From assembly GCA_945949045.1 (NCBI GenBank), contig CAMFDG010000003.1, forward strand, positions 1-64,000: a stretch of DNA of 64,000 nucleotides, given 5' to 3'. The translations under genes were made by a program, and so were the position numbers. A model generated the notes under the pieces. That model did no database searches. It had not been told where the DNA came from and was given only the letters and a program-made list of their open reading frames with translations. This document shows positions 1 through 64,000 of this stretch, piece by piece; positions within the stretch are counted from its first letter, which is position 1, and each line of letters starts with the position of its first letter. This DNA comes from an uncultured Lachnospiraceae bacterium (lineage in GTDB: Bacteria > Bacillota > Clostridia > Lachnospirales > Lachnospiraceae).

Positions 1-2
1 TC

Positions 3-194
3 GTTTTGACTTGTCTTCACGATTGTATTCCCATTTCATTTTGGGACATACAAATGAAGGAAGACAGTCCGGTTACGCCGGATTATGAATCTCCTTTTGA
101 ATTTACGGGAAGAGCGGATGAGATTATTTTACACCAGTATCCAACAGAGGTTGATCCGTTGGAGGAATTGAAAAAACTCTCGAATGTTGAATAA
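3..194 (+). CDS. 3' end of a protein entering from the left, possibly an arylsulfatase
   Basis: The reading frame is open from the first bases, so the visible 63 codons are probably the C-terminus of a longer gene; a TTG at 6 could start a small protein but has no ribosome site. The tail holds a PFEFTG...DEIILH segment that resembles the C-terminal strand of arylsulfatases, where PF-FTG precedes a short beta strand. That match is from memory of the family and rests on few residues. A strong terminator follows the stop codon directly, consistent with the end of a transcription unit. Confidence 0.4.
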   Translation, partial: VLTCLHDCIPISFWDIQMKEDSPVTPDYESPFEFTGRADEIILHQYPTEVDPLEELKKLSNVE

Positions 195-203
195 ATTTGT
201 TTA

Positions 204-251
204 AGGGCTGTGAATGTTGTGTATGTCTGGCATTCACAGCCTTTTCTTTTT
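204..251 (+). terminator. Rho-independent terminator
   Basis: An 11-bp perfect stem (GGCTGTGAATG at 206-216 with CATTCACAGCC at 231-241) is followed by a T-rich run. It ends the transcript of the gene entering from the left. Confidence 0.9.
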
Positions 252-322
252 GCCCCCAATATGGTATAACTGAACTATAAGTTTTCAATCGTTTTTATCA
301 ACAGGAGGCAGAAACACAACCT

Positions 323-1888
323 ATGCAGAAACACTTTTGTATTACAGGCACTTGTATTCCGGAAAAACACTATATGGTAGATATGAATACAAGAATAGAG
401 TTCGTGATTCATGAGTATATTGAAAAAGGCAGATATTTTACCATAAATCGTGCGAGACAATATGGAAAAACAACAATGCTGTATCTGTTGGAAAAACAAA
501 TCAAAGAGAAGTATATTGTTCTAAGTTTAAGCTTTGAATCTGCTGATGAATATTTTCATTCACTGTACAGCCTGGCAGAGGGGCTGGTGATGGATATCAG
601 TGACTGTCTTAAGGAACAGGGCGTTTCGGAAACAATTTTGAGGGAATGGAATGGACCTGTATCAGAGAGATTTCCCATGCGTTCATTAGGTATGAAAATT
701 TCTAATTTATGCAGTCAGTGCCAAAAACAGGTGGTACTCATGATTGATGAGGTGGATAAGAGTTCAGATAATCAGATTTTTCTTTCGTTTCTGGGATTAT
801 TAAGGGAGAAATATTTGAGATGGCAGCAGGGAAAAGATGTTACTTTTCAATCGGTGATTCTTGCAGGGGTTCACGATGTGAAAACTTTAAAGATAAAAAT
901 GCATCCGGGAGAGGAATCAAAATATAACAGCCCTTGGAATATTGCAGCAGATTTTACATTGGATATGAGCTTTTCGGCAGAGGATATCGCTTCTATGCTG
1001 CGGGAATATTCGGATGATTATGCAGTTGGCATGAATATCTTAGAGATCAGTCAGATGATCTATGATTATTCTTCGGGATATCCATACCTTGTTTCAAAAA
1101 TATGTCAGCTTTTGGATGAAAGAATTGTGGGAACGGACAATTTCCCTGACAGGGAAGCCGCATGGACAAAGGAGGGCTTTCTTGCTGCAATGAAACTTTT
1201 ATTAAAAGAGCCCAATACATTGTTCGATGATATGACAAAGAAAATGTTAGATTATCCGGATCTTAGGAATATGATCCAGAATATCCTTTTTGACGGATAC
1301 AGCTATCCTTTTAAAAGGGAAGCACCATTCATTGATCTGGGTGTTACCTTTGGTTTCTTTAAAGAACAGGATGGAATGGTTGCGATTTCCAACCGTATTT
1401 TTGAAACACAGCTTTATGATTTGTTTCTATCAGAAATGGCAATCGGAAGTCAACTATATGCAGAAGCTTCTGGTACCCGAAACCAGTTCGTTTCTGCTGG
1501 AAAATTGAATATGGATTTGGTGATGAAGAAATTTTATGAGTATTTTGAAGAAATATATAGCGAAAATGATCAGAAATTCATAGAAGAGAATGGACGAAAA
1601 TTATTTTTGCTGTATTTGAAACCTATTATCAATGGAACTGGAAATTATTATATTGAGGCAAGAACGAGAGATAACCGGAGAACGGATATTATCGTTGATT
1701 ATTGCGGGAAACAGTATATTATTAAACTGAAAATATGGCGTGGAAATGAGTATCATTCCCGTGGAAGGAAGCAGTTGTTTGATTATTTGGAATTCTATAA
1801 AAAAGAGAAGGGCTACCTGTTAAGTTTTAATTTCAACAAGAATAAGAAAACGGGAATGAATTGGAATATGGCGGGAAGAAAATTTTAG
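323..1888 (+). CDS. AAA-ATPase-like protein with C-terminal PD-(D/E)XK domain (degenerate active site)
   Basis: This 521-residue protein matches the clostridial and Bacteroidetes AAA-ATPase_like plus PDDEXK_9 architecture. The N-terminus has a Walker A-like RQYGKTTM near residue 50 and a Walker B VVLMIDEVD near residue 140, followed by a winged-helix-like middle. The C-terminal 90 residues carry the nuclease-fold signature (RTDIIVDY then IIKLKIWRG). In the family the second motif normally reads ELK; here the glutamate is lysine, so the nuclease is probably inactive although the aspartate is kept. The family's role is not settled. A GGAGG lies 14 nt before the ATG, rather far. The gene stands alone between a terminator and the ECF promoter. 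Confidence 0.8.
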   Translation: MQKHFCITGTCIPEKHYMVDMNTRIEFVIHEYIEKGRYFTINRARQYGKTTMLYLLEKQIKEKYIVLSLSFESADEYFHSLYSLAEGLVMDISDCLKEQGVSETILREWNGPVSERFPMRSLGMKISNLCSQCQKQVVLMIDEVDKSSDNQIFLSFLGLLREKYLRWQQGKDVTFQSVILAGVHDVKTLKIKMHPGEESKYNSPWNIAADFTLDMSFSAEDIASMLREYSDDYAVGMNILEISQMIYDYSSGYPYLVSKICQLLDERIVGTDNFPDREAAWTKEGFLAAMKLLLKEPNTLFDDMTKKMLDYPDLRNMIQNILFDGYSYPFKREAPFIDLGVTFGFFKEQDGMVAISNRIFETQLYDLFLSEMAIGSQLYAEASGTRNQFVSAGKLNMDLVMKKFYEYFEEIYSENDQKFIEENGRKLFLLYLKPIINGTGNYYIEARTRDNRRTDIIVDYCGKQYIIKLKIWRGNEYHSRGRKQLFDYLEFYKKEKGYLLSFNFNKNKKTGMNWNMAGRKF

Positions 1889-2061
1889 AAGTTGTAGTAT
1901 AAAATAGGCGCATTTCTTCATTTTCAAGATTAAACTGTTTCTTTTGGATTATAGAATGCTGTTAATGCTGTTCTGAAAGAATATTGGGATTAGAGTCACG
2001 ACACTACCCATTTAAATTATAAAAAATTATCTGGACCTATAAAATTATATAAAAATGGTTA

Positions 2062-2089
2062 TTTACATATGCCCATATGCGTGTATGAT
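2062..2089 (+). promoter_or_regulatory. Sigma-A-type promoter for the ECF S component gene
   Basis: TTTACA at 2062-2067 and TATGAT at 2084-2089 are separated by 16 nt and lie about 40 nt before the ATG at 2127. The leader is short and AAGGAG at 2114-2119 provides the ribosome site. No riboswitch fold was recognised. Confidence 0.55.
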
Positions 2090-2126
2090 AGTTACTTAGA
2101 AAATAATACGCATAAGGAGATATGTT

Positions 2127-2720
2127 ATGAGAAATGAAAAAATCTACAAACTGACACTTACCGCATTGATGGCAGCGCTGTCCTATGTAGTATTTACGTT
2201 CCTGCAGATTAAGATTACCCTGCCGGGTGGAGATGCAACTTCGTTCCATCTTGGAAATGCTGTATGCGTACTGGGTGCCCTTCTGCTGGGTGGTATTTAT
2301 GGCGGAATTGGTGGAGCTATCGGTATGACCATCGGCGATCTTTTGGATCCGATTTATATCATTTATGCACCGAAGACCTTTATCTTAAAGTTCTGTATCG
2401 GTTTGATCACTGGTCTTATCGCTCACAGGGTTGGTAAGATTTCCACATCCAACGATACCAAGCATGTATTCAAGTGGACCGTGATTGCGGCTGTGTGCGG
2501 CCTTGGTTTTAATGTGATCTTTGATCCGTTGTTTGGATATTTTTATAAGCGCGTGCTTTTGGGCAAGCCGGCAGCAGAGGTTACGCTGGCATGGAACATC
2601 ACTACCACATCTGTGAATGCAGTGCTTTCCGTGATTGCAGCAGTTGTTATTTACATGGCACTTCGCCCTGCTCTTAAGAAGGCAAACCTGTTTCTGACGA
2701 TTGGGAAGAAAGAAGCGTAG
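2127..2720 (+). CDS. ECF transporter S component
   Basis: This 197-residue, highly hydrophobic protein has about six membrane segments and the pattern of ECF-type substrate-binding (S) subunits (DUF1393/ECF_trnsprt family): an N-terminal LTLTALMAALSYV helix, a loop with HLGNAVCVLGALLLGG, then GGAIGMTIGDLLDP. S components capture a vitamin or related molecule in the membrane and dock on a shared EcfAAT energising module, which is not encoded nearby. The substrate cannot be read from the sequence. It is a single-gene unit with its own promoter, AAGGAG ribosome site and terminator. Confidence 0.85.
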   Translation: MRNEKIYKLTLTALMAALSYVVFTFLQIKITLPGGDATSFHLGNAVCVLGALLLGGIYGGIGGAIGMTIGDLLDPIYIIYAPKTFILKFCIGLITGLIAHRVGKISTSNDTKHVFKWTVIAAVCGLGFNVIFDPLFGYFYKRVLLGKPAAEVTLAWNITTTSVNAVLSVIAAVVIYMALRPALKKANLFLTIGKKEA

Positions 2721-2728
2721 AAAAGAAC

Positions 2729-2771
2729 TGCTGTACAGACAAAGAGTTGAATTGTCTGTACAGCGTTTTTT
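2729..2771 (+). terminator. Rho-independent terminator
   Basis: A 13-bp perfect stem (2730-2742 with 2752-2764) is followed by seven T residues, directly after the ECF S component. Confidence 0.92.
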
Positions 2772-2777
2772 GAATTG

Positions 2778-2924
2778 ATGGGGATTCCGTTCCTTTTTCT
2801 GAAGCAGAACTCGCCCTTCGTTTTTCTGATTGTGTTTGGAGTAATTGCGTTAGTGATTGGCATGATGATTGCATATCTTAGGATTGAGGAGAAATATGGT
2901 AAAAAAAATACTGATCACAAATGA
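2778..2924 (+). CDS. Possible small membrane protein overlapping surE
   Basis: A 48-codon frame (ATG at 2778) encodes one clear transmembrane helix (FVFLIVFGVIALVIGMMIAYL) followed by a charged tail. Its stop lies 29 nt inside surE, so the two could be translationally coupled. No ribosome site is visible before the ATG, which sits only a few bases after the preceding terminator. It may be a genuine short gene, a 5'-truncated remnant or a chance frame. Confidence 0.3.
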   Translation: MGIPFLFLKQNSPFVFLIVFGVIALVIGMMIAYLRIEEKYGKKNTDHK

Positions 2925-3612
2925 TGATGGAATTGATGCGGATGGCCTGATCCGTCTGGCACAGACGGCGAAGAATTTTGGAGAGGTGTGGGTCGTGGCA
3001 CCGGATGGACAGAGAAGTGCCATGTCTCACAGTATTTCCTTGAGACATCCGGTGGAGGCATGGGAATGTGAGTTTCCGGTTCCGGGGGTTCATGCTTACG
3101 CCTGCGACGGAACCCCTGCGGATTGTGTAAGAATCGGTGTCCTTAATATTGTTCCGGGAAAGCCGGATCACGTTTTTTCGGGAATCAATTACGGCTATAA
3201 TACGGCCACGGATCTGCAATATTCTGCGACGGCCGGAGCGGCCTTTGAGGCAGCCTTTCAGGGGATTCATACCATTGCATTTTCGGAGGAGGCCTGTGAG
3301 CGTCATGAGGTGTCGGACCGATATCTGAGGGAAATCATGGAAGAATTGCTTCAGAAGCCTCTCGGCATCAACCAGATCTGGAATGTGAATTTCCCAGGCT
3401 GCTCTCTGTCAGAATGTAAGGGTCTGCTTCGCGACAGAAGGGTTTCCACGGAAGTGTTTTACAGGGATCTATACAATGAGACGGTGGTTGCGCCGGGGAG
3501 GATTTCCTACATGGTGGAGGGAATCCGCAACTACGAGGATGAGGATGGGACGGATCTAAAGGCGATTTTTGAAAACTATGTTTCTGTAGGTATTGCTTCA
3601 AATATTTCCTGA
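2896..3612 (+). CDS. surE: 5'/3'-nucleotidase SurE
   Basis: This 238-residue protein is of the SurE family: metal-dependent nucleoside monophosphate phosphatases that act in nucleotide salvage and stress. The N-terminal ILITNDDG motif carries the metal-binding aspartate pair; VAPDGQRSAMSHSISL, GTPADCVRIG and SGINYGYN match the family's substrate and metal loops. The ATG at 2896 is chosen because GAGGAG lies 5 nt upstream; an in-frame ATG at 2869 would add nine residues without homology. It is followed by a bidirectional terminator shared with the convergent DUF4097 gene. Confidence 0.93.
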   Translation: MVKKILITNDDGIDADGLIRLAQTAKNFGEVWVVAPDGQRSAMSHSISLRHPVEAWECEFPVPGVHAYACDGTPADCVRIGVLNIVPGKPDHVFSGINYGYNTATDLQYSATAGAAFEAAFQGIHTIAFSEEACERHEVSDRYLREIMEELLQKPLGINQIWNVNFPGCSLSECKGLLRDRRVSTEVFYRDLYNETVVAPGRISYMVEGIRNYEDEDGTDLKAIFENYVSVGIASNIS

Positions 3613-3637
3613 ATAGATAGCTGGGAGAGAATAAAAG

Positions 3638-3683
3638 AGCAGGGCGCAAAACCGAGGTTTATGGTTTGCGTCCTGCTTTTTTT
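3638..3683. terminator. Bidirectional terminator between surE and the DUF4097 gene
   Basis: AGCAGGgCGCAAAaCC pairs with GGtTTGCGtCCTGCT around a short loop, with a T-run on the plus side and AAAAGAG-type bases on the other. It lies between two convergent genes and can serve both. Confidence 0.85.
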
Positions 3684-3695
3684 CGAACCGCTGCA

Positions 3696-4475
3696 CTAGC
3701 GGTAGTCCACTTCAATATCTCCGGTGTTGTTTTCAATGACCAGTTTACAGTCGCTGTCACCGCTGTATTTATACCTTTTGCGGTAGTTTTTGTCGTTGAC
3801 ACTGACCTCACCAATGTCGGTGGAAAGATCCATCTGGTAGTCAGAAAGATCTTTTGTACTTACGGATACATCGCCAACATCATTGGAAATTTCCATGTTC
3901 TGAAAACTTGTATTTTCAAAATCCACATCTCCTACATTCGCATCGGATACTACTTTTTCAAAACTGCAGGCATTGACATCAATATCTCCGACGTTCGCAT
4001 CCAGGTAAAGGTTCTCTGCTGTGATCTGCTTCACGTTGATGTCACCGACATTTGCGCTGATATCGATGGTCTGCAGATCTTCCGGAACGGTAATGGTTAC
4101 AGAGCATTTTTTGCTGTCCAGTCCCATAAGCGAATCGGATTTAAGCCCCTTTTGGGTTAGGACGAGGATGTCGTCATCGACGTCATATTCCGGTACCAGC
4201 TTTTCGCTGGAAGAGTAGCTGATGGAAAAATCAGATCCCTTAGTCAGAGTCAGATCCATGACTTTGACATCCACCGAAATTTTGGAGAAGTCATCCAGCT
4301 TTGTGTTGTCAGCAGTTAACTGCTTCGTAGAATTTTCTGTCTGCTGGAGTTTGAAAAAAGGTACAAGGCGCTCTGCCAGGGAAACACCCCAGCCAATCAC
4401 ATGGTAACAGGTGCCACCGATGATACAGAGGACGGTGACGATTGTCAGTATGGTAAGATAAATATTTTTTTTCAT
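3696..4475 (-). CDS. DUF4097 beta-strand-repeat membrane protein
   Basis: A 259-residue protein with one N-terminal membrane helix and a long extracytoplasmic domain of repeating short beta strands (ANVGDINV, ANVGDIDV, ANVGDVDF, NDVGDVSV), typical of DUF4097/adhesin-like stacks as in LiaF-type envelope proteins. It is the last gene of a PadR-HAAS-DUF4097 cassette and starts 16 nt after the upstream gene. In relatives such cassettes respond to envelope or lipid stress; the biochemical role is unknown. AGGAGAAC precedes the ATG. Confidence 0.85.
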   Translation of the reverse strand: MKKNIYLTILTIVTVLCIIGGTCYHVIGWGVSLAERLVPFFKLQQTENSTKQLTADNTKLDDFSKISVDVKVMDLTLTKGSDFSISYSSSEKLVPEYDVDDDILVLTQKGLKSDSLMGLDSKKCSVTITVPEDLQTIDISANVGDINVKQITAENLYLDANVGDIDVNACSFEKVVSDANVGDVDFENTSFQNMEISNDVGDVSVSTKDLSDYQMDLSTDIGEVSVNDKNYRKRYKYSGDSDCKLVIENNTGDIEVDYR

Positions 4476-4491
4476 ATAGCAGTTCTCCTAA

Positions 4492-5490
4492 TCATTTAGC
4501 CAGCATATTTTTTACAAGTGTATGGACAATTCCGGCAATGGGCCAGATGATCCAGGTAATGTACCAGTCAAAGCTCAAAAAGCTCCAGATCAGATACAGG
4601 CAGGTGACGGTGGGCCAGTAAACAGACATAACGGCGGCTGCAGTTTTATTGATATACTGCGGCTCGTTCTGCTGGTTTGGCACATAGCTGCCGCCAACGG
4701 TGCCCTGACCGTTCAGGTGAAGCAGTTGCTTGTAACTGTCAAGCCGCATACTGCCCATGACAATGAGAAACACACCGACGGCGACAAAGACAAATAGGAA
4801 GGCGCCGGAACAATCTTCCCAGAAAGCGGAGGAACTCCATACGGCATCAAAAATAATGGGGGGAAGTACACATAAGATGCACAGGATGATACCTACAGTC
4901 AGAAGGACCGCGTAGGTTCCCTTGTAGCTTTCCATCCGCTGGTGGATATATTCTGTCGTGGCGAAATCAGTGACACAGCGCTCTGTTTTCAGGTATTTCC
5001 ACTTCCCAACGGAAACGCCGGAGTATACTAAAAGCCCTACCCCGATGGCAACGATCAGGAAAAAGGCGGCGCCGGCAAAAGCATCCAATAAATCCTCATA
5101 CCGGGGAGAAATCTCTGCAGCAGCACTTAGGAAAATCGGTCCGCAGAAAGATAAAATACAGAACATAACACCCAGTGAGGTCATGTAAGCGTGCTTTGCA
5201 TGGTCGGCAAGATAGCCTTTTACCTCCTCCAGGGAAAGTGCTCTGCCTGCAGGCATCTGGCTGTTTGATTGAACAAAATTTGCAATTCCAAGATCTGCCG
5301 CCAGTTCATCCAGATTTCCAAATTCGGAAATGACAATGCCAATGGCCTCATTTTCTGATTTCCCTTCTTCTTTTAACTCAGTATATTTGTCCTCCATCAT
5401 CTGTAACAGTTCACTTTTGGCCCGATAGACCTCCGGTGTATTTGGAAGATTCAAAAACATAGTTTCCAGATAATTTTTAATCGTTTCCAT
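4492..5490 (-). CDS. HAAS/permease-prefix-domain membrane protein (DUF1700-like)
   Basis: A 332-residue protein. The N-terminal 70 residues (LETMFLNLPNTPEVYRAKSE... through DELAADLGI) form the helical HAAS or permease-prefix domain common next to PadR regulators, and the remainder has about six membrane helices in three pairs. The start overlaps the end of the PadR gene by 14 nt, which indicates translational coupling. In known cassettes the HAAS domain protein works with PadR in signalling; the exact function is not known. Confidence 0.8.
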   Translation of the reverse strand: METIKNYLETMFLNLPNTPEVYRAKSELLQMMEDKYTELKEEGKSENEAIGIVISEFGNLDELAADLGIANFVQSNSQMPAGRALSLEEVKGYLADHAKHAYMTSLGVMFCILSFCGPIFLSAAAEISPRYEDLLDAFAGAAFFLIVAIGVGLLVYSGVSVGKWKYLKTERCVTDFATTEYIHQRMESYKGTYAVLLTVGIILCILCVLPPIIFDAVWSSSAFWEDCSGAFLFVFVAVGVFLIVMGSMRLDSYKQLLHLNGQGTVGGSYVPNQQNEPQYINKTAAAVMSVYWPTVTCLYLIWSFLSFDWYITWIIWPIAGIVHTLVKNMLAK

Positions 5491-5830
5491 TCCGGTTATC
5501 CCCTTTCAAAATAAATTTTTCCACGACTTCCTGTGTGAGTACCCACTCTTCACATTTTTCCCGGTAATACTTTCGTCCCGCCTCCGTGATGCGGTAATAG
5601 GTACGGCGCTTGCCGGTGTCGGTGCTTTGGCTGGAAAAGGATTCGATATATCCATTCTTCTCCATCCTGGTAAATGCGGAGTACAGCGTGGTCTCTTTAA
5701 TGATATATTTCCCATCGGACAGGGTTTTAATCTGTTTGGAGATCTCGTAGCCGTAAGATGGCTGTTCCCACAGGAGGTAAAGAATCATGGTGTCATTGTA
5801 GCCACGGATCACATCGCTGCTAATGTCCAT
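5477..5830 (-). CDS. PadR family transcriptional regulator
   Basis: A 117-residue PadR-type winged-helix protein. The family signature is complete: MILYLLWEQPSYGYEISKQI, the ETTLYSAFTRMEKNGYIES recognition region and the RRTYYRITEAGRKYY wing. It has a short C-terminal dimerisation helix as in subfamily 2. AGGAGGG lies 8 nt before the ATG. It heads the three-gene cassette, and a palindromic sequence just upstream suggests autoregulation. Confidence 0.92.
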   Translation of the reverse strand: MDISSDVIRGYNDTMILYLLWEQPSYGYEISKQIKTLSDGKYIIKETTLYSAFTRMEKNGYIESFSSQSTDTGKRRTYYRITEAGRKYYREKCEEWVLTQEVVEKFILKGDNRNGND

Positions 5831-5855
5831 TGGTGCATCCCTCCTTTGTGTATTT

Positions 5856-5904
5856 ATACTACGTCTGTCAATATTACGTCTGACGTAGTATGATTGTCGT
5901 AGTA
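5856..5904. promoter_or_regulatory. Candidate PadR operator
   Basis: A perfect 10-bp inverted repeat (ATACTACGTC at 5856-5865 and GACGTAGTAT at 5882-5891) lies 26 nt before the padR start codon. A 13-bp palindrome TACGTC-T-GACGTA (5875-5887) is nested at its right arm, and a further half site GTCGTAGTA sits at 5896-5904. The three GTAGTA-type half sites in 49 bp point to a dimeric repressor site, most simply PadR itself. Confidence 0.6.
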
Positions 5905-6083
5905 AATATAGCAGATGGGAAGAGTATTGTCAAGGGTGACTTGTTCGCATTGGGACATATAGATGAAAAATATTCTTCCTAATTCCCTTCTCGCTGAACA
6001 AGCCGTAGCATAACCAGCCCCAAAGGATAGGAGGCGGTCAAAAATATATTGCGCTGCAGGCACCTCCGGTTTATGATAAAACT

Positions 6084-7106
6084 ATGAAAAAAGATGAATC
6101 AGTCATAGGGACAACTACAGATCATGTTACAGACCCTGTCGTGAGGACAATTGCCTATGATATTACAGATCCGAAACCGGGGCAGAAGGTCAGCGGTTTT
6201 CTAAAGGAAAAGGGCTATTCAGAGCAGAATCTTGTGAACCTGAAGAAGGACGGGCATAGTATTCAGGTAAATGGAAGTGATGAGCATCAGAATTATGTTC
6301 TGCAGAAGAAAGATCACCTTATGGTTCAGATTCGGGAGTTGGATTCTTCGGATGGAATCCTTCCGGTAAAGCTGCCGTTTTCCATTGTGTATGAGGATGA
6401 AGATTTGTTTGTGATCGACAAGCCGGCGGGGATGCCAATCCATCCCTCCCGGAATAATCCGGCTAATTCGCTTGGCAATGCTCTGGCGTGGCAGATGAAG
6501 GAAAGGGGAGTCCCTTTTGCGTTCCGGTGTATCAATCGTCTGGACAGGGATACTTCCGGACTTACCATCGTGGCAAAGCATATGGTGAGCGGCGCTATTT
6601 TGAGTCGTATGGTGGCGGAAAAGTCCAGGACAAGGGGAATCCACAGAGAATATCTTGCGATTGTGCAGGGGAGTGTTGAACCACCGGAAGGGGTGATTGA
6701 CGCTCCGATTGCACGGAAAGAAAGCGCCTGTCTGGAGCGTGTTGTGGATTTTGGAAACGGAGATCGGGCAGTGACCCATTACCGCAAAATATCTGAGAAA
6801 AACGGAAACAGCCTTGTTCTGTTAAGGCTGGAAACCGGACGTACACATCAGATCCGGGTGCACATGAAGTATCTGGGATATCCATTAATCGGAGATTTCC
6901 TGTATAATCCCAATTATGTCGGTAATCAGATAGATCGCAAGTGGGTACAGGGGAAAGGTATGGAAAAGGACGGGAGCCATGGTCCACAATACGAAATCCA
7001 CAGGCAGGCCCTTCATGCCTGCCGCCTTAGGTTTCCCCATCCCATGACCGGAGAAATTCTTGAGTTCACTGCACCGCTCCCGGAGGATATGAAGCGGTTG
7101 CTGTAG
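6084..7106 (+). CDS. RluA-family pseudouridine synthase
   Basis: A 340-residue RluA/RluD-type enzyme that isomerises uridine to pseudouridine in RNA. The catalytic block CINRLDRDTSGL holds the nucleophilic aspartate (near residue 157); YEDEDLFVIDKPAGMPIHPS and LETGRTHQIRVHMKYLGYPLIGD are the other family motifs. An S4-like N-terminal region (VSGFLKEKGYSEQNLVNLKKDG) precedes the catalytic domain. The target rRNA or tRNA position cannot be assigned. The ribosome site is weak. It stands alone and is divergent from the padR cassette. Confidence 0.92.
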   Translation: MKKDESVIGTTTDHVTDPVVRTIAYDITDPKPGQKVSGFLKEKGYSEQNLVNLKKDGHSIQVNGSDEHQNYVLQKKDHLMVQIRELDSSDGILPVKLPFSIVYEDEDLFVIDKPAGMPIHPSRNNPANSLGNALAWQMKERGVPFAFRCINRLDRDTSGLTIVAKHMVSGAILSRMVAEKSRTRGIHREYLAIVQGSVEPPEGVIDAPIARKESACLERVVDFGNGDRAVTHYRKISEKNGNSLVLLRLETGRTHQIRVHMKYLGYPLIGDFLYNPNYVGNQIDRKWVQGKGMEKDGSHGPQYEIHRQALHACRLRFPHPMTGEILEFTAPLPEDMKRLL

Positions 7107-7413
7107 AGAGAAATTGTAGTGTTTTTAACGAAAGCAGCAACTGTGCAAATCGAAAGTTGTCAGGTGGTGAATATTTGATGCTTTGGGCGTGGTAAGTAAG
7201 GTATTTGCCTATACGCCCATTTACAAATTGTCTAAACGGCTGGTGTGCAGACATTGCATGTACTTGCAGTTATTGCACCGGTATATTTTTGAAACCAGGG
7301 AGAAATAAGGAGGAGTTCGGTAATGATAGATGAAAAAACAGTAGTAGTAACAAAGGATATACCTCCACATGCTGAATGGGTAGCACCAGCTACCCACAGC
7401 AGACAATGATTCC
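7107..7413. other. Intergenic region with one GGGCG repeat
   Basis: No gene is supported. The only structure seen is a stem of GGGCGT (7185-7190) with ACGCCC (7213-7218), preceded by GATGCTTT. The same GATG-TTTTGGGCGTGG block recurs at 23961. A partial terminator role for endonuclease III, which ends at 7414 on the minus strand, is possible but no T-run was found. Confidence 0.5.
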
Positions 7414-8058
7414 TCAAATCCTCTGTTTACAGATATCCTGCAGGCAGCAGTGCTCACAGTGTGGGGTGGTGCGAGCAGTGCACACCTCCCGTCCATGCAT
7501 GACGAAGCGGTGGCACAGGTCGTTGCCCTCCTCAGGAGGGATGATCTTCCACAGTGCCATCTCCACCTTCTTCGGTTCCTTGATGCCATCCACAAGGCCG
7601 ATGCGGTTGCAGAGGCGGATGCAGTGGGTGTCGGTGACGATGGCCGGCTTGTGAAATACATCTCCCATGATCAGGTTGGCACTCTTGCGGCCGACGCCGG
7701 GCAGGGCTAAAAGTTTGTCAAAATCATCCGGTACCTGGCCATCGTAGGTATCCCGCAGGATCCGCATGCAGGCGCTGATGTCTCTGGCTTTGCTTTTCCC
7801 GAGGCCGCAGGGATGAACAATGGCTTCAATCTCTTCTACGGGCGCCTCAGCCAATGCGCTGACATCCGGAAATTTTTCATATAATTTTTCTACCACCACA
7901 TTGACCCTTGCGTCGGTGCACTGGGCAGCGAGGCGGACGCTGACCAACAGCTTCCAGGCCTCGTTGTAATCCAAGGTGCATTCCGCAATGGGATATGCAG
8001 TTTTCAAGCGGTTTATCACTTCTAAGGCTAATTCTTTCTTACGCATGTTTTCACCCAT
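7414..8058 (-). CDS. nth: Endonuclease III
   Basis: A 214-residue base-excision repair glycosylase/AP lyase that removes oxidised pyrimidines. The helix-hairpin-helix LPGVGRKSANLIMG includes the catalytic lysine, and VTDTHCIRLCNRIGL includes the catalytic aspartate. Four C-terminal cysteines (CTARTTPHCEHCCLQDIC) can bind the 4Fe-4S cluster; the first spacing is seven residues rather than the usual six. Two starts are possible, at 8058 and at MRKKE (8046). The gene lies downstream of, and in line with, the aminotransferase gene but 129 nt away. Confidence 0.93.
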   Translation of the reverse strand: MGENMRKKELALEVINRLKTAYPIAECTLDYNEAWKLLVSVRLAAQCTDARVNVVVEKLYEKFPDVSALAEAPVEEIEAIVHPCGLGKSKARDISACMRILRDTYDGQVPDDFDKLLALPGVGRKSANLIMGDVFHKPAIVTDTHCIRLCNRIGLVDGIKEPKKVEMALWKIIPPEEGNDLCHRFVMHGREVCTARTTPHCEHCCLQDICKQRI

Positions 8059-8187
8059 ATATGATGTAAAAATATTTCTACAGCATCATGTTTTTCATTT
8101 TCTTCGTTATCTATTCAATCTGCGTTCGGTGGGACGTATTTCATAAATGGAGTAAAAATGAGGATATGATAAAAAGGTTTTGCAAAG

Positions 8188-9360
8188 CTACTTCCTCAGG
8201 ATTCCACTCTGATTGATCACACCAATCAGCTCCTCAATGGTCTCCACCGGCAGCACCAGGGCAAAACGCACATACCCTTCACCGCCGCTTCCGAAGGCAT
8301 CTCCGGGGGTACAGATGACGCCGGTTTTATCCATCAGTTCCATGCAAAATTCCTGCGAGGAGGAAAATCCCTCCGGAATATGGGCCCAGGCAAACATGGT
8401 GCCCTTGCTGTCCGGGACGTTCCAGCCGATGGAGCGGAGCCCGCCACAGAGAGCATCACGCCTTGCCTGATAGTTCTTACACTGTTCCCTCACACCATCT
8501 AACGGTCCGGTCAGGGCTGCGATGGCCGCCCGCTGGATGGGCTCGAAAATGCCGAAATCATATTGGGAGCGCAGCAGCTTGATGGCGTCTATAATCTGTT
8601 TGTTGCCCACGAAAAAGGAAACTCTCGCACCGGTGAGATTGAAGGATTTGGAGAGGGAAAAGGCCTCAATTCCAACTTCCTTTGCGTGTTCATGCTCCAG
8701 GAAGGAGCCACCGTAAACACCATCGTAGATGATATCGGAGTAAGCATTGTCATGAACGACGATAATATTGTATTTTTCCGCAAAAGCAATCAGTTCATCG
8801 TAAAATTCCGGTGGGGCAATGGCACAGACCGGATTGTAGGGATAGGAAACCATGATGTACTTGGCACGCCTTGCAATGTCCTCAGGGATTTCATCCAGGC
8901 GCGGAAGAAAATCATTTTCCTCCTTCAGATCATAGAAGTATAATTCTGCTTCCCCGAGATAAGCACCCACCTCGAAGACCGGATAGCCGGGGTTGGGAAG
9001 GAGAACCACATCCCCCGGATTACACAGTGCCATACCCAGATGGGCCACTCCCTCCTGGGAACCGGGCATGGCAACAATTTCATCTTCGGAAACGGTGACA
9101 CCAAAGCGTCTCTCGTAATAATCTTTAACAGCGGCTGTAAGCTCCGGGATGTCCCTAAGGGTATAGTGGAACTTGTCCGGATCCCTGGCAGCATCGATCA
9201 GCGCCTTCTGCACATGCTCTGCCACCGGGAAATCCGGGGTTCCCACAGAGAGATTATAGACCTTTCGTCCGCTGGCCAGCAGCTGCTCCTTCTTTTCGTT
9301 CAATGCGGCAAAAATGCCGGTTTTAAAATGATTAAGCCGTGAGGCTGTCTCAATCTTCAT
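8188..9360 (-). CDS. Class I/II PLP-dependent aminotransferase (DapL/AlaA-like)
   Basis: A 390-residue fold-type I aminotransferase. The PLP lysine is in AFSLSKSFNLTGAR; the pyridine-N aspartate region is HDNAYSDIIYDG; NPV and the C-terminal YVRFALV arginine are also in place. The overall motif set resembles LL-diaminopimelate aminotransferase and alanine-type transaminases, and the substrate cannot be fixed from sequence. The ATG at 9360 follows GGAGG by 9 nt; an upstream in-frame ATG at 9381 lacks a ribosome site. No biosynthetic partner is adjacent. Confidence 0.9.
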   Translation of the reverse strand: MKIETASRLNHFKTGIFAALNEKKEQLLASGRKVYNLSVGTPDFPVAEHVQKALIDAARDPDKFHYTLRDIPELTAAVKDYYERRFGVTVSEDEIVAMPGSQEGVAHLGMALCNPGDVVLLPNPGYPVFEVGAYLGEAELYFYDLKEENDFLPRLDEIPEDIARRAKYIMVSYPYNPVCAIAPPEFYDELIAFAEKYNIIVVHDNAYSDIIYDGVYGGSFLEHEHAKEVGIEAFSLSKSFNLTGARVSFFVGNKQIIDAIKLLRSQYDFGIFEPIQRAAIAALTGPLDGVREQCKNYQARRDALCGGLRSIGWNVPDSKGTMFAWAHIPEGFSSSQEFCMELMDKTGVICTPGDAFGSGGEGYVRFALVLPVETIEELIGVINQSGILRK

Positions 9361-9563
9361 TCTTTTGTGCCTCCAAATCAAATGTTGTACGTTCGTATCT
9401 GCTTTGCCTTTTCACAGAAACTCTATTTCTTAGTGTAAGACTTTTTGCCGGGGATTACAACAGTAAAAGGGGAGATTTATTTGCACTTTGTGGTATGCAG
9501 GACTATAATAAGGGGTAGATTAAGAAATAGATTGAGGATGCAGCTCACGGGATTTGTAAGATA

Positions 9564-9660
9564 CTGGGCGGAGAGCACATGGCGGAAAGTGTATCGCCCA
9601 GAAAGATCTGCTGGCATCCGAAAATGTGGGCGATAGGGGAGCAAAATAGGTTCTCCGCCC
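9564..9660. repeat. GGGCG-type structured repeat, copy A
   Basis: A 97-bp unit starts CTGGGCGGAGAG and ends TTCTCCGCCC. Outer arms GGGCGGAGA (9566-9574) and TCTCCGCCC (9652-9660) pair perfectly, and inner arms TATCGCCC (9592-9599) and GGGCGATA (9628-9635) also pair, giving nested hairpins. It is a direct repeat of copy B, 133 bp away. Confidence 0.85.
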
Positions 9661-9696
9661 AAAAAAGATTGGAATAATAGAGAAATGCTATTAATT

Positions 9697-9793
9697 CTGG
9701 GCGGAGAGAAGATCGCGGAAAGTGTATCGCCCAGAAAAATCCGCAAGTATCGTAAAATATGGGCGATAGAGTAGAAATTGGGATTCGCCGCCC
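9697..9793. repeat. GGGCG-type structured repeat, copy B
   Basis: A second 97-bp unit of the same length and orientation as copy A. The first 40 bases are almost identical (GCGGAAAGTGTATCGCCCAG is shared). The inner hairpin (9725-9732 with 9761-9768) is perfectly kept; the outer stem is shortened to GGGCGG/CCGCCC. Differences cluster in loops. Confidence 0.85.
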
Positions 9794-9906
9794 ATTGGGA
9801 GAATGGGACAGTTTGGATACAAGGGGAAACTTATAAGTTGGACGCTGATTTTGATTGAAAAAAGAAAAGCTAAAAAAATGAAAGTTATGGAAGGAGACTT
9901 ACAAAT

Positions 9907-10965
9907 ATGAGCAGCAAACACATTGCAATTCCAGCGCTACTTAAAATCGGTCCGGGGGTACTGGATCAGCTGGGAGATCATTTGAAGGAACTGGAACTGG
10001 AAAAGGTAGTCATTCTTTTCGGAAACGGCCTGATTGATATGTTTGGAACGGCTGTGATGGAATCCTTAAAAGATGCGGGCATTGAAGTGGTAGAGTATCA
10101 GGAACTGGATACGGTGCGTTTAGAGGATCTTACCAGCCTTGCCTTTTCTTTTCCGGCCCGGGTGCAGGCGGTCATCGGCATCGGCGGAGGAAAAGTGATT
10201 GATGCAGCCAAATACTGTGGTTTTTTGCGGAATCTTGCCTTTATCAGTATTCCGACTTCAGCCTCCAGCGACGGCTTTTCCAGTGCCAGTGCATCCCTTC
10301 TGGTGGAGGGACACAGAAAGTCCGTTCCGGCCAGACTGGCCTACGGAATTGTGGTGGATACCCAGATTATCAAAAGTGCACCGAAGAAGTTTCTCTATTC
10401 CGGAATCGGTGACATGGTTTCGAAAATCACAGCACTCTACGATTGGATCTTTGAGGAGAAACACGGCTGTGGCAAGGTGAACGATTTTGCCGTGATGATT
10501 GCAAAGAAAGCAGTGAACAGCTTTGTGCGGACACCTTTCGAATCGATTGATGACGATCTGTTCCTGAAAGAACTTCTGGATTCTCTTGCCATGAGTGGAA
10601 TTGCCAATGAGATTGCAGGCAGCAGCGCGCCCACCAGTGGCAGCGAGCATCTGATCTCCCACGCGCTGGACAAAATGCTGGAGCAGCCGCAGCTTCATGG
10701 TATTCAGGTGGGAGTGGCCACCTATCTGATGAGTGTTGTGCACGACCACCGCTATAAGAGAGTGGATACAATTTTTACCCAGACCGGTTTCTGGGATTAT
10801 GTGAAGACTCTGGAACTGCGCAGGGAGGATTTTGAGAAAGCCATCGATCTGGCGCCTTCCATCAAGCCCTTCCGGCATACTTATCTGCATGAGCAGCAGT
10901 ACCGGGATAAGGCGAAGGATGTGCTTCGCACCGATCCGAGACTGCAGGAGATACTTGTGGATTAA
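9907..10965 (+). CDS. sn-glycerol-1-phosphate dehydrogenase-like enzyme (EgsA/AraM family)
   Basis: A 352-residue member of the iron-alcohol-dehydrogenase superfamily, closest in motif set to the AraM/G1P dehydrogenase branch. It shows the NAD-binding AVIGIGGGKVIDAAKY, the nucleotide loop SIPTSASSDGFSSASASL, and metal-ligand regions GSEHLISHALD and LHGIQVGVATYLM. The family reduces dihydroxyacetone phosphate to sn-glycerol-1-phosphate; close relatives act on other polyols or in dehydroquinate-like chemistry, so the substrate is provisional. AAGGAGAC lies 8 nt before the ATG. Confidence 0.85.
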   Translation: MSSKHIAIPALLKIGPGVLDQLGDHLKELELEKVVILFGNGLIDMFGTAVMESLKDAGIEVVEYQELDTVRLEDLTSLAFSFPARVQAVIGIGGGKVIDAAKYCGFLRNLAFISIPTSASSDGFSSASASLLVEGHRKSVPARLAYGIVVDTQIIKSAPKKFLYSGIGDMVSKITALYDWIFEEKHGCGKVNDFAVMIAKKAVNSFVRTPFESIDDDLFLKELLDSLAMSGIANEIAGSSAPTSGSEHLISHALDKMLEQPQLHGIQVGVATYLMSVVHDHRYKRVDTIFTQTGFWDYVKTLELRREDFEKAIDLAPSIKPFRHTYLHEQQYRDKAKDVLRTDPRLQEILVD

Positions 10966-11057
10966 AACGGAAGAAATCGGGATGCGAGGCAGTCTGCCAT
11001 GGGCGGTTTTGCAGAGCCTGGTGACATGTGGAGATAAATCAGACGGAGGAAGAAAGC

Positions 11058-11447
11058 ATGAAAAAACGTATTTTAGGCTATCGGACGAGAATCGATGGCA
11101 TTTTAGAGAAAAATGCACCGGATACCAACTGGGAGGAACTGCTTTCCGAGCATCTGGTGCAGATCGGCTTTTTTCAGCATGAGAGGCTGGTGCATCTTCT
11201 GGTGACGCTGGCCTTTGCCCTGTTTGCCATTCTGACCATCTTTGTGACGATGTTTTCGCCATCCCCGGGGCTTCTTGCGCTGACAATTCTGTTTCTGGTA
11301 CTCTTAATTCCGTACATACAGCATTATTATCTGCTGGAAAATGAGACACAGAAAATGTATCAACAGTATGATCAGATACTGGAGAGGATCCGCAGGGAAA
11401 AAGTGGCACCAACAAGTAACGGCAAAGAACGTGCAGGCATAAAATAA
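11058..11447 (+). CDS. Small two-helix membrane protein of unknown function
   Basis: A 129-residue protein with a basic, soluble N-terminus (about 50 residues), two adjacent membrane helices (LLVTLAFALFAILTIFVTMF and LLALTILFLVLLIPYI) and a charged helical tail (NETQKMYQQYDQILERIRREK). No family is recognised with certainty. The ATG at 11058 follows GGAGGAAG by 6 nt; an upstream ATG at 11028 lacks such a site. It lies 92 nt after the dehydrogenase gene and may share its transcript. Confidence 0.65.
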   Translation: MKKRILGYRTRIDGILEKNAPDTNWEELLSEHLVQIGFFQHERLVHLLVTLAFALFAILTIFVTMFSPSPGLLALTILFLVLLIPYIQHYYLLENETQKMYQQYDQILERIRREKVAPTSNGKERAGIK

Positions 11448-11482
11448 GGGTGACGTGATAGAAATGATGGGAGATCATCATT

Positions 11483-11959
11483 ATGAGATTTAGGGTGCCT
11501 GTGGCATATGCGAAACTTTCCGGGAGCAGCAGTTATCCGGATATCTCCGGAAAGGTTTATTTTATGAGGGCGCAGGGCGGTACTGTGGTGGCCGCAGAGG
11601 TATGGAACGTAACGGATGAAGCGGGAAAACCGGCCCAGGGATTCAAAGGTTTTCACATTCATGAGGGCAGTGCCTGTAGTGGCAATGACAAGGACCCTTT
11701 TGCCGATACAGGGGCGCATTACAGCAAAGCAAAGGTGCTGCACCCGGATCATGCCGGGGATCTGCCGCCGCTTCTGTTTTCGGATGGATTTGCATGGATG
11801 CAGGTCTATACCGGACGCTTTATGCCGGAGGATGTGATTGGAAAGACCGTGGTGCTTCACGGAATGCCGGATGATTTTCATACACAGCCCTCAGGGGATT
11901 CCGGAATGAAGATCGCCTGTGGCGAAATTGTACCGTGGAGACCGCCTATTATGGGCTGA
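11483..11959 (+). CDS. Cu/Zn superoxide dismutase-like protein
   Basis: A 158-residue protein with the Cu/Zn SOD metal-site order: GFHIHEG (two Cu histidines), TGAHYSK (bridging histidine), VLHPDHAGDLP (two Zn histidines and the Zn aspartate), and DFHTQPSGDSGMKIACGEI (last Cu histidine; the catalytic-arginine position is occupied by K). Two cysteines (SACSG and IACG) could form the family disulfide. No signal peptide is seen, so it is probably cytoplasmic, unusual for bacterial SodC. It sits 35 nt after the small membrane protein gene. Confidence 0.85.
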   Translation: MRFRVPVAYAKLSGSSSYPDISGKVYFMRAQGGTVVAAEVWNVTDEAGKPAQGFKGFHIHEGSACSGNDKDPFADTGAHYSKAKVLHPDHAGDLPPLLFSDGFAWMQVYTGRFMPEDVIGKTVVLHGMPDDFHTQPSGDSGMKIACGEIVPWRPPIMG

Positions 11960-11973
11960 AGGGGAAAAAAATT

Positions 11974-12513
11974 ATGAAGTTTACTTACTGTCCCCACTGT
12001 GGGACCAGATTGACAGAAAAAGAAATCGGCGATGAAGGGCTGGTTCCCTATTGTGGGAACTGCCGGATTCCGCTGTTTGACATGTTTTCCACCTGTATTA
12101 TTGCATTGGTGGTGAATGAGAAGGACGAAGCACTGCTTCTTCGCCAGAGTTATATTTCCAATCATTACTACAATCTGGTTTCCGGCTATATGAAACCGGG
12201 AGAACGGGCGGAGGAAACAGCGGTAAGAGAGATTGCAGAGGAAACCGGGGTGGCGGTAGACAGGCTGGAGTTCGTGGGAACCTACTGGTTCGGGAAAAAG
12301 GATATGCTCATGATCGGGTTCTTTGCAAGGGCAAAAAAACAGGAACCGAAGCTCTCCGGCGAAGTGGATGCCGCAGAGTGGGTTCCTGTGACTTCTGCAA
12401 TCGAAATGGTACATCCCAGTGGCAGTGTATCACACACACTTGTGGAAAAATATATCAGGCAGGAATCAATGGGGTTTCCTGCCGGAGATGATAATCTTTA
12501 TCCTCATCAATGA
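11974..12513 (+). CDS. NUDIX hydrolase with N-terminal zinc ribbon (NudC-like)
   Basis: A 179-residue protein. The N-terminal ribbon FTYCPHCGTRL...PYCGNCRIPLF carries two CxxC pairs. The NUDIX box GYMKPGERAEETAVREIAEETGV fits G-x5-E-x7-RE-x2-EE-x-G. This arrangement is that of NADH pyrophosphatase NudC and relatives, but the protein is shorter and the SQPWPFPxS tail motif is absent, so the substrate is open. The ATG at 11974 follows GAAGGGGAAA; it lies 14 nt after the SOD-like gene, suggesting co-transcription. Its last 59 nt overlap the convergent HD-GYP gene. Confidence 0.85.
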   Translation: MKFTYCPHCGTRLTEKEIGDEGLVPYCGNCRIPLFDMFSTCIIALVVNEKDEALLLRQSYISNHYYNLVSGYMKPGERAEETAVREIAEETGVAVDRLEFVGTYWFGKKDMLMIGFFARAKKQEPKLSGEVDAAEWVPVTSAIEMVHPSGSVSHTLVEKYIRQESMGFPAGDDNLYPHQ

Positions 12514-14260
12514 TCTCTAACATGCAGTTCGCAATCCTGGGATCCAGCTGGCTGCCCTTCACCCGTTGAATCTCATCACGGACGGCCTGCTGAGGCATCA
12601 CCTGACGGTAGCTGCGGTTGGAGGTCATGGCATCGTACATATCGGCAACAGCGATAATTCTTGCGTAGAGAGGAATCTCTTCTCCCTTAAGACCATCCGG
12701 GTAGCCCTTGCCATCATATCTTTCATGGTGCCACCGGGCTGCCTTTTCAATGTCTTTAATGTCATCCATATTATTCAGAATCTGATAGCCGATGGTGGTA
12801 TGGGTTTTGATGGTGGCATATTCTTCGCTGGTCAGTTTTCCGGGTTTGTTGATGATCGTGTCAGCAATGCCAATCTTTCCAATATCATGAAGCATTCCCA
12901 TGGAATAAACTGCATTCTGTTCTTCTTTGGATAATCCCATTTTTTCTGCCAAAAGCTTGGAATATTTGGCAACTCTGGTGGAATGACCTTTGGTGTAGGG
13001 GTCCTTTGCCTCGATGGTCTCCACGAGGGTATTCATGGCCTGTCTGGTAAGCTTTAATGTCTTTACATGATTGGTAAGATTTTCCTGTTCCAGCCGGTAG
13101 TAATCACGAAGGGCCGACAGAACGGACATGGCCAGCCAGAAGAGTGCGCCCACCGAGAAAAAGCCTCCGTGAAAAATAACAGTTTTTTGCAGATACATAC
13201 CCAGCTGTAAGATGCCGGCAATGGCAAAGCCCACAAATCCGACAATCACGAAGTTATAGGATCCGGCCAGGTGATTTTGAATATCCCGTATGATCGTAAA
13301 AATAATACAGCTGATACTTAGCAGGTGCAGGATCACACAGATGTTAAACAACAGGGAAAAATCGCCGGCTCCTGTGATCTCCAGAACAGATGCGAAGAGC
13401 GAATAACACATTTCAACGCTCAGAAGAACCCGATACAGTTTGTGATATCTCTGTGCCTGGACATTGTCAAAATACAAAAGCAGAGGCAGTGCAAGAAAAT
13501 AGACGGCAAAGTGGGTCATATATCCTGCCAGCGATAGGTTTTTGTAATAAAACTGCCGTAAAGGTGATTCGGAAAGAATCCATATACACAGCAGAAGCAC
13601 GGTCCAGCCCAGATAACTGAGGGGGATTTTCCTCTGCAGCTGCAGATGAATAAGACCGCAGATCAAAATGGTGCCAATGGAAAGAATCAGAAGAAGCAGG
13701 GCACTCATTACTTCAAACAGATTATCCTTTGCAAACCGTAGGAACATTCCAAACACAGTGCCACAGTATGGCTGTCGTACAACACCGCTGTATTTGGAGT
13801 CTGTTGTACAGGAAAAGGTGATTTCTTTTCCCCGGTCGGAGGGTTTCAGCCGAACAAAGTAATAGGCACTTACACTGTTCTTTCCCCACAGCCTGGTATC
13901 TTTTGTGGAATAGGTTCCTCGAAGCTCCCCATCAATGGAAACCGTCATGTCCTGTAACGTGGAGCGAAAACACAGCCATGGAGTTTCGTATGCATCCAGT
14001 GTATCCGGAAGAATTCCGGTCAGTGTGAGAGTCTGTCCCTTTGGGGTGTCACATTTTCCGGGAACCTCAGCAGGTATCCGGCTGCCGTCATCTAAGACCT
14101 GATACCAGTCCAGGTCAAGCTCCTGACAACTGTAAATATTCGTCTGCCTTTCGCTGGGAAAGGTGAGAAAACCAATCAGCAAAAATCCAAGAATCGCACA
14201 CAGGATGAGTTGAAAAAGTATCTCAATAGATCGATCAATGTATTTTCCAATTGCTTTCAT
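12455..14260 (-). CDS. Membrane HD-GYP domain phosphodiesterase
   Basis: A 601-residue protein, probably a cyclic-di-GMP phosphodiesterase. Layout: N-terminal helix; an extracytoplasmic beta-rich domain (about 40-210); roughly seven membrane helices (215-390), resembling 7TMR-DISM sensors; then HD-GYP (about 420-590) with TKGHSTRVAKYS, LHDIGKIGI, THTTIGYQIL and HHERYDGKGYP. The ATG at 14260 has AAGGAGAA upstream; longer frames reach 14509 without a ribosome site. All HD-GYP metal ligands appear present. No GGDEF partner is visible nearby. Confidence 0.9.
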   Translation of the reverse strand: MKAIGKYIDRSIEILFQLILCAILGFLLIGFLTFPSERQTNIYSCQELDLDWYQVLDDGSRIPAEVPGKCDTPKGQTLTLTGILPDTLDAYETPWLCFRSTLQDMTVSIDGELRGTYSTKDTRLWGKNSVSAYYFVRLKPSDRGKEITFSCTTDSKYSGVVRQPYCGTVFGMFLRFAKDNLFEVMSALLLLILSIGTILICGLIHLQLQRKIPLSYLGWTVLLLCIWILSESPLRQFYYKNLSLAGYMTHFAVYFLALPLLLYFDNVQAQRYHKLYRVLLSVEMCYSLFASVLEITGAGDFSLLFNICVILHLLSISCIIFTIIRDIQNHLAGSYNFVIVGFVGFAIAGILQLGMYLQKTVIFHGGFFSVGALFWLAMSVLSALRDYYRLEQENLTNHVKTLKLTRQAMNTLVETIEAKDPYTKGHSTRVAKYSKLLAEKMGLSKEEQNAVYSMGMLHDIGKIGIADTIINKPGKLTSEEYATIKTHTTIGYQILNNMDDIKDIEKAARWHHERYDGKGYPDGLKGEEIPLYARIIAVADMYDAMTSNRSYRQVMPQQAVRDEIQRVKGSQLDPRIANCMLEIIDEDKDYHLRQETPLIPA

Positions 14261-14480
14261 AGCAGTTCTCCTTTGTAAATACGCTCTTTTACATTTATGG
14301 ACAATCACCATTGGTGATAGTTTTATTCCTGCTAAACAGACACAATAAATTATACAATAGTTTTGAAAAAAATACACTATCAAATTATGCTGCATTTCCC
14401 AATTGGATCCTTTCATGATACATACGAAAAAAAATACAGGACATAATAGAAATGAAATTATGAAAAGAGAGGTGTAAATC

Positions 14481-14939
14481 ATGGTATTGACTGAAAAAGA
14501 GCAGACCACAATCGAGGATCTCAGAACACAGGAGCAGTCCTGTATGGAGAAGTATAAGCGCTATGGCCAGCAGGCGAAAGATCCGGTGCTTCAGGAACTT
14601 TTCGGAAGACTGGAAAAAGAGGAAACCAGGCATTATGAATCCCTGGGACAGGTATTAACCGGAGCGGTACCCTCCTGCAACTGCAACGACCGGGATGGTG
14701 CAGCTTATGAACCAAAGGCATCCTACGACTCCATGACCAATTCCGAGGACAAAAAGAACGACTGCTTTCTGGCAACGGACTGTATCGGAACCGAGAAGAT
14801 GGTTTCCGGGGAGTACAACTCCAATGTATTTGTGTTCGGGGATCCGGGCGTACGGAAGCTTCTGGCAGACATTCAGATCGAGGAGCAGAACCACGCGGAA
14901 ATGCTTTACAAGTACAAAACAGTAAATGGTATGGCATAA
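14481..14939 (+). CDS. CotF-like spore coat/ferritin-like protein
   Basis: A 152-residue helical protein with two ferritin-like ExxH motifs, KEETRHYESL near residue 50 and IEEQNHAEML near the C-terminus, fitting the Coat_F (spore coat protein) family. The middle contains a cysteine-bearing loop (SCNCND). The family is found in spore coats and in vegetative cells of Clostridia, and the role here is inferred from family only. GAGAGGTG precedes the ATG and a terminator follows. It is divergent from the HD-GYP gene. Confidence 0.75.
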   Translation: MVLTEKEQTTIEDLRTQEQSCMEKYKRYGQQAKDPVLQELFGRLEKEETRHYESLGQVLTGAVPSCNCNDRDGAAYEPKASYDSMTNSEDKKNDCFLATDCIGTEKMVSGEYNSNVFVFGDPGVRKLLADIQIEEQNHAEMLYKYKTVNGMA

Positions 14940-14944
14940 CAATG

Positions 14945-14973
14945 GAAGGCGGGATTTCCCGTCTTCTTTTTTG
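14945..14973 (+). terminator. Rho-independent terminator
   Basis: GAAGgCGGG pairs with CCCGtCTTC over a 4-nt loop, followed by a run of T, 5 nt after the CotF-like gene. Confidence 0.85.
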
Positions 14974-15013
14974 TGGCGCCGGGCATCCGGTAGAAATAAA
15001 GCGTACAAAAGGA

Positions 15014-15072
15014 TTGACAGGAGCAGAGAATATGATATAATACATACAAACATATGAATAAATGTTCATGTG
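15014..15072 (+). promoter_or_regulatory. Promoter and ArsR/SmtB-type operator of the metal efflux operon
   Basis: TTGACA (15014-15019) and TATAAT (15036-15041) with a 16-nt spacer form a near-perfect promoter. Just downstream, CATATGAA (15051-15058) and TTCATGTG (15065-15072) form an imperfect inverted repeat of the SmtB/CzrA operator type. Its position over the start of transcription suits repression by the ArsR-family protein encoded at the end of the operon. Confidence 0.8.
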
Positions 15073-15085
15073 AGGAGGGAAAAAT

Positions 15086-15304
15086 ATGAAGAAAAGTTAT
15101 AAGATCGAAGTGGACTGCGCAAACTGCGCCAATAAAATGGAGGAGGCTGCCAGGGCGACGGCAGGTGTAAAGGATGCGGTTGTAAACTTCATGACCCTTA
15201 AGATGAATGTGGAGTTTGAAGAGGATGCTGATGTAAAAGCGGTCATGAAGGAAGTCCTCAGAAACTGCAGGAAGGTAGAAGATGACTGTGAGATCTATTT
15301 GTAG
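15086..15304 (+). CDS. Free-standing heavy-metal-associated (HMA) domain protein
   Basis: A 72-residue ferredoxin-like HMA domain with the metal motif DCANCANKMEE (CxxC near residue 13) and the usual beta-alpha-beta spacing. Such domains deliver or sense soft metals. It lies 9 nt before the P-type ATPase gene, which itself lacks an N-terminal HMA domain, so the two genes together correspond to one conventional transporter. GAGGAGGG precedes the ATG. Confidence 0.9.
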   Translation: MKKSYKIEVDCANCANKMEEAARATAGVKDAVVNFMTLKMNVEFEEDADVKAVMKEVLRNCRKVEDDCEIYL

Positions 15305-15313
15305 GAGAATTAT

Positions 15314-17236
15314 ATGAGTAAAAAGCAGAAAAAAGTATTGATTCGAATCATTGCGGCTGCGGTTCTTTTGGTGGGGTTTTCTGTGCTGGCTGCTCAGGTA
15401 AGGTTAAACCGGTGGCTGGAACTGGCACTGTTTTTGATTCCATATCTGGTGATCGGCTATGATATTTTGAAAAAGGCAGTCAAAGGAATCCTGCACCGCC
15501 AGGTCTTTGATGAGAATTTTCTAATGGCGGTGGCCACGGTGGGAGCCATTGCACTGGGCGATTATAAGGAGGGTGTAGCGGTTATGCTCTTCTACCAGAT
15601 CGGGGAACTGTTCCAGAGCTATGCGGTTGGAAAAAGTCGCCGCAATATCAGCGGCCTTATGGATATCCGCCCGGATTATGCCAATGTGGAGAAGGATGGT
15701 GTTCTGGAGAAGGTAGATCCCTTTGAAGTGGAAATCGGAACCATCATTACGGTTCAACCGGGAGAAAAGGTCCCCATCGATGGGATTGTTGTGGAGGGAA
15801 GCTCTACCTTAAATACCAGCGCCCTGACCGGGGAGAGTGTTCCGCGGGAGGTGGCAGCCGGGGAAGAAATCATCAGCGGCTGCATCAACCTGTCCGGGCT
15901 TCTTAAGATTCGCACTACGAAAGAATTTGGTGAATCCACCGTATCAAAGATTCTGGATCTGGTGGAAAATGCCAGCTCCAGAAAGTCCCGCTCGGAGAGT
16001 TTTATCTCAAAATTTGCCCGGTATTATACGCCGGCAGTCTGTTATAGCGCACTTGCCCTGGCGTTTCTTCCTCCGTTGGTCCGGACATTGTTTATGGGAG
16101 CAGACGCACAGCTTGGCGTCTGGGTATACCGTGCGTTGACATTTCTGGTAATCAGCTGTCCCTGTGCGCTGGTCATCAGTATCCCCTTAAGCTTTTTTGC
16201 CGGAATCGGAGGCGCCAGCGCCAGGGGAATCCTGATTAAGGGATCTAATTATCTGGAAACTCTGGCCCGGACAAAAACGGTGGTTTTTGACAAGACAGGG
16301 ACAATTACCCAGGGAGTATTTGAGGTGTGTGGCATCCATGAGCATTCCTGTGATTCCGGCAGCTGCCCTCTGCAGGACGGCCATTCCATGGGAACCCCGC
16401 AGGAAGAAAAGCTGTTAGAGTATGCGGCTCTGGCAGAGTGTCACAGCAGCCATCCCATCAGCATTAGTCTGCAGAAAGCCTACGGCAAAAAGCTGGATTA
16501 CAGCAGGGTGGCAGACGTGCAGGAAATCAGCGGTCATGGCGTAATAGCCGTTGTTGACGGACATCAGATTGCAGCCGGCAATGATAAACTGATGAAGCGG
16601 CAGAAAATTTCTTATCGGGCCTGCAGCTGTGTAGGAACCGTGGTACACATTGCGGTGGATGGAGTCTATGCCGGCCATATTCTGATCTCTGATGTGATAA
16701 AGCCCCATGCCAAAGCTGCCATGCAGGAGCTGAAGCGGGGCGGCATACACACTCTGGTTATGCTGACCGGAGATGATGCAAAGGTTGCAAAACAGGTTGC
16801 AGCGCAGGTTGGGATCGATGAGGTTCGCAGTGAGCTTCTTCCGGCTGATAAGGTGGCAGAGGTGGAGAGGCTTCTTGCCGAAAAGAGGCAAAAGGAGACT
16901 CTGGCCTTCGTGGGAGACGGCATCAACGATGCACCGGTACTTTCCCGGGCAGACATTGGCATTGCCATGGGGGCCCTGGGTTCGGATGCAGCCATCGAGG
17001 CTGCCGATGTGGTGCTGATGGATGACGATCCACTGAAGATTGCAGGGGCAATCCGTATTGCAAAAAAATGTATGGGTATCGTCTATGAGAACGTTGTGTT
17101 TGCCATTGGAGTGAAACTCATCTGTCTGCTTTTGGGTGCCCTCGGTATCGCCAACATGTGGGTGGCTATTTTTGCGGATGTGGGCGTGATGGTGCTTGCG
17201 GTGCTTAACGCAATACGGACTCTGATGATCAAATAG
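15314..17236 (+). CDS. P1B-type heavy-metal ATPase (Zn/Cd/Pb class)
   Basis: A 640-residue metal efflux ATPase of the inner membrane. Motifs: actuator TGES; SCPCAL in the metal-binding membrane helix (near 282); phosphorylation site DKTGT (D326); SSHPIS; GDGINDAP; and in the last helices a lysine (GVKLICLL) and FADVG, which fit the Zn/Cd/Pb class. No N-terminal HMA domain is present. After DKTGT there is a Cys/His-rich insertion (CGIHEHSCDSGSCPLQDGH), a plausible extra metal site. AGGAG precedes the ATG. A cadA/zntA-like role is inferred. Confidence 0.92.
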   Translation: MSKKQKKVLIRIIAAAVLLVGFSVLAAQVRLNRWLELALFLIPYLVIGYDILKKAVKGILHRQVFDENFLMAVATVGAIALGDYKEGVAVMLFYQIGELFQSYAVGKSRRNISGLMDIRPDYANVEKDGVLEKVDPFEVEIGTIITVQPGEKVPIDGIVVEGSSTLNTSALTGESVPREVAAGEEIISGCINLSGLLKIRTTKEFGESTVSKILDLVENASSRKSRSESFISKFARYYTPAVCYSALALAFLPPLVRTLFMGADAQLGVWVYRALTFLVISCPCALVISIPLSFFAGIGGASARGILIKGSNYLETLARTKTVVFDKTGTITQGVFEVCGIHEHSCDSGSCPLQDGHSMGTPQEEKLLEYAALAECHSSHPISISLQKAYGKKLDYSRVADVQEISGHGVIAVVDGHQIAAGNDKLMKRQKISYRACSCVGTVVHIAVDGVYAGHILISDVIKPHAKAAMQELKRGGIHTLVMLTGDDAKVAKQVAAQVGIDEVRSELLPADKVAEVERLLAEKRQKETLAFVGDGINDAPVLSRADIGIAMGALGSDAAIEAADVVLMDDDPLKIAGAIRIAKKCMGIVYENVVFAIGVKLICLLLGALGIANMWVAIFADVGVMVLAVLNAIRTLMIK

Positions 17237-17284
17237 AACGAGACTTCATAAAGTTGTAAAGAAAGGGTTAAATATAGAAAGCAT

Positions 17285-17653
17285 ATGAGAAAAGAAGAAA
17301 TGCAGGACGTATGCTGCAGTGAAGTGAAGGTCCACGAGGATCTGCTGAAAATTGTAAATGAGACCATGCCGGAGGAAACGGAACTGTATGATCTGGCGGA
17401 GCTTTTCAAAGTATTTGGGGACTCCACCAGAATCCGTATCCTGTTTGTGCTCTTTGAGGCGGAGGTGTGTGTCTGTGATCTGGCTGAGGTCCTGAATATG
17501 ACACAATCTGCGATTTCGCATCAGCTTCGCATTTTAAAACAGAATAAGCTGGTGAAAAACCGCAGAGAAGGGAAATCGATCTTTTACTCTCTGGCGGATG
17601 ACCATGTGAGAAGTATCATTGCCCAGGGGCGTGAGCACATCGAGGAGGAATGA
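17285..17653 (+). CDS. ArsR/SmtB-family metal-responsive repressor (CadC-like)
   Basis: A 122-residue winged-helix regulator. CVCDLAEVL in the helix before the recognition helix, together with an N-terminal VCC, matches the CadC alpha3N thiolate site; DDHVRSIIAQGREH at the C-terminus matches the alpha5 zinc site. Recognition helix: NMTQSAISHQLRILK. It probably releases the promoter at 15014 when Cd, Zn or Pb binds. It lies 48 nt after the ATPase gene, so it is co-transcribed and self-regulated. The ATG has only a weak ribosome site. Confidence 0.9.
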   Translation: MRKEEMQDVCCSEVKVHEDLLKIVNETMPEETELYDLAELFKVFGDSTRIRILFVLFEAEVCVCDLAEVLNMTQSAISHQLRILKQNKLVKNRREGKSIFYSLADDHVRSIIAQGREHIEEE

Positions 17654-17661
17654 CGAGGATT

Positions 17662-17720
17662 CTTAAATTTTCTTAAGTTTCCTTAAAGATGCACATTTTT
17701 TCAAAATGAACTGCTATAAT
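17662..17720 (+). promoter_or_regulatory. Extended -10 promoter with three CTTAA repeats upstream
   Basis: CTTAA occurs at 17662, 17672 and 17682, exactly one helical turn apart. An extended -10, TGCTATAAT (TATAAT at 17715-17720), follows with no recognisable -35 box. The layout fits activation by an OmpR-type response regulator binding direct repeats. Read on the other strand the motif is TTAAG-N5-TTAAG, like the streptococcal CiaR box. Confidence 0.5.
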
Positions 17721-17762
17721 GGCAGTACATAAAAGTCAGATGACATGAAGGAGGATGTGTAC

Positions 17763-18980
17763 ATGGATACAAAGGAGAGGCAGGAGGTCAGTCAGATGCC
17801 TGAGAAGAAAAAGAAAGGCGGCGTTTTAAAAGTCATTGTCGCGGTGGTTCTGATCATCGGGATAGCCGGGAGTACCACATTGTCGGCTTTTAATCTGATG
17901 ACTCTGAAAAACTATATTGCGGAGCGGGAGAAGGAAGACAATCCTGAGACCACAGAGGATTATGTGAAGATTGCGGAATCTTATGAGATTCTGCCGACAA
18001 CCAATATCTCAGACGCCTACAAATCCGGAGATACATCAAATCTCAATGATAAAGAAAAAGAAACCCTGGATATGGCAAAGGCTGCGATCGAGGAGATGAA
18101 GATCAAGGATGACATGTCCGACTATGAGAAGGAAAAGGCCGTTTACGACTGGATGACCACAAAGCTGCAGCAGGATCAGGGAGCACTCACCGTGATCCCC
18201 AGTACCCAGGAGGATTGCGATAAACCCTATGGAGTTCTGAAATACCACAACGCAGTCTGTGTCGGTTATGCGACAACCTTCCGTATGTTTATGCAGATGA
18301 TGGATATCGAGTGCATGGTAGAGCACAATAATGAGCGCTATCACTCCTGGGATCTGGTAAAGCTGGATGATGACTGGTACATAACGGATATCTATTCCGA
18401 TGCAGGAAAGGAAAATTACGCTCATTTTAATATGACGGACTCCATGTTTGGTCAGGAGCAGACCTGGGATCACGATTATTTTCCGGCAGCAAATTCACTG
18501 AAATATAATGTGGCATACCAGAACAAGAAGACAGTGGACAGTGTTTATGATCTTCCGAAGGTGCTTCGTGAAGCGATGGATGAGAAGATGGGATCCATCA
18601 TGATTGCCTTTAAGGATAAGGTGGATGATGAGGATGCCCAGGTTGTCAGTGCAATTGCGATGTCCATGGACAACATGCTGATGACCGGCAGCTACAAGGA
18701 TATGCCATACTCCCTGGGAACCTATAACTGGATTCAGGATCCGGACGGAAATTATCTGTTCCGTGTGGCTTTCAGTGAATATAACACAGCCAACACGGGT
18801 GGACAGAACCTGAGTGAGAAGCAGCAGGAAAAGGTCGACAAGGCAGTGCAGAAGGCAATGGAAGGCCTGACTTCCACCTACGGTGGGGATATGGGAGAGG
18901 GTTACGAGAACTCCATGACCACATCCACGATGGAAGAAGCATCTGAGGAAGCGGTTCCGGTGGAGGAAACCGTGAAATAA
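17763..18980 (+). CDS. Transglutaminase-like domain membrane protein
   Basis: A 405-residue protein. A basic N-terminus is followed by a membrane helix (VIVAVVLIIGIAGSTTLSAF, about 30-50). The extracytoplasmic part has a transglutaminase-like core: AVCVGYATTFRMFMQMM with the cysteine, RYHSWDLVKLDDDWYITD with the histidine and aspartate. In bacteria such domains act as cell-envelope proteases or cross-linking enzymes, with the target unknown. The ATG at 17763 is chosen because AAGGAGG lies 8 nt upstream. The next gene starts 26 nt on. Confidence 0.8.
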   Translation: MDTKERQEVSQMPEKKKKGGVLKVIVAVVLIIGIAGSTTLSAFNLMTLKNYIAEREKEDNPETTEDYVKIAESYEILPTTNISDAYKSGDTSNLNDKEKETLDMAKAAIEEMKIKDDMSDYEKEKAVYDWMTTKLQQDQGALTVIPSTQEDCDKPYGVLKYHNAVCVGYATTFRMFMQMMDIECMVEHNNERYHSWDLVKLDDDWYITDIYSDAGKENYAHFNMTDSMFGQEQTWDHDYFPAANSLKYNVAYQNKKTVDSVYDLPKVLREAMDEKMGSIMIAFKDKVDDEDAQVVSAIAMSMDNMLMTGSYKDMPYSLGTYNWIQDPDGNYLFRVAFSEYNTANTGGQNLSEKQQEKVDKAVQKAMEGLTSTYGGDMGEGYENSMTTSTMEEASEEAVPVEETVK

Positions 18981-19006
18981 GTACGGCAGAACAGGAGAAC
19001 AGAGCT

Positions 19007-19492
19007 ATGAAAAAGCTAAGAGGAATGATTGTGGCTGTCATACTGGTGCTGCTGTGTGGCTGCGGAACCGGAAGCTCCGCCGGCACAGATACGGTCAGCA
19101 TGTATGACCTGGCTCAGAAGATGGAGGCTGCAGAGAGCAGCCTGCCGGAAATGCTGTATGCCAGCAGTGCAGATGGCAATGCAAAGGAACAGTTTACACA
19201 TATCTCCGATATGGAGTATGATAAAGTGGACAGCTACTTTGTGAGCTATTCCAAAGAGGGAAAGGCGGACGAGATTACAGTGATTGCAGTGAAAGATCCC
19301 GCCGATGTCAGTGAGGCGAAGGAGAGTCTTGTGCGTCACCGTCAGAGCAGGATCAAGCTGTTGAATCAGTATGAGCCAAAAGAAGTGAAGCGGATGGAGG
19401 ATGGGCTTATCTTTACCAAAGGACAGTACGCGGTGCTTTTGATCTGTGATCATCCGGATGCAGTTCGAAAAGCTTTTGAAGATGCGGTATAG
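19007..19492 (+). CDS. DUF4358 lipoprotein
   Basis: A 161-residue predicted lipoprotein: signal peptide with lipobox LLCGC around residues 16-20, followed by a soluble domain of the DUF4358 type (DLAQKMEAAESSLPEM...; VDSYFVSYSKEGKADEITVIAVKD; QYAVLLICDHP). This family is common in Clostridia and has no known activity. It probably shares a transcript with the transglutaminase-like gene. A terminator follows at 19545. Confidence 0.8.
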   Translation: MKKLRGMIVAVILVLLCGCGTGSSAGTDTVSMYDLAQKMEAAESSLPEMLYASSADGNAKEQFTHISDMEYDKVDSYFVSYSKEGKADEITVIAVKDPADVSEAKESLVRHRQSRIKLLNQYEPKEVKRMEDGLIFTKGQYAVLLICDHPDAVRKAFEDAV

Positions 19493-19544
19493 TAACCGCA
19501 TAAAACAGGTAAGCTTAAAAAATTGAAAAACAGATAGAGGAAGA

Positions 19545-19590
19545 AACACTGCTGTAGTCACAAAAGGTGGATATGGCAGTGTTTTTATTT
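19545..19590 (+). terminator. Rho-independent terminator
   Basis: AACACTGC (19545-19552) pairs with GCAGTGTT (19576-19583) and a T-rich tail follows. It closes the transglutaminase/DUF4358 unit. Confidence 0.75.
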
Positions 19591-19660
19591 CGATTGGGTG
19601 TTGGTATTTGTTAGCTGTTATGGTAAAATATTTGGGAAAAAGGACACAGAGAGTAGAAAA

Positions 19661-20455
19661 TTGACAGAACTTGAAGAATATTATAACAAATTTAATGAAG
19701 AGAAGCGCCTGGACAGCCGCCACGGACGAGTGGAATTTGTGACCAGCATGAAATATATTCATGACTGTCTGGAGAAAATTGCCGACGGACGGGGGCGGGA
19801 GGATATCCGGATTCTTGATCTGGGAGCCGGGACCGGCAGGTACAGCATTCCTCTGGCAGAGGAGGGCTACGATGTTACGGCTGTAGAGCTGGTCCGTCAC
19901 AATCTTGGGCGTCTGAAGAAAAAGGGGAGTTCCGTCAAGGCTTTTCAGGGAAATGCCCTGAACCTGAAACGTTTTGCCGATGACAGCTTTGATCTGACCC
20001 TTCTGTTCGGGCCGTTGTATCATCTGCACAGCCGGCAGGAGAAGCTTGCAGCGCTCAAGGAGGCAAAGAGGGTCACGAAAAGCGGCGGAAAAATCCTGAC
20101 CGCCTATATTATGAATGAGTTCAGCGTCATTACCTACGCTTTCAAGGAACGGCATATTTTAGAGGGGCTTCAGACGGGAATGCTGGATGAGGACTATCAC
20201 TGTACGGAGAAAGCGAACCCGCTGTACAGCATGGTTCGGCTGGAGGACATTGCCAGGCTGAATGAGGAGGCCGGGCTTGAGAGGGATAGGATCATTGCGG
20301 CGGACGGAGCGGCCAACTATATCAGGCCCTTTTTAAATGCACTGACGGAGGAGGAGTTTGAGGAATTCATCCGCTATCATCTGGCAACCTGTGAGAGAAT
20401 GGATCTCATGGGAGCCAGCGGACACACGGTGGATATTCTTTCCGTGCAGAAATAA
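19661..20455 (+). CDS. Class I SAM-dependent methyltransferase
   Basis: A 264-residue methyltransferase with the Rossmann SAM motifs ILDLGAGTGRYSIPLAEEGYDV (motif I), then DSFDLTLLFGPLYHL (motif II region). The substrate is unknown; the short N-terminal helix EEYYNKFNEEKRLDSRHG resembles small-molecule methyltransferases. The TTG at 19661 is preferred since a TGGTAAAAT -10-like element lies at 19620-19628 and GAGAG precedes it. A GTG at 19598 would place the start before that promoter. The methionine at 19730 is a further alternative. Confidence 0.8.
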   Translation: MTELEEYYNKFNEEKRLDSRHGRVEFVTSMKYIHDCLEKIADGRGREDIRILDLGAGTGRYSIPLAEEGYDVTAVELVRHNLGRLKKKGSSVKAFQGNALNLKRFADDSFDLTLLFGPLYHLHSRQEKLAALKEAKRVTKSGGKILTAYIMNEFSVITYAFKERHILEGLQTGMLDEDYHCTEKANPLYSMVRLEDIARLNEEAGLERDRIIAADGAANYIRPFLNALTEEEFEEFIRYHLATCERMDLMGASGHTVDILSVQK

Positions 20456-20508
20456 ACGGGAAATACCTTTTGCTCTTTCTATCATATGATAAAGTAAGAA
20501 GGATACAG

Positions 20509-21672
20509 ATGAGAAAACAGATTTTGGAAGGCTTTCTGTGGGCAGCTTTGCTGCTTTCGGCCTGCGGGACACCGACAGGGACCGGGGTGCAGGCCACAGA
20601 ACCGGGTATGACGCAGAGTACTCAGGTGCAGCCTGAATCACAGAGTGTGGACAACAAAAGCACAGAGGAACTTCGAGAGACGCAGGCAGAAGAGGTAACG
20701 GAGCCGAAACTGCAGGAGGTGACCATTACCGCAGTGGGCGACTGTACTCTGGGACCGACGCAGACCCATGGATATGAAGGGTCTTTTCATGATTATTATG
20801 ACCGATACGGGGAAGACTATTTCTTTGAAGGGGTGAGAGACCTTTTTGAAGATGATGATTTTACTTTGGTGAATCTGGAATGTGTGCTGTCAGACTCCAC
20901 GGACCGGGTAGAGAAGACCTGGAATCTGAAGGGAAAGCCGGGGTATGTGGGGATCCTGACGGGCAGCTCAGTGGAGGGCGCAAGCCTCGGAAATAACCAC
21001 ACCTTTGACTATGGGCAGTCCGGCCTGGATGACACGAGAAACGTGCTGGATCAGGCAGGAATTATTTTCGGATTTAACGAACACGTGGCAACCTACGAGA
21101 CGGACGAGGGGATTGTGTTGGGCATCGTTTCTGCCAGTCAATTGTCCGCAGATGAAAAGCACGCCGGGTATATCCGGGATGGAATCCGCACGCTCCGTAA
21201 GGAGGGGGCAGATCTGGTGATTGCCTGCTGCCACTGGGGCATTGAGGGGGATCACTATCCGAACGATTACCAGCAGAAACTGGCTCATCAGATCATCGAC
21301 TGGGGAGCAGATGTTCTGATCGGAACCCATCCACATGTGCTGCAGGGAGTAGAACTGTACAAGGGAAAACTGATCTGCTACAGCCTCGGGAATTTCTGCT
21401 TTGGAGGCAACCGGAATCCGTCCGATAAAGATACGGCAGTATTTCGGCAGACATTCACCTTTGAGGATGGGGTGTTGCAGAAGGGGATTTCTGCCGATAT
21501 GATACCATATAGCATCAGTTCTACCACACAGCGAAATGATTTCCGCCCTACGCCGGCAGAGGGGGAGCGGAAAAAGGATATTATCGGCAAACTCAATGAC
21601 TATTCAAAGTCCTACAGTAATATAGAATTTGACAATGATGGCAGATTGAAGGTCAAGGATCAGAAGGAGTAG
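20509..21672 (+). CDS. CapA family lipoprotein (metallophosphatase fold)
   Basis: A 387-residue CapA/PgsA-like protein. The N-terminus is a lipoprotein signal (LLLSACG), then a Thr/Gln-rich linker to about residue 70. The CapA domain shows AVGDCTLG, LVNLECVLSD, LGNNHTFDYGQSGLDDT, CCHWGIEGD and LIGTHPHVLQGVELYKGKLICYSLGNF. CapA proteins act in poly-gamma-glutamate or capsule synthesis, yet no other cap/pgs genes are adjacent, so the substrate is open. GAAGGATA precedes the ATG. Confidence 0.87.
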   Translation: MRKQILEGFLWAALLLSACGTPTGTGVQATEPGMTQSTQVQPESQSVDNKSTEELRETQAEEVTEPKLQEVTITAVGDCTLGPTQTHGYEGSFHDYYDRYGEDYFFEGVRDLFEDDDFTLVNLECVLSDSTDRVEKTWNLKGKPGYVGILTGSSVEGASLGNNHTFDYGQSGLDDTRNVLDQAGIIFGFNEHVATYETDEGIVLGIVSASQLSADEKHAGYIRDGIRTLRKEGADLVIACCHWGIEGDHYPNDYQQKLAHQIIDWGADVLIGTHPHVLQGVELYKGKLICYSLGNFCFGGNRNPSDKDTAVFRQTFTFEDGVLQKGISADMIPYSISSTTQRNDFRPTPAEGERKKDIIGKLNDYSKSYSNIEFDNDGRLKVKDQKE

Positions 21673-21718
21673 GTCTTATATGTGGAGAATCAGAGGGAGA
21701 GATAAGAGGAAAAATTAC

Positions 21719-23890
21719 ATGAGTTACAACAATGGTTTATATGCAGAGAATGTTTCGGGACAAAAGGCTATGTGGCCGATGACCGGAGGTAATGAGAATC
21801 TGGGTGAGGGACTGCATCCGATAGAAACCATCAATGGCTTTGATGTACGGCCTGGTTTTTTCAGAATGAATGGTACCTATCAGACCGCAGGCGGTGTGAG
21901 CTTTACCGTCAGTTCCCATGGGGCGACGAGCTGTACGCTCTTACTGTTCCATCCGACGGAAAATGAACCCTATGCCAGGATTCCCATTCCGGAGGATTAC
22001 CGGATCGGGGATACCTATTCCATTCTTGTTTATGGTCTTAAAATCGAGGAATTTGAGTATGCGTATCAGTTTGATGGACCGAATGATCCCGCAAAGGGGA
22101 AGCTTTTTAATAAAGACAGTGTGATTCTGGACCCTTATGCCAAGGCTGTGACCGGACAGAGAAAATGGGGAGAGCGTCCGGAGGGCGGCAAGGATTTTGA
22201 ATATAAGGCCCGCGTGGTGAGGAGCAGCTTTGACTGGGGAGATATCGGTCAGTTGAATCATCCCTTTGAGGATCTGGTCATCTACGAAACCCATGTCCGG
22301 GGATTTACCAAGGATGCATCCTCCGGTGTAGAGGGGGCCGGCACCTTTGAAGGACTCCGGCAGAAGATTCCGTATCTGAAGGATCTGGGCATTAACGCAG
22401 TTGAGCTGATGCCGATCTTTGAGTTTGATGAGATGGAAAGTGCCCGTGTGGTAGACGGAGAACAGCTTTACAATTACTGGGGCTACAATACAGTGTCGTT
22501 TTTTGCACCGAATACCAGCTATGCCTATCGGGAGGAGCACAACAGAGAGGGTGATGAGCTCAAGCATCTGATCCGGGAACTGAAGGAAAATGGCATTGAG
22601 GTGATTCTGGATGTGGTGTTTAACCACACTGCAGAGGGCAATGAGATGGGCCCAAGCTTCTGCTTTAAGGGAATTGACAACAATATTTACTATATGCTGA
22701 CACCGGACGGCCATTATTATAATTTTAGCGGCTGTGGGAATGTCATGAACTGTAATCATCCGATTGTTCGGCATTTTATTCTTGACTGCCTGCGCCATTG
22801 GGCCATTGAATACCGTGTAGACGGTTTTCGGTTTGATCTGGCCTCTATTCTGGGAAGAGATCAGAATGGTGCACCAATGGAGAACCCGCCGATTCTTGAG
22901 GCATTGGCCTTTGATCCGTTTCTAAGCCATATGAAGCTGATTGCCGAGGCATGGGATGCCGGCGGCCTGTATCAGGTGGGAAGCTTTCCATCCTGGAACC
23001 GGTGGGCAGAGTGGAATGGACGTTACCGGGACGACATGCGTTGCTTTTTAAAGGGCGATCCGGGGGCCGCGGGGCGCGCAATCACCAGAATTACGGGATC
23101 ACCGGATATGTATGACCCGGTCAGCCGCGGATACAGTGCTTCCGTTAATTTCCTGACCTGTCATGACGGATTTACCCTGTATGATCTGTATTCCTATAAT
23201 GAAAAGCATAACGAGAAAAACGGCTGGAATAATACGGACGGAGATAATAACGGGCACAGCTGGAACTGCGGTGTGGAAGGAGAGACAGATGACCCGAAGG
23301 TGGAGAATCTGCGCCGCCGGCTGATCAAAAACGCCTTTGCTGCGCTTTTGTGCAGTCGTGGACCGGCGATGTTTCTTGCAGGAGATGAGTTCTGCAACAC
23401 GCAGTTTGGGAATAATAATGCATACTGCCAGGATAATATTATTTCCTGGCTGGATTGGAACCGGCTGGAAAAATATCAGGAAATTCATGATTTTGCAAGG
23501 TTTATGATCCATTTTCGTGGAGAGCATCCGATTCTTCGCAAGGATACCAAGCCGGCAGCCTGCGGCCTGCCGGATATCAGTATCCATAACGGGGAGCCGT
23601 ACCAGAATCATACGGATTTTGAAACCCACCTGATTGGAATCATGTATGCAGGAAGAAATCAGTCTGACACAGATGATGATATTGTATTCTATGGGATGAA
23701 CGCATACTGGGAGCCTCTTTCCATGCGGATACCGGAGCTTCCGGCGGAATTCAGATGGAGGCTGGTTGCAAATACCTATTGTGAATATCAGGATGGAGCG
23801 GATTTTGAAGCGCAGACAGAGCACGAAGGAACAAGAGTGGTTGTGCCGGAGCGTTCGACGATTCTTCTGGTTGCAGAGAGAGTATCATAA
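21719..23890 (+). CDS. glgX: Glycogen debranching enzyme (GlgX/isoamylase type)
   Basis: A 723-residue GH13 enzyme that hydrolyses alpha-1,6 branches in glycogen or limit dextrins. An N-terminal CBM48-like domain (about 25-140) precedes the (beta/alpha)8 barrel. The catalytic triad is visible: nucleophile D373 in GFRFDLA, acid/base E410 in LIAEAWDAGG, and D483 in TCHDGFTLYDL; FNHTAEGNEMGP is conserved region I. The ATG at 21719 follows AAGAGGAAAAATTAC; an in-frame ATG at 21680 lies close to the capA stop and has no clear site. No other glycogen genes are nearby. Confidence 0.9.
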   Translation: MSYNNGLYAENVSGQKAMWPMTGGNENLGEGLHPIETINGFDVRPGFFRMNGTYQTAGGVSFTVSSHGATSCTLLLFHPTENEPYARIPIPEDYRIGDTYSILVYGLKIEEFEYAYQFDGPNDPAKGKLFNKDSVILDPYAKAVTGQRKWGERPEGGKDFEYKARVVRSSFDWGDIGQLNHPFEDLVIYETHVRGFTKDASSGVEGAGTFEGLRQKIPYLKDLGINAVELMPIFEFDEMESARVVDGEQLYNYWGYNTVSFFAPNTSYAYREEHNREGDELKHLIRELKENGIEVILDVVFNHTAEGNEMGPSFCFKGIDNNIYYMLTPDGHYYNFSGCGNVMNCNHPIVRHFILDCLRHWAIEYRVDGFRFDLASILGRDQNGAPMENPPILEALAFDPFLSHMKLIAEAWDAGGLYQVGSFPSWNRWAEWNGRYRDDMRCFLKGDPGAAGRAITRITGSPDMYDPVSRGYSASVNFLTCHDGFTLYDLYSYNEKHNEKNGWNNTDGDNNGHSWNCGVEGETDDPKVENLRRRLIKNAFAALLCSRGPAMFLAGDEFCNTQFGNNNAYCQDNIISWLDWNRLEKYQEIHDFARFMIHFRGEHPILRKDTKPAACGLPDISIHNGEPYQNHTDFETHLIGIMYAGRNQSDTDDDIVFYGMNAYWEPLSMRIPELPAEFRWRLVANTYCEYQDGADFEAQTEHEGTRVVVPERSTILLVAERVS

Positions 23891-24226
23891 AACATTTGTA
23901 CTATTCAGAACCCCATGCAAATCAGAGAAACACATTTGTTATGCATTTTGATTGTTAAGTGATGTTTTGGGCGTGGATACTAATAATTTGATTTATACAT
24001 CCCGCTAAATGCCTAAAATGTGGGCGTGGAGAGCAAGCAGTTGGACTATATGTCCAATTTAGAAAATAAGTCCGGTTTTGTTATGTATGTGGAGAGGTCC
24101 TGAATCAATAAGAAGAGAGGTATCTGTGAAAGTACTGAACAGATACGAAAAATAAATAAATAGAAACCTCACAAACGACATATTTATGCCGGTTGTGAGG
24201 TTTTTACGTTCTGCAGGCAGTTAATG
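23891..24226. other. Intergenic region with GGGCG repeats
   Basis: No gene is supported. Two GGGCGTGG elements (23969 and 24022) occur; the first is preceded by GATGTTTT, as at 7177, and the second shares AAAATGTGGGCG with the repeat at 9564. A terminator occupies 24164-24206. Confidence 0.5.
24164..24206. terminator. Terminator, possibly bidirectional
   Basis: AACCTCACAA (24165-24174) pairs with TTGTGAGGTT (24193-24202), with five T on the plus side and a T-rich tract on the minus side. It lies directly downstream of the XRE gene, which ends at 24227 on the minus strand. Confidence 0.75.
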
Positions 24227-24529
24227 TCAATTTTTATTTTTGGGTGCTGCCTGATGGGAGAAAGGCGGTAAAGGACAGGAAAAATCGTCCGTCAGGCCCA
24301 CCAGATAGTCCGCAGATACATTGAGAATACGGGATATTCTGGCCAGATCTGTCACTGTGGGGGAACGGCGTCCGGTCCGGTATCCGCTGATGGTGGAAAC
24401 AGACAGGCATAGCTGACGGGCGAGAGTGTGATTGGAGATGTCTCTCAGATACATAATTTTCCCCAGGCGATTGCCGAATTCTTTAAAATTGTACTCTTCC
24501 TTTTGATTTTTCTCTTCGTGCGTATCCAT
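24227..24529 (-). CDS. XRE family transcriptional regulator
   Basis: A 100-residue protein with a cro/cI-type HTH (FGNRLGKIMYLRDISNHTLARQLCLSVSTISGYRTGRRSPTVTDLARISRILNVSADYLVGL, about residues 17-78). The tail is short and proline-rich with no second domain. The usual phage or cytotoxic partners are absent, so its target is unknown. It stands alone between two terminators, downstream of the SDR gene. Confidence 0.85.
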   Translation of the reverse strand: MDTHEEKNQKEEYNFKEFGNRLGKIMYLRDISNHTLARQLCLSVSTISGYRTGRRSPTVTDLARISRILNVSADYLVGLTDDFSCPLPPFSHQAAPKNKN

Positions 24530-24565
24530 AGAGGATATTGTAGAATAGAGAAGAAAGAAAAAAGT

Positions 24566-24592
24566 CGAAAAACGCGATACGCGTTTTTTTTC
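24566..24592 (-). terminator. Terminator of the SDR gene
   Basis: AAAAACGCG (24568-24576), loop ATA, CGCGTTTTT (24580-24588) is a symmetrical hairpin flanked by A and T runs, 32 nt downstream of the SDR stop on the minus strand. Confidence 0.7.
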
Positions 24593-24623
24593 TTAGCTTA
24601 TCAGAAAACAATGTATTTTCGTG

Positions 24624-25355
24624 TCAAATCCATCCCCCGTCCAGCACGATGATCTGACTGTTCAGATATTCCGGGCCAGAAGCGATGGAGAGGGCAAGCT
24701 GTGCGGCTTCTTCGGGAGCACCCATACGCCCTGCAGGGATTTCCTCTACAAGGGAAAGACGTTCCTCCTCGGTAAAACAGCGGTTCATATCGGTGTCAAT
24801 GACACCGCAGGCGATGGCATTCACCGTAATATGACTGGGAGCCAGTTCCTTGCCCAATGCCTTTGTAAAAGCATTGATTCCTCCCTTACAGGCAGAATAA
24901 GCCACCTCACAGGAGGCGCCCACATTGCCCCACACGGAGGAAATGTTGATGATACGGCCGCATTTGGCCGAAACCATGGACGGAACAATGCAGCGGCAGG
25001 TGTGAAACACCGATGTCAGATTGGTGGATACGATATGGTTCCAGTCTTCTACAGACATATCGGTCAGCAGACCGATGTAGGAAATTCCCGCATTGTTGAT
25101 CAGAACGTCGATTTTGTGGAAAGTGTTCAGGGTTTCTTCTGTCATCTTTTCAACAAAATCGTAATCCGACACATCGCCCGCAAAGGCAAGAACCTGAACG
25201 TGGCATTCTTTGCGGAGCTGTTCTGCCAGGGAAAGCAGTTCCTCCTTCGAATGGTGGCAGCAGAGGGCCAGGTTGTAGCCGGCTCCTGCAAAAGTCTTTG
25301 CGATTGCCCTTCCGATTCCGCGGGATGCACCTGTGATAAATGCTGTTTTACTCAT
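24624..25355 (-). CDS. SDR family oxidoreductase (FabG-like)
   Basis: A 243-residue classical short-chain dehydrogenase/reductase. TGASRGIG (NADP-binding), NNAG, the catalytic serine in INISSVWGN and YSACK are all present; length and layout are FabG-like. A lone fabG-like gene away from a fatty-acid cluster may act on another substrate; in some Firmicutes a similar SDR (YmfI) reduces 5-aminopentanone on elongation factor P, but no test is possible here. GGAGG lies 6 nt before the ATG. Confidence 0.88.
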   Translation of the reverse strand: MSKTAFITGASRGIGRAIAKTFAGAGYNLALCCHHSKEELLSLAEQLRKECHVQVLAFAGDVSDYDFVEKMTEETLNTFHKIDVLINNAGISYIGLLTDMSVEDWNHIVSTNLTSVFHTCRCIVPSMVSAKCGRIINISSVWGNVGASCEVAYSACKGGINAFTKALGKELAPSHITVNAIACGVIDTDMNRCFTEEERLSLVEEIPAGRMGAPEEAAQLALSIASGPEYLNSQIIVLDGGWI

Positions 25356-25485
25356 GGAAATCCTCCGTATTCTATCGTTACAAATCTGAAGCTAAAAAGA
25401 TTATACAGTATTTATTTGTAAATTTCTATAAATTTTGCTGGACAAAGTCAATTCGCTGTGATATGATAATAGGGCAGTTGTAAAT

Positions 25486-25559
25486 CGGCGCGTGGCTCAG
25501 CTTGGTAGAGCGCTGCGTTCGGGACGCAGAGGTCGCAGGTTCAAATCCTGTCGCGCCGA
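25486..25559 (+). tRNA. tRNA-Pro (anticodon CGG)
   Basis: A 74-nt cloverleaf: acceptor CGGCGCG (25486-25492) with CGCGCCG (25552-25558), discriminator A; D-arm with GCTCAG...GGTAGAGC; anticodon stem CTGCG/CGCAG around loop TTCGGGA, anticodon CGG at 25520-25522; T-arm GCAGG TTCAAAT CCTGT. CCA is not encoded. Its 3' half is the integration site of the element to the right, which restores the gene exactly. Confidence 0.95.
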
Positions 25560-25560
25560 C
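25517..25560. repeat. attL core: 44-bp direct repeat of the tRNA 3' end
   Basis: The 44 bases from the anticodon loop to the base after the discriminator recur without mismatch at 47820-47863. The flanking bases differ on both sides, which defines the repeat ends. Confidence 0.95.
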
Positions 25561-25609
25561 GATTTCAAGGATTCCGGTACATAAGTGAGAGAATCCTTGG
25601 CAGGGGCAG

Positions 25610-25655
25610 CCCCCGGAGGTTTTCCGTTGGAAAGCTTCTGGGGTTTCTTTTTTGC
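25610..25655 (+). terminator. Terminator just inside the element, downstream of tRNA-Pro
   Basis: CCCC..GGAGG-TTTTCC, loop GTT, GGAAA...TTCTGGGG forms a long imperfect stem, followed by TTTCTTTTTT. It now terminates the tRNA transcript in place of the host terminator moved to 47874. Confidence 0.75.
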
Positions 25656-25690
25656 CATACAGAAGGATTCGGACACGAATTTTAGGTCCG

Positions 25691-25712
25691 TTCTACAAAA
25701 CGTTCTACAAAA
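25691..25712. promoter_or_regulatory. Candidate integrase arm-type sites, left end
   Basis: Two copies of TTCTACAAAA (25691-25700 and 25703-25712) lie 12 bp apart between the attL core and the integrase stop codon. The same decamer pair occurs near attR. Confidence 0.6.
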
Positions 25713-25724
25713 ACGCTAAAAGTG

Positions 25725-26972
25725 CTATGAGAACAGATTGCCGCAGGATGCAGACAGTGTTTCCAGATCATCCGGGACTTCATTGAGACGTTTTCTGTCA
25801 AAGTGACTGTAAATGTTCAAAGTAGTGCTTGTATCGGAATGGCCGAGCCAGTATTGCAGCTTTTTTACATCCCATCCCTTGTTGATCAGCAGGGATGCAC
25901 AGGTATGACGTAACTTGTGTAGAGTGATCTCTGGACGCCCAAATGCTTTTGTGGCTTTGCAAAAGAGCTTTGAGATGTAATCTGGGTCGTATGGCTTTCC
26001 ATTTTCCCATGTAAATACATAGTTTTCTTTGTTCTGATAACAGTTACCGAAAAATTCGCGGTTTTCTTCCTGCAGAGCCTTTACCTGATTTAAACACCGT
26101 TCAGCGGTGGGAAATAGTGCAAGTGTACGGAAACTGTTGACAGTTTTGGTTGAATCCTTTGCCTCTGTAGTTTTTACACGAACTACGGTGTGCTGGATCC
26201 GAATTGTTTTTTTCTGATAGTCAATGGCATCCCATTTCAACCCAAGAATTTCCGAACGTCGCAAACCATAATAAATGCCGAAAAAACATATTGGGACCAG
26301 CCTGTTGAAGAGAGGATTTGAATTGTCTGCGAGAAAATCCATCAACTCGGTACATTCTTCTTCGGACAGAAACAGCATTTCCTCTTCGTAGTCCTTATTT
26401 TTCTTTCCGTGGACACTGACCATTGAAACTGGATTTGATTGAACCAACCCATCAATGGCAGCCTGGTTATAGACGGCAAGAAGAATACTTTTGATTGACC
26501 GTACAGTACGAACTGCAAGGGGTTCTTTTTTGTGGGTCTTCTGGTTTGTTTTTCCAGAGTGGAGCAGATAGCAGACAAATTTATCAACCATAGTTGCGGT
26601 CAGGTCTCTAAGCAAAGGATTGGTAACGATAAAATAGTTTCGAATCTGTGCTGCCCGGTATTCATAGGATTCATAGGTTGATTTTTCCAATTCATCCCTT
26701 TTCCTGCTGAGCCAGATGTCCAGATAATCGCAGAGCGTGATATCTGGATCATAGTCTGTATTATATTCCTCAGGAAGCTCTTCAAGGTAAGAATACTTTG
26801 CGATGAAATCATTTTTCATGCTTTCTGCTTTTCGTTTATTTCCCTTGACGGTTAATCCGGTGGCTACCATCTTCTGGCACCATTTCTGGGACAGTGGATT
26901 TTTATAGCTTAATTTGATATAATAGTAGCTGTTCCCAGAAGCTGCGTTTTTAACAATTAATGAACCTGTCAT
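25725..26972 (-). CDS. Tyrosine recombinase/integrase of the element
   Basis: A 415-residue phage-type integrase that excises and inserts the element at tRNA-Pro. An N-terminal AP2-like arm-binding region (YYYIKLSYKNPLSQKW...) and SAM-like core-binding domain (about 75-190) precede the catalytic domain: Arg in YGLRRSEILGLKW, HKLRHTCAS, WLGHSDTSTTLNIYSH with the final histidine and the tyrosine nucleophile. All catalytic residues are intact. AGGAG precedes the ATG. It is the last gene of a leftward group and has its own promoter. Confidence 0.95.
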   Translation of the reverse strand: MTGSLIVKNAASGNSYYYIKLSYKNPLSQKWCQKMVATGLTVKGNKRKAESMKNDFIAKYSYLEELPEEYNTDYDPDITLCDYLDIWLSRKRDELEKSTYESYEYRAAQIRNYFIVTNPLLRDLTATMVDKFVCYLLHSGKTNQKTHKKEPLAVRTVRSIKSILLAVYNQAAIDGLVQSNPVSMVSVHGKKNKDYEEEMLFLSEEECTELMDFLADNSNPLFNRLVPICFFGIYYGLRRSEILGLKWDAIDYQKKTIRIQHTVVRVKTTEAKDSTKTVNSFRTLALFPTAERCLNQVKALQEENREFFGNCYQNKENYVFTWENGKPYDPDYISKLFCKATKAFGRPEITLHKLRHTCASLLINKGWDVKKLQYWLGHSDTSTTLNIYSHFDRKRLNEVPDDLETLSASCGNLFS

Positions 26973-27000
26973 AATGTTGATACTCCTTTCAAAAATGACA

Positions 27001-27045
27001 GGCGCGCTATATGTATATTATAGCACGCCAGTGGATTATTGTCAT
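27001..27045 (-). promoter_or_regulatory. Integrase promoter overlapped by a palindrome
   Basis: On the minus strand, ATGACA (27045-27040), a 17-nt spacer and an extended -10 TGCTATAAT (ending at 27017) form a strong promoter. An 11-bp inverted repeat with one mismatch (27001-27011 and 27019-27029) covers the -10. A dimeric repressor bound there would silence the integrase; the neighbouring HTH protein is a candidate. Confidence 0.65.
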
Positions 27046-27215
27046 GCCGAGACCATAAAATGGCTGACATCGGTTTTGCGGACTCGGTAAATGCGACCGA
27101 TTTTCTTTGCAGGGAGTTGACCTGTCTGGATTAGAGAGTAAACGGTACGTTTGGAAAGGTGCAGCATCTGACATACTTGGTCGATGTTGACGACATCTGG
27201 ATATTCGCTAAACAT
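27042..27215 (-). CDS. Excisionase-type helix-turn-helix protein
   Basis: A 57-residue protein with a MerR/excisionase-like HTH_17 fold: VVNIDQVCQMLHLSKRTVYS, then LIQTGQLPAKKIGRIYRVRK. Such proteins direct excision or control the integrase. AGGAGGAG lies 6 nt before the ATG. It starts 15 nt after the HerA-like gene, so it is the end of that operon, and its stop codon lies inside the integrase -35 box. Confidence 0.85.
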   Translation of the reverse strand: MFSEYPDVVNIDQVCQMLHLSKRTVYSLIQTGQLPAKKIGRIYRVRKTDVSHFMVSA

Positions 27216-27230
27216 ATATACTCCTCCTGC

Positions 27231-28244
27231 CTATGTCAGAATCAGTGGACGACTAATTGTAGCCTCTCCAACCTGCAGAATGCCATCGGCAACACACTCA
27301 CCCCGGCGAAGTTGTGCGAGAGGTTGGTGCCAGTCACCGCCATGTATATGATGGAGAGACTTCGCGATACGTTGCAAATCCATTTGAGCAGGCTGGAAGT
27401 AAAGCTTGGTCCCAGCCTGTTCTAACATTGACACGGTATTCCGTGGAAAAATGGATAAGGATTGTGTGGCGAGGATAAGGTTAATCCTAAATTTGCGTCC
27501 CTCGCGTAGTAACTGTCGAACCAGAGAAGATGAGCCAAGATATAGACGTTGCACTTCGTCCAAAACAACCATAAAATCCGGAAGATTATTCTCTACGCGA
27601 TCTTTCCAGAGACACGAAAGAACAACCTCAACCAGTATTCGCTGCGTACTATCATCTAAATCGCTAAAGTCAAGGATGTTAATACGTTGAGGTTGAATTT
27701 GGGGTTTTCCAGTACGGATGACATTACATTCGAAGAGGCCCCAGAGGCGCTCAAAAAGATCCTCTCCTGGTGTACCAAGAGCCTTTAAATTGGAACCGAT
27801 GGATTGCAAATCGTTGGTCTCTGGTGTGTGATTATGGAAGGCAGTGGAAACTGCAGCTCGAAGTAGTTTCGTTTGATTAACTCCCAAATTTGCCGGTCTG
27901 GAAATCGCCTGTGTGATGTTGTTGATTGTCATAAAATCAGGAGTGCTACGTTTCTTTCCTGAGAAAAACGGATGAAGATTAATTCCATCCCGGAGGGCGG
28001 AGATTCGATTAGTCACGGGTTCATATTCTGAGCGAATGGGTAGAAATATTTGTTCAGAATCATGGCTGTGGGCTGTATCGATTACGATGATTGTCTGACC
28101 GGCATGTTCAGCATCAAGTTCTATTTGTTGCATACGGCAGGTTTTGCCTGAACCACTTATTCCTGTTATTAGAACAGACTGGTTGGCTGCAGAGTGTGCA
28201 ATTGTGCATTTGTTTTGATGTAAATTACCGAGATTCAATGTCAT
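27231..28244 (-). CDS. HerA/TraD-like P-loop ATPase
   Basis: A 337-residue ATPase of the FtsK/HerA superfamily. Walker A GISGSGKT is near residue 30, Walker B FMVVLDEVQRLYL near 230, and a sensor-type LILATQSLSIFP follows. Proteins of this type pump DNA or power conjugation, DNA packaging and some anti-phage complexes (for example HerA with SIR2 or nuclease partners). Its start overlaps the previous gene by 20 nt. No nuclease partner is obvious in the operon, so a role in transfer of the element is equally likely. Confidence 0.75.
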   Translation of the reverse strand: MTLNLGNLHQNKCTIAHSAANQSVLITGISGSGKTCRMQQIELDAEHAGQTIIVIDTAHSHDSEQIFLPIRSEYEPVTNRISALRDGINLHPFFSGKKRSTPDFMTINNITQAISRPANLGVNQTKLLRAAVSTAFHNHTPETNDLQSIGSNLKALGTPGEDLFERLWGLFECNVIRTGKPQIQPQRINILDFSDLDDSTQRILVEVVLSCLWKDRVENNLPDFMVVLDEVQRLYLGSSSLVRQLLREGRKFRINLILATQSLSIFPRNTVSMLEQAGTKLYFQPAQMDLQRIAKSLHHIHGGDWHQPLAQLRRGECVADGILQVGEATISRPLILT

Positions 28245-29328
28245 GGAATTCGCTCCTTTCTTCTAAAGTAAGGTATTCGTTTGAAAGTAAGGCTTCCTTG
28301 TTAAGGCGTATAAACCGCGATATAAGTGTTTGACCGAAGGCGTTATATGTCGTTTTTTTACAGGTGTAATTGGATTGATGGTTGGCATCGACAGAAATTA
28401 TCCCCTCTTGGGCAAGATTCTTGAGAATTTTATGCCATCCGATGTTTTTAAGTAGGGGCTGGAAGATGTCCTTTAGTAGGGAACTAGATATAAAGTAGTG
28501 TTTTTCATTCCATAAAATTGTCATGCCTGTATTTAGTCGAGTATTGGCCTCGCCTTCGATTTGGTCGCAAGGACAGTATGAGATATTCGTGTGCGAGTCC
28601 AGATATTTGTAAAATATATGGACGAAAGTATTGGCAAGGTCAACTGTTGTATCACAATTTAGATGATTCTGAAACAATTCTTGCATATTGCGTTGAAGAG
28701 AGTTCCTCCGAATGGCTGTCTCTTCTTCGTTGTGCTGGGAACGGAACCAGAACAGATAGATTTCTGCAATAACCGCAAGCTGATTAATAAGTAGTGAAGA
28801 TGATTCTGTGTTTTGGAGCTGAAGATAGTTCTTTGAGGTAAATGCTTGCGTCAGTGCCAATGTTAGGTTATCTGGCGATTCTCGAAAAAAATGCTTGCAG
28901 TCTGCTAATTCGGGTAAGCAAGGTGAATTATTAGCTAGAGAATTGAGCGGGAGTGAAATAGTATCAGCAAGGTCCACAAGTTCATCAGGAACAAAGTTGT
29001 TGCACACGACCAGCGGTTGGAAAGAATCTTGCCTCAAAAAAATACCGATATTTTCTGAGGTATCGTACTTCTGCAAAATATACAGACCGAGATGAAAGTT
29101 GGGGACAGAAAAGGACTGTCGCCGTACCGAAGTGATTTCGGTTATGTCCTCAAGGCACCGTAAATTTCCTATCCAGCGATCCCCTTCAGAGGGGGAATCG
29201 TTGCATAAAATCAGACCCTTTGCGGTTGGACAGCCACTAGCCATCAGGGGAGTGTGAAATTCGGCAAGAAGAGAGAGTATCGATATTGAGTCAGAAATTA
29301 GCGAATAGCCAAGGATATTTTTTTCCAT
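28225..29328 (-). CDS. Unknown protein, middle gene of the HerA-like operon
   Basis: A 367-residue soluble protein not assigned to a family. A helical middle (LLINQLAVIAEIYLFWFRSQHNEEETAIRR) is followed by a possible winged-helix C-terminus (LLKNIGWHKILKNLAQEGIISVDANHQ). The first half has short alternating strands (GLILCNDS, PLVVCNNFVP) that could be a P-loop-like fold without Walker A; the arrangement recalls parts of DUF927-type proteins, which is only a weak impression. GGAGG lies 7 nt before the ATG; the gene overlaps its neighbours on both sides. Confidence 0.6.
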   Translation of the reverse strand: MEKNILGYSLISDSISILSLLAEFHTPLMASGCPTAKGLILCNDSPSEGDRWIGNLRCLEDITEITSVRRQSFSVPNFHLGLYILQKYDTSENIGIFLRQDSFQPLVVCNNFVPDELVDLADTISLPLNSLANNSPCLPELADCKHFFRESPDNLTLALTQAFTSKNYLQLQNTESSSLLINQLAVIAEIYLFWFRSQHNEEETAIRRNSLQRNMQELFQNHLNCDTTVDLANTFVHIFYKYLDSHTNISYCPCDQIEGEANTRLNTGMTILWNEKHYFISSSLLKDIFQPLLKNIGWHKILKNLAQEGIISVDANHQSNYTCKKTTYNAFGQTLISRFIRLNKEALLSNEYLTLEERSEFHDIESR

Positions 29329-29930
29329 TTTGGTACCTCCAAATTAATAAAAATGAATGTTCCCTGAGGGGTCAAATACCAGCCAGGGGTATCATAAATA
29401 AATGCTGTTTGGTGACAATTAGATATTAGTGTGGAAATTAATTTTCTGGCAAGTTCTTTTTGACCTGCGAAGGAATCAGTATAAAAAGAAATGCCTACGG
29501 ATGAAAGCTTACGAATCAAATAGGATCCCTGTCCGACTTTTGCTGAATCTAGAAAAACAGAAAAAGATTGTTCATTAACTTGTCCAGTAAGTTGAAAAAT
29601 CTGTTCGTCCTCATTCATCCAATGTATCAGATTGACAAGGTTAAAGTGTTTTGCATTGCAGATCAAATGTTGTGTATCATCGGTAGCAGATGACCTACAA
29701 ATTTCGACAGCCGAACCATTTGCGCTAATGACCACTTCGTGGTATAGAGAGCGCTTATACTCTGCTTCTTGAGCCTTGATCCATTGTTTTTGAGCAAATT
29801 TCTTAACATCAAGCTCGGCTTTGACGTTTTGCTTGAAAGCATACGCTTCGCAATCAGCGCTGATGGAAATAAGTTTTTCAGCTGTTTGATCGGATATTTC
29901 CGATGGTGGATAAGAGTTTGGATATATCAT
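29298..29930 (-). CDS. Unknown protein, first gene of the HerA-like operon
   Basis: A 210-residue soluble protein of unknown family. The C-terminal segment FIYDTPGWYLTPQGTFIFIN resembles the GW...G..Y turn seen at the start of DUF927-like domains in other mobile elements, a weak hint. The ATG at 29930 is preferred since GAGGAG lies just upstream; a longer start at 29957 lacks one. It overlaps the next gene by 31 nt. It is divergent from the STAND gene, with 149 nt between start codons. Confidence 0.6.
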   Translation of the reverse strand: MIYPNSYPPSEISDQTAEKLISISADCEAYAFKQNVKAELDVKKFAQKQWIKAQEAEYKRSLYHEVVISANGSAVEICRSSATDDTQHLICNAKHFNLVNLIHWMNEDEQIFQLTGQVNEQSFSVFLDSAKVGQGSYLIRKLSSVGISFYTDSFAGQKELARKLISTLISNCHQTAFIYDTPGWYLTPQGTFIFINLEVPKWKKISLAIR

Positions 29931-30079
29931 ATTAGTCTCCTCTCGAAATTGATTCAAAAAGGTATGAAGTTTTCAATGTGCAGTGGATATCCCGTGGTTA
30001 TTTTACTGACATGAATTCGTGTCTGACTCGAGTTTACCAAATCTCAAAAAGCACAGTTGGGACAGGAGGAACACGAAAA

Positions 30080-32866
30080 ATGAAAAAAGAAATTTCTGTG
30101 TTTGAATTGTTTAAAACGTACATAACAGAGAGCCTTATGAAATGTGGGGTTATAGAGGAAAGCAAAAGAAATATTAAAATTAACATGATTATTCAGGATA
30201 TTTTGAGCATTGAAGAGGAAGATAAAGATGAGAAGGAAGATGAAGACGAAAAATATAGCAGGCTAATGGAAAAAATTCATAAATGTCGGACAAGAGGGAG
30301 TGTTATTCAAATCAAATGGAATGAGTTGATACAGAATAAAGTGGGGCTAAAAGATGATACAGACAGGGAAAGGAGAATTGAAGAATCAAACGAGAATTTT
30401 TTTGCATTACTTGAAGCAGCAATAAATTCATCTGATGAATTAACATATCGAATCGATGCGAATCAAGGTAATGACATAGAAAGGGAACTGTCAAATCGGA
30501 TCGAATCATTTGTTGGCGATATAGTATTTAATAGAAATACCGATATATTGTCTAAAGTATATGTATTCTTTATACATGGATTTTATGGAAGGGTTAAGGA
30601 AAGAATACCACATGAGGCTAATGTTCCATATTTGGATAGAGGTAAAGAGCCTTCTATTGGCAAGGATTGGAGTTTTACGTGGATTGTTGGACCTGCATAT
30701 GCCGGTAAAACCAGATTTTTGTTGCATTATGCAGAAAATAATAATAAATCTGTCGTTTATTGTGAGAATCCCGAATCATACGATGAAATAATGAATCAAA
30801 TTTTCTTTGAGGAAGATCAAATTCTAAATGATGATGCACGTGCAATATTAGGGTGTAAAAGTAAGCAGGATTTAAAGAAGGAGGAACGTATTAAATATGT
30901 CTTGGAGGATTTCGTTCTCATTGTTGATGGGGACAGACTGAAGGACGATGATATTGGGAAACTACGTTTATTAAGTAAGTTAGATAAAATTCAGGTGTTT
31001 GTTGAAACACGATCCGGTAATCATATAGATGATCCGGATCAGCATGTTGTTCAAGTTTATCCTTTCACAGCGGATGATGCTATTAATTTGTTTTTGGGGG
31101 TTAGTAAAAAATACGGACAAGGAGAGGCGCGGGAAAAGAATACTGCGCTGAACAGGATATTGCCAGATGTTTGTAAAGTGGTATGTAATAACCCAGGGAT
31201 AATTATTTTGTTGGCAGAGCATTATTGGTATTCAATAAAGAAGAATAATTATCAGAGCAAGAAAGAAGCATTTGAATTCCTAAAAAATGTTATTGATTTC
31301 CAACCAGTAGGTAAAATGGATAAAACAATATGTGGGGAAAAATACTATTCATCATTAGATTACGGGCAAGATGATGGCAATAAACAGGTGCAGGCAAATA
31401 TTCTTGGACATATTCGCAACCTCTTCAAAGCTAATGTTCCTGAAGTGGAGCAGAGCACATTTTATGTTTTAGCTCTTCTGAATGGCATCGAACTAAGGAT
31501 GAATTATTTGATGAATTGGTTTGGCATATCTAAAATGGTAATACAAGAGTTGGAGCGAGACGGTTGGTGTACAGTTGATCAGGAGAATATGACTATTGGG
31601 ATTCCACATCTGATAGTACATGCTTTTGGTGAAGATGAGTTTAAAAAAGTAACGGAATTAAGGACATTTAAAATATATATATCAAATTTGTCTAAGACAC
31701 TTAACAGAAGGGAAATACAACCAACGGATGTAGGAATTATGCAACAAGTGATACAGAGGATCCATGATGTGTTTTTCGTACAGCTGAGAAAGAAAATTTC
31801 GATGTTAGATGAAAGCATATATGAGTTTCATTTTTCTTGTATCAGATATTATTTATATTATGGGAATGCTGTGCAGGCAGAACAGCTAGGTACTTTGAAA
31901 AGTCTGGAAATTGATGAAAAGTATAAAAGCCATGTATATGAGCACATACTGTTGACAATCAAAGATTATATTGGAAAGGATGATTTGGCAAGAATTTACG
32001 ATGATATTATTGATCTATTAAATACGAAAGCAGTATTCAGCTCGTATTTTGGAACATTGGCATTCTTGGATATGATATATCTGTGGTCTGAAAATACGAC
32101 TTTGCGCTGTATAGGATTTGTGATGGAATTTAAGCATACAAACCCTAAACATATAAAGTTTAAATATACAACACTAAAGCGGGTACAGTTTAAACGCATA
32201 AATCCTAAACGGGTAGATTTTAAATACGCAAAATTTGAATATGCAGAATATAGAAATATTAAATTGACAATTAACAGGTTGCGGGAAATTTATGGTGTAA
32301 TAATTTCTATGGAAGAAAAAAACAGAGATTACGGGATTTGTGTTCAATTGAAATTCTATTCAGATGTGTTTGATGATTTCACTTATTCTGAATATTACTC
32401 ACCTGAAGTGCTTTGTCAACGAATACAGTCTTGGAATTCTATTGAAGAGGCTTTTGATAGCTCAGAGAATAAAACCGTAAACGATGTCGAAAAGAAAATT
32501 TATACAAAATCAGTTATTCTTGTTCTGTATGAATTATTCTATCTGATTACGATTAACCTAATTAATCAGAGAAATAATAAAGACGATATTTTATCGGGAA
32601 AGATACATGGAAATCTTAAATCGCATATAAGAGATACCTCGGAACGATTGATTGAATTGAGGGATTGTATTGGAGAATTGCCATGTTACTGTGCAGGTGT
32701 GTGTATATTATCATGCGGATTGGCGGGAGTAATTTTACACGATAAGTCTCTTATGAAGATACGAGAATATGATTATAAACATGTCGCAATGTACAATCAG
32801 AATCATCTGGATTGGCTTCAGAAAGTCATTGCATGTTATCGTAAGTGGGGCGATACGGAGGAATAG
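30080..32866 (+). CDS. STAND-like NTPase with pentapeptide repeats, candidate defence sensor
   Basis: A 928-residue protein. After an N-terminal region without a recognised effector domain (1-195, with a Glu/Asp/Lys-rich patch at 45-58) comes a STAND/NB-ARC-like NTPase: Walker A GPAYAGKT (204-211), Walker B VLIVDGD (279-285), ETR sensor (309-311), and NNPGIIILLA, which fits the GxP region. The C-terminal half is helical, interrupted at about 685-728 by tandem pentapeptides (TNPKH, IKFKY, TTLKR, VQFKR, INPKR, VDFKY, AKFEY). GGAGGA lies 9 nt before the ATG. Known Avs-type STAND proteins detect phage proteins; that role is inference here. Confidence 0.7.
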   Translation: MKKEISVFELFKTYITESLMKCGVIEESKRNIKINMIIQDILSIEEEDKDEKEDEDEKYSRLMEKIHKCRTRGSVIQIKWNELIQNKVGLKDDTDRERRIEESNENFFALLEAAINSSDELTYRIDANQGNDIERELSNRIESFVGDIVFNRNTDILSKVYVFFIHGFYGRVKERIPHEANVPYLDRGKEPSIGKDWSFTWIVGPAYAGKTRFLLHYAENNNKSVVYCENPESYDEIMNQIFFEEDQILNDDARAILGCKSKQDLKKEERIKYVLEDFVLIVDGDRLKDDDIGKLRLLSKLDKIQVFVETRSGNHIDDPDQHVVQVYPFTADDAINLFLGVSKKYGQGEAREKNTALNRILPDVCKVVCNNPGIIILLAEHYWYSIKKNNYQSKKEAFEFLKNVIDFQPVGKMDKTICGEKYYSSLDYGQDDGNKQVQANILGHIRNLFKANVPEVEQSTFYVLALLNGIELRMNYLMNWFGISKMVIQELERDGWCTVDQENMTIGIPHLIVHAFGEDEFKKVTELRTFKIYISNLSKTLNRREIQPTDVGIMQQVIQRIHDVFFVQLRKKISMLDESIYEFHFSCIRYYLYYGNAVQAEQLGTLKSLEIDEKYKSHVYEHILLTIKDYIGKDDLARIYDDIIDLLNTKAVFSSYFGTLAFLDMIYLWSENTTLRCIGFVMEFKHTNPKHIKFKYTTLKRVQFKRINPKRVDFKYAKFEYAEYRNIKLTINRLREIYGVIISMEEKNRDYGICVQLKFYSDVFDDFTYSEYYSPEVLCQRIQSWNSIEEAFDSSENKTVNDVEKKIYTKSVILVLYELFYLITINLINQRNNKDDILSGKIHGNLKSHIRDTSERLIELRDCIGELPCYCAGVCILSCGLAGVILHDKSLMKIREYDYKHVAMYNQNHLDWLQKVIACYRKWGDTEE
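32130..32275 (+). repeat. 15-nt tandem repeat encoding pentapeptides inside the STAND gene
   Basis: About eight to nine 15-nt units encode [T/I/V/A]-[N/K/T/Q/D]-[F/P/L]-K-[H/Y/R]. The pattern is that of Rfr pentapeptide repeats, with a central Phe/Leu every five residues. Lysine follows each central residue, giving a strongly basic face. Confidence 0.7.
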
Positions 32867-32875
32867 GAAACAGGT

Positions 32876-32906
32876 AAGTTTTGGGAAATTCTCCCAAGTT
32901 TTTTCA
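32876..32906 (+). terminator. Terminator of the STAND gene
   Basis: TTGGGA (32881-32886) and TCCCAA (32892-32897) flank a 5-nt loop and are followed by a T-run, 15 nt after the stop codon. Confidence 0.7.
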
Positions 32907-33013
32907 ATCTTTTATAAAAAAATGTGCATATAAGGCGATTCGAGTGTAATTTTTTAATATTCTTGATAAAAACTTGGGAAAATATGGTTCTCAGAATTGT
33001 AAGTATTAGGAAA

Positions 33014-33052
33014 ACAGGGGCATGAATTTCATGCTCCCCCTGTTTTTTTAGA
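33014..33052. terminator. Strong hairpin upstream of the convergent HTH gene end
   Basis: ACAGGGG-CATGAA pairs with TTCATG-CTCCCCCTGT, with seven T on the plus side. It lies 60 nt beyond the end of the leftward HTH gene at 33112 and can stop transcription from both sides. Confidence 0.75.
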
Positions 33053-33111
33053 AAGTTACTCTATAGAGGTTGAAAAGCAGGCAATAGATTATTTGTACAC
33101 TAGACGGGATG

Positions 33112-33300
33112 TCAATTTCTCATATGGCTTTTTCTTAGGATATACTCACTAACAGCGCAGCGAGGAATTTTCCAACATCGTCCGATCCGGAAAGCTTTGA
33201 TTTCATTATTGTTTAAGAGTGCATATGCTGCATTACGTCCAATGTTCAAGATTTCACAGAGTTCATCTAAAGTGATCAAATCTTCAATTTCATTACTCAT
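33112..33300 (-). CDS. Second excisionase-type helix-turn-helix protein
   Basis: A 62-residue HTH_17 protein: DLITLDELCEILNIGRNAAYALLNNNEIKAFRIGRCWKIPRCAVSEYI. This is the usual excisionase/DNA-binding layout of Tn916-like and IME modules. GGAAG precedes the ATG weakly. It may have belonged to a separate element that fused with the current one, since the integrase has its own partner at 27042. Confidence 0.8.
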   Translation of the reverse strand: MSNEIEDLITLDELCEILNIGRNAAYALLNNNEIKAFRIGRCWKIPRCAVSEYILRKSHMRN

Positions 33301-33623
33301 ATTGATATCTTCCTTTCAAATTGTTAAAAATTATCCGTATGTTCCGATTTAAAAAATACTATAAGCGCAACAGAAATTTAGGTGACGCATATACAAACAT
33401 AGAAGTAACTAGATAACGAAGAGAAAGTAATGTTGGGAGGAAATCATCATGAATAATGTGAGACGGGAACACGATTGGTAGACTTGTTATTATTATATGA
33501 TTCTAAAAATCATATTGATAAAAGCATTGTCAGATATACAATTAATGAACGTATCTTAGAAAGAATAATTATATACAAATTATAAAATTATAAGAGATAT
33601 ATTATCAGATTGGAGAATTATTC
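33301..33623. other. AT-rich region upstream of mobC, possible oriT zone
   Basis: The region lies between divergent HTH and mobC genes, where the origin of transfer of many mobilisable elements is found. No inverted repeat typical of a known oriT was recognised. It contains the small broken frame at 33449-33585. Confidence 0.35.
33449..33585 (+). pseudogene. Possible frameshifted small gene
   Basis: GGGAGG followed by ATG starts a frame MNNVRREHDW that stops at 33479-33481. One base out of register, the frame continues VDLLLLYDSKNHIDKSIVRYTINERILERIIIYKL to a stop at 33585, with coding-like composition. A one-base change near 33478 would join them into about 46 codons. It may be a broken regulator or a leader peptide. 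Confidence 0.3.
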
Positions 33624-33899
33624 ATGGCGAGAGATAAATTCATCACAGTGAAATGCTCAGAAGCAGAATATCAAAGAATTAGTCAGGGAGCATCTAAGTC
33701 CAATAAACCAGTCAGCAGTTATTTGAGAGCACTTGGAACAGAAGGACGATATACCAAGAAGGCTAAGAGGGAGATTGGGATTACGGCAATTGTGAAAATG
33801 ACACAGTTGTGTAATGATACACGGAAGAAGGTGGTTGATGATGATCCGATTGTGGATCTGTTACAGGAAGGAGTAGATAAATTATGGCAAAGCTTATAA
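33624..33899 (+). CDS. MobC-like relaxosome accessory protein
   Basis: A 91-residue protein with a ribbon-helix-helix-like start (FITVKCSEAEYQRISQGASKSNKPVSSYLRALG), the normal layout of MobC proteins that bind oriT and help the relaxase open the DNA. It overlaps the relaxase gene by 16 nt. GGAG lies 10 nt before the ATG. Confidence 0.75.
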   Translation: MARDKFITVKCSEAEYQRISQGASKSNKPVSSYLRALGTEGRYTKKAKREIGITAIVKMTQLCNDTRKKVVDDDPIVDLLQEGVDKLWQSL

Positions 33900-34477
33900 A
33901 TATTAATGGTCAGAAAAAGGGAAAGAAAACGCCCTATGCTGATTCTGATTCAGTAGGGAATCTTTGCAAATATGTTTTGGGGGAAGACGAAAAGCATAGT
34001 AAAAATGAAATACTTGAAATTGGTGCTTACGGGGTGGATGATCATGGTACAACGCAGAAAATGGTGGAACAGATGAAGATTGTTCAAAATGCTTATAGGA
34101 TTGAGAGCAGGGGAGGACGGAGAATGGCGCATATGTGTCTAAGTGTTACGGAAGAGGAGTTTGGGAGTCTTGGTTGCAATGATAAGCTTCTCGGGGAATA
34201 TTTCTCAGATTGTGTAAGAGATATATATGATATGGGACATCAGGTAGTTTATGGATTGCATCTTAATCAAAAGGATGAGGGAGATGATGCCCATGCGTTT
34301 GCACATGTGCATATGGCAGTCAATAGCATTAATTTTACTAATGGCAGAAAGTTTCATTTGACAAAGAAGGAGTTTGTGAATGAAGAGAACGTGATGCGTC
34401 AGAAAATTGAGGGGTATCAGGTGCAGTCGCCGGTAATATTTCAAAATGCAGATGTCTATAGGCGGGTAAATGCATAG
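33884..34477 (+). CDS. Relaxase/mobilisation nuclease, short form
   Basis: A 197-residue MobA/VirD2-type relaxase domain. The metal-binding region HAFAHVHMAVNSINFTNGRKFHL (near 140-165) is clear; candidate nucleophile tyrosines lie at PYADSD and CKYVLG near the N-terminus. Family members usually carry another 100-300 residues, so the gene is either a minimal relaxase or lost its 3' part when the IS66-related sequence arrived just downstream. It nicks oriT for transfer by a helper conjugative element. Confidence 0.75.
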   Translation: MAKLININGQKKGKKTPYADSDSVGNLCKYVLGEDEKHSKNEILEIGAYGVDDHGTTQKMVEQMKIVQNAYRIESRGGRRMAHMCLSVTEEEFGSLGCNDKLLGEYFSDCVRDIYDMGHQVVYGLHLNQKDEGDDAHAFAHVHMAVNSINFTNGRKFHLTKKEFVNEENVMRQKIEGYQVQSPVIFQNADVYRRVNA

Positions 34478-34584
34478 AGGTAAACTTTGGAAAGTCAAGG
34501 ACATATTATTACTGTGGCGCGTCCCTGGCGCGACCAGATGATGCTAGCGGATCATATAATTAAGAGAATATTGTGTGAGTGTTA

Positions 34585-35792
34585 ATAATGTTAATTATAG
34601 AAGCGACTAAGAAAGAATATGATTTCATGTATAAAAAAAATTGCGGTATAAAGAAACATTATTTTTTTGAATCAGTTCAACAGCTGATTGGACAGAATGC
34701 CACACTATTAAAGCAGAATGAAAATCTTACAGTTTCAGTGGCGAAACTGACTGACAAAGTCGATAAACGGAACCAAACCATCAAAAAACTCTGGGATCAG
34801 TTAAACAAAAACTTTAGGAACAGTTTTAACCGTCATCATCTGACGGGCTTGAGAAGCCGACAGTAAAAATGACTGTGACTTTCAATACGGTGGCTGTTGT
34901 CAGCATCAACCTCACATATGAAATCCTTTCCAGTGTGTTTAATATCCCGCTTGTAACCGGTACGTTCGAAAACATTGTAAAGTGTTGTGCGGATTCCATG
35001 AAGGAAACATACGAAAAAATCCAGTTGAAAATGACCGCTTTAGAGCTGATATACTATGATGAAACAGGCTCCCGTGTGGATGGAAAAATCTGGTGGGTAC
35101 ACTATGCCTTTGACAAGGCTTATACTTATCTGACGATCAATAAAAAGCACTGTATTGGAATGGATGAAGCGGTGGTACTGCCGCATGCACGTGGAATCAT
35201 AGTCCATGACTGCTGGGGTTCTTATTGGCAGTATCCGGATGTGACACATGCCGCCTGCTGTGCCCATCTTCTCCGGGAACTAAACGGAGTAATTGAGAAT
35301 CATCCGGAGCAGACCTGGGCTCCAAAGTTCAGGAAACTTCTTCTCGACATGAAAAAGAGCCGGGATGAAGCCGTTCAGGAACACAGGGATGAATTCAGCA
35401 TCCATCAGCTCAGTAAATTTGATACAGAGTATGATTACATCATCAAAACAGCATATGAGGAAAATCCACTTCCTGAAACTTCTGCTAAAAAGCGCGGTCG
35501 CAAGAAAAAGAGCAAAGTATTAAATCTTATCTGCAGACTGGATAATTACAAGGCATCAGTCTGCCTGTTTATAAAGAATTTCTGTGTACCATTTGATAAT
35601 AACCAGGCGGAGCGTGACCTGAGGATGGTAAAAGTAAAAACCAAGGTCTCGGGCTGTTTCCGAAGTGAAGAAGGTGCACAGGAATATCTTACAATCATGA
35701 GTTACATTGGATGTGCCAACAAGCATCACATACATGCTTTTACAGACATCCGCGAAGCATTAAACGGAAACCCTGATATTATTTTTGCGTAA
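34585..35792 (+). pseudogene. IS66-family transposase (TnpC), broken
   Basis: The N-terminal coiled-coil (LIGQNATLLKQNENLTVSVAKLTDKVDKRNQTIKKLWDQL) is followed by a frameshift at about 34820; in the next frame the typical PSSSDGLEKPTVK reads on at 34833-34871. The zinc-finger segment that should follow is deleted. The C-terminal catalytic region is well kept (34869-35792): YYDETGSR, IVHDCWGSYW and FDNNQAERDLR hold the DDE residues. Transposition is not expected. Confidence 0.85.
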
Positions 35793-35794
35793 TA

Positions 35795-35813
35795 GGGGGT
35801 TCTGAACAGTTAC
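35795..35813. repeat. Candidate right terminal repeat of the IS66 remnant
   Basis: GGGGGTTCTGAACAGTTAC lies directly after the transposase stop. Read inward it begins GTAACTG, as IS66-family ends usually begin GTAA. No matching left end was found, so the left side is probably deleted. Confidence 0.45.
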
Positions 35814-36071
35814 ATTTTTTCAATGAATGAAATGATGGGAAGATTGAGTTGTATATTATTATTGTGTAGGAGATCGCTTTGAGCATATTGCAGTTTTAAT
35901 ACTAATACAAAGGATATTTACATGGTTATTTACCAATGAAATAGATTTGAAATTAGACTAATATATTTGTAATATTAATTTTAGAGTAGCAAGAGAGGAG
36001 GATATCAGGAAAGATTTTGATTGACTACTTTAGATAAAATTGATTGAAGTTATTAAGGGAGGATAAAGTTT

Positions 36072-36464
36072 ATGGAAGTAGTTGGAGTTTTGGCAATAGT
36101 TTATGCGATCGTTTTGATTGTTCTTGATAGAAAGGTTTTTAGAACTATATATTTTGGAAATGTTGGACAACAGATGTTTAAGGAATTTTTTATGGCCCTT
36201 GCTATAGGTTGTATTTTAAGTATGGTCACAATTACTTTTTGGTGGGTTGCTGTAATAGTGATTTTAATTGCAGGATTAATCATTGCATTTACTAAGGCAA
36301 AAAGGCCAGCACAAAGAGCATGCTTTTTTGGTATTTTTGCAGTAATTGCAATTGTTGTAGGAATTGTTGGTTATAAAACCAATAAGGAGTTAATGGGGGA
36401 TGATGACAAGCAAACTTCGAGTGTTGAACAAATGTTAGATACATACGACGTTGGACTATTTTAG
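36072..36464 (+). CDS. Small multi-helix membrane protein, unknown
   Basis: A 130-residue protein with about four membrane helices (VVGVLAIVYAIVLIVL, FFMALAIGCILSMVTITFWW, VAVIVILIAGLIIAF and FGIFAVIAIVVGIVGY) and a short acidic tail. No family is recognised. AGGGAGGATAAAG precedes the ATG. It is a single-gene unit closed by the terminator at 36519. Confidence 0.65.
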   Translation: MEVVGVLAIVYAIVLIVLDRKVFRTIYFGNVGQQMFKEFFMALAIGCILSMVTITFWWVAVIVILIAGLIIAFTKAKRPAQRACFFGIFAVIAIVVGIVGYKTNKELMGDDDKQTSSVEQMLDTYDVGLF

Positions 36465-36518
36465 TATATTGCGAGTAAAGATTAAACGAATTAAATAGTA
36501 TGATGGGATGATTTTAAT

Positions 36519-36557
36519 AAGGCTTATCGCAGAATAGCGATAAGCCTTAATTTATTT
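36519..36557 (+). terminator. Rho-independent terminator
   Basis: A 12-bp perfect stem (AAGGCTTATCGC at 36519-36530, GCGATAAGCCTT at 36537-36548) is followed by AATTTATTTT. Confidence 0.85.
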
Positions 36558-36648
36558 TATGTTTGAAATCAAGATGAAAAATACAAGGAATATTTCCAAT
36601 GAAAATGTATTGTAAAAGGACTATAGTGAAATTTAAGAAGGTGATAAT

Positions 36649-36906
36649 TTGAATACACAAGATAAGGTGATAAAATACGCTGGAATATATAATGATTTAG
36701 TAGAATTACTTGGAGAAGAGGCGGTTCAAATCATTTATCGAAATATGGCGGGGCAACAGATTACGTTCCCCAAGAGATTGTATAGTAAAGAGTATGTCGT
36801 TCAAGAAACAAAAAGCATAACGGACAGTGCAGATTTACGTAAGAAAGCCTTGGAATATGGGTATACGGAGAGACGATTGAGGCAGCTGATTAAGGAAGAA
36901 CAATAA
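36649..36906 (+). CDS. Mor-like DNA-binding protein
   Basis: An 85-residue protein resembling the Mor transcription activator family of mobile elements: DLVELLGEEAVQIIYRNMAGQQITFPKRL, then a C-terminal helix-turn-helix-like stretch (LRKKALEYGYTERRLRQLIKEEQ). It starts with TTG at 36649 after AAGAAGGTG. It may control the genes that follow, which begin 143 nt downstream. Confidence 0.6.
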   Translation: MNTQDKVIKYAGIYNDLVELLGEEAVQIIYRNMAGQQITFPKRLYSKEYVVQETKSITDSADLRKKALEYGYTERRLRQLIKEEQ

Positions 36907-37049
36907 ATTGCAATATACTACGCTTTATACTAAGGATTCGGGAAAAGTGACGGATTCTCTTGAAAAGGGGAGAGAAGAAATGTGAAATCAAATGTTTTGA
37001 TGTTTTTTGAAACAGTGTATGAAGTATTATGGGAAAGAGAGGATAAATT

Positions 37050-38072
37050 GTGTCTTTAGATAAAAGTTCAGGAATAAAAACGGTCTATATGGATGTTGTG
37101 CAACTAGCAAATTTGATAGAAAAGTGTTTTATTCAGGGGGCCGATGAGAAACAACTAGCACAAGTAAAGGAAACAATAAAGGGACAGACATTTCATATTT
37201 GTGCATATACAAAGGAAGAATATGAACTTAGAGTGGGGAAATATCACATAGGGATTTTCTCACTTAATTGTAGAAAAGTTTGGGTATATGACAAGAGGGA
37301 GAATGTATGCTATGAATTAAAACGCGGACGGTGGTTTATTCAACTTAGAGATGCAGTATATGAAAATTTGGAATTGGCTGGGCGAAGAAAAAATATGATT
37401 TGTCCGAACTGCGGAAAGGAGATTACAGGGAATAGCAAGTATTGTATTCAATGTGGTGCAGATTTGGATGAAATTGTATCTTCAGAAGTACTTGAATCTG
37501 GAAAGAAAAAGAGATTTATGAGGAGACTTGCGAAGATACTTATAATCTTGGCTGTTGTATTTGCAGCCTTCTGCATCATTTGTTGGATAAATAATCGTTC
37601 ACGTGAACAAGAGGAAGGTGATAATTACAACTCCAGTTATGAGGATAATAGTATATCGGATGATACATATGAGAATGAAGATGAGTATGAAAACTTTGAT
37701 GATGCAGAAGAAAATGAGTATGCAGAATCTGAATATACGGAACCAGATGAAATGGAATATGAGGATTATGACTCAAGTCATACAATGGAATATTCATATG
37801 AAGAAGACCAGTGCAGCATGAGGTTAATTCTAAATTATGAGGCTGAGGATAGAGGAACAGCCACAATAGAATATACAGAGGACACAGATATAGGTAGTTC
37901 TTGCAATGTATCAGGTACGTTTGAAGAAAACCAAGATTTGACGGGGATCATTTCGCTGGATTCTGGTGAAAATTTGTTTTATGAGGTGGATATGGAGACT
38001 AATCCTGCATCAATAGAACTAACTTCATCAAATGGAGATACAATAGTTTTGTGGAATAACTTTGATTATTGA
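37050..38072 (+). CDS. Zinc-ribbon membrane protein with acidic stalk
   Basis: A 340-residue protein. An N-terminal domain of unknown type (1-112) is followed by a zinc ribbon (CPNCGKEITGNSKYCIQCGADL), one membrane helix (ILIILAVVFAAFCIICWI), a strongly acidic, Tyr/Glu/Asp-rich stalk of about 70 residues, and a small C-terminal beta domain. No known family fits as a whole. The start is GTG at 37050 after GAGAGGA. It is the first of three consecutive zinc-ribbon genes. Confidence 0.65.
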   Translation: MSLDKSSGIKTVYMDVVQLANLIEKCFIQGADEKQLAQVKETIKGQTFHICAYTKEEYELRVGKYHIGIFSLNCRKVWVYDKRENVCYELKRGRWFIQLRDAVYENLELAGRRKNMICPNCGKEITGNSKYCIQCGADLDEIVSSEVLESGKKKRFMRRLAKILIILAVVFAAFCIICWINNRSREQEEGDNYNSSYEDNSISDDTYENEDEYENFDDAEENEYAESEYTEPDEMEYEDYDSSHTMEYSYEEDQCSMRLILNYEAEDRGTATIEYTEDTDIGSSCNVSGTFEENQDLTGIISLDSGENLFYEVDMETNPASIELTSSNGDTIVLWNNFDY

Positions 38073-38119
38073 GAGATGCAAGTTAAGCTGTTTATTTACG
38101 GGAAGGGGAAATAACTAAT

Positions 38120-40135
38120 ATGTCATTATTAAAGTGTCCAGATTGTGGAAAGATGGTATCAAAGAGAGCTGTATCATGCCCAAATTGTGGATGCCCATCA
38201 GAATTCTTTTTGGCTGAGTCAAATCAGGAAGAAACGAATGATATTAATAATGTATCACATGAGGTGGAATTAGGGGAAAGGTCTGATGACAGAATTGGAC
38301 AAAGGGAGGAAGTCTTAGAAAAAAAAGATGAAGAACTATTAGATGAATTTGTTATTATTGGGAAAAAATTTTCTTATCCTAGGAGTGCTGAACTTTACAT
38401 TGAAAGTATTAAGTACCATAATGAGATGGCAGCAAAAACTGAAGTGGCTTTAAAAAAGAAGTACGATGAAACAAACAATGCCGACGATTTGCTGAAAAGC
38501 GTTATACCATCTGCAATAAGGATTATTGATAAGGTAGTAAATGAGAATCTTGAGATATTATATCATTCAGGAATAAATATTGACGAAGAAGACTTTAAAG
38601 AAAAATACGGTATCAACCTAGAGGCGTTTATTACAGGATTGTGTGCTGAATATAATAATATTGTAAAGGATGCACAAAATGTACAGCGTGCAAGAGAATA
38701 TGAACGTGCATCAAGAAGTAGATGGGAAGGAGGGGGCTTTGGAATATCAGGTGCAATTAAAGGTGCGGTTAAGGCTGGCGCACTAAATGCGGTGACTGGT
38801 GTAGGGCGTGCAATTAGTGATTCAATTGTGGATAGCAGTGATAATGCAAATACAAATCGAGCAAAAACAGAACTATCTAATAACGAAGAATATGAGAATT
38901 ATTTTTTATTTGGTTTTCGCGTTTGTATCATGAGAGCCGATGAGGGAATGGCAGAAGAATTCGCGGTTAGAAGCAGGACTATGCGCTTGTCGATAAGCTA
39001 TAAAGATGCATTTCAGGAATATTGCGCAGCAATGAAGTATGAGAATGATAATGTAGAATTATTATTTAAAATGCTAGATATAATTGAAATCCATCCTTTG
39101 CTTAAACCTGCTTACGAAATGATATTGCAAGCATCAATTTTGCTTAACGATGAGGAAGTTGATGAACTTTTCAGATTTATGGCATTTTGGGGTATGCAGG
39201 GGGATTTTCAATCTGTATTTTCAGAGAATGAGGCAAGGAAAAAGGTTAAAGGATATCTTGAGCGGAATCCAGAATTAAAAAAAATAGATTTTGAAGATTA
39301 TAGTCCGGAAACCTATGTAAAAGCTAGAACTGCAAAAAGGGATTTAATTCAACTTTTAGGAAAGCAAAATTTCCCTAAATCGTCTTCGTTTTGTATTCAA
39401 TTAAATAATTTTTATGCTAATTGTATGCGAAACGAGGCATGTCTTGACTCAATATTAGTATTGCCGGAAATTAGTGAAAATACATCCATCTATGATTTGA
39501 CACAAAAAATTCATGAGCAAAAAGAGGTTATACCGGGGCTTCTAACAGGAATATGGGTAAGGGGAGACAAAGACGGTATTCCCGAAGTTAAGCTTAAAAC
39601 GAAATGGTGTCTTCCAGAGAATGATGTGATATTTTTTTATCAAAATAATGCTATTTTTGGTACTGCCTTTGGTGGGGATGGATTTGTGCTGACAAATTCA
39701 GTTATTTGCGATTTGAAATCAAAATCTATTCTACCTCTCGCTCAAATTGAAAATATCATATATAAAGGTGATAAAATATTAGTCTTGAATAATCATTGTA
39801 AAATAGTTATTAATTTGGGTTCGGAAAAATTGGCAAGTAGAAAGTTCTTTTTTGATTGCTTGGAATTATTTATAAAGTATTGTACTTGTTCGAATGAAGA
39901 AAAGCATGTTTATATTGTAAAGGCATACGTTGAACAAATGCAAAGAATTATTTCAAAATATGCTCAAAAGTGTGGTATAGAAGATACAAATGAATTATTA
40001 TATAAGTTTTTGATCAAGCACGGAGTGGAAATATGTGTTCAAGAAAGTACGTTTTGTCCATACTGCGGAAATAAAATATATAAGGGATCAAAATTCTGTA
40101 ATTTTTGTGGAAAAGCAAATACATATGGTAAATAG
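38120..40135 (+). CDS. Large protein with zinc ribbons at both ends
   Basis: A 671-residue protein bracketed by CPDCGKMVSKRAVSCPNCG at residues 6-24 and CPYCGNKIYKGSKFCNFCG near the C-terminus. A glycine-rich segment (GGGFGISGAIKGAVKAGALNAVTGVG, about 210-235) could insert in or contact a membrane. A PH-like C-terminal domain is suggested by the strand pattern near 505-600, which is uncertain. The function is unknown. AGGGGAAATAACTAAT precedes the ATG; the gene lies 47 nt after its neighbour. Confidence 0.65.
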   Translation: MSLLKCPDCGKMVSKRAVSCPNCGCPSEFFLAESNQEETNDINNVSHEVELGERSDDRIGQREEVLEKKDEELLDEFVIIGKKFSYPRSAELYIESIKYHNEMAAKTEVALKKKYDETNNADDLLKSVIPSAIRIIDKVVNENLEILYHSGINIDEEDFKEKYGINLEAFITGLCAEYNNIVKDAQNVQRAREYERASRSRWEGGGFGISGAIKGAVKAGALNAVTGVGRAISDSIVDSSDNANTNRAKTELSNNEEYENYFLFGFRVCIMRADEGMAEEFAVRSRTMRLSISYKDAFQEYCAAMKYENDNVELLFKMLDIIEIHPLLKPAYEMILQASILLNDEEVDELFRFMAFWGMQGDFQSVFSENEARKKVKGYLERNPELKKIDFEDYSPETYVKARTAKRDLIQLLGKQNFPKSSSFCIQLNNFYANCMRNEACLDSILVLPEISENTSIYDLTQKIHEQKEVIPGLLTGIWVRGDKDGIPEVKLKTKWCLPENDVIFFYQNNAIFGTAFGGDGFVLTNSVICDLKSKSILPLAQIENIIYKGDKILVLNNHCKIVINLGSEKLASRKFFFDCLELFIKYCTCSNEEKHVYIVKAYVEQMQRIISKYAQKCGIEDTNELLYKFLIKHGVEICVQESTFCPYCGNKIYKGSKFCNFCGKANTYGK

Positions 40136-40144
40136 GAGAAAAAA

Positions 40145-40657
40145 ATGAAATGCAGAAATTGTGGAAATGAATTTTCAGAAGGAGTATTTTGTCCAGAGTG
40201 TGGAACAAGAATTCAAATGAACGTGTTTGATGGAGAAAGAAATAACCCTTTTGATTTTGAATTCTTCGGGGAAAAAGATGAAAACAATTATTCAAGAGAC
40301 GAAATAGAATTGGAGTTACAGAGAAACAGGACTGAACAAGAACGAGTTGCATTAGAAGGGGAAAAACAAGAAGATGAAACAGCCAAAGGTATATTAGAGC
40401 AAGATAGAATAACACAGGTGTATGCTGAACAGCAGAGCAAATACTCCAATGAAGGGAAGACGATGTCTATATTATCTTTAATTATGGGAATAATAGCTAT
40501 TATAAGCTGTGGTTGTCTTTATGTGCCGGAAATATTGGGAATTGTGTTTGCATGTTTTGGAAAACAAAATGGAAAGCTGCGTGGAATGTCAATAGCGGGA
40601 TTGGTTTGTAGTATCATTTCTTTGGGAATGTACCTTGTTTTATACCTTATCATATAA
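40145..40657 (+). CDS. Zinc-ribbon DUF4190-like membrane protein
   Basis: A 170-residue protein: zinc ribbon CRNCGNEFSEGVFCPECGTRI at the N-terminus, a charged coiled-coil linker (IELELQRNRTEQERVALEGEKQ), then two membrane helices (ILSLIMGIIAIISCGCLYVPEILGIVFACF and MSIAGLVCSIISLGMYLVLYLII) of the DUF4190 pattern. It starts 9 nt after the previous gene, so the two are co-transcribed. Confidence 0.7.
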   Translation: MKCRNCGNEFSEGVFCPECGTRIQMNVFDGERNNPFDFEFFGEKDENNYSRDEIELELQRNRTEQERVALEGEKQEDETAKGILEQDRITQVYAEQQSKYSNEGKTMSILSLIMGIIAIISCGCLYVPEILGIVFACFGKQNGKLRGMSIAGLVCSIISLGMYLVLYLII

Positions 40658-40745
40658 AATAATTTTCTTCTTCTATAAATTGAGAAGATTGTTGTGGTAA
40701 AATTATGTTGATCAATAATATAGTATCATTATGTAGTAATAACTC

Positions 40746-40778
40746 GGGCTTACTGCCAGTGGCAGTAAGCCCTTTTTT
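40746..40778 (+). terminator. Leader hairpin 1 (before parM)
   Basis: A perfect 12-bp stem GGGCTTACTGCC/GGCAGTAAGCCC with loop AGT is followed by six T. Its 3' arm ends 26 nt before the parM ATG. Confidence 0.9.
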
Positions 40779-40797
40779 CACCAGAAGGGAGGACAAC

Positions 40798-41724
40798 ATG
40801 ATTGATCTGGGAAATGGCAGGTACATCATAGGTTTTGACAACGGCTATCAGTTTGGCAAGACAGCAAACCATATGTTTGACAATGGGGTGTATCCGCTGG
40901 GGAAGGTGGAGCCGTCTGTAAAGGAGCATTCACTGAAATATGAACGGAAGTATTACAAAGTAGCAGAAGGCAGAGCTGCAATCACCGAGGATAAGGTGTC
41001 GGATGAAAATGCGAGGCTTTTGACAATGGTGGCTATGGCAAAGGAGCTTTCCGCTATCGATATACACAGGGCAGAGGTGATTCTTGCAGTGGGGCTTCCG
41101 TTCTCCGACTATGGAAGGGAGAAAAAGGAGCTGATCCGTTATTATGAGCAGAAACCAGTAATAAGATATGAATTGGAAGGAATCCGGTATGACGTGGAAG
41201 TCAGCCGGATTTTTGTTTTCCCGCAATGCTATGCTGCAGTTTCACCAAGGCTTGGGAATATGAAGGGAGATTACCTTGTAGTTGATATCGGGAGCAAGAC
41301 TACGGATGTGGTTTATCTGCGGAACGGACTTCCGGTGGAGAGCCGGTCCATTACCATTGAAAAGGCAATGGTCAGGTGGATCCGGCAGATACAGGGAAGC
41401 CTGCAGGTGCAGTTTGGAAAAGCAGTTCCGGAAAAGGAAATCCTAAAAGTAATCTTAAGGAAGGAAAGCTATCTTCCGAAGCAGTTCGTCTCTCACATTC
41501 GTAAAAAGATGAGGGAGCTGGTCAGTGAAATGGTTCTGGAACTTGCGGAGCATGGATACGACATGGACTATTCGAAGGTGATCTATGTTGGTGGCGGGGC
41601 TGTGGCGGTCAGGAATTTCGGGGAACAAAAGGACAACGTGGCTTATGACTGTGACATACTGGCAAATGCGAAAGGCTATGAATTTCTGGCAGGACAGATG
41701 TTAAGAAAGCAGGGGGCGGCGTGA
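40798..41724 (+). CDS. ParM/StbA-like actin-type partition ATPase
   Basis: A 308-residue actin-like protein. The phosphate-1 motif is GFDNGYQFGKTA near the N-terminus, phosphate-2 is VVDIGSKTTDVVYL, and the adenosine motif is VIYVGGGAVAV. ParM-type filaments segregate low-copy plasmids and some excised integrative elements. GGGAGGAC lies 5 nt before the ATG at 40798; the frame extends upstream to 40705 only through the hairpin. The next gene overlaps by one base. Confidence 0.85.
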   Translation: MIDLGNGRYIIGFDNGYQFGKTANHMFDNGVYPLGKVEPSVKEHSLKYERKYYKVAEGRAAITEDKVSDENARLLTMVAMAKELSAIDIHRAEVILAVGLPFSDYGREKKELIRYYEQKPVIRYELEGIRYDVEVSRIFVFPQCYAAVSPRLGNMKGDYLVVDIGSKTTDVVYLRNGLPVESRSITIEKAMVRWIRQIQGSLQVQFGKAVPEKEILKVILRKESYLPKQFVSHIRKKMRELVSEMVLELAEHGYDMDYSKVIYVGGGAVAVRNFGEQKDNVAYDCDILANAKGYEFLAGQMLRKQGAA

Positions 41725-42092
41725 TGGCAGGGACTATGGTAATCAGCATCCGATTTCATGAGGAGAACCACAGGGACATGGAACTGTATGACAGACTGAA
41801 ACAGGATGCAGGGGAAGTCATGTCCCTTGCTGCTGTGGCAAAGGAAAGAATCCGCGTTTCCTACCAGTCAGAGGAGAAAAAAGAGGAAAAGGCAGAACTT
41901 CTGGAACAGGTTACGAAGGCGGTCAGGGAAGAGATGAAGGATTCCGGAATGAAGATTGCAGGGGCAATTCTGTCGGGAATGCAGGGTACACAACGTACCT
42001 TTCAGAGGGTTCCAGAGAAAAAGGAAAGTGTTCTCCCGGAAGAAGGTGGACAGTTGCCGGAAGGAACATGGGATTTTCTGGATTCTGATTAA
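41724..42092 (+). CDS. ParR-like partner of ParM
   Basis: A 122-residue protein whose ATG overlaps the parM stop in an ATGA-type junction. The N-terminal part (MVISIRFHEENHRDMELYDRLKQDAG) fits a ribbon-helix-helix DNA binder, and the tail is acidic, with the hydrophobic end GTWDFLDSD as expected for filament contact. The name rests on position and layout rather than sequence identity. Confidence 0.6.
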   Translation: MAGTMVISIRFHEENHRDMELYDRLKQDAGEVMSLAAVAKERIRVSYQSEEKKEEKAELLEQVTKAVREEMKDSGMKIAGAILSGMQGTQRTFQRVPEKKESVLPEEGGQLPEGTWDFLDSD

Positions 42093-42304
42093 ATTCAGTG
42101 TTGGAAGGAACTCGGTTCCCCTGAAAAGAAGTGTGGTGCTTAAGAAGCAGAGTGGCGCAGATATGAAGCAGATTTCCTTTTGAGTGATAAGGTGGAGCAG
42201 AGATGCTTCAGAATGTTGCAGAAATGCGCTGTATTAAGGAAAACTCTGTTGATTGGATCATATATTATTTTTGTGAATCCTGGAATACATAAGTATCAGG
42301 ACAG

Positions 42305-42337
42305 GGGGAGGCTGTTATGGCCTCCCCATTTAATTTT
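42305..42337 (+). terminator. Leader hairpin 2
   Basis: GGGGAGGC (42305-42312) pairs with GCCTCCCC (42320-42327), followed by ATTTAATTTT. It ends about 28 nt before the small gene at 42355. The 212 nt between the ParR-like gene and this hairpin show no supported gene. Confidence 0.75.
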
Positions 42338-42354
42338 GGAAAGGAGGCTGGCAG

Positions 42355-42522
42355 ATGGAAAGAAAAGAAAGAATCAGAAAAGCGGAGGAGCTGGTGCTGG
42401 AAAGGGTGGAGTATCTCCTTGAAACTACAGAGGCACCTGATTTTGTGGAATGTGTTGGAAAAATCGGTGGTGATACTGTCACCTATAGGGTATACAATGA
42501 TGGATCTGTTTATGAAAGATAG
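42355..42522 (+). CDS. Small conserved-looking protein of 55 residues
   Basis: The frame begins with ATG at 42355, 7 nt after GGAGG, and encodes MERKERIRKAEELVLERVEYL, then APDFVECVGKIGGDTVTYRVYNDGSVYER. Helix followed by a beta hairpin is predicted by eye. No family is recognised. The good ribosome site, preceding hairpin and typical codon use support it as real; competing frames over the same bases have no ribosome site. Confidence 0.7.
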   Translation: MERKERIRKAEELVLERVEYLLETTEAPDFVECVGKIGGDTVTYRVYNDGSVYER

Positions 42523-42554
42523 GAAGAAAATTTATTCAAAAACTGTTAACAATT

Positions 42555-42585
42555 CCCGCTCCTATAAAGGGCGGGTCATTTTATT
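42555..42585 (+). terminator. Leader hairpin 3
   Basis: CCCGC-T-CC (42555-42562) pairs with GG-GCGGG (42569-42575) and is followed by TCATTTTATT. It lies 28 nt before the DUF932 ATG. Confidence 0.7.
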
Positions 42586-42603
42586 ATGAAGGAGGAATCA
42601 ATT

Positions 42604-43539
42604 ATGGCAGCATTAGTGGAAACAATGTACAGCACAAGGGAAAAACCGTGGCACGGACTTGGGACCGTGGTACGTGAGGCTCCGGCCTCGGAGGAAGCCC
42701 TGCGTCTTGCGGGGCTGGACTGGAACGTGGTGCAGGAACCAATCTACACACCGTTCCGGGAAAAGATCGAAGGCTTCAAGGCAAATGTCAGGGACAAGGA
42801 CCGGAAGGTGCTTGGTGTGGTCAGTGACAGGTACAAGGTGGTGCAGAACGTGGAGGCGTTCAGCTTTACGGATGAACTGCTGGGGCATGGTGTGCGTTAT
42901 GAAACAGCGGGATCCCTAGCAGGAGGAAAAAGGGTGTGGATTCTGGCAAGGCTTCCGAGGGAGTATATCATTGCCGGAGAGCGCATCAGTCCGTATCTGG
43001 TATTTTCCAATACCCATGATGGCAGCGGCTCGGTCAAGGTGGCAGTCACTCCTGTCCGTGTGGTTTGCAACAACACCCTGAACCTTGCACTGGAAACAGC
43101 ACAGCGCAGTTTCAGCATGGTACATACGGGAAACATTTCGGACAAAATCGCAGAGGCAAGGGATACGCTTTTCAAGGCAGAGAATTACATGGACTGTCTT
43201 GGGGCAGAGTTTGAGCAGCTCCACCGGCAGAAAGTGACGGATGAGGAGGTCAAAAACTATATTGAACTTCTGATTCCCATGGAGAGCAGTGCCACAAAGA
43301 CGCAGGCGAAGAATGTGAAACGCCTGCGGGATGATCTTGCCATGCGCTATTATGATGCCCCGGATTTACAGACAGTTGGGAAGAATGCCTACCGTTTCAT
43401 CAATGCCGTATCGGATTTTGCAACGCACGCGGAACCGCTCCGAAGGACGGCAAATTACAGTGAGAACCTGTTCAGCCGTACAGTGGACGGGAACCCGCTC
43501 ATTGACCGGGCATACCAGCTTGTGAAGGCAGCAGCATGA
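42604..43539 (+). CDS. DUF932 phage/plasmid-like protein
   Basis: A 311-residue DUF932 (TIGR03299-type) protein. Diagnostic stretches are REKPWHGLGTVV at the N-terminus, VVSDRYKVVQN, VTPVRVVCNNTLNLAL, and the long helical C-terminus. The family is frequent in phages and conjugative elements next to recombination genes; its activity is unknown. GGAGGAATCA precedes the ATG at 42604. Confidence 0.88.
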   Translation: MAALVETMYSTREKPWHGLGTVVREAPASEEALRLAGLDWNVVQEPIYTPFREKIEGFKANVRDKDRKVLGVVSDRYKVVQNVEAFSFTDELLGHGVRYETAGSLAGGKRVWILARLPREYIIAGERISPYLVFSNTHDGSGSVKVAVTPVRVVCNNTLNLALETAQRSFSMVHTGNISDKIAEARDTLFKAENYMDCLGAEFEQLHRQKVTDEEVKNYIELLIPMESSATKTQAKNVKRLRDDLAMRYYDAPDLQTVGKNAYRFINAVSDFATHAEPLRRTANYSENLFSRTVDGNPLIDRAYQLVKAAA

Positions 43540-43569
43540 TTATATTATAATAAGAAGATACAGAAAAAC

Positions 43570-43609
43570 GGGCAGGTGCATACCAGTATTGCGCCTGCCT
43601 TTCATTTTG
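43570..43609 (+). terminator. Leader hairpin 4
   Basis: GGCAGG-GC (43571-43579) pairs with GC-CCTGCC (43591-43599) and is followed by TTTCATTTT. It ends 25 nt before the YqaJ gene. Confidence 0.7.
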
Positions 43610-43624
43610 CGGAGGTGGAAAGGA

Positions 43625-44554
43625 ATGAAAGTAGTAGTAAAGACAGCAAATCTGACAAGACAGGAGTGGCTTAAGTACCGGACACAGGGCATTGGAGGAT
43701 CCGATGTCTCCATCATTGCAGGAATCAATCCCTTTAAGTCGGTACACCAGCTCTGGCTGGAAAAGACCGGACAGGTTGAACCGGAAGAGGAGAACAGCGA
43801 GTATACGCATTTTGGGACCATTCTGGAGCCGGTTGTGCGAAAGGAATTCATGGAGCGCACAGGAATCAGGGTAAGACAGAAACATATGCTCCTGCAGAGC
43901 GAAGAGCATCCGTTTATGTTTGCGGATCTGGATGGAGTCATCAACGAGAACGGGGAACTGTGTATCTTTGAGGCAAAGACGGCATCAGCCTACAAGCAGG
44001 ATGTGTGGGAGGATGGCGTTCCGGCACCATATATCCTGCAGGTGCAGCATTACATGGCAGTGACCGGGGCAAAAAAGACCTACATTGCAGCCCTTGTCGG
44101 AGGCAACCATTTCTTTTCCCATGTGGTGGAGAGGGATGAGGAAATGATCGGGAAGATTACTGCAATGGAAAAATACTTCTGGGAAAACCATGTGCTGGGC
44201 GGTGTGGAGCCTGTGCCGGATGGTTCGGAGGCAACCACCAGATATTTTAATGAGAAATTTTCCAGTTCCAATGGCGAAACGGTGGAACTCCCGGAGGAGG
44301 TGCTTCCGGTCTGTGAGAAATATGATGACCTCACCCGGCAGATCAGGGAACTGGAAACGGCAAAGAATGCTGCAGCAAACCAGCTGAAAAGCTATCTTGG
44401 GAATGCAGAAGCCGGGACAGTGGGAGACCGGAGGATTACATGGAAGTCTGTCAGCAAGAATTCCGTGGACACCAAACGTCTGAAACTGGAACATCCGGAT
44501 ATTTACACGGACTGCCTGACACAGAGCAGTTACCGGAGATTTATGGTTGCGTAG
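43625..44554 (+). CDS. YqaJ-type exonuclease (viral recombinase family)
   Basis: A 309-residue YqaJ-family nuclease, related to lambda exonuclease. The family motifs are visible: YRTQGIGGSDVSIIAGINPF, HFGTILEPVVRKEF, MFADLDG with the metal aspartate, and CIFEAKTAS with the ExK pair, followed by QVQHYMAVTG. It degrades one strand of double-stranded ends to feed an annealing protein, which is present two genes downstream. GGAGGTG precedes the ATG; the next gene starts 12 nt after the stop. Confidence 0.9.
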   Translation: MKVVVKTANLTRQEWLKYRTQGIGGSDVSIIAGINPFKSVHQLWLEKTGQVEPEEENSEYTHFGTILEPVVRKEFMERTGIRVRQKHMLLQSEEHPFMFADLDGVINENGELCIFEAKTASAYKQDVWEDGVPAPYILQVQHYMAVTGAKKTYIAALVGGNHFFSHVVERDEEMIGKITAMEKYFWENHVLGGVEPVPDGSEATTRYFNEKFSSSNGETVELPEEVLPVCEKYDDLTRQIRELETAKNAAANQLKSYLGNAEAGTVGDRRITWKSVSKNSVDTKRLKLEHPDIYTDCLTQSSYRRFMVA

Positions 44555-44566
44555 GAGAGGAGTGGT

Positions 44567-44998
44567 ATGATGAACAGGATTTTTCTGATGGGAAGGCTTA
44601 CAAAGGATCCAGAGGTCCGGTACAGCCATGGAGATAACCCGATTGCGATTGCCAGGTATTCGCTGGCGGTGGAAAAGAAACAGAAGCGGGAGGACGGGAT
44701 CAAAGCGGACTTCTTTAATGTGGTGGCATTTGAGCGCCTCGGGGATTTTGCGGCAAAGTATCTCCGTAAGGGCATTAAGATTGTACTGTCTGGAAGAGTT
44801 CAGACAGGGACTTATGACAATAAGGATGGTGTCAGGATGCCGTTCTTTGAGGTGGTTGCTGAACTGCAGGAATTTGCAGAGAGCAGAACTGCCGGGCAGT
44901 CTGCAGGGAAAGAAGATGCACGGGGCGGAAGCAGGTATCCAGAAGAAGGAGGATTTCTGCAGATTCCGGACAATCTGGATGATCTGCCTTTTGATTAA
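44567..44998 (+). CDS. ssb: Single-stranded DNA-binding protein
   Basis: A 143-residue SSB with OB-fold pattern MNRIFLMGRLTKDPEVRYS, FFNVVAFERLGDFAAKYLRKG and VLSGRVQTGTYDNKDG. The linker is short and the acidic tip reads DNLDDLPFD, one residue beyond the usual DDLPF end. It protects single-stranded DNA during transfer and recombination. AGGAGAGG precedes the ATG. Confidence 0.93.
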   Translation: MMNRIFLMGRLTKDPEVRYSHGDNPIAIARYSLAVEKKQKREDGIKADFFNVVAFERLGDFAAKYLRKGIKIVLSGRVQTGTYDNKDGVRMPFFEVVAELQEFAESRTAGQSAGKEDARGGSRYPEEGGFLQIPDNLDDLPFD

Positions 44999-45023
44999 GC
45001 AGAGGAAAGGAAGTGTGGTGAAC

Positions 45024-45791
45024 ATGGCAGAGAATACAATCCGGCTGCTTCGAGCAGACGAAATTGAGTGCCGTATAGGAATGATCAATGAAAAGGGGTT
45101 GTCCCTGCTTTTATATAAGGATGCGAGAGTGGATATGAAAATCCTCGATGAAGTCTATGGTCCGACTAACTGGCAGAGAAAGCATGAAGTGATCGGTGGC
45201 TGTCTTTACTGTACGGTCAGTATCTGGGACGAGAAAAAACAGCAGTGGATCTCCAAGATGGATGTGGGTACGGCTGGCAGCACTGAGAAAGAAAAAGGTG
45301 AGGCTTCGGATTCTTTCAAGCGTGCCTGCTTTTCCCATGGAATCGGAAGGGAGCTTTACACGGCTCCGTTTATCTGGATCGGGGCAGCCAGGGCAAACAT
45401 TCAGAAAAAAAATGACCGCTTTGTCACCTTTGATAAGTTTAAGGTCAGCAGTATTGTATACAATGACAGCAGGGAGATCACGGGCCTTACGATTATGAAT
45501 CAGGATGGGCAGGTAGTTTATACTCTGAATGGTCAGTTGTCCGGCTGTCAGGTGAAGTCTGGAAACGGCACTGCGGAATCTGGGAAGAAGGACCCGACGA
45601 GTGCTGGCTGCCAGCATCATGGACAGCAGACGGGACATGAGGAGGCTATCAACCGGGAACTGGAACGGACCGGGGTGGCTCTGGATACTGTATTGAAGCG
45701 ATACGGGGTGGGCAGTGTGCAGGAGATGGACGACAGTGTCTACCGCAAAGCCATGAACTGCCTGAAAAGGACAAAGTCAAAGGCTGCATAG
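45024..45791 (+). CDS. Rad52-like single-strand annealing protein
   Basis: A 255-residue protein. The core (YGPTNWQRKHEVIGG, CTVSIWDEKKQQWISKMDVG, GEASDSFKRACFSHGIGRELYTAPFIW) matches the Rad52/Rad22-like Sak group of phage annealing proteins. The C-terminus is a helical tail after a variable linker. With the YqaJ exonuclease and SSB it forms a complete recombination set. The ATG at 45024 is used; in-frame GTG codons at 45015 and 45018 are alternatives closer to the AAAGG ribosome site. Confidence 0.78.
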   Translation: MAENTIRLLRADEIECRIGMINEKGLSLLLYKDARVDMKILDEVYGPTNWQRKHEVIGGCLYCTVSIWDEKKQQWISKMDVGTAGSTEKEKGEASDSFKRACFSHGIGRELYTAPFIWIGAARANIQKKNDRFVTFDKFKVSSIVYNDSREITGLTIMNQDGQVVYTLNGQLSGCQVKSGNGTAESGKKDPTSAGCQHHGQQTGHEEAINRELERTGVALDTVLKRYGVGSVQEMDDSVYRKAMNCLKRTKSKAA

Positions 45792-45840
45792 TAGCTACAA
45801 ACAAAAACAGATCGCCAATAAGTGTTGAATAACAATGGTA

Positions 45841-45874
45841 AAGCCGGGGACATGTATGTCTCCGGCTTGTTTTA
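45841..45874 (+). terminator. Leader hairpin 5
   Basis: AAGCCGGGGACA (45841-45852) pairs with TGTCTCCGGCTT (45857-45868) with a single G-T pair and loop TGTA; GTTTT follows. It ends 34 nt before the DUF5688 gene. Confidence 0.85.
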
Positions 45875-45901
45875 CGATTTTAGGAAAGGACGGAGAGAAA
45901 T

Positions 45902-46792
45902 ATGATGGAGTTTAAGGAATTTACAGAAGAAGTGAAAAAGGGACTGGAAAAGCTGGCAGGCAAAAACACAGAGATCCGAATTGAAGAACGTCTGAAAAAT
46001 AATGGGTTGAAGCTGACGGGAGTTTCTGCGCTGCAGAAGGGAGAGAATGTTTCACCGGTGGTGTATCTGGAACCGTATTACCAGAGTTACAGGGATGGAG
46101 ACAGCACCTTAAATAAGATTGTGGAGAGGGTTGCAGGACTTTTGGAAGAACATTCCCAGACAGGGGACATTAAAGCGCATGTTGAGGAGTTCGGGGACTG
46201 GGAAGGGATCCGGTCGCGCATCTTTGCAAAGCTTATCAATGCGGATATGAACCGGGAACTTCTGCAGAGGGTTCCATACAGGGTGTTTATGGATCTTGCC
46301 GTGGTCTATTACGTGAAGGTTAAGGAGTTTGCAGGAGGCGGTGCCGGTACGATACTGATAGATCACAGCCATCTGCAGCAATGGGGAGCAGATGAAAACA
46401 TGCTGTATGAGGCTGCCCTTTCCAATATGGAGGAAGAGGGGACAAGTGTTCAGAGTATGGATGAAATCTTTAGGGAAGCTGGAAGGGATCTCCTTCCGGA
46501 TCCCTGTGGCATGCTTGTCCTTACCAACAGAAGCAAGGTCTTTGGTGCATCGGAATTATTAAGGAAAGATATTCTTCGAAAGCTTGCAGGAAAGCTGCAG
46601 GACAATCTCGTTATCCTGCCAAGCAGCATCCATGAGGTTATCATCCTTCCGGAAAGGGAGGCACCGTCCGAAGGGGAGGCAGCAGCTATGGTGAAGGAGG
46701 TCAATGATAGTGAACTGCTTCCAGAGGAGGTTCTTTCGAACCATGTGTACCGGTTTGATTGGGGAAAAGATGAGGTGTATATTGCTGCATGA
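45902..46792 (+). CDS. DUF5688 family protein
   Basis: A 296-residue soluble protein with the DUF5688 pattern: L-EK-AGKNTEIRIEERLKNNGLKLTGVS near the start, SPVVYLEPYYQSYRDG, VPYRVFMDLAVVYYV, and a C-terminal NLVILPSSIHEVIILPE. The family is a constant companion of Lachnospiraceae conjugative and plasmid-like modules; its function is unknown. AGGACGGAGAGAAAT precedes the ATG. Confidence 0.82.
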   Translation: MMEFKEFTEEVKKGLEKLAGKNTEIRIEERLKNNGLKLTGVSALQKGENVSPVVYLEPYYQSYRDGDSTLNKIVERVAGLLEEHSQTGDIKAHVEEFGDWEGIRSRIFAKLINADMNRELLQRVPYRVFMDLAVVYYVKVKEFAGGGAGTILIDHSHLQQWGADENMLYEAALSNMEEEGTSVQSMDEIFREAGRDLLPDPCGMLVLTNRSKVFGASELLRKDILRKLAGKLQDNLVILPSSIHEVIILPEREAPSEGEAAAMVKEVNDSELLPEEVLSNHVYRFDWGKDEVYIAA

Positions 46793-46868
46793 TGGTTGTA
46801 AAAACAAATTATTGTTGTTATAATATCCTTATACGTCGAGATGAATTTATAAAATGGGGAGTTTGAAT

Positions 46869-47657
46869 ATGGATAATCAGCTCACACTGGAGCAGAAGAA
46901 GCGCAAAGTGCAGGACTTTCGCCCGATTGATGATGTGTTCTTCGAGGTACTGGCAAATGACGTACCATTCTGTGAGGAATTATTAAGAACGATTCTGGAA
47001 GATCCGAAACTTGTCGTAAATGATGTGATTGTACAGAGCAGTGAGAGAAATATGTATGGTCGATCTGTTCGGCTGGATGCATTATGTACTCTGGGCAATG
47101 GGGAAAAGTGTAATATAGAAGTGCAGAGATCAGATAACGATGATCATTTGAAGCGCGTAAGATTCAATGCTTCAAGTATTACGGTTAAGGAATCACAAGT
47201 TGGAGACAGATTCGAGGATGTAGCAGAGGTATATGTAGTATATATTTCTGAATTTGATATCTTTGACAGGGAAAGAACCATATATCATGTAGAAAATGTG
47301 ATTCGTGAGACGGGAGAACAGGTTGACGATGGATTACACAGGATTTTTGTGAATACAATTTATAATGATGGATCAGATATTGCGGATCTAATGTCCTGTT
47401 TTACGCAGAAACAGGTGAACAATCCAAAGTTTCCGGTATTGACACGAAGAATGAATGAGTTAAAAAATGAAGAAGGAGGTCTCAATATCGTGTGTGAAGT
47501 AATGCAGAAGTATGAAAAGATTGCCGCAGAGGATGCTGCAAAGAAGGAAAGAATTGAGGCAATCCAGAATATGATAGAGCTGGGGCTTTCAGAAGAGAAG
47601 ATTTTAACCAAGTATACCAGGGAAGATTATGAAGAAGCACAAAAGGGAAATGGATGA
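46869..47657 (+). CDS. Rpn/PD-(D/E)XK nuclease-family transposase-like protein
   Basis: A 262-residue protein of the Rpn/PDDEXK_2 group, often labelled transposase. The nuclease core reads RSVRLDALCTLGNGEKCNIEVQRS, with D and ExQ in place of ExK, as usual for this family. The C-terminal helix IQNMIELGLSEEKILTKYTREDYEEA is typical. The ATG at 46869 follows GGGAG by 7 nt; TTATAATA at 46817 may be its -10. It is the last gene before attR and may be cargo or a separate insertion. Confidence 0.85.
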   Translation: MDNQLTLEQKKRKVQDFRPIDDVFFEVLANDVPFCEELLRTILEDPKLVVNDVIVQSSERNMYGRSVRLDALCTLGNGEKCNIEVQRSDNDDHLKRVRFNASSITVKESQVGDRFEDVAEVYVVYISEFDIFDRERTIYHVENVIRETGEQVDDGLHRIFVNTIYNDGSDIADLMSCFTQKQVNNPKFPVLTRRMNELKNEEGGLNIVCEVMQKYEKIAAEDAAKKERIEAIQNMIELGLSEEKILTKYTREDYEEAQKGNG

Positions 47658-47670
47658 TAGCGCGCCTGTG

Positions 47671-47691
47671 TTCTACAAAAATTCTACAAAA
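47671..47691. promoter_or_regulatory. Candidate integrase arm-type sites, right end
   Basis: TTCTACAAAA occurs at 47671-47680 and 47682-47691, in the same orientation as the pair at 25691-25712 and 129 bp before the attR core. Confidence 0.6.
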
Positions 47692-47819
47692 TGTGCAATG
47701 AAACGAAATCCGATGGAATCTGTAATCGTTTAGTTAAGTGGGCATAAATGCTTGAAAATAAAGCGTTTGAAAGCATTTTGATAATCTTCGGTGCACCTAG
47801 GGGATTCGTACTGAGTAGA

Positions 47820-47863
47820 GTTCGGGACGCAGAGGTCGCAGGTTCAAATCCTGTCGCGCCGAC
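47820..47863. repeat. attR core: second copy of the 44-bp tRNA 3' end
   Basis: Identical to 25517-25560. It lacks the tRNA 5' half, so it is not a second tRNA gene. Confidence 0.95.
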
Positions 47864-47871
47864 TCGAATAA

Positions 47872-47905
47872 AAACCAGTTTCCCGTATGGGAAGCTGGTT
47901 TTTTG
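47872..47905 (+). terminator. Original tRNA-Pro terminator, displaced by the element
   Basis: ACCAGTTTCCC (47874-47884) pairs with GGGAAGCTGGT (47889-47899), followed by six T. It lies 10 nt after the attR core, which is where it would follow the tRNA in a strain without the element. Confidence 0.85.
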
Positions 47906-47997
47906 TTGTTAGGGGCAGACTGCAGAGTTCTGAGTGTGGAGGGACTTGGTACGAGATTTCATGTAGAATTTCCGGCAGATTGGAAAGGAGTTTCAGG

Positions 47998-48540
47998 GTG
48001 AGTACACAAAACGAGACAGAAGAGCGTAAAAATAAGAAAAAGGCAGTGCTGGAGTGGGGGGCGTATTTTGTCCTGCTGGCAGTGCTTTTTATCGTGTTCC
48101 ATTTCTTTTTAATGATCGGGAGGATTCCTTCCGAGAGTATGGAGCCGACACTTATGGTGCATGACTGGACCATCGGAGATCGGAGGGCCTTTCGTGAAGC
48201 CTCGCCCCAGAGAGGTGATATCATCGTCTTTTATTCGGATGAAGAGGATGAATCCATGGTCAAGCGTGTGGTCGGACTTCCCGGTGAGACGGTGACCTTC
48301 GTGGGAGGACATGTCTACATAGACGGAGAGCCTTTAGACGAGTCGGCTTATCTGGATGACTCAGTTGTGACGGAGTGCGATGAGAAATTTGTTGTTCCCG
48401 AGGAATCCTATTTTATGCTGGGGGACAATAGAGAGGTGTCTCTGGATTCCCGATATTGGGAGGATCCCTATGTGACCCTTGACGATATCCAGTCGAAGGT
48501 GCTGTGTGTGATTCCTTTTCACAAGCTGCCCTGGTTTTAA
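47998..48540 (+). CDS. lepB: Signal peptidase I
   Basis: A 180-residue type I signal peptidase of the short Gram-positive class. A membrane helix (VLLAVLFIVFHFFLMI-type, about 20-40) precedes the serine nucleophile S47 in IPSESMEPTL; the general-base lysine is K89 in MVKRVVGLPGE; GDNR follows in YFMLGDNREVSLDSRYW. It cleaves secretory leader peptides outside the membrane. The GTG at 47998 is chosen since AAGGAG lies 8 nt upstream; a longer frame to 47887 runs through the terminator. Confidence 0.92.
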   Translation: MSTQNETEERKNKKKAVLEWGAYFVLLAVLFIVFHFFLMIGRIPSESMEPTLMVHDWTIGDRRAFREASPQRGDIIVFYSDEEDESMVKRVVGLPGETVTFVGGHVYIDGEPLDESAYLDDSVVTECDEKFVVPEESYFMLGDNREVSLDSRYWEDPYVTLDDIQSKVLCVIPFHKLPWF

Positions 48541-48660
48541 CAGTGGAGTATTTACAACTGTCTTGACAGTAAGAGACCCTCTCTTTATACTTAAGAAAGC
48601 GGTAATGAAGAGCCGGATGGTGCTGTTCGTTAGCAAAATAAAAAGATGGGAGCATTGCAT

Positions 48661-49581
48661 ATGTTTACAACAAGAGAATTGCAGGATGAGATCATCCGTT
48701 TAAAGAAGGAGAAGGATGTCTGTATTCTGGCACATGCCTACCAGAGTCACGATATCTGGGAGGTGGCGGATTATGTGGGAGATTCCTACGGCCTCAGCAA
48801 ACAGGCGACACTTGCCCCACAGAAAACGGTGCTGATGTGCGGGGTACGCTTTATGGCAGAGACGGTGAAGATCCTTTCCCCGGAGAAGAAAGTGCTTCTG
48901 TCCAATGCCCAGGCCGGCTGTCCTATGGCGGAGCAGATGGATGTGGAGCTGATTTCCGGTATCAGGGAGAAATATCCGGATTATACGGTGGTTGCCTATA
49001 TCAATACCACTTCCGAACTGAAGACAATCTGCGATGTCTGTGTGACCTCCTCCTCGGCAGTGCAGATCGTTAAGAATATTGAGAATAAAAATATTTTATT
49101 TATTCCGGACTGCAACTTGGGACGCTGGGTGGCAGACCAGGTGCCGGAGAAGAATATCAAGCTGCTGCAGGGAGGCTGTCCGACCCACGTGCGTATGTCA
49201 AAGCACGATGTGGAAAAAGCCCGTGCTGCCCATCCGGACGCGCTGCTTCTGGTGCATCCGGAGTGTCTGCCGGAGGTATCGGAACAGGCAGATTATAGAG
49301 GAAGCACCACCGGCATTATGGATTTCGCGAAGAAGAGCAAGGCGAAGGAGTTTATCATCGGGACGGAGAACAGCATCGTGCAGCACCTGCAGTTCGAATG
49401 TCCGGATAAGAAATTCTATCCCCTTTCCAAGGATTGCGTCTGCCATAATATGAAGCTTACCACGCTGGCAGATGTCTATCAGTGTGTGCTTGGTACCGGT
49501 GGAGAGGAAATCAATCTCACGCCCGATGTGATGGAAAAAGCCCGCCGGTGCATTAACACCATGTTGACGCTGGGGGCGTAA
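48661..49581 (+). CDS. nadA: Quinolinate synthase A
   Basis: A 306-residue NadA, which condenses iminoaspartate with dihydroxyacetone phosphate to quinolinate in NAD synthesis, using a 4Fe-4S cluster. Cluster cysteine candidates are in LMCGVRF, HPECLPE and DCVCHNMKLT. AYINTTSELKTICDVCVTSSSAVQIV and FIPDCNLGRWVA are family signatures. nadB and nadC, the usual neighbours, are absent here. The ATG at 48661 follows GGGAG; an ATG at 48646 is also possible. Confidence 0.93.
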   Translation: MFTTRELQDEIIRLKKEKDVCILAHAYQSHDIWEVADYVGDSYGLSKQATLAPQKTVLMCGVRFMAETVKILSPEKKVLLSNAQAGCPMAEQMDVELISGIREKYPDYTVVAYINTTSELKTICDVCVTSSSAVQIVKNIENKNILFIPDCNLGRWVADQVPEKNIKLLQGGCPTHVRMSKHDVEKARAAHPDALLLVHPECLPEVSEQADYRGSTTGIMDFAKKSKAKEFIIGTENSIVQHLQFECPDKKFYPLSKDCVCHNMKLTTLADVYQCVLGTGGEEINLTPDVMEKARRCINTMLTLGA

Positions 49582-49780
49582 CGGTACATAAAAACCTCCC
49601 GCACGGATTTTCGTGCAGCTGTGCCTGCCGCCTGTTTCCTCTGCGGGGGGATAGCGGAACTCGCGCAATTGCGTAGATTTGTCAGGTATCGGATTTCGGC
49701 TCCATGTTTGTATACATTCGACAGACGGACACTTCCGCAGCGGTGTTCAGCTATGGCAGACACTCTCCGGATTCCTCCAC

Positions 49781-50810
49781 CTAGTGCGAGTAAATACCTC
49801 CATCCGCAGAGTCTTTGGTTTTCCCGGGATTCTGCGGATTTTGTGCTTTTCCGGGTTTTCCCCCGCCCCGCTGTCCCTGTTCCCCGGTTCCATAGACAAG
49901 GGAGGTCATTTCCACGGTTGTTGTGGTATCCCCGGTGGTCAGCGTGTAGGTTTCCCCCTTTTTCAGCGCGGGACAGCTGATTAGTACAGAATTGTACTCT
50001 TTTGCGGGAGAACAGGAGACGAGAGTCTGCCCTTTGGCGTCTGTCAGTGTAAGTTCTCCGGTTATTTGTGCGTCGGAAACTGTGACAAGCATGGATCCCT
50101 GGGTGGAGTCCTCCCCGAAATTCTGGGCCATGCCACTGGCGCCGACAGCCACGATGGTTTCGCCTGAGATGGATGCTGTACCGGCATAGTCAAGGGCTCC
50201 GTTTCCACAGTTGGTGGGGCAGTAAACATGGATTTCACCGCCTTTTCCGCCTTCAGATCTGCATCGGAATGAACGCCGTCATCGCCGGCGGAAATCTTCA
50301 TCGTTCCACCGTCAATCTGCAGTGTATCCTCTGCATCAAGCCCGTCAGAAGCACTGGTAATACTTAAATTGCCGCCTGCCACGTAGATAAATCCCTTTTC
50401 CTCATCTTCCGTGTTTTCGCTGTGAATACCATCAGACCCTGCGTCGAGAGTAAGTGTGCCGTCAGCAACCCGCACGCTGTCCTTTCCCGACAGGGCATGC
50501 TTTGCAGCTGTAATCTGGTAATTGCCGCCGGTAATCACAAGATCATCTTTGGAGACAATCCCATGTCCATATGCGGCCTGAAGGGTAAGGTTACCCGGGC
50601 CGCCCAGGGTGAGAAAGACCTTGTCGGCCTGTCTGACATAAATGGCTGCGCTGGTGTCGCAGTTTATGTCTGTATTGTCCAAAATCAGCTGGACCTTTTC
50701 ACTGTCCGCATCCACGATGATCTGTCCGTTGGAAAGCTTCCCGGTCAGCCGGTAACAGCCTCCCGGTGCGTTCCCGATGAAAATATCATAGGCCCCAAAC
50801 CTTAAGTGTA
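49781..50810 (-). pseudogene. Broken Cthe_2159-like (DUF4353) carbohydrate-binding protein
   Basis: Remains of an extracellular beta-helix protein. The 5' part has no start codon: the frame is open upstream of DADSEKVQLILDNTDINC to an in-frame stop near 50817, and the signal peptide is missing. Frame one (to about 50245) has repeats GSDGIHSE, ASDGLDAED and GDDGVHSDAD. The next part, in another frame, reads GGEIHVYCPTN then VGASGMAQNFGEDSTQGSML and the C-terminal ALKKGETYTLTTGDTTTTVEM. An internal segment seems deleted at the frameshift. Confidence 0.8.
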
Positions 50811-50863
50811 CTTAAAATCTTAAAGGAAAATTAATTGACGAACGCATATATATTATATAAAAT
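50801..50863 (+). promoter_or_regulatory. Promoter with CTTAA repeats before the zinc-ribbon gene
   Basis: CTTAA lies at 50801, 50811 and 50819, followed by TTGACG (50835-50840), a 17-nt spacer and TAAAAT (50858-50863). The first two repeats have the same 10-bp period as at 17662, and they sit just upstream of the -35 box. Confidence 0.5.
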
Positions 50864-50935
50864 GGATGTGTTGTGATAAGACATAGGAAATGAGCATGAA
50901 TGAAGATATGCGATGTTCATAGTCAGGAGGGAAAA

Positions 50936-51502
50936 ATGATTTGTCCAAAATGTGGAAGTGAAGTAAGTGAAGGAAGTGCTTTTTGTACCAAGTGCGGCGC
51001 TGCATTGGGCGCAAATGCACAGCAGACAAATAACGGGATGCCGCAGGGAGCACCACAGCCGGATGCACAGCAGGCCGGAAACGGGATGCCTTATGGCAGC
51101 CAGCAGATGAATAACGGGGTACCGCCATATGGAATGCCACAGCAGCCATACATGGATCCGAAGGATCATACGGCAGAATTTGACCCGAAGGATGTTTCCG
51201 ATAACAAGGTCATGGCCATGCTGGCGTATCTGATGGGAACAATTGGTATTATTATTGCTCTGTTAGCATCCAGAGAATCACCGTATACTTATTTTCATGT
51301 TCGCCAGGCTGCAAAGATTTCTGTAGTGACGGTTCTGGTGGGCCTGATTACAGCCGTCCTCTGCTGGACTGTGATCGTACCGATTGCAGGCGGTGTGTGC
51401 GTAGTAATCTTACTGGTTGTACGTATCATCAGCTTTTTCCAGGTATGTTCCGGAAAAGCAAAGGAAGCGGCAATTGTCAGCAGCTTCGGATTTTTGAAGT
51501 AA
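50936..51502 (+). CDS. Zinc-ribbon membrane protein (DUF4870-like)
   Basis: A 188-residue protein: zinc ribbon CPKCGSEVSEGSAFCTKCGAAL (3-24), a Gln/Asn/Pro/Met-rich low-complexity linker with repeats of GMP and PYGMPQQ (30-75), then a membrane domain of about three helices with YFHVRQAAKIS, the hallmark of the DUF4870/Tic20-like family. The function is unknown. AGGAGGGAAAA precedes the ATG at 50936. The only intact gene in the surrounding decay zone. Confidence 0.8.
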   Translation: MICPKCGSEVSEGSAFCTKCGAALGANAQQTNNGMPQGAPQPDAQQAGNGMPYGSQQMNNGVPPYGMPQQPYMDPKDHTAEFDPKDVSDNKVMAMLAYLMGTIGIIIALLASRESPYTYFHVRQAAKISVVTVLVGLITAVLCWTVIVPIAGGVCVVILLVVRIISFFQVCSGKAKEAAIVSSFGFLK

Positions 51503-51510
51503 TCATGAAA

Positions 51511-51570
51511 TGAGAAAGACCTCGAAGGCCGCCGGGTTTGATATCCCGGACGATCTTCGAGGTCTTTTTC
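51511..51570. terminator. Bidirectional terminator
   Basis: AAAGACCTCGAAG (51515-51527) pairs with CTTCGAGGTCTTT (51555-51567), with an additional inner CCGGG/CCCGG stem and flanking A and T runs. It separates the convergent zinc-ribbon gene and kinase remnant. Confidence 0.9.
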
Positions 51571-52734
51571 TTACAGACGGACAGAAATCGTAAGAGATGC
51601 TCCGTCCTCACTTTTGGCACTGATTTTTCCTTTGTGGGTGCCAACAATGGCGTAGGCCACCGATAGACCGATGCCAAAGCCTCCGGTTTCCCTGCTTCGT
51701 GAGTTGTCCGGGCGGTAGAACCGTTCAAAAAGCTCATCGTGCCTGCCGGGCTTTATGGCACTGACCGAGTTTGTGACAGTAAGCAGGCATCCCTTTGTAT
51801 GGACACACAGGGAAAGTAAGATCCTTCCCCCTTCATCGGAATATTTGACGGCGTTATCTAACAGGAGAGAAACCAGCTGTCGGATCATGGTTTCGTTTCC
51901 GTGGAATCTGATTCCCGGCTCAATCTGAAGGGTCAGTGTTTTTCCCCGGGAAGCAGCAAGAGGGATGAAGGGCTCCGCTGTGTCCAGGACAGCGTCTGAC
52001 AGTTCAAAGTCCTGCATTTCCACAGGGACCGTATCTTCGTCCATTTGTTTTCGCCTCCTGTCATCTCAAGAATCTCAGTGTTGGCATCAACGATGATAAG
52101 AGGCGTCTTGATTTCATGGCTTGCATCTGTGATAAACCGCTTCTGCTTCCGGTAGCTTTCTGCCACCGGCCTCATCATGATACGGGAGAAAATAACCACC
52201 AGAAGAAATACCAAAGACAGCCCCAGAAGACTGATGCCTACACTTGCGGTCAGAAAGGTGTAAAAGGCATTCAGTTCTCTTTCACAGTTGACAAAGATGT
52301 ACATGGTTTTTCCTTCGGCTGTCTGTTGGGCACGATATCTATAGCAGTCGATAAAACCGGACCGCCTGCCTTTTCGTATAAAGCCTCAGCATAGTCTTTT
52401 GCATCCTCGCTGGAAATTGATGCAATTTTTCCCAGATCTGTCTGTGCAATTCTCCGTCCGGCAGGAAGGTAATGGTGAAAAAACGTGTATCGAAGGCTGC
52501 CTCCGGGGACAAAGACTGTTTCGTTTTTCTCTGATCCGGAGAGAACGCTTTCCCATCCTTCATATTTTGCGGGAGCCGGCCATTGTTGTCCGCAATCATG
52601 GTAATTCGACGGTCGGCATTCTGGCACACATTGACAAAGCTTGCAATGTTGATGCCCGCAATCATCAGGGTCAGCACCAGGGCCATGGAACACATGGCAA
52701 TCCCAATAAATTTTCTGCGTAATTTTACGATCAT
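51571..52734 (-). pseudogene. Broken sensor histidine kinase
   Basis: A former membrane kinase now spread over several frames. Frame one (52734 down to about 52450): N-terminal membrane helix IVKLRRKFIGIAMCSMALVL and part of the sensor region. Frame two: LGKIASISSEDAKDYAEALYEKAGG. Frame three (about 52304-52050): second helix and phosphoacceptor motif DASHEIKTPLIIVDANTEIL. Frame four (52044-51571): ATPase domain with LLLDNAVKYSDEGG and ETGGFGIGLSVAYAI. The segment between the H-box helix and the ATPase is deleted. Confidence 0.85.
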
Positions 52735-52776
52735 ATGGTGTCCTTCTATCTTTAGAAAATGCGTGTTTTTTGTTTC

Positions 52777-53052
52777 CTACAGTGAAATTGAATACCCCAG
52801 TCCCCGGGAGGACCTGATTTTCACCTGAGAGCCCAAAGAGGTAAGTTTTTTCCGCAGGTAGGAGATATAAACCCAAACGACATTTAATTCCGCATCGCTG
52901 TCGTAACCCCAGATCCGGTCCATAAACTGCTCCACGGAGATGATCTGGCCGGGATCCGGGCCAGAAGCTCCTTCATGGAAAAGGGCTTCGTCAGGTAATC
53001 GTCTGCTCCGCTGTCCATCCCCGGAGAATCCCGGCGGCAGGCAGAACCGCAC
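52777..53052 (-). pseudogene. Broken OmpR-family response regulator
   Basis: Only fragments remain. The winged-helix end is clear ([20 protein letters not shown] then VVWVYISYLRKKLTSLGS and IRSSRGLGYSISL). In a different frame, 52953-53018 encodes [22 protein letters not shown], the end of a receiver domain with its conserved lysine. The phosphoacceptor half and the linker are missing. It lies 42 nt upstream of the kinase remnant, as a normal regulator-kinase pair would. Confidence 0.85.
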
Positions 53053-53124
53053 GAAAATCAGTATGGAAAGTTTAAGTATATACCTTTATCTTTAAATGAA
53101 CCTAAAAAAACTACTTTCCATAGT

Positions 53125-53180
53125 TTTTACTTTAACTTTACATAACAATGGTTACGCATTTTACACAGGGTCGATAAGAT
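53125..53180 (+). promoter_or_regulatory. Pho-box-like repeats and promoter of pstS
   Basis: TTTTAC at 53125 and CTTTAC at 53136 are one 11-bp step apart, TTTTACA recurs at 53159, and a TAAGAT -10 candidate lies at 53175-53180. Direct repeats with an 11-bp period are the known binding pattern of PhoP/PhoB, and the regulator gene lies at the end of this operon. Confidence 0.65.
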
Positions 53181-53236
53181 AGCACTCGTAATCAAACAGA
53201 AATCAAAATTGTAGAAAAAGAAAAGAGGAAGAAATC

Positions 53237-54169
53237 ATGAAAAACAAATTTGTAAAAATGTTGGCATTACTTACAGCGACAACAGTGGTTGCAGCAGGTG
53301 TGATCGGATGTGGCAGCAACGATAGTCAGAGTGTAGATGCAAACGCAGATGCAGAGACTGGAACGAATACACAGGCAGCAGACAACACAGATGCGCAGGC
53401 GGATGAGAACGCGGATGCAGCAGGTGCAGATTTAAGCGGAACCGTAACTCTGGCAGGAAGCACTTCTATGGAGAAACTTGCCAATGCAATGGCTGAGGCA
53501 TTTATGGAGAAATATCCGAACGTCAAGGTTACTCCTGAGTTTACCGGATCCAGTGCAGGTCTTGAGTCCCTTGCAGCCGGCAGCGTGGATATCGGAGATG
53601 CGTCCCGTGCCCTGACCGATGAGGAGAAGGCTTCCGGAGCTGTTGAGAATATTGTTGCAATCGACGGAATCGCAACCATTACCGACACGGAAAATACCGT
53701 AACGGATTTAAAGACCGAGGATCTGGCAAAGATTTATAAGGGAGAAATTACCAACTGGAAAGATCTGGGCGGCCCGGATGAGAGCATTGTTGTCATCGGA
53801 CGTGAGGCTGGATCCGGTACAAGAGATGCCTTCGAGGAGCTGGTAGATGTGAAGGATGCCTGCAAGTACGCACAGGAACTGGATTCCACAGGTGCGGTTC
53901 TCGCAAAGGTAGCTGCAACTCCGGGCTCTATCGGATATGTATCTCTCGACGTTGTGGATGACACGGTAAGCGCTCTGAAATTAAATTCTGTTGAGCCTAC
54001 CGAGGAGAATATCTTAAAGGGTGACTATGTACTTCAGAGACCATTCGTAATGGCAACCAAGGGCGAGATTTCCGAGCAGAGCGATACCGTAAAGGCTTTC
54101 TTCGACTTCATCAACTCTGATGAGGGTAAAGCAGTCATCCAGCAGGTTGGCCTGATCATTCCACAGTAG
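53237..54169 (+). CDS. pstS: Phosphate ABC transporter substrate-binding lipoprotein PstS
   Basis: A 310-residue lipoprotein: signal peptide with lipobox GVIGC (about 21-25), an Ala/Asp/Asn-rich linker to residue 65, then the phosphate-binding fold with GTVTLAGSTSMEKLANAMAEAF, TGSSAGLESLAAGSVDIGDASR, and IGREAGSGTRDAFEELV, which carry the phosphate-contacting serine, aspartate, arginine and threonine. It delivers phosphate to PstCA. AGAGGAAG precedes the ATG. Confidence 0.96.
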   Translation: MKNKFVKMLALLTATTVVAAGVIGCGSNDSQSVDANADAETGTNTQAADNTDAQADENADAAGADLSGTVTLAGSTSMEKLANAMAEAFMEKYPNVKVTPEFTGSSAGLESLAAGSVDIGDASRALTDEEKASGAVENIVAIDGIATITDTENTVTDLKTEDLAKIYKGEITNWKDLGGPDESIVVIGREAGSGTRDAFEELVDVKDACKYAQELDSTGAVLAKVAATPGSIGYVSLDVVDDTVSALKLNSVEPTEENILKGDYVLQRPFVMATKGEISEQSDTVKAFFDFINSDEGKAVIQQVGLIIPQ

Positions 54170-54195
54170 TGTAAACACAGAGAAAGGATCCATTT

Positions 54196-55107
54196 ATGAG
54201 AAGCGGCAAGGCAAAATCCATTGTGGAGCGCACAGCAAAAATCATCTTTCTGGTTTGCGCTGTGGCTGCCATTGCGGCGGTTGTTTCGATAACGGCATAT
54301 ATGTTGACCAAAGGCACCCCGGCCCTTGCAAAGGTCGGGGTAGCTGACTTGTTATTCGGAACGGTATGGCAGCCCAAGGCAGCAAATCCATCCTACGGAA
54401 TTTTATTTATTATTTTAACATCCATTGTGGGCACATTTGCGGCAATTTTGATCGGAGTTCCCATCGGACTTCTGACCGCGGTATTTATTGCAGAGGTTGC
54501 GAACAAAAAACTGGCAGCGGTCGTACAGCCGGCAGTGGAGCTTCTGGCGGCAATTCCATCGGTTATTTACGGCCTTTTAGGCATGATGATCTTAAATCCC
54601 GTCATGTTTAAGCTGGAAAAGCGGGTATTTCTGGGAAGTGAAACCCATCAGTTTACCGGAGGCGCCAATCTTTTATCTGCGGTCATCGTGCTGGCAATTA
54701 TGATTCTGCCTACAGTGATCAATATCAGCGTTTCTTCTATCCGGGCGGTGCCATCGCATTTGAAATCGGCTTCCCTGGCACTGGGAGCTACCCATATCCA
54801 GACAATTTTTAAGGTGATTATCCCGGCTGCCCGTTCCGGCATTATGACCGGCGTGGTGCTCGGAATCGGCCGTGCATTGGGAGAGGCGATGGCGATCAAC
54901 ATGGTTGCCGGAGGTGCCGTGAACCTGCCGCTTCCGTTCAACTCTGTCCGTTTCCTGACCACACAGATCGTCAGTGAGATGAGCTATGCTTCCGGCGTAC
55001 ATCGTCAGGTACTGTTTACCGTAGGGCTGGTATTGTTTATCTTCATTATGATTATCAATCTGGTTCTTGCAAAGCTGGAGAAGAAGGGAGAGCTGGAAAA
55101 TGACTAG
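54196..55107 (+). CDS. pstC: Phosphate ABC transporter permease PstC
   Basis: A 303-residue permease with about six membrane helices. The cytoplasmic coupling segment SLALGATHIQTIFKVIIPAARSGIMTGVVLGIGRALGEAMAINMVAGG fits the EAA loop of PstC. It starts 26 nt after pstS and its end overlaps pstA by 8 nt. Confidence 0.95.
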   Translation: MRSGKAKSIVERTAKIIFLVCAVAAIAAVVSITAYMLTKGTPALAKVGVADLLFGTVWQPKAANPSYGILFIILTSIVGTFAAILIGVPIGLLTAVFIAEVANKKLAAVVQPAVELLAAIPSVIYGLLGMMILNPVMFKLEKRVFLGSETHQFTGGANLLSAVIVLAIMILPTVINISVSSIRAVPSHLKSASLALGATHIQTIFKVIIPAARSGIMTGVVLGIGRALGEAMAINMVAGGAVNLPLPFNSVRFLTTQIVSEMSYASGVHRQVLFTVGLVLFIFIMIINLVLAKLEKKGELEND

Positions 55108-55966
55108 TATCCATACGAAAAAAAGACATCCGGCAGATGTGCTTCTTTACATAGCCATATACATCTGCGCGGCCTTTTCCGTGGCCCTGCTTCTGGGAAT
55201 TATTGTGTACGTTCTGATCAAGGGTGTGCGAAGCGTCAGCTGGGATTTCCTGACAGGCGTTACCTCTGTACTGAAGGGAACCACCGGAATTGCCGGAAAT
55301 ATTGTGAATACCATCTATATCATTGTGGTGACGATGCTCATCGCTACGCCCATCGGTGTTGGTGCAGCAGTTTACCTCAACGAGTATGCAAAGCCGGGCA
55401 AGCTGGTAAATGCCATTGAATTTGCCACGGAGACACTGGCAGGAATCCCTTCCATTATTTTTGGTTTGTTTGGAAATGTGTTTTTCGGTGAGACGCTGGG
55501 GCTCAGCTACTCGCTGCTCACCGGAGCCTTTACCATGGTACTCATGGTGCTCCCGCTGATCACCAGAAATACCCAGGAGGCGCTTAAGACAGTGCCGGAT
55601 TCCTACCGTCAGGGTGCTGTAGGCCTGGGAGCCGGAAAATGGTATACCATAAGAACGATTCTTCTGCCATCCGCCATGCCGGGCATCATTACCGGTGTGA
55701 TTCTTGCAGTGGGCAGAATCGTCGGGGAATCCGCAGCACTTCTGTTTACCGCAGGAAGCTCGGGACTTCTTCCCAACAGCTTTACGGAGCTGATGAAAAA
55801 GGCAATGCAGTCCGGCGGAACCTTGACGATCCAGTTGTACTTAAGTGCGACCAAGGGCGAATTCGGTGTGGCCTTCGGTATTGCCGTGGTACTTTTGGTA
55901 ATCGTGCTGGGAATCAACTTCCTGACCAAGGCACTGGCAAAACAATTTGACGTCAATAGACGGTAG
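55100..55966 (+). CDS. pstA: Phosphate ABC transporter permease PstA
   Basis: A 288-residue permease with six membrane helices. The coupling loop is AVGLGAGKWYTIRTILLPSAMPGIITGVILAVGRIVGESAALLFTAG; FATETLAGIPSIIFGLFG is a PstA signature. The ATG at 55100 overlaps the pstC end and follows GGGAGAGC; a longer in-frame start at 55067 would lie well inside pstC. Confidence 0.95.
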   Translation: MTSIHTKKRHPADVLLYIAIYICAAFSVALLLGIIVYVLIKGVRSVSWDFLTGVTSVLKGTTGIAGNIVNTIYIIVVTMLIATPIGVGAAVYLNEYAKPGKLVNAIEFATETLAGIPSIIFGLFGNVFFGETLGLSYSLLTGAFTMVLMVLPLITRNTQEALKTVPDSYRQGAVGLGAGKWYTIRTILLPSAMPGIITGVILAVGRIVGESAALLFTAGSSGLLPNSFTELMKKAMQSGGTLTIQLYLSATKGEFGVAFGIAVVLLVIVLGINFLTKALAKQFDVNRR

Positions 55967-55987
55967 AAATAGGTAGAGGAGAAAACC

Positions 55988-56749
55988 ATGGAGAAAAAGA
56001 CAAAAATATCGGTTCGTAATCTGAATCTGTATTACGGACAGAATCATGCGCTGAAGGATGTCAGCATGGACATCCGGGAAAAGTGCGTAACGGCTTTTAT
56101 CGGGCCGTCCGGCTGTGGCAAATCCACCTTCCTTCGGACTTTAAACCGCATGAATGACCTGGTGGACAATGTGAGGATTACCGGAGAAGTGAAGCTGGAT
56201 GACGAAGATATTTATGGGGAAAATGTGGACACCACGGTCCTCAGAAAGAAAATCGGTATGGTGTTCCAGCAGCCCAATCCCTTTCCAATGAGTATTTATG
56301 ATAACATCGCCTATGGACCGCGGGTTCATGGGATTAAGGATAAGGCGAGACTGGATGCCATTGTGGAGGAAAGTCTAAGAGGAGCAGCCATTTTCGATGA
56401 GGTCAAGGACCGTTTGAAGAAATCGGCGCTGGGTCTTTCCGGAGGACAGCAGCAGAGAATCTGTATTGCAAGAGCTCTGGCGGTGGAGCCGGAGGTGCTT
56501 TTGATGGATGAGCCCACCTCTGCGCTGGATCCGATTTCCACATCTAAGATTGAGGAACTGATGGAGGAACTGAAGAAAAAGTATACCGTTGTTGTGGTGA
56601 CACATAATATGCAGCAGGCTGTTCGTGTTTCGGATGATACCGCCTTTTTCCTGGTAGGTGAGATGGTGGAATTCGGAGATACCAAGACGATTTTCTCCTA
56701 TCCGAAGGATAAACGGACAGAAGATTATATTACAGGGAGGTTTGGCTAA
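55988..56749 (+). CDS. pstB: Phosphate ABC transporter ATP-binding protein PstB
   Basis: A 253-residue ABC ATPase. Walker [11 protein letters not shown]-loop [16 protein letters not shown] (a PstB hallmark), signature [10 protein letters not shown], Walker [13 protein letters not shown] and switch histidine VVTHNMQQA are intact. Its stop overlaps the phoU start by one base. Confidence 0.97.
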
Positions 56750-57402
56750 TGCGTTCAAAATTCGACGAGCAGCTTAATATGCTCAACCAGGAAATGATGC
56801 ATATGGGAACAATGATCGAGGAGCGGATCCAGAAAGCAATCGAGGCATTGATTGACGGTAATACAGATCTGGCAAAAGAGATCATGGATTCCGACAATGA
56901 GGTAGACCGGGAGCAGAAGATCATTGAGAGCGTCTGCTTTAATCTTCTGATGCAGCAGCAGCCGGTGGCCCGTGATTTACGTGTAATCTCTGCAGCCATG
57001 AAGATGGTGACGGATATGGAGAGAATTGGCGATCATGCGGCAGATATCTCGGAGATGACGATTATGATGCAAAGTACTTCCTATCCAAGCCAGCTGGAGG
57101 ATATTAAGAAAATGGCTTCTGAGACCGTCCTTATGCTGATCCGGAGTATTGAAGCATATGTGGAAAAGGATATGGAAAAGGCCAGGAAGGTGATTGCACA
57201 TGATGACGTGGTGGATGAACTCTTTGACCGGAATAAGTCGGATATTATTGAGATGATCCATAAGGATCCGACTCAGGGTGAGCAGGCGGTGGACCTGCTG
57301 ATGATTGCCAAGTATTTCGAGCGGATCGGTGATCATGCCACCAATATTGCCGAGTGGGTCATTTTTGCCCTTGATGATAAAAAAATCAATACAGAAGTGT
57401 AA
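56749..57402 (+). CDS. phoU: Phosphate regulator PhoU
   Basis: A 217-residue helical protein with two PhoU repeats. MKMVTDMERIGDHAADISEM and AKYFERIGDHATNIAEWVIF carry the E-RIGDHA metal motifs. It links the Pst transporter to the PhoR kinase and restrains phosphate uptake. GGGAGG lies 7 nt upstream, inside pstB. Confidence 0.96.
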   Translation: MRSKFDEQLNMLNQEMMHMGTMIEERIQKAIEALIDGNTDLAKEIMDSDNEVDREQKIIESVCFNLLMQQQPVARDLRVISAAMKMVTDMERIGDHAADISEMTIMMQSTSYPSQLEDIKKMASETVLMLIRSIEAYVEKDMEKARKVIAHDDVVDELFDRNKSDIIEMIHKDPTQGEQAVDLLMIAKYFERIGDHATNIAEWVIFALDDKKINTEV

Positions 57403-57458
57403 TTTTACATAGATTTTACATAAAAACTACTTTAGATTTTACATACTATCGGTATGAT
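57403..57458 (+). promoter_or_regulatory. Pho-box-like repeats and promoter of the Na/Pi cotransporter gene
   Basis: TTTTACA occurs at 57403 and 57414 (11-bp step) and again at 57437, followed by TATGAT at 57453-57458. It begins at the phoU stop codon, so the cotransporter-phoPR segment likely has its own phosphate-starvation promoter. Confidence 0.7.
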
Positions 57459-57508
57459 GCAATTGTAAAGAAAAGATAAAGAATATGTAAAACTAAAGGA
57501 GTATCAGT

Positions 57509-59302
57509 ATGGATCTATTTGGAGTTCTGACAATGATTGGCGGACTTGCCATGTTTTTGTACGGAATGAATGCAATGGGGGACGGACTGGCGAAGCTTTC
57601 AGGTGGTAAACTCGAGCAGATACTTGAGAAATTAACCTCAAAGCGGATCATGGCCGTCCTGCTTGGCGTTGTGGTAACAGCGGTGATTCAGTCCTCGTCG
57701 GCCACCACGGTTATGGTGGTGGGCTTTGTCAATTCAGGAATCATGAAGCTGACCCAGGCGGTCGGTATCATTATGGGAGCAAATGTGGGAACCACTGTGA
57801 CCTCATGGATTTTGTCTCTGTCTGGCATAAAAGGAACCAATTTCTTTCTTCAGCTGTTAAAGCCCTCCTCCTTTGCACCGGTACTGGCTGCGGTGGGGAT
57901 TATTTTGACCATGACAGCGAAGGGAAGTCACAAAAAGAAGGATATCGGAGATATTCTGGTAGGATTTGCCATCCTGATGTTTGGAATGGAAACCATGAGT
58001 TCCGCCGTGGAGCCTCTTGCAGAAAATGAGGCCTTTACCGGAATTCTTACCATGTTCTCTAACCCGGTTCTCGGCATGATTGCAGGTATGATCCTTACGG
58101 CAGTTATTCAGAGCTCCTCAGCGTCTGTGGGTATTTTGCAGGCGCTCTGTGTGACCGGGGCGGTCGGCTATAAAACTGCGATTCCAATTATTATGGGACA
58201 GAACATCGGAACCTGTGTGACTGCTCTTTTGTCTTCCGTAGGGGCGAACCGTAATGCAAAGCGTGCTTCCATGATTCATCTGTATTTTAATATGATCGGC
58301 ACCTTCCTTTTCATGGTGGTTTTTTATGGAATCAATGCAGTCGTGGGCGGCTTTGCCTTTTTAAATGAGCCTGCAAATGCGGCAGGAATTGCGGTGGTAC
58401 ACAGCCTGTTTAACATTGGAACGCTGCTGGTACTATATCCTTTCGGAAATCAGCTGGTGAAGCTGGCAGAGCTTACGATTCCGGAGCACGAGGAGGAAAA
58501 GACCAGGGAACCGGACGAATTTGCAAGGCTGGATGAGCGCTTCCTGGAGAAACCGGCCTTTGCCATGGAGTTGTGCCGGGAGGCAGCAGCACGGATGGCA
58601 GGGGAGGCAAAAGCATCACTTATGCTTGCATTGGAGAACTTAAAATCGTATAGTGAAGATAACGTGGAAAAAATCATTCATATGGAGCAGAATGTGGACC
58701 ATTATGAGGACGTGCTGGGCACTTATCTGGTAAAGCTGAATAACTGTGATCTGTCCCAGAACGACAGCCGGACGCTTTCCATTCTTCTGCACTGTATCAG
58801 CAATTTTGAGCGGATTTCCGACCATGCGGTCAACATTACGGATTCGGCCCGGCAGATGCAGGAGAACCATATGGTGTTTTCCGGGAAGGCGACGGAGGAG
58901 GTTTCGGTATTTGCCGATGCTCTTTCCGATATCGTGGCACAGACCATGGATGCCTTTGAGCGGAATGATCTTGAGGCAGCCAGAAAGATTGAGCCCTTTG
59001 AGCAGGTGATTGACCGGCTGAGCATTGAAGTCAAGCAGCGGCATATCAAAAGGCTCCGCAAAGGGAAATGCACCATTGAGCTGGGGCTGATCCTGGAGGA
59101 TATTATCACGAATTTTGAACGGATTTCCGATCACTGCTCGAACATTGCAGTGTGCATGATCAGGGTCAGTGCGGACGGTTTTGATACCCATGAATATCTG
59201 GATATCATTAAGGAAGAGAAGGCACCCTGGTTTGAGCAGGAATACTATGCACTTTTAAAGAGGTACGCGCTGCCGTCCAAGAAGAAAAAAGCGGAGGCTT
59301 AA
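57509..59302 (+). CDS. Na/Pi cotransporter family protein with C-terminal PhoU domain
   Basis: A 597-residue NptA/YjbB-like protein. The membrane half has two inverted repeats marked by QSSSATTVMVVGFVNSG and QSSSASVGILQALCVTG, each followed by GANVGTTVT/GQNIGTCVT. The C-terminal 230 residues are PhoU-like (HCISNFERISDHAVNITDSA and DIITNFERISDHCSNIAVCM). It moves phosphate with sodium, in which direction is not settled for this group. AAAGGAG lies 8 nt before the ATG. Confidence 0.93.
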   Translation: MDLFGVLTMIGGLAMFLYGMNAMGDGLAKLSGGKLEQILEKLTSKRIMAVLLGVVVTAVIQSSSATTVMVVGFVNSGIMKLTQAVGIIMGANVGTTVTSWILSLSGIKGTNFFLQLLKPSSFAPVLAAVGIILTMTAKGSHKKKDIGDILVGFAILMFGMETMSSAVEPLAENEAFTGILTMFSNPVLGMIAGMILTAVIQSSSASVGILQALCVTGAVGYKTAIPIIMGQNIGTCVTALLSSVGANRNAKRASMIHLYFNMIGTFLFMVVFYGINAVVGGFAFLNEPANAAGIAVVHSLFNIGTLLVLYPFGNQLVKLAELTIPEHEEEKTREPDEFARLDERFLEKPAFAMELCREAAARMAGEAKASLMLALENLKSYSEDNVEKIIHMEQNVDHYEDVLGTYLVKLNNCDLSQNDSRTLSILLHCISNFERISDHAVNITDSARQMQENHMVFSGKATEEVSVFADALSDIVAQTMDAFERNDLEAARKIEPFEQVIDRLSIEVKQRHIKRLRKGKCTIELGLILEDIITNFERISDHCSNIAVCMIRVSADGFDTHEYLDIIKEEKAPWFEQEYYALLKRYALPSKKKKAEA

Positions 59303-59320
59303 AAGTGGTGGAGGAATATT

Positions 59321-59989
59321 ATGGCACTGATTTATATAGTAGAAGATGACGAAAATATCAGAGAAATTGAGACGATTGCTTTAAAGAACAGCAATTATAT
59401 GGTCTGCGCTTTTGAAAAAGCAAGAGATTTTTATAAAAAGCTGGAGGATATCATGCCGGACCTGGTCCTTTTGGATGTGATGCTGCCGGATGAAAGCGGC
59501 TATGATATTGTTCGCAAGCTCAGGAAGAACCCGGCCACGAAGCGTCTCCCCGTCATTATGGTGACCGCCAAGACCGCAGAGATGGATATGATTAAGGGGC
59601 TGGATGACGGGGCGGATGATTATATCAAGAAACCTTTTTCCATCATGGAATTGATTACGAGGGTGAAGGCACTGCTCCGACGCACCGAGACAGAGGATGT
59701 CAAGCATCTGCAGCTGGACAATATCGTATTGGATCATGAGAGGCATATGGTCTATGTGGACAACAATCCGGTGGATCTGACCTTTAAGGAATACGAACTT
59801 CTGCGCCTTTTGATGACGAACCAGAATGTGGTGCTTTCCAGAGAGGTCATCATGCGCCATGTCTGGGGCACGGAATTTGAGGGCGAGTCACGGACCGTGG
59901 ATATGCATATCAAGACACTGCGTCAGAAGCTGGGGGAGGCAGGCAGCAAAATCCGCACGGTACGTAATGTGGGCTATGTGATTGAGTAA
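59321..59989 (+). CDS. phoP: Phosphate response regulator, OmpR/PhoB family
   Basis: A 222-residue regulator. Receiver: acidic pair EDDENI, phosphoacceptor aspartate in LVLLDVMLPDESG, conserved Thr in MVTAK and lysine in YIKKPFS. C-terminal winged helix: LTFKEYELLRLLMTN, SREVIMRHVWG and ESRTVDMHIKTLRQKLGE. Genomic position in the phosphate block supports a PhoP/PhoB role and binding at the TTTTACA repeats. GGAGG lies 9 nt upstream. Confidence 0.92.
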   Translation: MALIYIVEDDENIREIETIALKNSNYMVCAFEKARDFYKKLEDIMPDLVLLDVMLPDESGYDIVRKLRKNPATKRLPVIMVTAKTAEMDMIKGLDDGADDYIKKPFSIMELITRVKALLRRTETEDVKHLQLDNIVLDHERHMVYVDNNPVDLTFKEYELLRLLMTNQNVVLSREVIMRHVWGTEFEGESRTVDMHIKTLRQKLGEAGSKIRTVRNVGYVIE

Positions 59990-59998
59990 GGAGAAGTT

Positions 59999-61330
59999 AT
60001 GAAGCAGAAAATCAATAAATGCCTGATTTTAACTGCGGTGCTTGGTATTATTGCCACACTGATCAGTATGACATTTATTTCCTATACATTGTTCCAGCGG
60101 CAGGTGAAGAAGGACCTTAAGATCAACGCGGAAATTCTGGGAGCTTCCGGTGTGTTTTGCAAGGATTCCGACAGCAGGAATTTTGAGCGGGATTATCAGA
60201 TTGATGTGGAGGATCTGCGTATCACCTGGATCGACACGGACGGAAAGGTTCTCTATGATAATGATGCCCAGGCAGATGCGCTGACGAACCACGCTGACCG
60301 GCCGGAGGTTCAGGAGGCCTTGAAGAATGGTACCGGAGAGTGTGTGAGAGATTCCGCCACAATGAAAATGAATACCTTTTATTATGCGCTCCGCCTTTCG
60401 GATGGCACAGTGCTTCGGGTTTCCACAGAGGCGAGAAGTATTTTAAATTTGTTTCTGACGGCAGTACCGATTGTCCTTCTGATCATTCTTCTGATTATTC
60501 TGTTTTCTGTGGTACTTGCTCATTTCCTCACCCGTCAGCTGCTGGCACCGATTCAGGTGATGGCAGAAAACATCGAGGATACAGCGAAGGTCCCGGCTTA
60601 TAAGGAACTGGTGCCCTTTGTCAATACCATCCGTGCCCAGCACGAAAATATACTGATGGCGGCGAAGGTGCGGCAGGATTTTACTGCCAATGTTTCCCAT
60701 GAGTTGAAAACACCTTTGACTGCGATTTCCGGATATGCGGAGCTGATCGAAAACCATATGGTGGATCCGGGGCAGGAGACGCGTTTTGCCCATGAAATTC
60801 AGCAGAATGCAAACCGGCTGCTTTCCCTGATCAATGATATTATTCGTCTGTCCGAATTGGACAGTAAGGAGGGAGATGATCTATCCTGTGACACACTGGA
60901 TCTGGATGAGATTGCCACAGAATGCGTGAAGGGGCTGAAGGTCAATGCCCAGAAGCAGAAGATCTCTCTTTCCTATGAGGGACAGCCCTGCGAGATTCGT
61001 GGCAATCGGGATATGATCATCGAGCTTATTGATAATCTTGGTCAGAATGCCATCCGCTACAACAATGAGGGCGGTTATGTTCACATCCGGGTAACAAAGG
61101 AGGATGGTCGCCCACAGCTTTTGGTAGAAGATAACGGGATCGGCATTCCGAAAGACCAGCAGGAACGCATTTTCGAACGGTTTTACCGGGTGGACAAGAG
61201 CCGTTCCAAGCAGACGGGTGGTACAGGACTTGGTCTTGCCATTGTCAAGCACATCGTGGCGCTGCACGATGCGGAAATCAAATTGGAAAGTGAACCGGGA
61301 AAAGGGACCACGATCCGGGTGCTGTTTTAG
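59999..61330 (+). CDS. phoR: Phosphate sensor histidine kinase
   Basis: A 443-residue kinase: membrane helix (about 8-30), an extracytoplasmic domain (30-145), second helix (155-180), HAMP-like linker, then H-box NVSHELKTPLTAISGYAELI, N-box IDNLGQNAIRYNNEGG, and G-boxes DNGIGIPKDQQERIFERFYR and GGTGLGLAIVKHIV. No PAS domain is obvious. It lies 9 nt after phoP and ends in a terminator that begins at its stop codon. Confidence 0.92.
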   Translation: MKQKINKCLILTAVLGIIATLISMTFISYTLFQRQVKKDLKINAEILGASGVFCKDSDSRNFERDYQIDVEDLRITWIDTDGKVLYDNDAQADALTNHADRPEVQEALKNGTGECVRDSATMKMNTFYYALRLSDGTVLRVSTEARSILNLFLTAVPIVLLIILLIILFSVVLAHFLTRQLLAPIQVMAENIEDTAKVPAYKELVPFVNTIRAQHENILMAAKVRQDFTANVSHELKTPLTAISGYAELIENHMVDPGQETRFAHEIQQNANRLLSLINDIIRLSELDSKEGDDLSCDTLDLDEIATECVKGLKVNAQKQKISLSYEGQPCEIRGNRDMIIELIDNLGQNAIRYNNEGGYVHIRVTKEDGRPQLLVEDNGIGIPKDQQERIFERFYRVDKSRSKQTGGTGLGLAIVKHIVALHDAEIKLESEPGKGTTIRVLF

Positions 61331-61357
61331 GAGATTTGTTTACAAATCTCCTTTTTT
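61330..61357 (+). terminator. Rho-independent terminator of the phosphate block
   Basis: GGAGATTTGT (61330-61339) and ACAAATCTCC (61342-61351), followed by six T. The first G is the last base of the phoR stop codon. Confidence 0.93.
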
Positions 61358-61438
61358 GTGGCATAATCGGGAAAGATAATGGATCCGAAAGCGGTTAAAG
61401 TACGCTTTTGGAGGCACGAAAGAAAAGAGGCAGTCAGT

Positions 61439-62755
61439 ATGTATCAGGAAATATCACAGTTATTAATGTACGGGGATCTTGATGAGGATTCCATCCTCTA
61501 TCAGATGGGAGAGATTTTTGGGAAATACGAGACCGGTGAATACAATAAGACCGGGCTGGTCAGAGATATCAATACGCAGGTGAAGCGTATTCTTAAAGTG
61601 GCGACGGATTACGGTTTTGATGATAATCTGTGGCACAATTACCTGACTTTTTTCCTGATGATGAGTGAGAATCCTTTCAGCATGACCTGCGAGAAGGTCG
61701 GCGCCAGCGAGGGAAGTGTCAATGCGCTGGTGCAGAATGATTTTCGCATTTTTAAGGAGTTGTTTGACTATGATTTCGGGCCGATTGAGCGGGACCTGGG
61801 AATTCGCTGCTTCAGTCAGATTTCCAGTTATAAGGCCATTCACAAGAAGGATCTGATGTATAATAAGAACGTCAGCGAGAAGGTCCGCTCCCTCAGTAAG
61901 CAGCTGGAGGCTGCAAAGGACGAAAAGGAATTTTTTGACGCGGTAACCGGATTTTATAAGGATTATGGTGTGGGCATGTTTGGACTGAACAAGGCCTTTC
62001 GTATTGACGATACGCCGCAGGGAAGCTTTACTTTCCGGGCCATCAACAACATGGACACCGTTATGCTGGATGATCTGGTGGGCTACGAAATTCAGAAGAA
62101 AAAGCTTGTGGACAACACCGAGGCCTTTGTGCAGGGTAAGAAGGCCAATAATGTTCTGCTGTTTGGTGACAGCGGTACCGGTAAATCCACCAGCATCAAG
62201 GCGATTGTGAACCAGTATTATAAGGATGGTCTTCGCATGATCGAGATTTACAAGCATCAGTTCAAGTATCTATCAGAGATCATCGCTGACATCAAGAATC
62301 GGAATTACCGTTTTATTATTTATATGGATGATCTTTCCTTCGAGGAGTTTGAGATTGAGTACAAGTTTTTAAAGGCAGTCATCGAGGGCGGCGTGGAGAC
62401 GAAGCCGGAGAACATTCTGATCTATGCGACCTCCAACCGGCGCCATCTCATCAAGGAGAACTGGAATGACCGCAATGATCAGGATAATTCCAATGACAGA
62501 CATCATTCCGATACCGTGGAGGAGAAGCTTTCTCTCGTCAACCGTTTTGGTGTCACCATCAATTACTCCAAGCCGACCCAGAAGGAATACTTCGATATTG
62601 TGGTGCATCTGGCGAGACGCGCCGGCGTTACCATGGATGAGGAGAAGCTGAAGCAGGAGGCCAACAAGTGGGAGCTTTCCCACGGGGGAATTTCCGGCCG
62701 TACAGCGGAGCAGTTTGTGAATTATCTGGCATCCCAGCCGGAGGCATTCAAATAG
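61439..62755 (+). CDS. DUF815 family ATP-binding protein
   Basis: A 438-residue AAA-like ATPase of the DUF815 family. Walker A LLFGDSGTGKSTSIKA (near 240), Walker B RFIIYMDDLSFEEFE (near 290), sensor LIYATSNRRHLI, and a lid region ending in HGGISGRTAEQFVNYL. An N-terminal helical domain of about 200 residues is as in relatives. The cellular role is unknown. The ATG at 61439 is preferred (AAAGAGG upstream); an in-frame ATG at 61379 is possible. Confidence 0.88.
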   Translation: MYQEISQLLMYGDLDEDSILYQMGEIFGKYETGEYNKTGLVRDINTQVKRILKVATDYGFDDNLWHNYLTFFLMMSENPFSMTCEKVGASEGSVNALVQNDFRIFKELFDYDFGPIERDLGIRCFSQISSYKAIHKKDLMYNKNVSEKVRSLSKQLEAAKDEKEFFDAVTGFYKDYGVGMFGLNKAFRIDDTPQGSFTFRAINNMDTVMLDDLVGYEIQKKKLVDNTEAFVQGKKANNVLLFGDSGTGKSTSIKAIVNQYYKDGLRMIEIYKHQFKYLSEIIADIKNRNYRFIIYMDDLSFEEFEIEYKFLKAVIEGGVETKPENILIYATSNRRHLIKENWNDRNDQDNSNDRHHSDTVEEKLSLVNRFGVTINYSKPTQKEYFDIVVHLARRAGVTMDEEKLKQEANKWELSHGGISGRTAEQFVNYLASQPEAFK

Positions 62756-62803
62756 GTGAATGCTGTTCTGATCCCATGCCCATCATAGTATTTAGGAGGT
62801 TAT

Positions 62804-64000
62804 ATGTTATACCAGATTTGTCACGGGGCCGTCTCCTTCGCGGATGATGTGATTCTGCACGACATCAATTTTGAAATCAGAAATACGGAAAAGATTGCTG
62901 TGGTTGGGAGGAACGGCTGTGGCAAGACAACGCTTCTCAAGCTGATCAACGGGGAGGTGGATCTCGATAAGCGTGACAGCGATGAGGACATTTTTATCGC
63001 GAAGGCGGGGAATCCACAGATTGGCTATCTGAAGCAGATTGCCTTCGAGGATCCGTCCATCACACTGGAGCAGGAGATTCGTAAGGTTTTTGCACCCATG
63101 GAGAAACGGAAAAAGGAGCTGGAAGCGGCAGCGACGGCTCTGGAACACGATTATTCTGAGGAGGCGGTTGCACGTTATACCGCCATGGAGGAGTCCTTCA
63201 AGGAGGATGGCGGCTACTATTTTGAAAAGGAATACGATGTTCTGATCCGCAAATTTGGGTTTTCTGAGGAGGAACGAAAGAAACCTCTGTCCGATTTTTC
63301 CGGAGGCCAGCAGACGAAAATTGCCTTTATCAAGCTGCTTTTAAGCAAGCCGGATATATTGCTTCTGGACGAGCCTACGAACCATCTGGATATCACGACC
63401 ATTGAGTGGCTGGAGAGTTATCTGAAGAGTTATCCCAAGGCGGTGGTGGTTGTCTCCCATGACCGGATGTTCTTAGATCATATTGTAGATGTGGTTTATG
63501 AGATCGAATATGGTACGGCGACCCGTTACCCGGGCAATTATACGAATTTCATGGAGCGCAAAAAAGCAAACTATGAAAAGCTGATGAAGGATTATAATGC
63601 CCAGCAGAAAGAGATCGCACGGCTGCAACGTATGGTGGACCGTTTCAAAAATAAACCTACCAAGGTTTCCATGGCCCACTCCAAGGAGAAGGCCATTGAG
63701 CGCATGGTAAAGATTGAGGCACCGGACCGCTTTGACACCCGTACCTTTCATGCGAATTTTGAACCCCGGAAGGAGACGGGAAATGATGTGCTTTCTGTCT
63801 CGCATTTGGAGATTGGCTATGACCATCCTCTTTCCACGGTCAGTTTTGAACTCAAAAAGGGGGAAAAGCTTGGCATTTTAGGTGGCAACGGCTTGGGAAA
63901 ATCTACGCTTCTTAAGACCCTTGTGAACCTTATTTCCCCCCTTTCCGGAGAGTTTCGGTTCGGAACCAATGTGCAGATCGGATATTTTGACCAGCAGATG
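62804..64000 (+). CDS. ABC-F family ATPase, truncated by the window edge
   Basis: The frame is open for 399 codons to the end of the window. Two ABC domains are visible: first Walker A GRNGCGKTT, signature FSGGQQTKIAF, Walker B LLLDEPTNHLD and SHDRMFLD; then the ABC-F inter-domain linker (EKLMKDYNAQQKEIARLQRM onward) and a second Walker A GGNGLGKST. ABC-F proteins act on the ribosome as translation factors or antibiotic-protection proteins; which one cannot be told. AGGAGG lies 6 nt before the ATG. Confidence 0.92.
   Translation, partial: MLYQICHGAVSFADDVILHDINFEIRNTEKIAVVGRNGCGKTTLLKLINGEVDLDKRDSDEDIFIAKAGNPQIGYLKQIAFEDPSITLEQEIRKVFAPMEKRKKELEAAATALEHDYSEEAVARYTAMEESFKEDGGYYFEKEYDVLIRKFGFSEEERKKPLSDFSGGQQTKIAFIKLLLSKPDILLLDEPTNHLDITTIEWLESYLKSYPKAVVVVSHDRMFLDHIVDVVYEIEYGTATRYPGNYTNFMERKKANYEKLMKDYNAQQKEIARLQRMVDRFKNKPTKVSMAHSKEKAIERMVKIEAPDRFDTRTFHANFEPRKETGNDVLSVSHLEIGYDHPLSTVSFELKKGEKLGILGGNGLGKSTLLKTLVNLISPLSGEFRFGTNVQIGYFDQQM

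Follow-up and report, generated by a model that had tools for sequence, protein, structure and literature searches.

The window, i.e., the whole 64,000-nucleotide stretch analysed here, contains two direct copies with nested inverted repeats, best placed at 9561-9661 and 9694-9794, between a divergent aminotransferase gene and a glycerol-1-phosphate dehydrogenase-like (egsA-like) gene. Repeat finding in the window gave 79% identity at an offset of 133 bp, and BLAST against the genome itself aligned one copy to the other at 82% over 97 bp (E = 2e-19). Both copies fold better than shuffled sequences on either strand (z = -3.6 and -2.7). The sequence-only reading had drawn each copy as one 97-bp unit, which is wrong: each consists of two palindromes of 35-36 bp joined by a 26-bp spacer. 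The locus is an array of four units of the form TGGGCG-N23/24-CGCCCA with spacers of 26, 36 and 26 bp. The features are as follows (x and y denote the half-sites with GGAG and with ATA/ATAG, respectively).

7184..7219: single fifth unit of the family; the genes on either side end at 7106 (plus strand) and 7414 (minus strand)
8188-9363, minus strand: aminotransferase gene, divergent, flanking the array
9481..9509, plus strand: likely promoter TTGCAC-17-TATAAT, read directly from the sequence and shared with array-less sister species
9565..9600: unit 1, 36-bp palindrome TGGGCGGAGAG...TGTATCGCCCA, order x-y, exact pattern match
9601..9626: spacer of 26 bp, A-tracts close to either end (GAAAG...GAAAATG)
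9627..9661: unit 2, 35-bp palindrome with the order inverted to y-x, exact pattern match
9662..9697: 36-bp spacer
9698..9733: unit 3, 36-bp palindrome, order x-y, exact pattern match
9734..9759: spacer of 26 bp, again with A-tracts close to either end
9760..9794: unit 4, 35-bp palindrome, order y-x, exact pattern match
9907..10965, plus strand: egsA-like gene (Pfam Fe-ADH_2, E 8e-39)

The nested complementarity in the window arises because asymmetric units, with an x half (GGAG) and a y half (ATAG), alternate in orientation. The resulting layout (x-y, 26, y-x, 36, x-y, 26, y-x) is identical in arrays on the contigs C33 and C24, and alternation was found only in these three; the units of other arrays run in direct orientation or point to the centre. 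The inner stem TATCGCCCA/TGGGCGATA, which had been taken as a sign of selection on a folded structure, is the same in both copies, but such identity is uninformative in this respect.

The egsA-like gene also matched NCBIfam PRK00843 (E 7e-70), yet remained under the cut-off of that model. Of the genus genomes that were searched, a minority carry such a gene, and the neighbourhoods of the egsA-like genes of the genus mostly differ. A promoter consensus scan alone performed at chance level (1 found vs 0.9 expected); an identical promoter precedes the egsA-like gene in two sister species. The promoter at 9481-9509 would likely place the array within the presumed 5′ leader of the egsA-like gene.

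A covariance model built from both window copies retrieved many further pairs from the same genome, several of them at 134-bp spacing, and reading these matches gave the true unit, TGGGCG-N23/24-CGCCCA, half of the repeat as drawn. In the 2.16 Mb genome, 134 exact copies of the palindrome were counted, compared with 1 for the reversed pattern; the window alone holds 5 (0.07 expected). The absence of further copies, named beforehand as pointing to a simple local duplication, is thus contradicted by more than 130 dispersed copies. These copies were found only by the structure model or the palindrome pattern and are missed by plain BLAST. A BLASTN search of 62 genus genomes with the 101-mer gave chance matches only, because the unit interiors diverge. 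No copies were found in the phage and plasmid collections searched, nor in viral contigs searched with a 20-mer core. A scan of genome contigs with the core yielded two chance matches, which were coding-looking and without an array.

Placement was assessed in a 510-kb sample of the genome, taken as stretches. Coding sequence makes up 88% of this DNA, yet all but one of the 108 units (107) fall between genes, and four arrays start at a distance of 1-11 bp from a stop codon. No common theme emerged from a scan of 20 flanking genes; they include typA, genes for an hflX-like GTPase, a thiD-like kinase, a groEL-like protein and a MoxR-like ATPase, and also an ABC-F-like protein, a sodium:solute symporter and others.

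Another dispersed element, some 150-200 bp long or longer and with copies far more alike, bears degenerate units (TGGGCGTGGAGAGTAAGCAGTT...) and was located at L077:9200-9430, L079:13780-13910, L083:2750-2940 and L139:5770-5920. A piece of it precedes the window unit at 7184-7219. Its units are in phase, and it was weighed as a parent element of the palindrome family.

The lengths of units and spacers are tightly restricted. With one mismatch allowed, the 510 kb contained 46 units of 35 bp, 57 of 36 bp, two of 34 bp and none of 37 bp. The distance between exact half-sites is 29 or 30 bp inside a unit and mostly 22, 32 or 42 bp across a spacer. Spacers measure 16 bp (12 cases), 25-26 bp (37) or 35-37 bp (29), with one of 31 bp and one of 134 bp as exceptions, while their sequences are near-random between arrays (37% identity vs 33% when shuffled) except for the unit-adjacent A-tracts. 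When arrays were simulated with spacer lengths drawn at random from 12-40 bp, the periodicity reached at most 0.21, and none of 200 runs attained the observed 0.84. The best period was 10.26 bp, about one turn of B-DNA. It should be noted that adding a constant to the spacers gave nearly equal coherence at other periods; therefore, 10.26 bp is no measurement of the helix pitch. By this offset control, the phase at the origin does not discriminate, and it was rejected as independent proof of helical pitch. The 10-bp step is consistent with a helical requirement without proving one.

A plain local tandem duplication of an accidental, functionless hairpin would fit the two tandem copies in the window and the near-identical internal copies of some arrays elsewhere. 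It does not fit the dispersal of more than 130 copies, whose spacers are unrelated and whose lengths are fixed, nor a ruler that recurs in other species. As a full account it is ruled out by the 134 copies together with the unit-length and half-site ruler, and we regard it as very improbable. Two further arrays (L141:7597-7835 and L146:11543-11985) have 16-bp spacers and strictly direct units, alike within each array, and have probably undergone recent tandem growth in 51-bp steps.

Half-site positions 2-5 are conserved at 98-100%, whereas sequence varies from position 7 onward; only 4 of 108 units carry two mismatches. Across the family, pairing within the unit interiors does not exceed the level expected from column composition: complementarity was 0.28 against 0.34 expected in 35-mers (p = 0.96) and, marginally above expectation, 0.39 against 0.35 in 36-mers (p = 0.04). 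The subfamily of the window behaves differently. Its 8 nested pairs showed 13 double-change cells compared with 6.6 after shuffling, a value equalled by 1 of 500 shuffles, and 84.9% paired positions compared with 81.0%, in an alignment of 8 related sequences that was fitted to the structure. The compensatory changes fall mostly in the outer stem; in the inner stem, one pair has a double change. In addition, facing half-sites across the 36-bp spacers share bases 7-12 in 51% of cases against 37% by chance (p = 0.002).

The covariation bears on the proposal that the repeat is a cis-acting or small structured RNA with nested double hairpins, e.g., a tandem riboswitch in the egsA leader. The better-than-shuffled folding and the position between the likely promoter and egsA agree with it. 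However, a search of Rfam at gathering and relaxed thresholds gave no relevant match, related arrays adjoin unrelated genes, and family-wide excess complementarity is little or none. A tandem riboswitch with a pseudoknot GCGGA/UCCGC was considered and rejected; this pairing is possible in both window copies and is not conserved in relatives. The array is also missing from the egsA leaders of sister species that share both promoter and gene: that of G030 is short, and that of G039 holds only a half-site-like remnant, whereas a riboswitch is expected to be kept upstream of the same gene. Finally, the 10-bp spacer steps are left unexplained by an RNA, and these steps, combined with free spacer sequence, argue against constraint at the RNA level. 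What stands of the structured RNA in the sequence-only reading is the modest covariation of the outer stem; since the alignment behind it is small, of related sequences and fitted to the structure, we keep the RNA as a minority view, which seems to us quite unlikely.

Arrays are absent from other syntenic sites of relatives as well. At the typA site, G030 has no array and shares the downstream neighbour with the window genome (G000). At the ABC-F site, the array is missing in G039, G029, G002 and G030, and two proteins of the relatives at this site are 97-99% identical to their G000 counterparts. The synteny of the fetched loci suggests that G000 has one more array of its own and that one array is specific to G039. 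Therefore, despite their conserved half-sites, arrays turn over fast between sister species.

Two-unit arrays, searched with a pattern allowing spacers of 15-38 bp, were counted in six species of the genus: G000 (129), G039 (62), G035 (11), G029 (4), G043 (4) and G010 (2). None were found in G030 or G012. In the other five carriers the spacers measure, with few exceptions, 15-16, 25-27 or 34-37 bp, and the ruler is thus common to all six species. Outside the genus, the 392 genomes sampled across the order gave matches at chance level, except for a different repeat in G164 and G188. These two genomes, from another family of the order, contain a dispersed 68-bp repeat, TGGGCGAG-N20-CTCGCCCAG..CGTCTGGGC, which includes a palindrome of 36 bp and a gap of 27 bp (L176:1501-1568; L177 around 1500-1570), possibly a distant analogue of the TGGGCG family.

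The closest known systems are the REP and BIME elements, which are short (20-40 bp) extragenic palindromes, clustered, present in more than 100 copies per genome and amplified in a species-specific manner [PMC2817692, PMC3733652]. BIMEs have partly alternating orientation and both short and long spacers [PMC2817692, PMC3733652]. By definition, a REP carries the tetranucleotide GTAG (or CGTC) at one end, and the spacers of REP dimers are mostly 20-100 bp and variable, some families having spacers of similar length and differing sequence [PMC3733652]. The present family resembles them in its short palindromes, high copy number (134) and extragenic placement (107 of 108 units). It differs in having symmetric half-sites at both ends, spacers limited to about 16, 26 and 36 bp, and no terminal tag: GTAG occurs in 1 and CGTC in 4 of 216 unit flanks. 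The best reading is that the family is REP/BIME-like but distinct and not a member. The open-access literature that we searched contained REP/BIME work [PMC2817692, PMC3733652, PMC12306157, PMC2267715], mostly on phyla other than that of this Clostridia bacterium, and no description of the TGGGCG family or of such a ruler.

The resemblance raises the possibility of a REP-like, non-autonomous mobile family, i.e., palindromes that fold as single-stranded DNA and depend on a transposase acting in trans for their movement, with the ruler reflecting how the enzyme measures its target and the arrays needed by no host protein. Extragenic placement, palindromic form, high copy number, alternation in part of the arrays, presence or absence at syntenic sites and a separate, more uniform dispersed element bearing the same units are all in its favour. 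Indeed, a non-autonomous palindromic element, the other candidate of the sequence-only reading, came close, given the more than 130 dispersed palindromes whose presence differs between sister species. On the other hand, besides the rarity of the tags, fresh copies should be alike, and here the spacers and interiors mostly differ while half-sites and lengths are conserved. Moreover, the Y1 transposase (PF01797) was absent from G000 (80% complete), G039, G029, G043 and G010, and it was rejected as the driver of the arrays on account of its absence from five of the six carriers. The low-copy carrier G035 has two Y1 transposases (L214, L215); the high-copy carriers have none. Taken together, we consider mobility of this kind a serious contender, although an unlikely one.

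BOX and other modular intergenic repeats of Firmicutes are lineage-specific repeats of low-GC Gram-positive bacteria. The family described here, set against that general picture, is likewise modular, lineage-specific and intergenic, but its 6-bp half-sites enclose near-random interiors, unlike the conserved modules of BOX, and we know of no comparable ruler for BOX-type repeats. As in CRISPR arrays, repeats of about 36 bp alternate with spacers that are constant in length and diverse in sequence; in contrast to CRISPR, the repeat interiors vary within an array, spacers fall into 10-bp classes, and there are many short arrays. Phased operator arrays, such as those of looping repressors or partition sites, place inverted half-sites at distances of whole helical turns, and the sequence between them is unconserved. 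The TGGGCG family resembles them in this and differs in its approximately 130 copies beside unrelated genes across the genome and in that its protein is putative.

Based on the above results, we suggest that this is a lineage-specific family of extragenic palindromes whose inverted half-sites are bound by a host protein along one face of the helix, a reading to which we give about an even chance. Each unit has the half-sites TGGGCG and CGCCCA, with starts 29 or 30 bp apart, and spacers of 16, 26 or 36 bp, the sequence of which matters little, join the units. With these spacer lengths, adjacent half-sites are therefore about 2, 3 or 4 helical turns apart. A putative host protein, probably multimeric, may read the half-sites on double-stranded DNA and polymerise or form bridges along one helix face. 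The arrays come and go quickly, mostly at intergenic sites and at sites 3′ of genes and, in the window, in the presumed leader of the egsA-like gene; they may help to organise the chromosome or act where genes end. The outer-stem covariation and the shared bases 7-12 across 36-bp spacers count against a pure half-site model, which predicts neither. The arrays whose spacers are 16 bp long have the look of recent tandem duplication, and these too were counted against protein-binding arrays. A more specific form of the binding-array reading, in which this is a new array type of some Clostridia, with a dedicated protein reading helical phase, selection acting on half-sites and turn-quantised distances alone, and arrays rebuilt quickly at new intergenic sites, is conceivable but rather doubtful.

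Repeat families of such abundance shape bacterial chromosomes and transcripts. The recent gain of arrays at syntenic sites and their near-random interiors raise the question of how such arrays are built. Caution is also called for, as an inserted repeat may be what gives a leader in such a genome its structured, "riboswitch-like" appearance. Furthermore, spacers whose lengths are fixed in steps of 10 bp, with their sequence left free, directly suggest a protein that reads DNA and would be amenable to isolation.
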